From: Gammaproteobacteria bacterium
Lineage (GTDB): Bacteria; Pseudomonadota; Gammaproteobacteria; SZUA-140
Reading direction: 5' to 3'
Length of the DNA: 34,297 nucleotides
Assembly (NCBI GenBank): GCA_015491865.1
Contig: WFVD01000005.1
Coordinates: forward strand, 1-34,297
Under the pieces are notes generated by a model. That model had not been told where the DNA came from, searched no databases, and saw only the letters and a list, made by a program, of their open reading frames with translations. Shown here piece after piece: positions 1 through 34,297 of this stretch. Numbering within the stretch: position 1 is the stretch's first letter; each line of letters starts with the position of its first letter. The position numbers and the translations under genes were made by a program.

Positions 1-8
1 TGCAGGAG

Positions 9-206
9 ATGATACTCGCGGTGAGCAACATCAAGTGTGGTGGCTGTGCTGAAAATATTAAAAACGGTCTGGAGGGGATGCAGGGGGTGACCCAGGTCTC
101 GGTCGATGTTGGCAGTGGGGAGGTAAAGGTTCAGGGCGATGTGCTCGATCGCGAGCTGCTGGTTCCGAAGCTTGCTGCGCTTGGTTTTCCGGTGGTGAAT
201 AGTTAA
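9..206 (+). CDS. Heavy-metal-associated (HMA) domain protein, CopZ-like
   Basis: A 65-residue protein consisting of a single HMA fold. The metal-binding loop is visible as KCGGC (residues 9-13), matching the family's CxxC pair, followed by the usual amphipathic helix and a V-x-V-D strand. Such proteins bind Cu(I) or another soft metal in the cytoplasm and deliver it to partners, or form the N-terminal domain of metal ATPases. The start is uncertain. The reading frame is open to the window edge, AGGAG lies directly against the ATG at 9, and a GTG at 21 is a possible alternative. No P-type ATPase or metal regulator is nearby, so the metal and partner are unknown. It precedes lptC, where kdsC is common in other gammaproteobacteria. 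Confidence 0.75.
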   Translation: MILAVSNIKCGGCAENIKNGLEGMQGVTQVSVDVGSGEVKVQGDVLDRELLVPKLAALGFPVVNS

Positions 207-258
207 ATCGCATCATCAGCCATGCTGAATTCGCAGCGGTATATTCGCGAGATACCAG

Positions 259-828
259 GTGGGTAAGGGAGGCGGGATTGCTCTACTTTTGGTGGCAGTC
301 GCTGCATTGAGCTGGTGGTTGCAGCGCAGCCCCGGCCCAGAACTGCAGCAGCAGGCGTCTGATCAGACGCAGCGCGAACCGGATTACTATATGGAGAGGT
401 TTGAGCTAACGTCGTTGAACCAGGATGGAAAACCGGCATACAAGCTTTATGCCGATAATATGTTGCATTACTCCATTGATGATAGTGCGACACTGGAGAA
501 ACCACACCTGGTGCTGTTCCGTAATGATGAAGAGTTCTGGGATATTCGTGCAGAGTCGGGGCTGGTGTCCAATGGCGGTGAATCAGTGTTATTAGAGGGT
601 GAGGTGATTATTCTGCGGGTCAATCCGACACATGCGCAGGCGCTTCAGGTGATGACGTCTGATCTAACGGTGCGCCCGCGTGACAAATCTGCAGAGACAT
701 CGGCTAAAGTGACGATCAAAGATGATCGCGGTGTGACAACCGCCATTGGCATGCGAGCTGATCTAAATCAACGCCGGGTCATGTTGTTATCAAATGTACG
801 GGGAACTTATGTACCACAGAGCCGTTAG
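259..828 (+). CDS. lptC: LPS export system protein LptC
   Basis: LptC is a bitopic inner-membrane protein that takes lipopolysaccharide from the LptB2FG transporter and passes it to periplasmic LptA. The 189-residue product is the usual length (E. coli 191). It has one N-terminal membrane segment (about residues 6-21) followed by a periplasmic beta-jellyroll with the family-like segment YKLYADNMLHY. The start is GTG with only a weak upstream purine stretch. The frame is closed by a stop at 226-228, so no earlier ATG exists in this frame. A 14-codon ORF from ATG 222 runs into it in another frame. The 3' end overlaps lptA by about 20 nt, indicating co-translation with lptA and lptB. Confidence 0.9.
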   Translation: MGKGGGIALLLVAVAALSWWLQRSPGPELQQQASDQTQREPDYYMERFELTSLNQDGKPAYKLYADNMLHYSIDDSATLEKPHLVLFRNDEEFWDIRAESGLVSNGGESVLLEGEVIILRVNPTHAQALQVMTSDLTVRPRDKSAETSAKVTIKDDRGVTTAIGMRADLNQRRVMLLSNVRGTYVPQSR

Positions 829-1321
829 CCACCTCTTTTTACTACTGGCCATTGTACTGCCGGGCGCAGTGCTGGCGTTGAGCGCGGACCGTGAGCAGCT
901 CATTCATATCGAGGCTGACAGCATGACGGTCGATGACAGCAAAGGGATTAGCATCTATCAGGGGCGCGTCAGCTACGTTCAGGGAACGGTCAAGATGACA
1001 GCAGACAAAGTGACGATCTACAGCGTCAATGGTGAGTTTGATCGCTTCGAAGCCGAGGGTGAACGGGTCAACTACCGACAGCTGCTCGATGATGATAAAG
1101 GTGAATTGCAGGCGAAGGCGCGTCTGATCGATTACCGCGCCGCGCAGGGGCATATCCTGCTAAAAGGCAATGCGCATGTGAAGCGCGGTGAAGATGAGTT
1201 CTCAGGGAGTTATATCGAATATGATGCGAATAACGATATCGTTAATGCGCGCAAAGCTGCCAATGGTAGCGAGCGGGTGCAGGTGGTGATTCAGCCGCGT
1301 GAAAAAGAGAAGGCCAGATAA
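809..1321 (+). CDS. lptA: LPS transport periplasmic protein LptA
   Basis: LptA is the periplasmic bridge protein that oligomerises between LptC and the outer-membrane LptD/E translocon. The ATG at 809 is chosen over the in-frame ATG at 794. It has GGGGA seven bases upstream and gives a proper signal peptide (MYHRAV, then a hydrophobic core ending near ALA/LSA). The mature part is an OstA-type beta-jellyroll beginning IHIEADSMTVDD, a typical LptA opening, followed by the YQGRVSYVQGTVKMTAD strand region. The 170 residues compare with 185 in E. coli. It lies between lptC (overlapping) and lptB, as in most gammaproteobacteria. Confidence 0.93.
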   Translation: MYHRAVSHLFLLLAIVLPGAVLALSADREQLIHIEADSMTVDDSKGISIYQGRVSYVQGTVKMTADKVTIYSVNGEFDRFEAEGERVNYRQLLDDDKGELQAKARLIDYRAAQGHILLKGNAHVKRGEDEFSGSYIEYDANNDIVNARKAANGSERVQVVIQPREKEKAR

Positions 1322-1351
1322 GTTGAAAAAGCAGTGGGGTCATCAACGCTG

Positions 1352-2077
1352 ATGCATGCATTAATCGCATCAAATCTGGCTAAAAGCTACAAGTCCCGTG
1401 CGGTGGTCAAGGATGTCTCGCTTGAGATCAACAGTGGTGAGATCGTGGGGTTACTGGGCCCCAATGGTGCCGGCAAGACTACCTGTTTTTATATGATTGT
1501 CGGTCTGGTTGGGTGCGACAAAGGGACCATCATGCTCGATGGCGAGGATATGGCGAGCTATCCGATGCATATTCGTGCCAGGATGGGGGTGGGCTACCTG
1601 CCGCAGGAGGCGTCGATTTTTCGTAAACTGACGGTCTCACAGAATATCCTGGCGATTCTTGAGGTGCGTGGCGATCTTGATCGTGCCCAGCAGCTGGCGC
1701 AACTGGATGAGCTACTCGAAGAGCTGCACATTACCCATCTACGTGACAACCTCGGCATGAGCCTCTCGGGTGGTGAGCGGCGACGCGTTGAAATTGCACG
1801 CACACTAGCCACCAGCCCCCGCTTTATCCTGTTAGATGAGCCATTTGCGGGTGTCGATCCCATCTCTGTGATTGATATTCAGCGCATCATTCGCTTTCTT
1901 GCCGACAAGGGAATAGGGGTGCTGATTACTGATCATAATGTTAGAGAGACGCTGGGAATATGTGAACGCGCTTACATTATGAGCGAAGGGATGGTGCTGG
2001 CAGAGGGTGTGCCAGGCGATATTCTGGAAAACAGGCAGGTGAAAGAGGTCTATCTTGGGCAGGACTTTCGACTTTAA
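1352..2077 (+). CDS. lptB: LPS export ABC transporter ATP-binding protein LptB
   Basis: LptB is the cytoplasmic ATPase of the LptB2FG complex that extracts LPS from the inner membrane. With the ATG at 1352 the protein is 241 residues, exactly the E. coli length; an in-frame GTG at 1334 would add six residues. Walker A is GPNGAGKT (residues 36-43), the ABC signature is LSGGERRR, and Walker B is [13 protein letters not shown], followed by an H-loop ITDHNV. All catalytic elements are intact. The gene sits 30 nt after lptA and before rpoN, the standard gammaproteobacterial order. The membrane partners LptF/LptG are not in this window. Confidence 0.96.
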
Positions 2078-2171
2078 TTTACTGATAGGCGCTGAAAAAA
2101 GGTGCCAATTACGCTAAAATAGCGCTCAACAAGCTTAGCAACAAGATGGCGCCGAATCAGGACGGCGATAT

Positions 2172-3686
2172 ATGAAGCAATCCCTACAGCTCCGTCTCGG
2201 ACAACAGTTAACCATGACGCCACAGTTGCAGCAGGCGATACGCCTGTTACAGCTGTCGACCCTTGATCTCCAGGCTGAGATTCAGGAGGCGCTGGAATCA
2301 AATCCGATGCTGGAACTGACCGATGACGCCACTGATGATGGTGCTGCCAAATACTCATCCAGTGATGGTGATGCTACCGAGCCCCCCTCTGAGAACCCCG
2401 TTGATGGTCTCAGTACGGTTGATGCGGGCGCTGCGGGCGCTGCCGGAGATGGTGATGTTGTTTCTCAACTCTCCGATGCGGTGCCGGACGAGCTGCCGGT
2501 CGATAGCTCGTGGGAAGATACCTATGACAGCGTGATGCCGCAGACATCATCCAGTGCGCTGCCTGACAACAGTGATTATGAAAGCCAGGATGAGTCGTCT
2601 GAATCACTGCAGGAGCATCTGCTGTGGCAGATACGGCTGACCTCTTTTACCGAAAAAGATATGGAGATTGCCGAGGCGATTATCGATGCGATCGATGAGC
2701 AGGGTTACCTTACTTGCTCATTAGAAGAGATCTTTTCTGGTCTGCGTGAAGAGCTAGAGACCGAGTTTGATGAAGTCGAAGCGGTGCTGCATCGCATTCA
2801 TAATCTGGATCCTGTCGGTGTGGGTTGTCGTGACCTGCAGGAGTGCATGCTGGTGCAGTTGCAGCATCTAAGTCCTGAGACACCGTGGCTGCTCGAGGCC
2901 CGCAGGTTAATTACCGATCACCTGAAGTTGCTCGGCTCACGCGACTACCCACAGATTATGCGACGCATGAAATGTACCCAGGATGAGCTAAAAGAGATAA
3001 TGTCACTAGTGCAGACGCTCAATCCGCGCCCCGGTACATTGATCTCACCCAGACAGACCGAATATGTAGTGCCTGATGTGATCGTTAGAAAAGATAACGG
3101 TGCCTGGAAGGTGACGCTAAATGGTGAGGCGTTGCCCAAAGTTCGGGTTAACAACGGCTATGCTGGATTAGTGAAGCGCGCAGACAATAGCGCCGACAAC
3201 ACCTATTTAAAAAACCATTTACAGGAAGCGCGGTGGTTCATTAAAAGCCTGCAAAGCCGTAACGAAACGCTGCTGAAAGTAGCCACCTGTATCGTCGAGC
3301 GTCAGCGAGGGTTTCTTGAACACGGCGAGGAGGCGATGAAAGCGCTGGTGCTGCATGATGTTGCCGAGGTGGTTGGGATGCATGAATCAACGATTTCTCG
3401 CGTGACAACACAGAAATATATGCACACCCCGCGCGGTATTTTCGAGTTGAAATATTTCTTTTCCAGCCACGTAGGCACCGCCAGTGGTGGTGAGTGCTCC
3501 GCGACAGCTATTCGCGCATTAATTAAAAAACTGGTGGCAGCTGAGAACCCGGAAAAACCATTAAGCGATAGTAAAATTTCAAAAATTCTTGAAGAACAGG
3601 GGATCAATGTTGCTCGTAGAACGATTGCAAAATATCGTGAGTCGATATCGATCCTTTCATCAAGTGAGCGTAAACGTTTGACATAA
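2172..3686 (+). CDS. rpoN: RNA polymerase sigma-54 factor RpoN
   Basis: Alternative sigma factor recognising -24/-12 promoters and requiring enhancer-binding ATPases. The N-terminal activator-interacting region is clear ([20 protein letters not shown], from residue 8). It is followed by an acidic, low-complexity Region II (about residues 48-135), the core-binding domain, an HTH ([12 protein letters not shown]) and the RpoN box, here [10 protein letters not shown], near the C-terminus. The 504 residues exceed the 477 of E. coli, mostly because of a longer Region II. The ATG at 2172 lacks a strong Shine-Dalgarno. The downstream hpf-ptsN-hprK-rapZ-PTS arrangement is the conserved rpoN operon seen in many proteobacteria and ties nitrogen-type control to the PTS. 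Confidence 0.97.
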
Positions 3687-3701
3687 CATCGAGGTATTAA
3701 A

Positions 3702-4061
3702 ATGCAAATAAATCTGACAGGTCACCACATCGATATTACCCCAGCATTGCGTAATTACGTGAATGAAAAGCTGGAGAAGCTTGCGCGTCATTTTGACGGT
3801 GTAGGCAATGTTCATGTCGTGCTGGCAGTTGAAAAAATGGTGCAGAAGGCGGAAGCCAAACTGCATGTGAGCGGGGCGGATCTATTTGCGGACGCTGAAA
3901 GTGAAAATATGTATGCAGCGATCGATGCTCTGGCAGATAAACTCGACCGGCAGGTGATTAAACACAAAGAGAAACGCAAAGATCACCGCGGGCGGAACAA
4001 AGGGTTTCCGATTAAGGATGAGGTTATCGACACTGTTCAGGACGGCACCGGGCCTGAATAA
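3702..4061 (+). CDS. hpf: Ribosome hibernation promoting factor (short HPF)
   Basis: Binds the decoding region of the 30S subunit and helps convert idle ribosomes to hibernating forms in stationary phase. The 119 residues correspond to the short HPF/YfiA class with the S30AE fold. The start MQINLTGHHIDITPALRNYV is typical, as is the basic C-terminal part of the domain (DRQVIKHKEKRKDH). There is no long-form C-terminal dimerisation domain. A GAGGT Shine-Dalgarno precedes the ATG. It lies 15 nt after rpoN and is probably co-transcribed, the same neighbourhood as E. coli hpf between rpoN and ptsN. Confidence 0.95.
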   Translation: MQINLTGHHIDITPALRNYVNEKLEKLARHFDGVGNVHVVLAVEKMVQKAEAKLHVSGADLFADAESENMYAAIDALADKLDRQVIKHKEKRKDHRGRNKGFPIKDEVIDTVQDGTGPE

Positions 4062-4100
4062 ATTTACGATAGGAATAGCTGTTTCTGGAAATAAAAAAGC

Positions 4101-4592
4101 ATGGATATAAGTGAGTTTTTTCTGCCTGAGAGTGTCATTGCTCAGAAGAAAATCAGCAGTAAAAAGCGTGCATTAGAGCAGCTCAGTGAGCTGCTCGTCT
4201 TTGCCTCTCCCGAGCTGACTCAGGCCGAAGTGTTTGAAGGGCTAATTGGTCGTGAACGGTTAGGTAGCACCGGCCTGGGGCACGGCGCCGCAATTCCACA
4301 CGGTCGGTTGAAGGGGGTTGAAAAGCCGGTGTGTGCTTTTTTACAGCTACAGCAAGGGGTCGATTTTGACGCCGTTGATAACCAGCCTGTCGACCTGATC
4401 TGTGCGCTGCTGGTACCGGAAGAGTCAACCAGCGAACATCTGGCACTGTTATCAATGCTGGCAGAGATTTTTGGTGACAAGGCTTTTTGTGAGCAGTTAC
4501 GCGCTGCCGATGATGATGCCTCGCTCTACCAGCTTCTTACGCAGTGGCAATCCGGTTTGGATTCGACTCAGCAAGCGCGCCCCTGCGCATAG
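4101..4592 (+). CDS. ptsN: PTS nitrogen-regulatory EIIA component PtsN
   Basis: EIIA-Ntr is a phosphoryl acceptor of the nitrogen PTS and regulates potassium transport and other targets in other bacteria. The 163 residues equal the E. coli protein. The family motif around the phosphorylated histidine is intact: GHGAAIPHGR, with the active-site His at residue 67, preceded by ERLGSTGLG. It contains no transport domains. It is followed after 5 nt by hprK, and the whole rpoN-to-ptsI block reads as one transcriptional direction. Its phosphate donor is likely the HPr encoded downstream, since no PtsP with a GAF domain is in the window. Confidence 0.95.
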   Translation: MDISEFFLPESVIAQKKISSKKRALEQLSELLVFASPELTQAEVFEGLIGRERLGSTGLGHGAAIPHGRLKGVEKPVCAFLQLQQGVDFDAVDNQPVDLICALLVPEESTSEHLALLSMLAEIFGDKAFCEQLRAADDDASLYQLLTQWQSGLDSTQQARPCA

Positions 4593-4597
4593 TTCCA

Positions 4598-5548
4598 ATG
4601 AATAAAACACTGACTGTCAATCAACTGTTTGAGAGTCACGCTGAAAAACTGGCGCTGAAATGGGTTGCCGGGCGCCGTGGTCAGGCGCGTGAAATTCAGT
4701 TTTCACCCGATGTTGCTGGGGAGGCAGGCTACCCTGGTATGCCGATGGTGGCGCATCTCAATCTTATTCAGCCCAGCCGAGTGCAGGTGTTAGGCTGCAC
4801 GGAACTCGACTATCTTAAGTCACTGGGTAAAAATTCATCTCACGACACCCTCTCAAAACTGTTTGAAGAGCAGCCCGCCTTTATTGTGGTTGCCGATGGC
4901 GCTGTACCAACGGACGATCTGCAGCAGCGAGCGGAGCAGCACTCGGTGGCGCTTTTCTCTTCCTCGCTGAACAGTGATAAATTGATCGACCACCTGCAAT
5001 ATTATCTGACGGGCCTGCTGGCGGAGAGCGAGACGCTGCATGGTGTCTTTATGGAGGTGCGCGGTCTCGGTGTCCTGCTGACTGGCGAGAGTGGTGTTGG
5101 TAAAAGTGAACTGGCGCTAGAGCTGGTGGCGCGTGGACACCGTCTGATCGCCGATGATGCACCGGAGTTTTCAAGGATCGCGCCGGATGTGGTCCGAGGG
5201 GCCTGCCCCGAGCTGTTACAGGGATTTCTTGAGGTGCGCGGGTTGGGAGTGCTCAATATTCGTGCGATGTATGGTGACAGTGCGATCAAGAAAGATAAAA
5301 ACCTGCGCCTGATTGTCCACCTGAAACCGATCGATGACGACGACGTGCGCAATATAGATCGCCTGATGGGGAGCCAGCAGGATGCTTCAGTATTAGAGGT
5401 GGCGATTCCACGCGTGATTCTACCGGTTGCACCGGGGCGTGATCTGGCGCTGCTCATCGAGGCTGCGGTGCGCAACCATATTCTGCGCCTGAGCGGTTAT
5501 GATGCCGCGCAGGACTTTATTGATCGACAAAAGCGTTTTTTTAATTAG
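4598..5548 (+). CDS. hprK: HPr kinase/phosphorylase
   Basis: Bifunctional enzyme that phosphorylates HPr on a serine using ATP or PPi and removes that phosphate. The ATG at 4598 gives 316 residues, the usual length; an upstream in-frame ATG (4544) lies inside ptsN and would add an unlike N-terminus. The conserved His is in LHGVFMEVRG (His148), the P-loop is GESGVGKS (163-170), followed by LIADDAPEF and the HprK signature LEVRGLGVLNI. Both domains are complete. Its substrate is visible downstream: HPr retains Ser46. HprK is found in non-enteric proteobacteria, usually beside rapZ and ptsN as here, and argues against an enteric host. Confidence 0.96.
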   Translation: MNKTLTVNQLFESHAEKLALKWVAGRRGQAREIQFSPDVAGEAGYPGMPMVAHLNLIQPSRVQVLGCTELDYLKSLGKNSSHDTLSKLFEEQPAFIVVADGAVPTDDLQQRAEQHSVALFSSSLNSDKLIDHLQYYLTGLLAESETLHGVFMEVRGLGVLLTGESGVGKSELALELVARGHRLIADDAPEFSRIAPDVVRGACPELLQGFLEVRGLGVLNIRAMYGDSAIKKDKNLRLIVHLKPIDDDDVRNIDRLMGSQQDASVLEVAIPRVILPVAPGRDLALLIEAAVRNHILRLSGYDAAQDFIDRQKRFFN

Positions 5549-5557
5549 AGGTTCTTT

Positions 5558-6418
5558 ATGAGGTTGCTAGTCCTGAGCGGGCTTTCCGGCGCTGGAAAAA
5601 GTATTGCATTACAGGCGCTGGAAGACCTTGGCTTCTACTGCGTAGATAACCTGCCAGTTGCACTGTTACCCGGTTTTGTCGCGCAGATGAAGGTGATGGA
5701 GGGGCGCCAGGAGGTTACTGAGATTGCGGTCGGTATTGATGCGCGCAATATGATCGATGACCTGCAGAACTTTCAGGTCGTGCTTAATAACATCAAGGCG
5801 CAGGGTATCAGTTGCGAGGTTATCTTTGTGGTTGCGAGTGACCACGCGCTGATCAAACGTTTTAGTGAAACGCGCCGCAAACACCCCTTAACGAATGATG
5901 AAATCCCGCTGGTTGAAGCGATTGCGGCGGAGCGCCATCTGTTGAACCCGATTGCCAACTGCGCAGATCTGCACATTGACACGAGTCAGACGAATGTCCA
6001 TCAGCTGCGAGATCAGATTCGTGAGCGCGTGGGAAGGAATTCAGATTTAACCCTGTCACTACAGTTTCTCTCCTTTGGCTTTAAGCATGGACACCCGATC
6101 GATGCGGACTTTGTTTTTGATGTTCGCTGCCTGCCAAATCCACACTGGGATCCTAAACTACGCCTGCAAACAGGGCGAGATGACGATGTCATCAAATTCC
6201 TGCAGCAGCAGACGATTGTGACCGAGATGCTGGCCGACATCACCCGTTTTATTGAACGCTGGGTGCCTGATTTTGAGGCAGACAACCGAAGCTATATGAC
6301 GGTAGCCATTGGCTGCACCGGTGGGCAGCACCGTTCGGTCTATTTTACCGAAGTGCTTGGCGCTCATTTTAAGCAGCAGCGAGAGGGGGTGATGATTCGT
6401 CACCGTGAGCTCTCATGA
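5558..6418 (+). CDS. rapZ: RNase adapter protein RapZ
   Basis: P-loop protein that in E. coli binds the small RNA GlmZ and directs RNase E to it, controlling glucosamine-6-phosphate synthesis; the partner RNA is not known here. The N-terminal Walker A is GLSGAGKS (residues 8-15), and the C-terminal half carries the conserved GCTGGQHRSVY. The 286 residues match the family (284 in E. coli). It starts 10 nt after hprK and its stop overlaps the start of the EIIA gene by 4 nt (ATGA), so the two are probably translationally coupled. Confidence 0.96.
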   Translation: MRLLVLSGLSGAGKSIALQALEDLGFYCVDNLPVALLPGFVAQMKVMEGRQEVTEIAVGIDARNMIDDLQNFQVVLNNIKAQGISCEVIFVVASDHALIKRFSETRRKHPLTNDEIPLVEAIAAERHLLNPIANCADLHIDTSQTNVHQLRDQIRERVGRNSDLTLSLQFLSFGFKHGHPIDADFVFDVRCLPNPHWDPKLRLQTGRDDDVIKFLQQQTIVTEMLADITRFIERWVPDFEADNRSYMTVAIGCTGGQHRSVYFTEVLGAHFKQQREGVMIRHRELS

Positions 6419-6816
6419 GTGTCGCCCTGCTGATTGTTACGCACGGCGAGGTGGGGCAGGCCCTGCTTGATTCCGCCTATGCGATGCTGGGTGGAACCCC
6501 GCTACAGGTTGGTGTGATCGCCGTCTCTAATCGATGCGATCCCGATGAGGTGGTGGGTAATGTAGAAGCAGCGCTGCTGCAGCTAAACCAGGGTGATGGT
6601 GTGCTGCTGCTGACAGATGTGTACGGCGCAACGCCCAGCAACATCGCAATGAAATTTCAGGACGATGAGTCGCGACTGCTGGTGGTGTCAGGTATTAATC
6701 TACCCATGCTGATTCGTGTGCTGAACTACCCTGATCTGAGTATTGAACAGCTGCTGGAAAAGGCGCTGAGTGGTGGTCGTGATGGTATCTTCCACTGCCG
6801 CAAGGAAGCCCCTTAA
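6415..6816 (+). CDS. PTS mannose-type EIIA domain protein
   Basis: A stand-alone EIIA of the mannose/fructose-sorbose superfamily. The phosphorylatable histidine is in the opening strand IVTHGEVG (His10), followed by the GDGVLLLTDVYGATPSN segment typical of the family. It is 133 residues, one domain. No EIIB, EIIC or EIID gene is nearby, so sugar transport by this locus is unlikely; such lone EIIA-Man proteins next to ptsH-ptsI are known from other proteobacteria and are thought to be regulatory. It overlaps rapZ by 4 nt and is followed after 4 nt by ptsH. Confidence 0.92.
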   Translation: MSVALLIVTHGEVGQALLDSAYAMLGGTPLQVGVIAVSNRCDPDEVVGNVEAALLQLNQGDGVLLLTDVYGATPSNIAMKFQDDESRLLVVSGINLPMLIRVLNYPDLSIEQLLEKALSGGRDGIFHCRKEAP

Positions 6817-6820
6817 GCGT

Positions 6821-7090
6821 ATGGTAAGTACCCAGCTGACGATCATCAACAAGCTCGGGCTACATGCGCGCGCCGCAGCTAAATTTGTTACGCTTGCGTC
6901 AAGCTTTGACAGTGAGATAACGGTTAAACGTGGTGGCCGTTGTGTGAACGGCAAGAGCATCATGGGGGTGATGATGCTGGCGGCTGCAAAGGGAACACAG
7001 ATAGAAGTGAGCGCAGAAGGTGATGACGAAGCGCTGGCGATAGCGCAGCTCCAGCAGCTTGTTGAACAACGTTTTGGTGAAGATGAATAG
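6821..7090 (+). CDS. ptsH: Phosphocarrier protein HPr
   Basis: Small phosphocarrier between Enzyme I and EIIA proteins. Starting at the ATG at 6821 gives 89 residues with the two regulatory sites in canonical positions: His15 in GLHARAAAKF and Ser46 in GKSIMGVMML. The upstream in-frame start at 6770 would lie within the EIIA gene and shift those positions, so it is rejected. AAGGAAG lies about 12 nt upstream. Ser46 retention fits the presence of HPr kinase in the same operon, so both His and Ser phosphorylation can be expected. Confidence 0.95.
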   Translation: MVSTQLTIINKLGLHARAAAKFVTLASSFDSEITVKRGGRCVNGKSIMGVMMLAAAKGTQIEVSAEGDDEALAIAQLQQLVEQRFGEDE

Positions 7091-7164
7091 TCGAGGCGAG
7101 TAGAGCAAGTTCCCAGTAACAATAAAAGATGGTGGCCACCGAATAGTCAGGAGTCTCTCTTTTT

Positions 7165-8898
7165 ATGGCATTAATGCTGAGTGGTACGGGTGTTTCAAGA
7201 GGTGTCGCGATTGGGTCGTGCCAGATCCTGCGTCGTGATGAGCTTGAAATACTGGAGTATGTGATTCCCAAACCACTCCTGGCGGCAGAGGTGGCTCGCT
7301 TTAAGGCGGCCCTCAAAAAGGCGCGCCAGCAGCTTGAGCAGATTCGCCATCAGATCCCGGCAGATACCCCACCTGAAATCAGCGCCTTTATTGATGCACA
7401 CCTGTTGATGGTTGAGGATGATGCACTATGCCGTGCCCCGGTGAGCCTGATTAACCGCCTGCAATGCAATGCCGAGTGGGCGCTGAAGATGCAGCGTGAT
7501 GCGCTGGTGATGGTGTTTGAGGTGATGGATGACCCCTACCTCAAAACACGTCGCGATGATATTGACCATGTGGTCAACCGTATTCAGCGGATCCTGTTAA
7601 ATCATATTGAGCATCCGCACCATGATCTGTCGCAGCGAGCCAGAGGCGGGGTAGTGGTGACGAATGAACTATCGCTGGCGGATATGCTGTTAATGCACCA
7701 GCGAGGTGTGACCGCTTTTATCACCGAAGATGGCGCAGCCAATTCTCACACGGCTATTTTGGCGCGCAGCCTTGGTATACCTGCACTGGTCGGGGTGCAT
7801 CACGCCTGTCGTTATTTGAGCCAGAACGAACCACTGGTAGTCGATGGCCGATACGGTGTGGTGATCGCCTCGCCCGATGAAGATACGTTGCGCTTTTATC
7901 AAAACTGTATAGCGGATGACCAGGCACGGCTTACCGCTCTTGAGCGCTTCAAGGGGCTGCCCGCCATCACAAAGGATGGCCATGAAGTACGTCTGATGGT
8001 GAACCTTGATCTGGTCGAAGAGATTGATTCAGCCAGTGCATTCGATGCTGATGGTGTTGGCCTCTATCGTACGGAAATACTCTTCATGAATCGCACTGAG
8101 CTACCGGATGAAGAGGAGCAGTACAGTGTCTATGCCAAACTGGTACGCGCCTTTAAAGGGTACCCGGTAATGATTCGTACACTCGACATGGGCGCAGACA
8201 AACAGATTAGTCTCGATCAGCTGGATGGCTACTTTGGTGTGAACCCTGCGCTGGGGCTGCGGGCGATCCGGCTCTCCCTTAAGCAGCCACAGCTACTTAT
8301 GCCGCAGATACGCGCCATACTTCGCGCGTCGGCGCTGGGCGATGTGCGCATGATGGTGCCGATGGTCTCGAATATGCAGGAGGTGAAGCAGCTTCAGGGT
8401 GTGGTTGATATGTGTAAGGCGGCGCTGCGAGAAAAGGGGTTGCCATTTGATGATGCGATGAAAATTGGCGCGATGATAGAGGTGCCCGCAGCAGCGCTCA
8501 TTGCAGACGCCTTTGCGCAGGAGCTGGACTTCCTTTCGATCGGAACCAATGACCTGATTCAATACACCCTGGCGACAGATCGTATGGATGCCGAGGTTGG
8601 CCATCTTTATGATCCACTGCATCCCGCGATCTTAAAGTTGATCCAGATGACCATCACGGCGGGCGAACAAAACAGCATCCCGGTCTCGATGTGTGGCGAG
8701 ATGGCGGGTGACCCACGCTATACCGCATTACTATTGGGGATGGGGCTGCGAGAGTTTAGTATGTCTGCCTCCATGTTGCTGGAGGTGAAGGGGATCATCA
8801 ATGATAGTGATCTGTCACTGCTATCGAAACAGGTTGAAGCACTCCTCAAACTGCATGACCATGGTGAAATGGTAGCGGCGATAAATGCGCTTGGTTAA
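7165..8898 (+). CDS. ptsI: Phosphoenolpyruvate-protein phosphotransferase (Enzyme I)
   Basis: Takes phosphate from PEP and passes it to HPr His15. The N-terminal HPr-binding helical domain, the phosphohistidine domain with GAANSHTAILARSLGIPALVG-type motif (active His about residue 195), and the C-terminal PEP-binding TIM barrel (LYRTEILFM, SIGTNDLIQYTLATDR, and Cys in SMCGEMAGD) are all present. Its 577 residues match ordinary Enzyme I (575 in E. coli). It lacks the N-terminal GAF domain of the nitrogen-type PtsP, so one general Enzyme I probably serves PtsN and the mannose-type EIIA here. AGGAG lies upstream of ATG 7165; an ATG at 7174 is a possible alternative. A 74-nt gap separates it from ptsH. 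Confidence 0.96.
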   Translation: MALMLSGTGVSRGVAIGSCQILRRDELEILEYVIPKPLLAAEVARFKAALKKARQQLEQIRHQIPADTPPEISAFIDAHLLMVEDDALCRAPVSLINRLQCNAEWALKMQRDALVMVFEVMDDPYLKTRRDDIDHVVNRIQRILLNHIEHPHHDLSQRARGGVVVTNELSLADMLLMHQRGVTAFITEDGAANSHTAILARSLGIPALVGVHHACRYLSQNEPLVVDGRYGVVIASPDEDTLRFYQNCIADDQARLTALERFKGLPAITKDGHEVRLMVNLDLVEEIDSASAFDADGVGLYRTEILFMNRTELPDEEEQYSVYAKLVRAFKGYPVMIRTLDMGADKQISLDQLDGYFGVNPALGLRAIRLSLKQPQLLMPQIRAILRASALGDVRMMVPMVSNMQEVKQLQGVVDMCKAALREKGLPFDDAMKIGAMIEVPAAALIADAFAQELDFLSIGTNDLIQYTLATDRMDAEVGHLYDPLHPAILKLIQMTITAGEQNSIPVSMCGEMAGDPRYTALLLGMGLREFSMSASMLLEVKGIINDSDLSLLSKQVEALLKLHDHGEMVAAINALG

Positions 8899-8960
8899 TC
8901 GTGTGCGCGGCTCTTATTGCCGCTACCTCTACGCTTAATACCTCGGGCCAGAGGGTTATT

Positions 8961-8977
8961 TTATTCACTAAGAATAA
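8961..8977. promoter_or_regulatory. Inverted repeat upstream of mgtE
   Basis: TTATTC and GAATAA form a perfect 6-bp dyad around the spacer ACTAA, in an AT-rich patch about 83 nt before the mgtE start. It could be an operator or part of a promoter region. No regulator is identified and the repeat is short enough to be chance. Confidence 0.25.
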
Positions 8978-9059
8978 TTTTCCATTCTGCCTCGCTTTTC
9001 CTTAAACTCATTGTCTGCCGTTCTGTGAGATGGCTGAAGTAAACGAATAGGGAAGAGTT

Positions 9060-10418
9060 ATGCCAGAAAGCGCCGAACGCGAAAAACGCCAGCAAAGGCT
9101 TGATCAATTTAGCCAGGCGCTTGAGCATGACACACTGGCCAACGTTCGCGGCATGCTGAATCACCTGCACCCTGCCGAAATTGCCCACCTGCTCGAATCG
9201 CTGCCTCATCACGAACGTTCACTGTTATGGGATCTGCTCGATGCGGAGGTCAACGGTGATGTGCTGCTGCATGTCAATGACGATCTGCGTGCTTCGCTGA
9301 TTGGCGAGATGGATGCCGACGAGCTGGTCGCGGCCGCCGAAGGGATGGAGACCGATGATCTTGCCGATATCCTGTTAGAGCTGCCGTCGGCAGTGATCGA
9401 TGAAGTGCTGCAGGCGATGGATGAGCAGAATCGCCATCGACTTGAATCGGTCATGTCCTATCCCGAAGATACCGCTGGCGGCCTGATGAATGTCGATGCT
9501 GTCACGGTGCGCCCGGATGTCACGCTCGATGTGGTCCTCCGTTACTTGCGCCTGCGCGGTGAGATACCGGAGACAACCGATGCGCTCTTTGTGGTTGACC
9601 GAGATGACCGCTACCTGGGTCAACTGCCATTAACCGTACTGCTGACTCAGTTGCCGGTAAAGATGGTGCGTGATGTGATGCTGTCTGAAGGCGAGAGTAT
9701 TTCTGCTACGACCTCGGCCACTGAGGTGGCGGGGCTGTTTGAACATCGGGATCTGGTATCGGCACCGGTGCTCGATGAAAACCATCGGCTGCTGGGGCGT
9801 ATTACGATTGATGACGTGGTCGATGTGATTCGCGATGAAGCCGACCACTCCATGATGAGCATGGCCGGGCTGGATGAAGAGAGCGATATGTTTGCCCCCG
9901 CCACCGTCAGCGCGCGCCAGCGTGGTGTCTGGCTGGGGCTTAACCTGGCCACGGCGCTGCTCGCCTCCTGGGTGATTGGTCTGTTCGATGCCACCATTGA
10001 ACAGGTGGTTGCACTGGCTGTACTGATGCCGATCGTCGCCAGCATGGGGGGCATTGCCGGCAGTCAGACGTTGACGCTGGTGATACGCGGGATTGCACTC
10101 GGGCAGATCGGGCGTGCCAATGCGCGCAAGCTGCTGATGAAAGAGATCACGATAGGGATCCTGAATGGCGCGTTGTGGGCGGTGGTGGTGGCCGCCGTTG
10201 CCATTTTATGGTTCGGCAATTATCAGATCGGCTGGATCATTGGTGCGGCGATCATCGTCAATCTGCTGGTCGCAGCCGTTGCGGGTGCCTGCATTCCTCT
10301 GTTCCTGAAAAAGATGGGTGCCGATCCAGCACTTGGTGGGGGGGTGATATTGACCACGGTCACCGATGTGGTTGGTTTTTTTGTCTTCCTCGGATTGGCA
10401 TCGCTGGTGCTGTTGTAA
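9060..10418 (+). CDS. mgtE: Magnesium transporter MgtE
   Basis: Homodimeric Mg2+ channel gated by cytoplasmic Mg2+. Visible in order are the N-terminal MgtE_N superhelix (LNHLHPAEIAHLLESLP through about residue 130), a CBS pair (about 135-255, including SYPEDTAGGLMN and GRITIDDVVDVI), the plug-helix region, and five hydrophobic segments from about residue 285 to the end, with PIVASMGGIAGSQ forming the conserved pore region. The 452 residues are the normal length. GGAAGAG just upstream of the ATG is a good Shine-Dalgarno. It follows ptsI after 161 nt and may have its own promoter; it converges with nfo. Confidence 0.95.
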   Translation: MPESAEREKRQQRLDQFSQALEHDTLANVRGMLNHLHPAEIAHLLESLPHHERSLLWDLLDAEVNGDVLLHVNDDLRASLIGEMDADELVAAAEGMETDDLADILLELPSAVIDEVLQAMDEQNRHRLESVMSYPEDTAGGLMNVDAVTVRPDVTLDVVLRYLRLRGEIPETTDALFVVDRDDRYLGQLPLTVLLTQLPVKMVRDVMLSEGESISATTSATEVAGLFEHRDLVSAPVLDENHRLLGRITIDDVVDVIRDEADHSMMSMAGLDEESDMFAPATVSARQRGVWLGLNLATALLASWVIGLFDATIEQVVALAVLMPIVASMGGIAGSQTLTLVIRGIALGQIGRANARKLLMKEITIGILNGALWAVVVAAVAILWFGNYQIGWIIGAAIIVNLLVAAVAGACIPLFLKKMGADPALGGGVILTTVTDVVGFFVFLGLASLVLL

Positions 10419-10464
10419 ATAGCGCATCGCTTGGCCGACTGCACACGCTTTGAAGACGGTAGCG

Positions 10465-14483
<4,019 letters not shown>

Positions 14484-14487
14484 CGCG

Positions 14488-15054
14488 ATGTTCGCACTGC
14501 ATAATCGCCCACTCCCGCCACGCTTGATGCTACTGCTGGTCGCCTGCCTGATTGTACTGGAGGGGTGCGGCTTTCGCCTGCGTGGTTCGACTGGGGGTGA
14601 GCTTGCATTACCGCCGCTCTATATCCAGAGCAGTGGCAGCAATCTCTTTGCGAGTGCGTTGCGCCAGGCGTTGGGCAATACGCAAACCCGTGTGGTTGAT
14701 CTGCGTTCGGCGGCCGCGCTGATTGTTGCGGTCGGTGCCGAGCGGCTTGAACGGCGCGTACTGACAGTCGATGCCAACGGCCGCGTACAGGAGTATGAGC
14801 TCTACTACGCTGTCTCACTCGCCGTGAATGATGCCAGTGCGCGTCCAGTGCTTGGTGAGCAGACAATAAGCCAGCGGCGTAGTTTTGAATTTACGGGTGC
14901 CGATGTGCTGGCCAAAGAGGCGGAAGAGCAGCTGCTCTACCAGGAGCTGCGCCGCAGTGCGGTGCAGAGCGCGATGCGACGTTTTCAGGCGCTGATGGAG
15001 CCTGCAACGCAAGAGGGCAATGCCGGTAGCGATGTTGTCGAGGCTGCGCCATAG
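14488..15054 (+). CDS. lptE: LPS assembly lipoprotein LptE
   Basis: Outer-membrane lipoprotein that plugs the LptD barrel in the LPS translocon. The signal peptide ends in the lipobox LEGC, followed by the family's opening GFRLRG, then a segment LPPLYIQSSG typical of the LptE fold. From ATG 14488 it is 188 residues (E. coli 193). A GTG at 14467 inside leuS would add seven residues. It follows leuS with only 4 nt between and precedes holA by 3 nt, the same leuS-lptE-holA order as E. coli, so it should be co-transcribed with leuS. LptA/B/C lie at the other end of this window. Confidence 0.92.
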   Translation: MFALHNRPLPPRLMLLLVACLIVLEGCGFRLRGSTGGELALPPLYIQSSGSNLFASALRQALGNTQTRVVDLRSAAALIVAVGAERLERRVLTVDANGRVQEYELYYAVSLAVNDASARPVLGEQTISQRRSFEFTGADVLAKEAEEQLLYQELRRSAVQSAMRRFQALMEPATQEGNAGSDVVEAAP

Positions 15055-15057
15055 CCG

Positions 15058-16077
15058 ATGAAGATTAGAGCGGAACAGTTAGCCGCGCAGCTCAAAAAAG
15101 GGCTGGCTCCAATCTACATCATTAGTGGTGATGAGCCGCTGCTGGTGCAGGAGGCGTCAGACCAGGTGCGCCAGGCTGCACGCGACGGCGGTTGTCATGA
15201 GCGGATTGTGATGACGGTCGAGAAAGGTTTCGACTGGAATAGCCTTTTGCAGGAGCGCAGTGGCATGTCGCTCTTTGCGGAAAAACGGCTGCTGGAGCTG
15301 CGCCTGCCGAGCGGCAAACCGGGTGATGCAGGTGGCAAGGCGCTACGGGCCTACGCAGAGGCATCCGCCACGGATGATGTGCTGTTGATCATCGCGGGCA
15401 AGATCGATAGCCGCTCGCAGCAGACCAAATGGTACAAAACCGTCGAGGCGGCGGGTGTTGCGCTGCCGATCTGGCCGATGGCGCTGGCGGAGCTGCCGGG
15501 GTGGATTCAGCGGCGGATGAAGGCGAGCAAACTGCGCCCGACAGGTGATGCGGCGCAGCTACTGGCCGAGCGGGTGGAGGGTAACCTGCTCGCCTGCGCG
15601 CAGGAGATCGATAAACTGTTTCTGATTCACGGCGCGGCGGAGATTGATGCCGAGATGATCGCCGATGCGGTCGCCAATAGCGCCCGTTTCGATATCTTCG
15701 GGCTGGTCGATAGCGCGCTCTCGGCCAATGGCGAGCGGGTGGCGCGCATGATGAGCGGACTGCGTAGCGAAGGGGTGGAGTCGGTGCTGGTGCTGTGGGC
15801 GCTGTCGCGTGAAATTCGCACCCTCGCCAGCATGAGCTTTGAGGTTTCGCGCGGTATCACTCCAGACCAGGTGATGCGTAGTCATCGCGTATGGGATAAG
15901 CGCAAGCCATTGATTAGACAGGGGTTGCGCCGTTCACCGCGGCAGTGGTGGTACCTTTTGCATCGCGCCGGACAGATCGATCGCATGATCAAGGGACAGG
16001 CCGCGGGTAATGTATGGGATGAATTGTTACAATTGGCGTTGATGATGGCGGGAAAACGGATCGCGAGGGCCAGTTAA
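15058..16077 (+). CDS. holA: DNA polymerase III subunit delta
   Basis: Clamp-loader wrench subunit that opens the sliding clamp. The 339 residues (343 in E. coli) start with the family's opening pattern ending IYIISGDEPLLVQEA. The three-domain organisation is recognisable: an AAA+-like N-terminal domain without a functional P-loop, then LLACAQEIDKL of the lid region, and the C-terminal collar helices. It begins 3 nt after lptE with no strong Shine-Dalgarno, suggesting translational coupling. It ends a leuS-lptE-holA unit; 223 nt without a gene follow before proA. Confidence 0.94.
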   Translation: MKIRAEQLAAQLKKGLAPIYIISGDEPLLVQEASDQVRQAARDGGCHERIVMTVEKGFDWNSLLQERSGMSLFAEKRLLELRLPSGKPGDAGGKALRAYAEASATDDVLLIIAGKIDSRSQQTKWYKTVEAAGVALPIWPMALAELPGWIQRRMKASKLRPTGDAAQLLAERVEGNLLACAQEIDKLFLIHGAAEIDAEMIADAVANSARFDIFGLVDSALSANGERVARMMSGLRSEGVESVLVLWALSREIRTLASMSFEVSRGITPDQVMRSHRVWDKRKPLIRQGLRRSPRQWWYLLHRAGQIDRMIKGQAAGNVWDELLQLALMMAGKRIARAS

Positions 16078-16300
16078 GGCCGTCGCTGAGTAAATGTGAA
16101 GCTGTCGCACCACTCAATGATTCAATGGGCGTCGAGATTGCTGTCCTGAAGGATCTGGACGGCCACTTCGGTACGCTTTGTTCGCAGTGAGAGAGAGCCA
16201 TTCATCAAGAGGTTTCCTGGATTTAGCCGTCCTCTCTGCAAATGTGTCACCGGGCCTGAGCGGATGGTGCGAGAGTAAACTTTAAGATTTAAAAACGATT

Positions 16301-17560
16301 ATGACTGATATCAGAAAACAGATGGGTGAAATTGGACGCAATGCGCGCGAGGCGTCGCGGCAGGTGGCGCGCGCCGATAGCGGTGTGAAAAACAGTGCGC
16401 TAGAGGCGATTGCAGCGGTGATAGAGGCGAGCAGAGCCGCACTGCTCGCGGCCAATGAGAAAGATATGGCAGCGGGCCGGACGAGCGGCCTCGATGCCGC
16501 ACTGCTCGACCGGCTGGCGCTGACCGACGCGCGCATTGCCGGCATGGCCGAAGGGCTGCGTCAGATTGCGGCACTGCCCGATCCGGTCGGCAATATCTCT
16601 GATATGAATTATCTACCGAGTGGTATTCAGGTCGGCAAGATGCGGGTACCACTGGGTGTGGTCGGCATCATCTATGAGTCCCGCCCGAATGTAACGGTCG
16701 ATGCGGCGGGGCTCTGCCTGAAATCGGGTAACGCCGCCATCCTGCGGGGAGGTAAAGAGGCGATCCATTCCAACCAGGTGCTGGCGCAATCTATTCAGAC
16801 CGGGCTGGAAAAAGCGGGGCTGCCTGCGGCGGCGGTGCAGGTGATCGAGACCACCGACCGTGCAGTGGTGGGTGAGATGATTTCCATGCCAGAGTATGTT
16901 GATGTGATCATCCCGCGCGGAGGCAAAGGGCTGATCGAGCGCATCAGTGAAGAGGCCAGAGTGCCGGTGATCAAACACCTCGACGGCATCTGCCACGTCT
17001 ATATCGATGATGACGCCGACCCTGAGAAGGCGCTGCAGATCGCATTCAACGCCAAGACTCACCGCTACGGTGTCTGCAATGCGATGGAGACCCTGCTGAT
17101 TGCCGAAGGCATTGCCGCACAGCTGCTGCCCGAACTGGCGAAGATGTATCGTGAGGTCGGGGTGGAGCTGCGCGGTTGCGAGACCAGCTGCAAGGTGATT
17201 CCAGAGTGCATCGCGGTGCTGCCAGAAGACTGGGACACAGAATACCTTGCGCCGGTGCTATCGATCCGTGTGGTGAAAGATCTGGATGAGGCGATGGATC
17301 ATATCAGCGCCCACAGTTCAGCACACACCGAAACGATCGTGACGGAAAACTTTAGCCGCGCCCGCCGCTTTTTACGCGAGGTCGATTCGAGTTCAGTGAT
17401 GGTCAACGCCTCAACCCGCTTTGCGGACGGCTTTGAATATGGCCTCGGTGCCGAGATCGGGATTAGCACCGACAAGTTTCATGCACGTGGCCCGGTCGGG
17501 CTGGAGGGGCTGACATCGCAGAAATATGTCGTGCTGGGTGATGGGCATATTAGAAATTAG
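16301..17560 (+). CDS. proA: Gamma-glutamyl phosphate reductase
   Basis: NADPH-dependent second step of proline biosynthesis, reducing gamma-glutamyl phosphate to the semialdehyde. It has the aldehyde-dehydrogenase fold at 419 residues (417 in E. coli). Visible motifs are the NADP-binding region [31 protein letters not shown], the catalytic Cys259 in [12 protein letters not shown], and [17 protein letters not shown] near the end. The start ATG at 16301 follows an AT-rich stretch with no obvious Shine-Dalgarno. proB is not in this window. It precedes nadD as in several other gammaproteobacteria. Confidence 0.96.
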
Positions 17561-17635
17561 GGTAAAGGGTAAAGAGACAAGGGAAAAAGGGTGTAGTCAC
17601 TATCGCCTTTACCCTTCTCCCTTTTCTCTTTTCCC
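17559..17635 (+). repeat. Purine-rich/pyrimidine-rich inverted repeat between proA and nadD
   Basis: AGGGTAAAGG (17559-17568) is exactly complementary to CCTTTACCCT (17606-17615). The flanks continue as a GGGTAAAG/GGGAAAAAGGG purine tract on the left and a CTCCCTTTTCTCTTTTCCC pyrimidine tract on the right. A transcript could fold this into a long imperfect hairpin overlapping the proA stop codon. No T-run follows, so it is not a classical terminator. It resembles simple-sequence intergenic repeats more than a regulatory RNA. Confidence 0.55.
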
Positions 17636-17644
17636 TGCCAATCA

Positions 17645-18289
17645 ATGATTGGTGTTTTTGGCGGCACATTCGACCCCGTTCATAACGGCCATCTGCGGGT
17701 CGCGCAGGCGTTAAGCACGGCGCTTCCATTTGATGAGCTGCGGCTGCTCCCCTGCGGTGAGCCGGTACATCGCGCACCGCCCCATGCGAGTGCGGAAGAT
17801 CGCATTGCGATGTTGCAGCTGGCGGTTGCCGGGTCACCTTCACTGCTGGTTGATGAGCGCGAGGTAAGAGGTAACGGGCCCTCTTATATGGTTGATACGC
17901 TGGCTTCCTTGCGAGTAGAGGCTGGCAATGTATCGCTGGTGCTGATTATCGGCTGGGACGCCTTTACTGGCCTGCCGACGTGGCACCGTTGGCAGCAGCT
18001 TATCAAACTGGCGCATCTGCTGGTGGTGCAGCGGCCGGGTAACATGGCGCCGCCGTGCAGTGATGTTAAGTCGCTACTGCAGCAGCATCGGGTCGATAAC
18101 GCTATCGAGCTAAAGCAGCGTGCAGCAGGCTGCATACTGTTTCAACCGCTGGATCTGCTGGATCTCTCATCAACACAGGTGAGGGCGCGGCTAGCCGCAC
18201 AGGAGGATGTGAGTGGGATGCTGCCAGCGGCAGTGAGCACCTACATTAAAGAACAACATTTATATTTAAGTGGGATAGGTAAGTCGTAA
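17645..18289 (+). CDS. nadD: Nicotinate-nucleotide adenylyltransferase
   Basis: Adenylates nicotinic acid mononucleotide in NAD biosynthesis. The nucleotidyltransferase signature [13 protein letters not shown] occupies residues 6-18, and the second motif [10 protein letters not shown] lies near the C-terminus, corresponding to the ISSTxxR element that binds ATP. The 214 residues are the usual length (213 in E. coli). The ATG at 17645 has a weak ribosome site, sitting just after the repeat described at 17559-17635. Its stop codon shares one base with the rsfS start (TAATG), so nadD and rsfS are likely translationally coupled. Confidence 0.96.
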
Positions 18290-18669
18290 TGAAAGCTGAT
18301 GAACTAAAGGCGTTGGTGGTTAACGCGGTTGAAGAGATGAAAGGTGTCGATCTGGTGGTGCTGGATGTGCGTAAGATGACCACCATCACCGACTACATGA
18401 TTGTGGTGAGCGGAACCTCAAGTCGCCATCTGAAAGCGATCGTGAACAGTGTTGCGGTGGAGGCCAAAGAGGGCGGCTTCACCCCGCTGGGTACGGAAGG
18501 TGAAAGTGATGGCGAATGGGCGTTGATCGATCTGGGTGATGTGGTGCTGCATGTGATGCTGCCGCAGACGCGTGACTTTTATCAGCTCGAGAAACTGTGG
18601 AGCGTCGAAGGTGCCGCTGAAAAAGAGGCGCAGAGCAAACTCAGCGCTGGCGGCAAGAGCTGGGCCTGA
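18289..18669 (+). CDS. rsfS: Ribosome silencing factor RsfS
   Basis: Binds ribosomal protein uL14 (L14) and blocks subunit joining during starvation. The 126 residues contain the whole domain: an opening with [25 protein letters not shown] and the later [14 protein letters not shown] and LEKLW segments typical of the family. It is slightly longer than the E. coli protein (105), with a charged C-terminal tail rich in Lys, Ser and Ala. It overlaps the nadD stop by one base and precedes rlmH by 5 nt, the conserved nadD-rsfS-rlmH order. Confidence 0.96.
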
Positions 18670-18674
18670 CCCGC

Positions 18675-19145
18675 GTGCAAATCCATCTGATTGCTGTCGG
18701 CCACAGAATGCCCAAATGGGTATTAGAGGGTTATCAGGCGTTCAGTAAACGTCTACCTGCTGAATGCAAACTTAAACTGGTTGAGATTACACCGGGGCGA
18801 CGCTCCAAAAGTGCGGCGGTCAAACGTGCCATTCAGGATGAGAGCAGCAGGATGCTGGCCGCGATTCCGAAGCACGCCAAAGTAGTCGCGCTGGATGAGC
18901 GCGGCAAGCCGTGGTCGACGCGTCAACTTGCCGCACAGCTCGAAGGGTGGATGTCCGAAGGGCGTGATATTGCACTGTTAGTGGGCGGGCCGGATGGCCT
19001 CTCTGATGAATGTCGCGCACGTGCCGAACAGCAGTGGTCACTTTCACCGCTGACACTGCCGCATGCGATGGTGAGGGTGTTGCTGGCAGAGCAGCTCTAT
19101 CGCGCCTGGTCAGTGATGAAGGGGCACCCTTACCACCGGGATTGA
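18675..19145 (+). CDS. rlmH: 23S rRNA pseudouridine-1915 N3-methyltransferase RlmH
   Basis: SPOUT methyltransferase acting on helix 69 of 23S rRNA in assembled ribosomes. The start is GTG at 18675 (MQIHLIAVGHRMPKWV). The 156 residues match E. coli (155). The S-adenosylmethionine-binding knot is visible as LLVGGPDGLS and the C-terminal SLSPLTLPHAMVRVLLAEQLYRAWSVMKGHPYHRD-type end, which is nearly invariant in the family. It follows rsfS by 5 nt and converges with the tonB operon across a 173-nt gap in which I see no clear terminator. Confidence 0.96.
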   Translation: MQIHLIAVGHRMPKWVLEGYQAFSKRLPAECKLKLVEITPGRRSKSAAVKRAIQDESSRMLAAIPKHAKVVALDERGKPWSTRQLAAQLEGWMSEGRDIALLVGGPDGLSDECRARAEQQWSLSPLTLPHAMVRVLLAEQLYRAWSVMKGHPYHRD

Positions 19146-19318
19146 GCACCGCTCACGCCCCCCTTCAGGCGGCGTGCCAAAAAATATCCCAGGGGTGTTT
19201 GTTGTTCACCAGAAGTTACGTTTTTAGCGCTATATTGCGAGAGCGGATCGTTTCAGGCACGGCCGGTTTTGGGAAAGAGTTGCCGCAGTGATTTGTTTCG
19301 TCGCGCTAATGGTTGATG

Positions 19319-20215
19319 TCAATTTGTCTGTAGTCTGTTTTCACTCAGGAACTGCCAGGTCCGTGTGATATGCAGAATATCGGTATCTTTTCTCATCTCG
19401 GCTGGAAAGGGTGAGAAGGGTGCCGCGAGCCTAACGATACGTTTGGCGGCGTCATCGAGGATCTTGTGGCCGGATGAGCGACGCACGGTGATCTCGCGCA
19501 CGGTACCGTTGGGGCGCAGTGCAACATCGAGTATTAAAGTGCCAGAAAGGTTTTTACGGCGTGCAGCCTGCGGGTAATTCATGTTGCCGATGCGCTCGAT
19601 CTTGGCGCGCCACGCATCGAGGTAGGCGGCATCGCGGAACTCACGGGTGCGCGCAGAGATAAAGCGGTGCTTTTCACGCCCGGCATAATTTTCCATGGTG
19701 CGATTGATCTCGGCACTAAGGGCGGCGATCTCTTTACTGCGTGAGAGCAGTTCAGCGGCGGTGATCTGAGTCCGCTCTTTTACCTCGGGGGTCAGTTCTG
19801 TGACGGTAGTTTCATGCGTGCTCTCTTTCTGTGTCAGTACTACCTGAGCGCGCCTCGCCTCCTGTGGCGGTGGCGTGGCGGTGATGCTGCTGGCGGTGGC
19901 ACTGCCGGGGTCGGGGATATCGGCCGCAGTTGACGCGGGGCTGGCCTGACGAGCGGTCTCTTTCGCATCACCACCCCCGGCCAGATTGGCCTGCGCTAAC
20001 AGCTCAGCATCCTCGATTGTCTCCTGGCTCTGTTGATGAACCAGCGTGATGTCGAGCGATGGCGCAACGTGTTGTGAGTTTTCATCTTCTGGTGTGAAAG
20101 TGATGCCAAGAATGATGATGGCGTGGAGTACGAGCGCAAAAAATAGTGTCAGACCGAGCCGGTCTGATGAGGTAATACGCAGGGCGGTTGACTGTGGAAC
20201 GGCGGCCATCTTCAC
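19319..20215 (-). CDS. tonB: TonB-family energy transducer
   Basis: Inner-membrane-anchored protein that transmits the proton-motive force to outer-membrane partners. The 298 residues show one N-terminal membrane helix (about 21-43) and a long Gln/Glu/Ala/Pro-rich periplasmic linker. The C-terminal TonB domain is clear: YPQAARRKNLSGTLILDVAL, then GTVREITVRRSSGHKILDDAA. No exbB or exbD is nearby. In Pseudomonas aeruginosa a TonB homologue (TonB3) is encoded beside gshB and is linked to twitching motility (from memory), so this may be its counterpart rather than a siderophore TonB. It is the last gene of the gshA-to-tonB operon and overlaps the preceding gene by 4 nt. Confidence 0.9.
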   Translation of the reverse strand: MKMAAVPQSTALRITSSDRLGLTLFFALVLHAIIILGITFTPEDENSQHVAPSLDITLVHQQSQETIEDAELLAQANLAGGGDAKETARQASPASTAADIPDPGSATASSITATPPPQEARRAQVVLTQKESTHETTVTELTPEVKERTQITAAELLSRSKEIAALSAEINRTMENYAGREKHRFISARTREFRDAAYLDAWRAKIERIGNMNYPQAARRKNLSGTLILDVALRPNGTVREITVRRSSGHKILDDAAKRIVRLAAPFSPFPAEMRKDTDILHITRTWQFLSENRLQTN

Positions 20216-20766
20216 TTTTCCTGTCCGTGTCGCTTGCTGAGGTGGTGTAACATAGAGCGCACGATCATGCCGCTGATGATGCCAAAAATGACCGCGGCTG
20301 TCATCAATAGCGGCAGCAGCTTAAAGAGGCCGTCATGGGGAATGAAGAGTAGATAGGCTGTATAAAACTGTCCAAACATATGTGCCATTGCGGCAATCAG
20401 GCAGAGGCCGATCGGCCCGAGCCCATCGCCGGGCAGGTGGCTTGCCAGCCATAACACTGCCAGGCTGGCGATTGCACCGCTAAAGCTCAACATAAACGTT
20501 GGTGAGAGAAAGGTGCCGATCAGGATGCTGCCCACCAGCACCCGTAGCATCGAAACCCAGACGGCGGTACGCCAGCCGTAAAGGATAAAGACCGCAATGG
20601 TGATGACGTTGGCGAGCCCCGGTTTTACCCCCGGCAGCGGGCTAGGTAGCACGCTTTCGATAATATGGATGGTGATCGCGAGAGCGGCCAGCCATGCGAT
20701 CAGATGATCGTCTGGCGTGGTTTTAATGGTGGTGCTGTCGGCACCATTGTTGGCATGTTCGCTCAT
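20212..20766 (-). CDS. Gx transporter family membrane protein (Hpre_diP_synt_I type)
   Basis: A 184-residue protein with about five to six hydrophobic segments and little soluble sequence. The conserved opening PLPGVKPGLANVITIAVFILYG and the motif SFSGAIASLAVLWL match the family once called heptaprenyl diphosphate synthase component I, now grouped with Gx (ECF substrate-binding-like) transporters. Prenyl synthase activity is unlikely: there is no DDxxD motif. Its position among apbE and the NusG_II gene suggests transport of a flavin or precursor for periplasmic flavinylation, but this is inference. It overlaps tonB by 4 nt and is 6 nt from the NusG_II gene. Confidence 0.83.
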   Translation of the reverse strand: MSEHANNGADSTTIKTTPDDHLIAWLAALAITIHIIESVLPSPLPGVKPGLANVITIAVFILYGWRTAVWVSMLRVLVGSILIGTFLSPTFMLSFSGAIASLAVLWLASHLPGDGLGPIGLCLIAAMAHMFGQFYTAYLLFIPHDGLFKLLPLLMTAAVIFGIISGMIVRSMLHHLSKRHGQEK

Positions 20767-20772
20767 GGCCGG

Positions 20773-21129
20773 TTAGAAGTTGATGCTATCAAAGCGTGGC
20801 GCTTCACCGAGCAGCGCAATGCTGATGCGATTGGGCAGGCAGGCGGCGAATTCACCCGCATGCTGTAACCAGCCGCTGTGGATGCACTGTTTGCCGAGAC
20901 AGGGTGCGCTGACGAAGCGAATCTTGCCACCCTCTATTTTGATAACGCTGGTGCCGAGTGCGCCCGCGATTTCCAGTGTGTGGTCGTGCGCCAGTGATAC
21001 CTGGGTCGTGTTGTTGCCGTTTATAATAGAGGCGGTAGTGCCGGCCTCATTTCCCGTCCACTGGGTGATGTAGAGGTAAGGCAGCAACAGCGCGGCAAAC
21101 AGTACTATGCAGTAGTCAGCACGGGTCAT
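20773..21129 (-). CDS. NusG domain II-containing exported protein
   Basis: A 118-residue protein with one N-terminal hydrophobic helix (about residues 7-22), so it is membrane-anchored or secreted, followed by a single beta-rich NusG_II domain. Three cysteines lie in the conserved pattern PCLGKQC...GW...AACLPNRI, suggesting metal binding or a redox role. It is not a transcription factor: the NGN and KOW domains of NusG are absent. Such proteins commonly neighbour apbE and Gx transporter genes, as here. It overlaps apbE by 4 nt. Function unknown; involvement in periplasmic flavin or electron transfer is inferred from context. Confidence 0.82.
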   Translation of the reverse strand: MTRADYCIVLFAALLLPYLYITQWTGNEAGTTASIINGNNTTQVSLAHDHTLEIAGALGTSVIKIEGGKIRFVSAPCLGKQCIHSGWLQHAGEFAACLPNRISIALLGEAPRFDSINF

Positions 21130-22172
21130 ATTTGTCCACCGGCAATCCTGATGTTGGCATCATCGATCTCGATATGAATGCGTGTTGCCATCTCTGGTGT
21201 CATATAGATGGTCAAATCACGGTCGATCAGCATCACTTCATCAATGCCCATCTGCCGGGCAATCTGCTGCCACTGCTGGGTACCCGCAATAAAGAGCGCA
21301 GTAGCTGCGGCATCGGCGGTGGCCGCGTTGCGGTGAATCACCGTGACTGAAAGGGTGCCCGTTGCGGGATAACCGCTGCGGGGATCGATGATGTGGTGGT
21401 AGCGTTTACCATCGAAATCAAAAAAGCGTTCGTAGTTGCCCGAGGTGAAGAGGCTCTCATCACCGCGGGTTTCAATGGATGCGATCACCCCGGCTTCGGT
21501 TGGGTGGCGTATGCCAATCCGCCACGGGCGCTCCCCCTTTGAGCCAATCGCACGTAGATCCCCCCCCGCATTGACGATGGCATTTTCGATACCCGCCTGT
21601 TTGAGTTTTTCAATAGCGCGGTCAATCGCATAGCCTTTGCCAAAAGCACCGAAGTCAAGCTGCACTGCTGGGTTGTTGCTGCTGATTGTTGTCGGCGTGA
21701 GTGTGATACTGGCCATTGATGGCGCCTCTTTTACCCGGGCTTCGATAGTGGCCTCTGCTGGCGGTGGGCCGACAGGGGTGTTGTCGCTATGAAATCCCCA
21801 CAGCCCAACGAGTGAGCCGATGGCGGGGTTAAAAAGCTGATTACTCATGGCCGCCAGCGTTTGTGCCTGCTTGATGAAGCGGTATGTCGAGGTATCGATC
21901 GCCACCTTTTTACGCTGCGCCAGTTGTCGGTTGATCTTTGTCAGCGGGCTATCACGCCATGCGTGCCACTGAGTGTTGATGAACGCCAGCTCAGTTTCAA
22001 CAATATTGGTGGCTTTCTGCGCGGTCGCTTCATCTCGATCTAATACCGAGACATCAACCAGCGTGCCAAGGGTGAATAGCCTCGCCTTGTGAACCTGTGG
22101 CGGCGGCTCACTACAGGCAGTGAGGGTCATCAGTATGGTGAGCAGCAGCAGAATTAACCGGCGTAACCTCAC
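21126..22172 (-). CDS. apbE: FAD:protein FMN transferase ApbE
   Basis: Periplasmic Mg-dependent enzyme that transfers FMN from FAD onto Thr/Ser of target proteins such as RnfG or NqrC. The 348-residue product starts with a lipoprotein signal peptide whose lipobox is LTAC (Cys about residue 20). Family motifs follow: FTLGTLVDVSV, LDFGAFGKGYAIDRA, NAGGDLRAIGS, and HHIIDPRSGYPATG, with the C-terminal ADAAATALFIAG including metal-binding Asp. No FMN-bind domain protein is encoded in the window, so its target lies elsewhere. It overlaps both gshB and the NusG_II gene by 4 nt, so its synthesis is coupled to glutathione synthetase. Confidence 0.94.
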   Translation of the reverse strand: MRLRRLILLLLTILMTLTACSEPPPQVHKARLFTLGTLVDVSVLDRDEATAQKATNIVETELAFINTQWHAWRDSPLTKINRQLAQRKKVAIDTSTYRFIKQAQTLAAMSNQLFNPAIGSLVGLWGFHSDNTPVGPPPAEATIEARVKEAPSMASITLTPTTISSNNPAVQLDFGAFGKGYAIDRAIEKLKQAGIENAIVNAGGDLRAIGSKGERPWRIGIRHPTEAGVIASIETRGDESLFTSGNYERFFDFDGKRYHHIIDPRSGYPATGTLSVTVIHRNAATADAAATALFIAGTQQWQQIARQMGIDEVMLIDRDLTIYMTPEMATRIHIEIDDANIRIAGGQI

Positions 22173-23128
22173 GCCAGGCGGGCCTCAATTGCATCCATCA
22201 AACGAGCGCTGATATTGAGGTTGAACTGGCGGTCGAGTTCACGAATGCCGGTGGGGCTGGTGACGTTGATCTCGGTAACAAAATCGCCAATCACATCGAG
22301 GCCCACAAACGTCAGCCCCTTTTCTTTCAGGGTCGGACCGATCTGCTGGCATAGCCACTGGTCGCGTTTGCTCAGCGGCTGGCCAACACCGGTACCGCCA
22401 GTGGCCAGGTTGGCGCGGGTCTCACCGGCGGCCGGGATGCGCGCCAGTGCATAAGGGATCGGTTCGCCATCGATCAGGAGGATGCGCTTGTCACCCTGCA
22501 AAATTTCAGGCAGATAGCGCTGCGCCATCGTCACTGTTGTGCCGTTGTTGGTCATCACTTCCATGATAACGTTGACGTTGGGGTTATCCTGAGTGACGCG
22601 AAAGATCGATGCCCCACCCATTGCCGAGAGTGGCTTAACGATGATGTCGCCATGCGTAGCGAGGAATGACTTGATTCGTTCTGGTTGACTAGTGACCATG
22701 CTGGGGGCGCAGCAGTGCGGAAACCATGCGGTGTAGAGTTTTTCATTGGCATCGCGCAGTGACTGCGGTTTATTGACCACCAGTGTCCCGGCGGCCTCGG
22801 CCTGCTCCAGCAGGTATGTGGTGTAGATGTAGTCGATATCGAACGGCGGGTCTTTACGCATCAGGATGACATCAAGTTCGCTTAGCGGTTGCGTGGCCGC
22901 ATCGCCCAGCTCAAACCAGCTATCAAGGCGGTTGTTGACGTTAAGCGGCCGCATGGTTGATAGCGCCTGGCTGTTATCGAGAAAGAGATCCCCCTGTTCC
23001 ATATAGTAGAGCTGCCAGCCGCGCCGTTGTGCCTCCAGCAGCATCGTCATGGTGCTATCTTTTTCAGGATTGATGGCGCTGATTGGGTCCATCACAACGC
23101 CGAGTTTAAGGCTGTTTTTACTGATCAT
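22169..23128 (-). CDS. gshB: Glutathione synthetase
   Basis: ATP-grasp ligase adding glycine to gamma-glutamylcysteine. At 319 residues it matches E. coli GshB (316). The N-terminal domain begins LGVVMDPISAINPEKDST; the ATP-grasp part shows IVKPLSAMGGASIFR, DKRILLIDGEPIPYALARIPA, and FVGLDVIGDFVTEINVTSPTGIREL near the end. It lies 17 nt downstream of gshA and overlaps apbE by 4 nt. Together with gshA it gives the complete two-step glutathione pathway. Confidence 0.96.
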   Translation of the reverse strand: MISKNSLKLGVVMDPISAINPEKDSTMTMLLEAQRRGWQLYYMEQGDLFLDNSQALSTMRPLNVNNRLDSWFELGDAATQPLSELDVILMRKDPPFDIDYIYTTYLLEQAEAAGTLVVNKPQSLRDANEKLYTAWFPHCCAPSMVTSQPERIKSFLATHGDIIVKPLSAMGGASIFRVTQDNPNVNVIMEVMTNNGTTVTMAQRYLPEILQGDKRILLIDGEPIPYALARIPAAGETRANLATGGTGVGQPLSKRDQWLCQQIGPTLKEKGLTFVGLDVIGDFVTEINVTSPTGIRELDRQFNLNISARLMDAIEARLA

Positions 23129-23145
23129 CGTATGCTGTTCTTAAT

Positions 23146-24441
23146 TTATTTGTACTCTGCAATTTCACGTGCAGCGGCCAGCATCGCCAGGCGGGCGATC
23201 ACACCGTAGGCGTAAAAGCGGTTGGCGTTGGCGTCCGGCCCCATACTATGGTTGGGGGTGGTGCAGGGTTCAGCAAAGGCGAGCGGCTCGAAGTGAGCGC
23301 CGGGTGCGTTGAGGTTTTCGTTGGGGCCGCGGCGGGTGTGGACACGGTAAAATCCACCAACGACAAAATGGTCAACCATATAGACCACCGGTTCGGCGAC
23401 CGATGCGTCATCGCCCCAGGTCTCAAAGGTGTAAACCCCCTCCTGCAGCAGCACCTGACTGACGTTTGCGCCGCTCTTTGAGGCCGCCATCTTGTTACGC
23501 TGTTTACGATTAAGACCCTGCACCTCTTCTACGGAGCTGGCGGTCATCACGCCCATGCCGTAGGTGCCGGCATCTGCCTTGATGACGACGAAAGGCTCTT
23601 TGTCGATTCCATACTCATCATATTTATGCTGGATCGAGGTGAGCAGTGTGCCGACGTTTTTGGCGAGACACGCCTCGCCTTCACGTTTTTTGAAATCAAT
23701 TTCACCACACTGTAAAAAAAGTGGATCGATCAGCCACGGGTCGATCTGCATCAGTTCAGAGAACTCTTTGGCAATCTGGCGATAGTGGGCAAAGTGGTCC
23801 GACTTGAGACGCTTCGACCAGCCGAGTTCCAGCGGAGGGACGACCTCCTGCTCAATATCTTCGAGCATTTCAGGGCGGCCACTGGAAAGGTCGTTATTGA
23901 GCAGGATCATGCAGGGTGAGAAATCACCGATGCCGACACGCTTACCCGAGCGCTCCAGTGGTTCCAGTGTGATGCGGCTGCCTGATGGCAGGTCGATCAC
24001 CTGTGTCGCAGTGATCTCTTTGGAGAGTGAGCCGAGGCGAACTTCGAAGCCTGCCTTTTGCAGAATATCCTGTAGCGCCGCAACACTTTCCATATAAAAA
24101 GTGTTGCGGGTGTGGCTCTCTGGCACGATCAGGATCTGGTCGGCAGTGGGACAGATGCGTTCGATTGCAGCCTGTACCGCCTGGATGCTGAGCGGAATCA
24201 GTGCCGGATTTAGATTGTTAAAGCCGGCTGGAAAGAGGTTGGTATCGACCGGCGCAAGCTTGAAACCGGCGTTACGCAGATCGACCGAGGTGTAAAACGG
24301 GGCGCTGGTCTGTTGCCACTGACGGCGAAACCACCCCTCAATATTGGCCTGCTGCTCCAGAAGGTGGCGTTCGAGCTGCAGGAGTGGGCCGCTCAGAACA
24401 GTGGTCAGATGGGGGACTGGTAGGGGTTGCGCTGTGCTCAT
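23146..24441 (-). CDS. gshA: Glutamate-cysteine ligase, ATP-grasp proteobacterial type
   Basis: First step of glutathione synthesis. The 431-residue protein belongs to the GshA family (Pfam GshA type) that is unrelated to the E. coli enzyme and occurs in various beta- and gammaproteobacteria. Conserved stretches include PVDTNLFPAGFNNLNP, LIVPESHTRNTFY, CMILLNNDLSSG, FVVIKADAGTYGMGVMT and the final GPDANANRFYAYGVIARLA. It is the first gene of the minus-strand operon that continues through gshB, apbE, NusG_II, Gx transporter and tonB. The ATG at 24441 has no strong ribosome site. Confidence 0.93.
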   Translation of the reverse strand: MSTAQPLPVPHLTTVLSGPLLQLERHLLEQQANIEGWFRRQWQQTSAPFYTSVDLRNAGFKLAPVDTNLFPAGFNNLNPALIPLSIQAVQAAIERICPTADQILIVPESHTRNTFYMESVAALQDILQKAGFEVRLGSLSKEITATQVIDLPSGSRITLEPLERSGKRVGIGDFSPCMILLNNDLSSGRPEMLEDIEQEVVPPLELGWSKRLKSDHFAHYRQIAKEFSELMQIDPWLIDPLFLQCGEIDFKKREGEACLAKNVGTLLTSIQHKYDEYGIDKEPFVVIKADAGTYGMGVMTASSVEEVQGLNRKQRNKMAASKSGANVSQVLLQEGVYTFETWGDDASVAEPVVYMVDHFVVGGFYRVHTRRGPNENLNAPGAHFEPLAFAEPCTTPNHSMGPDANANRFYAYGVIARLAMLAAAREIAEYK

Positions 24442-24837
24442 ATCGAATATTTATTGTCTGTTTTAAGCTCAAAGTTTTATGTAATTGGCGCATATGATAC
24501 GCCGCTTACGCCTGCTTGGCGATGAGTAGGGGTGTTTGCCTGCCCCTGTCTAACACCGCGGGTTTCAATGAGATATTTCCTGTGTGGAAATTATTGCCCG
24601 TATCTGCGTGGGTTAACTATGGTCGCCTGAGTAAGGGAAGGCTTACGGTAACTGTAAAATTTTACAGGTGTACTTGGTGGCCATTAGGGTGTATTTGTTT
24701 AGGTATTGGGATGACATGGAGCATTTCCTCTCCTAACCTGTGAGTCGACCCAGTGGTTAAGGAGGGAGGGGATCACTACAGAAAGGGCGCAATGGCTTTG
24801 TGATATTGCCTGACATTATCTTCAAGTTGCATGTGAC
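24442..24837. other. 396-bp intergenic region between gshA and the kinase gene
   Basis: Divergent promoter space between gshA (minus) and the CheA-like kinase (plus). It contains short dyads, of which the best is the 16-bp palindrome at 24652-24667; ATTTCC/GGAAAT at 24575-24591 and GTAAG/CTTAC at 24631-24646 are weaker. A purine-rich ribosome-site-like stretch (AAGGAGGGAGGGG, about 24760) is followed by no usable gene. A 75-codon frame across it looks non-coding. I see no RNA gene. Confidence 0.6.
24652..24667. promoter_or_regulatory. Perfect 16-bp palindrome, candidate operator
   Basis: CTGTAAAATTTTACAG reads identically on both strands with no mismatches, 170 nt before the kinase start and 210 nt before the gshA start. 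Perfect dyads of this size are typical binding sites of homodimeric repressors. The cognate regulator is not known. Confidence 0.4.
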
Positions 24838-26268
24838 ATGACTCCCGCGGGTCGCCAACTCAGCCTGACTGAGCAAATTAAGCAACATACGCTTTCGCCT
24901 GACAGAACGGCCCAGCTGCTGGGCGATCTGGTGCATATTCGTGAGCTGGTGACAGAGTGTCTCGAATCACCATCCGACTGTAAAGAGGCGCTGATCTGCC
25001 AGAAAATCAGGGAGATCACTCTGCCGCTCTGTGATCTGTCACTTGCGCGGGTGGTGGGTCTATTAAACGACAGCGGGCAATGTGCGGGCGATCAGGGTGG
25101 TGGACATTCAAATCGGCGGTTGAAGGCTTATGCGGAGGTGGTGGATGATGTGATCTGCTACATCGAAAGTATTCGCGACGGCTACCAGAGTGATGATGGT
25201 TTTCTGGAAAATATTGAAGAGAAAATGAGTGCCGCTGGGGTTTCATCTGCCTGCCATATCACAACATGTTCTGGTAATTGTCCATCCGGTGTGATGACGG
25301 AGTTTCTGGAGAGTGTCTCGCTCTCGTTGCAGGAGATTCGCTTACTGCTGGCGCAGTGGAAAAAAACGCCAGACCGCAAGTTTCTGGCGACTGAACTCCT
25401 GCGGCAGTTGCATGCGCTCAAGGGGGGGGTGCTCGTTTATGGGGTATCGGGGCTGGTTGAAAGCATTCAATCTCTTGAGTCGTGTGTGGCTGCCTTTTTA
25501 AAAGGGGAGCTAAAGGCGTGTGAGCGGATGTTTGAACTGCTTGGTCGCTATGTCAGCCGTATGGTTACGGTGGCTGGCTTGCTGGGCAAGGAGCTACTGG
25601 TCAATTCACGGGTCTTATCTGCGGTGAATGTAGCGCCAGCCATGCCTTCGCCCAGGGAACCGCTGCCGCACCTAAGCAAGGGCTGGCAGAAAAGGGGGGT
25701 AAATACGCTGCCGGGTTCAGGCCAGCCAGTTTCACAGAAACTGCCTCGCTTACGTTTCCTGGTAGAGCGCGCCAGCATAATGTTGGGTAAACCGGTGCGT
25801 CTGGTAGTGTCGGGTGAGGAGGTGGTGATCCCTTTAGCGGTGATGGAAAAGCTGATCGCTCCGCTGGAGCTGTTAATCTGGAATGCGATTGATCATGGCA
25901 TTGAGTCGCCTGCCGTGCGGGCTGCAGCCGGTAAGCCTGGGGAGGGTGTGATTACGCTTTCATTCACCCCTGATCCGGTGGGCTCAGCCGTTACTGTTAC
26001 GGTGAGCGATGATGGTGCCGGGATCGATGAAGAGGCGGTCCGCCAGAAGGCGACCGAGGGGGGGTACGGCACGTCGAGTGAGTCGGTTGAGGAGATGATC
26101 TTCTACCCGGGGTTAAGCACTGCTGCTGCAGTTTCACCGGTATCGGGTCGAGGCATGGGGCTGGATGTGGTAAAGACGGAGGTTTTCCGTCTCGGCGGCT
26201 CTGTTCAGGTGCAGAGTGCGCGAGGGGAGGGGAGTAGTTTTACGCTGATCGTTCCCCTGAGCCCTTGA
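24838..26268 (+). CDS. Stand-alone CheA/ChpA-like histidine kinase
   Basis: A 476-residue cytoplasmic protein with the core of a chemotaxis-type kinase. Residues 1-140 are helical without a known motif. An HPt domain follows, with phosphoacceptor His192 in LHALKGG. A long linker leads to a HATPase domain with N-box LIWNAIDHGIE (Asn349), G1 DDGAGID (391-397) and G2 GRGMGLDVVK (437-446). The sequence ends just after this ATPase: the CheW-like P5 domain and any receiver are missing, and no cheY, cheW or receptor gene is adjacent. The HATPase most resembles ChpA/PilL kinases of type IV pili. The start is ATG 24838 because the frame is closed by TGA at 24811. A run of eight G lies at 25422-25429, next to the phosphoacceptor codon. 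Confidence 0.85.
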   Translation: MTPAGRQLSLTEQIKQHTLSPDRTAQLLGDLVHIRELVTECLESPSDCKEALICQKIREITLPLCDLSLARVVGLLNDSGQCAGDQGGGHSNRRLKAYAEVVDDVICYIESIRDGYQSDDGFLENIEEKMSAAGVSSACHITTCSGNCPSGVMTEFLESVSLSLQEIRLLLAQWKKTPDRKFLATELLRQLHALKGGVLVYGVSGLVESIQSLESCVAAFLKGELKACERMFELLGRYVSRMVTVAGLLGKELLVNSRVLSAVNVAPAMPSPREPLPHLSKGWQKRGVNTLPGSGQPVSQKLPRLRFLVERASIMLGKPVRLVVSGEEVVIPLAVMEKLIAPLELLIWNAIDHGIESPAVRAAAGKPGEGVITLSFTPDPVGSAVTVTVSDDGAGIDEEAVRQKATEGGYGTSSESVEEMIFYPGLSTAAAVSPVSGRGMGLDVVKTEVFRLGGSVQVQSARGEGSSFTLIVPLSP

Positions 26269-26285
26269 TTCGATCTGGACGTTGG

Positions 26286-27038
26286 CTATCCCAAGTCTCC
26301 CCACTGAGTCTGTATTGCTGCCAGTGTCGCGACTGCCGCCGTCTCGGTACGTAACACTCGAGGCCCAAACTGGATCTCCTGGAATCCGCACTGAGCGGCA
26401 CGTTCGATCTCGCCCTCACTCAGCCCACCCTCGGGGCCGATAAGCAGCGAGATTGGCCGAGGGGGCGATTCTGAGGCCGCCACAGAGGGGGGCGTCAGTT
26501 GCTTTAGCGAGATCGTTGCACGGTGGTGAAGTACCAGTGGCAATGTTTCATCGTAGGGCTGGTCGAGCCAGTTAGTGAGCGAGGTGACTGGCAGGATCTC
26601 CGGGATGCGATTGCGCCCGCACTGCTCGCAGGCACTGATGATGATCCCTCGCCAGTGTTGCAGCCGTTTTGCAGCACGTTTGGCATCAAACTTAACCCCA
26701 CAACGCTCCGTGGTGAGCGGGATGATGCGATTGATGCCGAGCTCGACCGATTTTTGTAATGTGTAGTCCATGCGTTCACTGCGCGAAATGCCCTGTGCCA
26801 GTGTGATCTGAAGCGGCGATTCACATTCTCGCGGATTAAAATCTCTGGCGAGCACGCGCACGGTGTTGCGTTCGATGGTGGTGAGGGTGGCGTTATATTC
26901 ACCCCCTTCGCCGTTAAACAGAGTGATCTCATCCCCGGCTTTCAGGCGTAATACGCGTCCGATATGGTTAGCGGCACCACCTGTTATTGTGATTTCAGCA
27001 CCAGTGGCAAGGGGGGATGCAATATAGATGCGAGGCAT
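26286..27038 (-). CDS. rsmE: 16S rRNA (uracil1498-N3)-methyltransferase RsmE
   Basis: SPOUT methyltransferase modifying U1498 of 16S rRNA. The start at 27038 (MPRIYIASP) aligns with known RsmE N-termini and gives 250 residues (243 in E. coli); the frame extends 15 codons upstream without similarity. An N-terminal PUA-like domain contains HIGRVLRLKAGDEITLFNGEG. The knot domain carries LLIGPEGGLSEGEIE and the terminal FGPRVLRTETAAVA motif that binds the methyl donor. It converges with the kinase gene, 17 nt apart, and is divergent from the peroxiredoxin gene. Confidence 0.95.
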   Translation of the reverse strand: MPRIYIASPLATGAEITITGGAANHIGRVLRLKAGDEITLFNGEGGEYNATLTTIERNTVRVLARDFNPRECESPLQITLAQGISRSERMDYTLQKSVELGINRIIPLTTERCGVKFDAKRAAKRLQHWRGIIISACEQCGRNRIPEILPVTSLTNWLDQPYDETLPLVLHHRATISLKQLTPPSVAASESPPRPISLLIGPEGGLSEGEIERAAQCGFQEIQFGPRVLRTETAAVATLAAIQTQWGDLG

Positions 27039-27121
27039 GTGTCGGAAGTGAATATCTGTAATAATGATGGCCAATTGTAGCATCTCATTTTGATGGGGGT
27101 GATATCCTTATGAAAACGGGG

Positions 27122-27149
27122 TTGTAGTGGTCAGTAAAAACGCTAAAAT
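27122..27149 (+). promoter_or_regulatory. Candidate sigma-70 promoter of the peroxiredoxin gene
   Basis: TTGTAG and TAAAAT are separated by 16 nt, close to the -35/-10 consensus. The predicted leader of about 80 nt contains the dyad CTGAAA-N5-TTTCAG (27185-27201), which could be a small hairpin or operator. No OxyR site can be assigned by eye. Confidence 0.4.
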
Positions 27150-27237
27150 CTAGCCCCCATGATGAGTGCCTGGGTGTACCAGCCCTGAAACGTTATTTCA
27201 GCCGAATTTGATAAGTTCTGTTTAAGGAGATCGAAAA

Positions 27238-27837
27238 ATGAGTGTATTGGTAACCAAAGAAGCCCCCGATTTTACTGCAGTTGCAGCGATGCCAGATGGC
27301 AGTTTCAATGAGGAGTACAAGCTTTCTGATTCGCGTGGCAAGTATGTTGTCCTGTTTTTCTACCCACTGGACTTCACCTTTGTCTGCCCATCTGAGCTGA
27401 TTGCGTTTGATCACAGAATTGCAGAATTTGAAAAGCGTAATGTGCAGGTGATTGGTTGTTCGGTAGATTCGCATTTCACTCATCATGCGTGGAAAAACAC
27501 CCCGATTGATCAGGGTGGTATCGGTAATGTTAAATATCCGCTGGTTGCCGATCTGACCAAAAGCATTGCCCGCGATTACGATGTGCTCATCGATGATGCG
27601 GTGACGCTACGTGGTTCGTTTCTGATCGATAGAGAGGGTGTGGTGCGTCATCAGGTGGTTAACGATCTTCCTTTAGGACGTAACATTGATGAGATGCTGC
27701 GTACTATCGATGCGCTACAGTTTACTGAAACGCATGGCGAAGTTTGTCCGGCTGGCTGGAAAGAGGGTGATAAAGGGATGGACCCAACAGCTGAAGGTGT
27801 CGCCTCCTACCTCGCAAGCGAGTCAGACAAGCTGTAA
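27238..27837 (+). CDS. 2-Cys peroxiredoxin (AhpC/TSA family)
   Basis: Thiol peroxidase reducing hydrogen peroxide and organic peroxides. The peroxidatic cysteine is Cys50 in FYPLDFTFVCPSE and the resolving cysteine is Cys170 in HGEVCPAGWKEG, so it is a typical 2-Cys Prx1/AhpC-type enzyme. Length 199 residues is normal. AAGGAGA seven bases before the ATG is a strong ribosome site. No ahpF or reductase gene is adjacent, so electrons probably come from thioredoxin or another donor encoded elsewhere. It is a single-gene unit with its own candidate promoter and terminator. Confidence 0.96.
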   Translation: MSVLVTKEAPDFTAVAAMPDGSFNEEYKLSDSRGKYVVLFFYPLDFTFVCPSELIAFDHRIAEFEKRNVQVIGCSVDSHFTHHAWKNTPIDQGGIGNVKYPLVADLTKSIARDYDVLIDDAVTLRGSFLIDREGVVRHQVVNDLPLGRNIDEMLRTIDALQFTETHGEVCPAGWKEGDKGMDPTAEGVASYLASESDKL

Positions 27838-27890
27838 CTTTTCCTGGGGCCTGTGATTATTAGTGTTAATCGCTCCTGGTCTGTCTCCTG

Positions 27891-27917
27891 AAAAAGCGGC
27901 CATATGGCCGCTTTTTT
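27891..27917. terminator. Bidirectional rho-independent terminator
   Basis: The stem GCGGCCATATGGCCGC is a perfect palindrome flanked by AAAAA on the left and TTTTTT on the right, so it can terminate the peroxiredoxin transcript on the plus strand and the coiled-coil gene transcript on the minus strand. It lies between the two convergent gene ends. Confidence 0.9.
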
Positions 27918-27920
27918 CTA

Positions 27921-29349
27921 TTAGCTTGCTTTGTCGATCGCTTTTTTATTATTGGGCACTGCACCTGCGGTTGTCATGTCGACATCCTCCAGGATAGCGT
28001 CGATGTCGCTGCCATTAACATCAGCGGGGGTGGCTGTTACCGCTCTGGGTGTATCGCTATCGATAGTTGCTGCGAGTAGTGCATCAATATCATCGACGTC
28101 TGTTTTAGCTGTTTCTCTTTCAGGCGTGAGTGGTGACTCATCAGTCTGATCTGTTGCTGTTGCGGCTAACAGCGCATCAATATCATCTGCATCGATCTCC
28201 TCTGTTGATTCCGGTTTTATATCATCGCCGGCAGTGGCCGCCAGTAAGTCGTCGATCTCATCAGGGTTAAAAGCCTCTTCAATGTTTGATGAGCCTGTTT
28301 CCCTGGCAGAGGTCACCTCACCATCTGCACTGCTTGCTGCCAGCAGTGCATCAATATCATCGTCTGCCAGCGTTGCCGCTTTCTCTGTCGTTTCGGTCAC
28401 TGGCGGTGTAACTTGCGGAGCTGAAGCGCTATCGAGACCGAGGTCAATACCGAACTCTGTTTCATTTTCGTTGCTATCGGGTGGGTTGTCGCTTGTCTTA
28501 TTTGTGTCGCTTATCTCCCCGATATCATCGATACTCAGGAACGGGTTTTTCTCTTCTTCGTCCTCAGGTTCGATTGTGTGAGTCGCTTCTTTATCTGCTT
28601 CTTCAACTGGGGGTTCGCTAGCTATGTCGGTAGTGCTCTCCTGTTCTGCCGTTGCCTCTTTACTGGATGGTTGGGCGTCACCATTATCGGTAGTATCTCC
28701 CGTGGGGCTTTCAGGTGACGGCTCAGGCATCTCATCTTTCTGAGCAGATAATTTCTGTTGCTGCGCGATTTTTTCTTCCGCAGCGTCACGCCCGCCACTA
28801 AAAGCTGAGATAAACTCTGCGACAGTCTCTCGCATCTCCTTCTTCGCAGCGGCTAGCTCTTTCTCAAGATGTGCATTGATTTGAAGTGAGGTAGAGAGCT
28901 CATTCTGGAGGCGATTGTTTTCATCTTTTAGTTCGGTGAGTTCTTTACTGTCGTTGCTGTTAGTCACCGTCGTATTTTCAACTCTGGTGGCACCAGCTCT
29001 GGAGTAGGCGTCAATGAGCGCCGTGATTCTATGATCAAGGTTCACTAATGCCGCGCTATCTCGACTGGCGTAGATCTCCATCATTGTCATATAGAACTCA
29101 ATCTCTCTGTTTTGGAGCTCTTTTGCTGCGGTGGCGAGTGCTTCGCCTTCAAGATGATGGCTCTCTTTGAGTTTTACTGAGAGTCGATTCAGGTGCTCTT
29201 CTTTACTGTCTTGCAGCTTCTTTGTGAGCTGTGCCAACGCTTTTCTGTCGTTACGCTGCTGGCGTAATTTTAGAAAGATAAGTGCACCGCTTAACACGAG
29301 TAGAAATAAAACGATTTCAGCAAGAATCAGCGATAGTGATGCGTAAAGA

Positions 29350-29357
<8 letters not shown>
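27921..29357 (-). CDS. Membrane-anchored coiled-coil protein with five FliM-like EIDALL repeats
   Basis: Not a recognised family. The 478-residue protein has an N-terminal membrane helix (about residues 7-29), then a basic stretch and a largely helical, coiled-coil-like region (about 30-195, including ELTELKDENNRLQNEL). A very acidic, disordered tail follows. In the tail the motif DIDALLAA or a close variant recurs five times, with its first Ile at residues 335, 368, 393, 424 and 452, spaced 25-33 residues apart; the last copy is DIDAILED. This motif resembles the EIDALL peptide at the N-terminus of FliM and FliN. The tail is probably cytoplasmic if the membrane helix is N-out. The gene overlaps the upstream vWA gene by 8 nt and is surely co-expressed with it. 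Confidence 0.85.
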
Positions 29358-31182
<1,825 letters not shown>

Positions 31183-31377
31183 TGCACACCCGCAACAAAT
31201 ACGTTTTTATACAGATCATATCGGTGTAACTATTTGATTCTTTAAATGTCCCTTACCATTTTGGTTGCTGCTTCCCTTGCTCTGTGTATCTACGGCTTAA
31301 GGGTGGGGGCAGGGGTAATAACCCCCCGTTCTATGCGTGATAATTTCTGATGGAATATCGTGATTGTTCGATAAACT

Positions 31378-31394
31378 CCATATTTAAAATATGG
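31378..31394. promoter_or_regulatory. 17-nt palindrome, candidate operator
   Basis: CCATATTTAAAATATGG has two perfect 8-bp arms around one central base, about 54 nt upstream of the candidate -35 element of the micro-protein gene. It suits an activator or dimeric repressor site, but the AT-richness makes chance possible. Confidence 0.35.
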
Positions 31395-31447
31395 TCAATA
31401 GCACTATAACACCATAATTAATATGTTATTTTTCTTTAAAATAATGC

Positions 31448-31477
31448 TTGCATATTTGTTGAGTGTTTTGCTATGTT
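31448..31477 (+). promoter_or_regulatory. Candidate promoter of the 31-residue protein gene
   Basis: TTGCAT, an 18-nt spacer and TATGTT with an extended -10 TGC directly before it. The predicted transcript starts near 31485, giving a leader of about 70 nt before the ATG at 31555. Confidence 0.45.
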
Positions 31478-31554
31478 ACTTTCCGAAGGGGGGATGCAGC
31501 AGCAGCGTATTCCTAGCATAACTTACAGTGTTTGATTTTGAGGAGATGAGAATA

Positions 31555-31650
31555 ATGTCTGATGCAAATATTTCTAAACAGGATGGACTTTTTGTTTTTG
31601 CTATCGCAGCAATCATTACTGTTTTAGGCCTGATTGGCACAAACATCTAA
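31555..31650 (+). CDS. 31-residue single-span membrane micro-protein (paralogue 1)
   Basis: An ATG with AGGAG nine bases upstream opens a 31-codon gene. The product has a short polar N-terminus (MSDANISKQD) and one hydrophobic helix of about 18 residues (from Leu12 to Ile27), then a tiny tail. It aligns with the 33-residue product at 32181: NISKQDGLFVFAIAAI against NINKNDSLIVIATTAI. Conservation at the protein level between two copies, with strong ribosome sites, supports real translation. I do not recognise the family. Possibilities include a small subunit of a respiratory or transport complex (as CydX or KdpF are) or a hydrophobic type I toxin. No cysteine or histidine is present. Confidence 0.7.
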   Translation: MSDANISKQDGLFVFAIAAIITVLGLIGTNI

Positions 31651-32180
31651 GTGTGTCGATTTGAATGGGCCTAGTTTCATTCAGTCTCGGTTAACACTTT
31701 AAAGTAAAAAAATTGCACCTGTCCCGCTCTCCCTTTCTCGGGTGAGGCTGGGCAGACCCAGGCGGTGGTTGGTTAATATTCGATTTAATGGCTAAGTGCC
31801 ATGGTCGGGGATTGCCACCACCGCTTTTAATATCCCATTTCCGCTTATCCTCGCGAAGTACTTCTCTATCAACAGCCTGGCTAGCGGTATTTGAAACACC
31901 CTAGATTGGCAGACATGCAGTATTGATACTACAGGATGGTTATATCCCATTTTTCCTGCGATCATTATCGGCTGTTTCTGATAATGATGGTGTGATTTCT
32001 CTGTAGGTGTTTCCATTGCTATGGTGTGGGTAAAGCGTCTTGATTCCTTATCCTTCTTTATGTATGGTTTAAATACCACTTGATTGCAGTGGGTATTATC
32101 CCAGTGCTTTAGTAGGTTAATTCAGCCGGTGTTGTGGTTGATGGCGACTAAATTAAAATGTTGAATGGAGGAGAAGTAAG
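31651..32180. other. 530-bp region between the two micro-protein genes
   Basis: No supported gene. A 95-codon minus-strand frame (31792-32079, GTG start) lacks a ribosome site and any recognisable similarity. Structure seen: ATGGC/GCCAT dyad (31788-31802), the 9-bp everted repeat at 31961-31988, and CCACT/AGTGG near 32075-32091. No clear terminator follows the first micro-protein gene and no convincing promoter precedes the second, so they could share one transcript or be separated by an antisense or leader RNA. Confidence 0.55.
31961..31988. repeat. Perfect 9-bp inverted repeat with Fur-like half-sites
   Basis: ATCATTATC (31961-31969) and GATAATGAT (31980-31988) are exact reverse complements separated by 10 nt. 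Each arm equals a half of the classical Fur box, but the halves face the wrong way round (everted), so it may instead be an RNA hairpin. Confidence 0.5.
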
Positions 32181-32282
32181 ATGTCTACAGCAGTAAATAT
32201 TAATAAAAATGATTCCCTGATTGTGATTGCGACTACCGCTATCCTTTTGGGTCTCTGGGCGCTTGCAATCGTTCTTGAGTAG
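32181..32282 (+). CDS. 33-residue single-span membrane micro-protein (paralogue 2)
   Basis: GGAGGAG seven bases before the ATG is an almost ideal ribosome site. The product starts MSTAVNINKND and continues into one hydrophobic helix (about residues 13-31) containing a single Trp, ending LE. It is clearly related to the 31-residue protein encoded 530 nt upstream, with shared MS start, N-I-x-K-x-D motif before the helix, and similar length. A two-hairpin 3' region with a strong terminator follows, so the gene has a defined transcript end. It lies upstream of birA but is separated from it by that terminator. Function unknown. Confidence 0.75.
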   Translation: MSTAVNINKNDSLIVIATTAILLGLWALAIVLE

Positions 32283-32302
32283 TCATTTGGTTGTAAGGTA
32301 AC

Positions 32303-32324
32303 GCTGTTCGCGACTGCGAATAGC
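32303..32324 (+). other. Hairpin after the second micro-protein gene
   Basis: GCTGTTCGC and GCGAATAGC pair over nine positions (one G-U) around a GACT loop, 21 nt after the stop codon. No T-run follows it directly; it stands just before the true terminator and may stabilise the short mRNA or belong to a small RNA. Confidence 0.6.
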
Positions 32325-32334
32325 TTGATAATCG

Positions 32335-32366
32335 CCAGCACGAGCTGTTTTCGTGCTGGTTTTTTT
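32335..32366 (+). terminator. Rho-independent terminator
   Basis: CCAGCACGA (32335-32343) pairs perfectly with TCGTGCTGG (32351-32359) across a 7-nt loop, followed by seven T. It ends the transcript of the 33-residue protein gene and isolates it from birA. Confidence 0.92.
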
Positions 32367-32453
32367 ATGTCTGCTATTGATGTTCTCTCTTATTTGAGTT
32401 GTTTAAATCGTAGCTGAGAGTAGGTGTGATCTCATTGATTCAGTTACACTTAC

Positions 32454-33446
32454 ATGATGTCGATGCGATTCAAGCTGCTTAAAATACTCTCTGATGGGCG
32501 TTTCCATTCTGGTCGCGAGCTGGGTGTCGCACTGGGTGTCGGGCGCAGTGCCATCTGGCAGCATGTGCAGACCCTGCGTGAATATGGCCTCGATATCTAT
32601 GCAGTGAGTGGGCGCGGTTATCGGCTCAGCTCGGCGCTTGAGTGGTTGTGTGAGGCTCAAATTATGGCGGCCATGCCAGCTTCTGCGCGCCCTCTGGTTG
32701 CTGCTATCGATCTGCACCTGGAGGTGGAATCGACCAATACTTATTTAATGCGAGCGCAAGCGCAGCCGTTGCCAACGGGTACAGTCTGTCTGGCAGAGTA
32801 CCAGTCGGCAGGTCGTGGCAGGCAGGGGCGGCGCTGGCATTCGTCATTTGGAGTTAATCTCTGTTTCTCCCTGGTGTGGCGTTTTAATTGCGGGCCTGAT
32901 GCGCTTTCAGGTCTGTCGCTAGCGGTGGCGGTGGCGGTGGCGCAGGGGCTGTCATCGCTGGGGCTTACTCGGCCGGAACTGAAATGGCCTAACGACCTTT
33001 ATATAGAAGGGCGTAAATTAGCGGGTATTCTGCTGGAGATGAGTGGTGAATCATCGGGAGTGAGTCGGGTGGTGGTTGGTGTGGGTGTGAATGTGGGCGT
33101 TCCATCCGCTATTGATGAGCCGGTTGATCCGCCGCGGGTGGCGCTGAATGAGCTGTTATCAGCCCCGCTCTCACGCAATCGCGCAGCCGCTGTTTTAATT
33201 GGTGCGATTGTGGAGGCGCTGGCAAGATTTGATCAGGAGGGGCTTGCGCCATTTTTACCGCAGTGGCGGCGGTGGGATGTGATGGCGGACAGGCTTGTGA
33301 CATTGCGCCAGGCACAAGGCGTGATTGAAGGGGTGGCTCGAGGGGTCGATGCATCGGGTGCGTTGTTGATTGAGCGAGGCGGTGAGACCTGTCGCTATAT
33401 GGCTGGGGATGTCTCGCTGCTGCGTGAAGTGACGACACCGCGCTAA
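32454..33446 (+). CDS. birA: Bifunctional biotin operon repressor / biotin-protein ligase BirA
   Basis: Activates biotin with ATP, attaches it to the biotin carrier subunit of acetyl-CoA carboxylase, and represses biotin genes when the ligase is idle. The N-terminal winged helix-turn-helix is present (SGRELGVALGVGRSAIWQHV, about residues 20-39), so the regulatory form is expected. The central ligase domain has GRGRQGRRW, KWPNDLY and GRKLAGILLE, with GVGVNVG, and the C-terminal SH3-like domain closes the protein. The 330 residues match E. coli (321). ATGs at 32454, 32457 and 32463 are all possible starts. It precedes coaX by 23 nt, a common pairing. Confidence 0.95.
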   Translation: MMSMRFKLLKILSDGRFHSGRELGVALGVGRSAIWQHVQTLREYGLDIYAVSGRGYRLSSALEWLCEAQIMAAMPASARPLVAAIDLHLEVESTNTYLMRAQAQPLPTGTVCLAEYQSAGRGRQGRRWHSSFGVNLCFSLVWRFNCGPDALSGLSLAVAVAVAQGLSSLGLTRPELKWPNDLYIEGRKLAGILLEMSGESSGVSRVVVGVGVNVGVPSAIDEPVDPPRVALNELLSAPLSRNRAAAVLIGAIVEALARFDQEGLAPFLPQWRRWDVMADRLVTLRQAQGVIEGVARGVDASGALLIERGGETCRYMAGDVSLLREVTTPR

Positions 33447-33469
33447 CCTGTTATGACGGTGGGGCTGTG

Positions 33470-34225
33470 ATGATCTTATTGCTGGATATTGGAAATACGA
33501 GAATAAAATGGGGCAGCCTGATTGGTGGTGAGTTCGCGGTGGGTGGGGCGCTGCTGCGCGCTAAGGGCGATGTGACTGAGCTGATCGAAGCGGTGGAGGC
33601 GAAGCAGTACCGTCCCACGCGGGTGGTTGTATCCAATGTTGCACAGGCGAGTTACCGAGATCTGCTGGTCGGCAAGGTTGGCGCGCATTGGGGGTGTGAG
33701 GTGGTGTTTCCAGGAGTACAGGCGGAAGCCTTTGGTGTCATAAATGGTTATGATGAGCCGCAGCGGCTGGGAGTGGATCGCTGGCTGGCGCTGATCGCCG
33801 CACGGCAGCTGGTCGATGGCGCGCTCTGCGTGATTGATTGCGGCACCGCTTTGACGGTTGACCTGCTGACGCAAGAAGGGGAGCATCTTGGCGGGATGAT
33901 CACGCCGGGTGTCGGTTTGATGCAGGCGGCGCTGCTGAATAATACAGAGGGATTACATGTGGCAAGTGAATGGCCGGCGGAAGAGGAGACCCTGTTGATG
34001 GCGTGCAATACGGCTGATGCCATTTCGGGCGGTGCATATTACGTGTTGATCGCGTTGATTGAGCGTGTGGCAAACGATGTACGGCTCCCATTGGGCGATG
34101 ATGTTTCGCTGATATTAACCGGTGGTGATGCCGACATCATTAGTGCCCACTTAAGGTGTCGTGTTCAGCTTGAGTCAGCGCTGGTACTAAGAGGCGTGGC
34201 AATGGTTGCGGAGGCCAGCTCATGA
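33470..34225 (+). CDS. coaX: Type III pantothenate kinase
   Basis: First step of coenzyme A synthesis, phosphorylating pantothenate; the type III enzyme is unrelated to E. coli CoaA and not inhibited by CoA. The ASKHA fold motifs are intact: DIGNTRIKWG (phosphate loop, residue 6 on), GVDRWLALIAA, VIDCGTALTVD and GGMITPGVGLM, then LTGGDADII near the end. The ATG at 33470 is preferred over the adjacent GTG at 33467; the 251 residues are typical. The stop overlaps the next start by 4 nt (ATGA). Confidence 0.95.
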   Translation: MILLLDIGNTRIKWGSLIGGEFAVGGALLRAKGDVTELIEAVEAKQYRPTRVVVSNVAQASYRDLLVGKVGAHWGCEVVFPGVQAEAFGVINGYDEPQRLGVDRWLALIAARQLVDGALCVIDCGTALTVDLLTQEGEHLGGMITPGVGLMQAALLNNTEGLHVASEWPAEEETLLMACNTADAISGGAYYVLIALIERVANDVRLPLGDDVSLILTGGDADIISAHLRCRVQLESALVLRGVAMVAEASS

Positions 34226-34297
34226 GGGCGTTTGTGCTGATGGTATTGGTGCTCAACATCGCTTTTTTTGCCTGGCAATACCTGGGTGGGTGGGGGG
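34222..34297 (+). CDS. Partial membrane-anchored protein, possibly SPOR-domain
   Basis: The first 25 codons of a gene cut by the window edge. It begins MRAFVLMVLVLNIAFFAWQY, a short basic start and one hydrophobic helix. It overlaps the coaX stop by 4 nt. Genes in this position after birA-coaX in gammaproteobacteria commonly encode small SPOR-domain proteins with just such an N-terminal helix, but the domain itself is outside the window, so this is inference. Confidence 0.6.
   Translation, partial: MRAFVLMVLVLNIAFFAWQYLGGWG

Follow-up and report, generated by a model that had tools for sequence, protein, structure and literature searches.

Repeated FliM- or FliN-like peptides in the tails of a gammaproteobacterial membrane protein family

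The N-terminus of FliM is among the closest described counterparts of the repeats reported here. In the excerpts of PMC9126983 available to us, the EIDALL helix of FliM is a binding site for CheY-P; FliM N-termini (and those of FliN/Y) serve to gather CheY-P, which then binds the middle domain, and a weak Kd of 27 uM is cited for a FliM N-peptide. In the available part of PMC11528121, the N-terminal helix of FliM lies on CheY at its alpha4-beta5-alpha5 face. For FliN, we found no paper showing direct CheY binding by its N-terminal W-type peptide, and the excerpts give no function of that peptide in FliN; in the open-licence literature we found no description of FliM/FliN-peptide arrays outside the C-ring. 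Also relevant to this locus is MotW (VC2232), a membrane protein of V. cholerae with a signal peptide, three periplasmic Ig-like domains, a C-proximal transmembrane (TM) helix and a short positive tail. According to the available part of PMC8789113 its polar location depends on HubP, and cells that have lost it tumble less often and swim more slowly while single flagella are normal.

In this paper we describe a gene pair of a marine gammaproteobacterium in a window of 34,297 nucleotides, the whole stretch of DNA that was analysed. One gene of the pair encodes a membrane protein whose tail repeats a FliM-like core:

27921..29357, minus strand: motif-protein gene, 478 aa; N-terminal TM helix, cytoplasmic coiled coil and acidic disordered tail with five motifs (predicted topology)
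29265..29336, minus strand: predicted TM helix, about residues 8-31 from the sequence (AlphaFold helix 2-50)
28731..29255, minus strand: coiled-coil helical region, about residues 35-209, with the conserved EMRETVAEFISAFSGGR (alignment and AlphaFold)
28527..28547, minus strand: NPFLSID, a short conserved tail element; NPFL-ID invariant in 9/9 genus sequences
28341..28358, minus strand: motif 1, DIDALL, residues 334-339
28242..28259, minus strand: motif 2, EIDDLL, residues 367-372; an extra copy, in 3/9 orthologues
28167..28184, minus strand: motif 3, DIDALL, residues 392-397
28074..28091, minus strand: motif 4, DIDALL, residues 423-428
27990..28007, minus strand: motif 5, DIDAIL within DIDAILEDVD, residues 451-456

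A preliminary description of this DNA had reported five motifs at 25-33 residue spacing in the acidic tail of a coiled-coil membrane protein, and the sequence confirms this, with motif-to-motif distances of 33, 25, 31 and 28 residues. By the positive-inside rule the basic side of a TM helix is cytoplasmic, and the helix of the motif protein is followed by the K/R-rich LKLRQQRNDRK, so that the C-terminal part is probably cytoplasmic. An AlphaFold model built with 9 sequences (mean pLDDT 54) predicts the tail to be disordered, and the only predicted helices of at least 4 residues past residue 209, at 334-341, 365-375, 390-401, 424-431 and 449-457, are the five motifs. Neither Pfam nor NCBIfam gave the protein a match above cut-off, and solved structures gave no direct sequence match up to E 10; membership of PspB (11.1 bits against a cut-off of 51.7) and of DUF4381 (15 bits against 27.2) was rejected. 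The element NPFLSID is as conserved as the motifs and unlike them in sequence, in a tail that is otherwise variable, and we read it as a putative second binding element.

The array is very unlike what the composition of the tail would produce by chance. Five cores are observed in the 268-residue tail, while 100,000 composition-preserving shuffles gave at most one match, in 193 of the shuffles. Synonymous codons differ among the copies, which argues that the array is not a fresh duplication of DNA. Across the 2.54-Mb genome there are four exact matches to the DIDALL-coding pattern: three belong to the array gene, and one is antisense inside a uvrA-like gene.

The conservation of the motifs was investigated in nine full-length sequences of the genus, our own and eight orthologues, with motif presence scored by eye; the G002 orthologue is broken between contigs, and we left its tail out. 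The named relatives are metagenome bins, for example Chromatiales bacterium HyVt-459 and Chromatiaceae bacterium SZUA-76. Each of the eight orthologues keeps 3-5 motif positions while its linkers drift. Motifs 3 and 5 are kept in all nine sequences (motif 3 as DDINAIL or DDIEAIL in two, motif 5 as DDIGAIL in one), motif 1 in eight (one sequence reads DNIDATL), and motif 4 in seven, being absent in two; the AILxDVD of motif 5 is also common to four genomes of the sister genus. For a comparable set of nine sequences (own and named loci), amino acids differ in 11.4% of pair comparisons (101/887) over 28 motif columns and in 60.5% (2864/4732) over 149 linker columns, a contrast that is partly built in because the motif columns were chosen by the motif pattern. 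The better argument for conservation of the motif is that, at unchanged residues, synonymous differences are about as frequent in motif as in linker (rates of 0.48 and 0.44). The alignment thus bears out the earlier claim that the motif is kept while the linkers vary: repeated cores are present in the orthologues, and they are more conserved than the sequence between them.

The second gene of the pair lies upstream and runs at its end into the start of the motif gene; the same overlap is seen in 8/8 related named loci:

29350..31182, minus strand: partner gene, 610 aa, TTG start; signal peptide, VWA, beta-rich Ig-like region, TM helix, short cytoplasmic tail
30583..31080, minus strand: VWA domain of the partner, residues 35-200, with a DVSGS metal-site motif
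29626..30513, minus strand: Ig-like region of the partner, residues ~224-519, inside the TIGR03503-matching part (225-593)
29353-29379, minus strand: partner C-terminus, KPWEALAHE

The beta-rich region has Foldseek matches to tandem Ig/FN3 proteins, obtained with a low-confidence model (mean pLDDT 54.9). The partner matches TIGR03503 with 132.8 bits (E 1.4e-38, residues 225-593 on positions 2-370 of 374), below the curated cut-off of 305.6. An Aeromonas TIGR03503 protein scores 371 bits, above the cut-off; its gene comes after rnhA and dnaQ, with fadE further on, and no array-type partner follows it. VC2231, VC2233 and VC2234 are fadE, dnaQ and rnhA, and we infer only as probable that the TIGR03503 family includes MotW. 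A plasmid collection contained one distant homologue of the partner and no homologue of the motif protein. The 4.9-Mb Aeromonas caviae record NZ_AP026896.1, filed there as plasmid pKAM479_3, carries rnhA, dnaQ and fadE and resembles a chromosome. The partner ends in PWE[AS]LAHE in 9/9 genus sequences (PWEALAHE in 8), which is slightly FliN-like (cf. DPWADALAEQ).

Across the wider family, a VWA partner lies beside the gene at 66/71 loci, corresponding to 61/66 distinct genomes since five genomes are represented twice; one of the five loci without it is at a contig start. The cytoplasmic tail of the partner is usually 10-30 residues long. In one genome (G144), however, it has 270 residues with four WAEAL repeats and the coiled-coil protein is nearly tailless, and in two others (G266 and G284) it carries one FliM-like core each beside a tailless coiled-coil protein. 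Altogether 54 partner tails hold 6 motifs against about 0.18 expected. This relocation suggests that the array serves the whole complex, with either subunit as its carrier.

To follow the family further we used a profile built from 20 sequences and a class sample of 370 gammaproteobacterial genomes at least 90% complete, 69 of which have homologues. Within the order, we count 16 of 20 genomes with a credible homologue and not 18; the matches in G011 and G013 were rejected, being confined to the TM helix of proteins that look unrelated. Tails were read in 80 genomes (the class draw and further genomes of the order), and 57 of these have a tail of at least 30 residues. These 57 tails contain 45 FliM-like cores, where shuffles lead one to expect 0.53, and 21 FliN-like W-x-x-A-L cores against 0.21. 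Outside our genus, with partner tails included, the counts are 17 against 0.69 and 25 against 0.33. Reversing the patterns on the same tails gave 13 FliM-like matches (7 of them in our genus) compared with 48 forward, and no FliN-like match compared with 25.

Some homologous tails repeat the N-terminal peptide of FliN (DPWADALAEQ) in up to six copies. We read the FliM and FliN N-termini of 21 genomes, some of which yielded just one of the pair. FliN-like tail repeats agree with FliN over about ten positions, as in G373 (tail repeat EDPWADALAEQA, own FliN EDPWAEAMNEQA) and G221 (tail repeat EDPWADALAEQA, own FliN EDPWSEAMDEQA). In 6 genomes of the order the pattern W-[GADEV]-A-A-x-x-E-Q has five matches, 2 in the tail of G010 and 3 at FliN loci, and its reversed form has none. 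Under the strict patterns, none of the tails read puts both kinds of peptide in one genome, and family f1 has FliM-like cores in our genus and FliN-like ones in the sister-genus genome G010. In our reading of the sequences the two kinds could be superimposed as D-[DEP]-[IVW]-x-[AD]-[LA]-[LM]. At least three cores per genome are found in four families (f1, f2, f95 and f125), f95 having five and six FliN-like copies. Arrays are not found throughout the protein family, since a strict motif in either tail (own or partner) occurs in 14/34 families read; tails without one are common and were counted as misses, and by eye some of these show looser acidic motifs (DEDELLAQL, LDLSEL). Two FliN loci (L195 and L196, in G172 and G234) themselves carry two W-type peptides, for example DEWAAALEEQ and DPWAEALQEQ, which shows that FliN N-termini can also be bivalent.

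The presence of the family follows that of flagella. Scored in the class by FliMN_C only, which is found in 209/370 genomes, FliM/FliN is present in 64/69 genomes with a homologue compared with 145/301 without the gene (odds ratio 13.8, Fisher p 6e-13, with no kinship correction). By tally, 33/33 homologue-bearing families of the draw contain a flagellated genome. FliM/FliN was not found in five homologue genomes (G012, G099, G114, G306 and G325); in G012 rod genes are missing too and there is no motif, and G306, which is 99% complete, has one FliN-like motif. By our own count the strict motif occurs in 21/64 flagellated and 1/5 non-flagellated homologue genomes of the draw, so that the association with flagella holds for the family and not for the motif. 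G003 and G010 were rejected as examples of arrays without flagella: FliM/FliN was not found in them, but flagellar rod genes were, which makes incomplete genome bins the likelier cause.

The genome under study is itself flagellated, with genes for FliM, FliN, FlhF-like, FlhG-like, CheY, CheZ and CheA grouped on another contig. The tail core matches the EIDALL of its own FliM (N-terminus LLTQDEIDALLHGV, the start being given also as MSVNDLLTQDEIDALLHGV) and the C-terminal DEVDDLL of its own CheZ (end SQDEVDDLLSSLGF, also given as QDEVDDLLSSLGF). Its FliN has near the start GDDWAAAMNEQ (GDDWAAAMNEQAESEA), related to the EIDALL peptide yet different. The preliminary description had likened the motifs to an EIDALL peptide of FliM and FliN; that peptide is FliM's and not FliN's. 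The resemblance to FliM is nevertheless strengthened, because homologous tails elsewhere carry arrays of the FliN N-terminus and because the family tracks flagella. The same description proposed a non-flagellar, membrane-tethered scaffold. Motif conservation, the predicted motif helices and a topology that fits a tethered cytoplasmic array agree with the scaffold; 'non-flagellar' is doubtful: the gene lies apart from the flagellar cluster, yet this is a flagellated genome, and family and flagella tend to occur together. The CheY of this genome is close to CheYs of solved structures, including a sequence set that lists 1F4V. Two genes from the array gene lies a CheA-like histidine kinase (24838-26268, plus strand) with Hpt (153-241) and HATPase (342-475) domains, in which no CheW-type domain was found.

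These observations lead us to the hypothesis that the array is a membrane-anchored set of mimics of C-ring N-terminal peptides which captures a C-ring ligand, most likely CheY-P; judging from the sequences, we would put the chances of this at about even. We infer that the gene pair would form a two-protein inner-membrane complex. Its VWA and Ig-like subunit would face the periplasm, and the coiled-coil subunit would be anchored in the membrane with a flexible cytoplasmic tail, in which several helical peptides would imitate the N-terminus of FliM, or in other lineages that of FliN. Such a tail may be a multivalent trap, fixed to the membrane, for the soluble reader of C-ring N-termini, presumably CheY-P, and many weak sites on one anchored tail would make a localised holder of high capacity. 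Motor switching would then be tuned by keeping the reader near the motor or away from it, with a cue from the periplasm or cell wall, picked up by the VWA/Ig subunit, as a possible trigger. On the current view single FliM peptides catch CheY-P in the motor, and repeats placed away from the C-ring could buffer the switching signal, compete for it or localise it; on a membrane protein they would also connect it with the periplasm. The data suggest that the family is an undescribed device for tuning swimming, and it would offer a partner and a mechanism for the poorly understood MotW-type regulators. The sequences further suggest that the conserved, little-discussed N-terminal peptide of FliN may be functionally equivalent to that of FliM. 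Only tentatively, and leaning slightly against it, do we extend this to a new class of transmembrane motility regulator, in which a periplasmic VWA/Ig sensor would be joined to a portable cytoplasmic array, exchangeable in type and in carrier subunit, that would buffer or localise CheY-P (or FlhG) and so link the state of the envelope with switching.

The main rival to CheY-P as the reader is FlhG (FleN), a MinD-like ATPase, since it uses the N-terminus of FliM in monotrichous bacteria (PMC12826062, available in part). An array that holds or hands on FlhG would tie C-ring assembly, or the number or position of flagella, to a membrane or periplasmic site. The FlhF- and FlhG-like genes of this genome, read by eye, adjoin the C-ring genes, and the available excerpts describe both MotW and FlhG as HubP-linked (PMC8789113, PMC12918733). 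In monotrichous species, however, FlhG does not bind FliN according to the same partial source (PMC12826062), yet many tails are FliN-like, and the phenotype in the excerpt on MotW concerns tumbling and speed and not the number of flagella (PMC8789113). We regard a role for FlhG as somewhat unlikely.

It is unlikely that the motifs bind a partner outside flagella and chemotaxis, for example another receiver domain, and resemble FliM and FliN through convergence on an acidic amphipathic-helix peptide. The genome offers 52 receiver-domain matches, and the homologue genomes of the class draw in which FliM/FliN was not found, together with the looser acidic motifs, would fit such a partner. But the FliN-like repeats agree with FliN over too many positions for a loose helix, the W-type pattern matched only FliN and the G010 tail in the order genomes, and the presence of the family tracks flagella. 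A neutral low-complexity repeat kept by slippage, with no binding function, would account for an acidic and disordered tail of variable copy number. This explanation is strongly disfavoured and very improbable: the copies differ at synonymous sites and stand well apart instead of head to tail, their columns are conserved while the linkers are not, and the array changes type and subunit between lineages.

Among known systems, the N-peptide of FliM has in common with the array its core, D-[DE]-I-D-A-L-L, and the prediction of a short helix within disordered sequence. The likeness is one of motif, in five EIDALL-type copies: the array has 3-5 repeats in one membrane-anchored C-terminal tail and not at an N-terminus, and membership of FliM/FliN was rejected, as the motif protein has no FliMN_C (SPOA) match above cut-off. 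It also has no W-type peptide, whereas the D-x-WAxA[LM]xEQ peptide of FliN is what homologous tails of other lineages repeat. CheZ peptides bind CheY, and the C-terminal peptide of CheZ resembles the motif (DEVDDLLSSLGF in this genome), but as a single copy in a soluble phosphatase. The title of a reference listed with PMC9126983 likewise names peptides of FliM and CheZ. HubP/FimV is likewise a membrane protein with a large acidic cytoplasmic region, repeated in some cases according to the available part of PMC12918733; membership of this group was rejected, since no LysM and no C-terminal FimV TPR domain was found in the motif protein. The partner is like MotW in its signal peptide, periplasmic Ig-like domains, single C-proximal TM helix and short positive cytosolic tail (residues 224-610 of the partner, predicted), and it differs from MotW and TIGR03503 in its added N-terminal VWA domain, its sub-cut-off TIGR03503 score and its pairing with an array protein.

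Follow-up and report, generated by a model that had tools for sequence, protein, structure and literature searches.

Two small genes and their control elements

The stretch of DNA analysed here (the window) is the forward strand of contig WFVD01000005.1, 34,297 nt, from assembly GCA_015491865.1 of a Gammaproteobacteria bacterium (SZUA-140). It carries two genes, A and B, for single-span membrane proteins of 31 and 33 residues. Read from the sequence, each is a complete and separate monocistronic gene with its own conserved promoter, Shine-Dalgarno sequence and intrinsic terminator. Both promoters are predictions, recognized through conservation together with consensus. The features of the locus are as follows.

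31448–31477 (+): predicted promoter of A, TTGCAT, 18 nt, TATGTT; strongly conserved in 6 aligned genomes
31491–31513 (+): hairpin in the 5' leader of A, GGGATGC-N9-GTATTCC; pairing kept over 9 genomes
31540–31545 (+): Shine-Dalgarno of A, GAGGAG; read from the sequence and conserved in the 6-genome alignment
31555–31650 (+): gene A, MSDANISKQDGLFVFAIAAIITVLGLIGTNI, 31-aa single-span membrane protein; supported by orthologues, pN/pS and an outside-family profile
31762–31830 (+; hairpin 31762–31824): intrinsic terminator of A, a long stem GCGGTGGT...ACCACCGC followed by TTTT; conserved in 6 genomes
32040–32068 (+): predicted promoter of B, TTGATT, 17 nt, TATGGT; a conserved stretch at the 3' end of a spacer that otherwise varies
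32072–32097 (+): inverted repeat at the 5' end of the B leader, AATACCACT...AGTGGGTATT; both arms changed in several genomes
32167–32173 (+): Shine-Dalgarno of B, GGAGGAG; read from the sequence
32181–32282 (+): gene B, MSTAVNINKNDSLIVIATTAILLGLWALAIVLE, 33-aa single-span membrane protein; supported by orthologues, pN/pS and an outside-family profile
32334–32366 (+): intrinsic terminator of B, an 11-bp stem with a T tract; -17.7 kcal/mol, z -4.7

An earlier note, made from the DNA letters alone, had described two open reading frames of 31 and 33 codons, each with a strong Shine-Dalgarno, and its positions proved exact. The terminator it assigned to the second gene is present as well, and A also has one of its own, where a folded 92-nt segment reaches -40.2 kcal/mol (z -3.4). 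In the 6-genome alignment, the 530-bp spacer between A and B resolves into the A terminator, a drifting middle and then the B promoter. Both leaders contain an inverted repeat near the 5' end. The hairpin of A is paired in 98.4% of cells over 9 genomes, against 28 to 59% for slid versions, and two of its pairs have changed on both sides and are thus compensated. The repeat in the B leader is weaker, because folding the leader in full gives a different minimum-energy structure. These repeats may reflect RNA-level control of the two tiny genes. Searching Rfam over the whole window returned no match.

Conservation, paralogy and the wider family

Of the 9 other genomes of the genus, 8 have an orthologue of A and 6 an orthologue of B, several of these genomes being incomplete MAGs. 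Start codon, Shine-Dalgarno and length are retained and the changes are mostly synonymous, giving pooled pN/pS values of 0.22 for A and 0.34 for B. Both genes are under purifying selection, and their position is retained across the genus; this is the comparison of relatives' reading frames that the earlier note had named as its check. Their length lies under the usual gene-calling size, as might be expected of non-coding or spurious frames, but the pN/pS values and the conservation of start, Shine-Dalgarno and length in many genomes leave that reading extremely improbable.

The proposal that A and B are paralogues also held. A third copy, C (MSTTINTANTSKTDGVIIIALAAIVAALWAVGVAIN, 36 aa), lies on another contig of the same genome (G000:C6:127187-127294, minus strand) and matches both. 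In addition, a profile from which the window's taxonomic family had been left out entirely detects all three among 1472 six-frame segments, with E values of 1e-9 for A, 4e-7 (3.9e-7) for B and 5e-7 for C, while the next-best segment has E 0.36 and reversed sequences give none below 6. On these sequence matches, A, B and C are paralogues. Among gammaproteobacterial MAGs, the relatives with names are Chromatiales HyVt-459, Chromatiaceae SZUA-76, D96SM.bin.20 and two others, and a relative of B adjoins birA in another genus.

From the collected loci, 54 distinct members were gathered, and by sequence A, B and C belong to a previously undescribed family of single-helix membrane micro-proteins of about 30 to 41 aa. 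Genomes hold one to five copies, and tandem pairs recur. Members have strong Shine-Dalgarno sequences, variable N termini and a single invariant Asp, followed by 21 to 25 residues that include a strongly hydrophobic helix; the positive charges are almost all N-terminal of the Asp. Of the N-I-x-K-x-D box that the earlier note placed at the membrane boundary, the Asp is invariant throughout the family, while the whole box is not. Iterated profiles detect the family in 17 of 20 genomes from the order, including all 10 of good quality, and also in several further taxonomic families within the class. The claim that the peptides match no known small protein stood up: Pfam and NCBIfam, searched with single proteins and with all 54 members, gave merely scattered weak matches to unrelated families, and two profiles found no match in the PDB up to E 10. 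A phylum-wide search of 200 genomes returned the window genome alone, plus a match in G521 inside an unrelated 97-aa frame. There was no match to A in a phage collection or to B in a plasmid collection.

A candidate partner: an ExbB/MotA-like channel with a vWA protein

MotA/ExbB/TolQ-type motors provide the power for flagella and gliding, for nutrient import, and for envelope upkeep and phage defence. When the neighbours of 41 small-gene loci were clustered, a recurrent gene order emerged: a small gene, an ExbB/MotA-like gene, then a protein of about 255 aa that has a vWA-type motif and a single helix at its N terminus. The small gene lies directly upstream of the ExbB-like and vWA genes, on the same strand, in 9 genomes from 3 taxonomic families (loci L121, L125, L126, L127, L129, L132, L142, L151 and L152), where it is probably a separate transcription unit. 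Most of the small proteins at these positions carry W-x-D-[IV]-S before the invariant Asp (absent at L121 and L125, present at L126, L127, L129, L132, L142, L151 and L152), and its bearers may form a motor-linked subfamily.

The window genome has its own copy of this predicted motor on a different contig from A and B (G000:C8:196975), with an ExbB-like protein that matches Pfam MotA_ExbB at E 1.2e-7. Across 35 motor partner proteins there is an invariant Asp (D18) in the helix, as well as D-A-[ST]-G-S and G-D-E-P motifs. Pfam does not recognize a vWA domain in the window genome's partner protein, so the vWA assignment rests on these motifs. The micro-protein helix and the Asp helix of the partner have no detectable homology (hhalign probability 0.3%), and the shared layout of an Asp followed by a helix is therefore a resemblance only.

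Co-distribution of the micro-proteins and the motor

The survey sample consisted of 369 genomes of the class Gammaproteobacteria. A motor-type ExbB-like gene was found in 33 of them, using a model seeded from loci that adjoin small genes. With the first small-protein profile there were 18 carrier genomes, and all 18 had the ExbB-like gene. An improved profile flagged 7 further genomes, 6 of which were among the 15 that had until then appeared motor-only; the added small genes in G162, G274, G259, G187 and G294 read as short open reading frames with good Shine-Dalgarno sequences and the Asp. The seventh, G221, was discarded as a spurious match inside a 544-aa frame. The motor thus accompanies the small gene in 24 of 24 carriers, a count that includes G369, whose locus is clipped and does not read cleanly. 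In the other direction, a small gene was detected in 24 of the 33 motor genomes; the remaining 9 may lack it or it may have been missed, and no small open reading frame adjoining the motor was found in the genomes without a detected small gene. Seeding the model by adjacency does not explain the match, because the two genes lie far apart in most small-positive genomes outside the seed loci, the window genome included.

Shared ancestry was considered using a LeuS tree of 72 genomes (a single-gene tree with a chosen subset of negatives), of which 31 have the motor and 24 the small gene. By parsimony, the motor changes state about 11 times and the small gene about 12 times, and joint positives, among them G055, G094, G014 and the G187/G294 group, lie nested within negatives. 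Simulations of independent evolution never placed all small-positive tips inside the motor set (0 of 26,084). A dependent model is preferred over an independent one (LR 48.1, 4 df, p ~9e-10), with the rates of the dependent model at their bounds. The co-distribution of the small gene and the motor survives this phylogenetic control, and its use as a clue to function is new here. We regard the link between the micro-protein family and the motor as well supported and likely to be real.

Proposed role and competing explanations

Since the family is confined to motor-encoding genomes among the 369 surveyed, its members are probably small helpers or regulators of the motor. That they are accessory or regulatory micro-subunits of the ExbB-like/vWA motor we put at an even chance, and much the same holds for direct binding of the micro-protein to it. 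Of the two functions guessed at in the earlier note, an accessory subunit of a membrane complex has turned out the better, and a candidate complex can now be named, to which the micro-proteins may bind. In this scheme, A and B would be two of the window genome's three single-span inner-membrane micro-proteins, each made from its own gene. The variable N terminus, with its invariant Asp, would lie at the membrane boundary, probably on the cytoplasmic side in the predicted topology, and a single, almost tail-less helix of about 20 residues would follow. The motor served would be a proton-driven MotA/ExbB-type channel, whose partner would combine a MotB/ExbD-like helix bearing its invariant Asp with a vWA-type domain containing a MIDAS-like motif. 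Within the membrane, the micro-protein may bind the channel–vWA complex and, once bound, may adjust its assembly or gating. Separately transcribed paralogues could then supply different versions to a single motor. With several such paralogues for one motor, the micro-proteins look more like interchangeable modulators than like a part of fixed stoichiometry, and the finding of up to five small copies per motor likewise argues against fixed stoichiometry. Weighing against the micro-subunit reading are the 9 motor genomes with no detected small gene, the location of the window genome's motor on a different contig, the probably separate transcription of the small gene where it adjoins the motor, and the lack of detectable homology between the two helices. 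A bolder version appears doubtful to us: proton-driven motors of a new class would have the micro-protein as a third component, integral yet exchangeable, its Asp-led helix would sit in or against the ExbB-like ring (e.g., as a second, unlike axle helix or a plug), and cells would switch motor behaviour via separately regulated paralogues.

Other explanations must be weighed against the micro-subunit reading. The micro-proteins could be stand-alone stress or membrane-modulating small proteins (cf. YohP) with no fixed partner, in which case their correlation with the motor would stem from a shared lifestyle. Multiple separately transcribed copies in differing gene neighbourhoods would suit such a role, as would the structured leader, which suggests regulation. 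However, the nesting within motor-positive genomes persists after phylogenetic control, the small gene adjoins the motor in 3 families, and an invariant Asp with a fixed 21- to 25-residue tail suggests a specific contact, and we consider a stand-alone role fairly unlikely. A respiratory partner is possible because several motor loci adjoin cbb3-oxidase assembly genes. The micro-proteins would then belong, as small subunits, to a respiratory complex, for example a cbb3-type oxidase (cf. CcoM, CydX), and be tied to the motor merely by shared physiology or location. Size and topology fit, CcoM being itself a 36-aa subunit of the cbb3 oxidase, and in several families the motor loci adjoin CcoG-like, cytochrome c and haem-copper oxidase subunit I genes. 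Against this, none of the small genes inspected lies inside an oxidase operon, the CcoM model (NF041600) is touched by 1 of the 54 members with a best E of 0.78, and the PDB search up to E 10 matched no chain. cbb3 oxidases are also far wider in distribution than the micro-protein family (24 of 369 genomes), and this reading is in our judgement unlikely.

The other guess of the earlier note, a type I toxin-like peptide regulated by antisense RNA from the 530-bp spacer, fared badly. The small, hydrophobic character of the peptides and their tandem copies in several genomes recall such toxins, but no sign of antisense turned up, the spacer is unconserved with no promoter-like site reported on its minus strand, and Rfam has no match. 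The genes are also retained in place genus-wide, A is absent from the phage collection and B from the plasmid collection, and their presence follows the motor genes on the phylogeny. A toxin is accordingly a very remote prospect. The motor link offers a clear prediction for the bench, in the form of co-purification and a shared phenotype.

Relation to known systems

A TolQ-like channel with a vWA axle that bears an Asp helix was predicted in 2025, as the second of the vWA families treated there, and is described as being of unknown function (PMC12204202, section 8). As in these TolQ-like/TPH-vWA motors, the genes co-distributed with the micro-proteins encode a MotA/TolQ/ExbB-family channel and, after it, a tethered vWA-type protein with an invariant-Asp helix, and a separate TolR/ExbD gene is absent beside the pair. 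The vWA genes of the predicted motors mostly come in heterologous pairs (PMC12204202, section 8), whereas here a single vWA gene follows the channel and the micro-protein is an addition; section 8 of that paper does not mention a micro-protein partner. For a motor branch predicted so recently, the family is a first handle on an additional part: a dedicated set of micro-proteins that follows the motor through evolution and sits under normal gene-calling limits.

In their tiny single-span form, the micro-proteins resemble CcoM, CydX, KdpF and AcrZ, all accessory subunits of larger membrane complexes. Unlike these, they have no Pfam or NCBIfam relation, have another candidate partner and occur as several dispersed paralogues per genome. 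The single helices of ExbD, TolR and MotB offer another parallel, in that the end in the cytoplasm is short and a conserved Asp stands close to where the one helix starts, but the micro-proteins are without a periplasmic domain and are not detectably homologous to the Asp helix of the vWA partner. Type I toxins such as Ibs and Ldr are likewise short and hydrophobic and sometimes tandem; they differ in that no antisense partner has been seen here, and in the invariant acidic residue and motor-tracking presence of the micro-proteins.

Other genes near the small genes and the motor

Divergent from A, the minus strand of the window at 27921–31182 encodes a 610-aa vWA protein (its TIGR03503 match lies below cut-off) and a 478-aa protein, anchored in the membrane and unmatched in Pfam, in which D-D-I-D-A-L-L-A-A motifs are repeated. 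The large vWA protein was rejected as a specific partner of A; its gene occurs in 39 of 80 genomes, a far broader distribution, and is thus a neighbour rather than a partner. In other genera, both this gene and birA are also found near small genes. The motor genes adjoin CcoG-like genes in several families (L125, L126, L129, L132, L151 and L152), and some also adjoin haem-copper oxidase genes. Bactofilin-type genes recur near the micro-protein and motor genes: at L120 and L122 they lie between the small genes and the large vWA gene, the L122 copy matching Pfam at E 3e-22 and the others being assigned by eye, and at L170 (8551–8964) one comes after the motor vWA gene.
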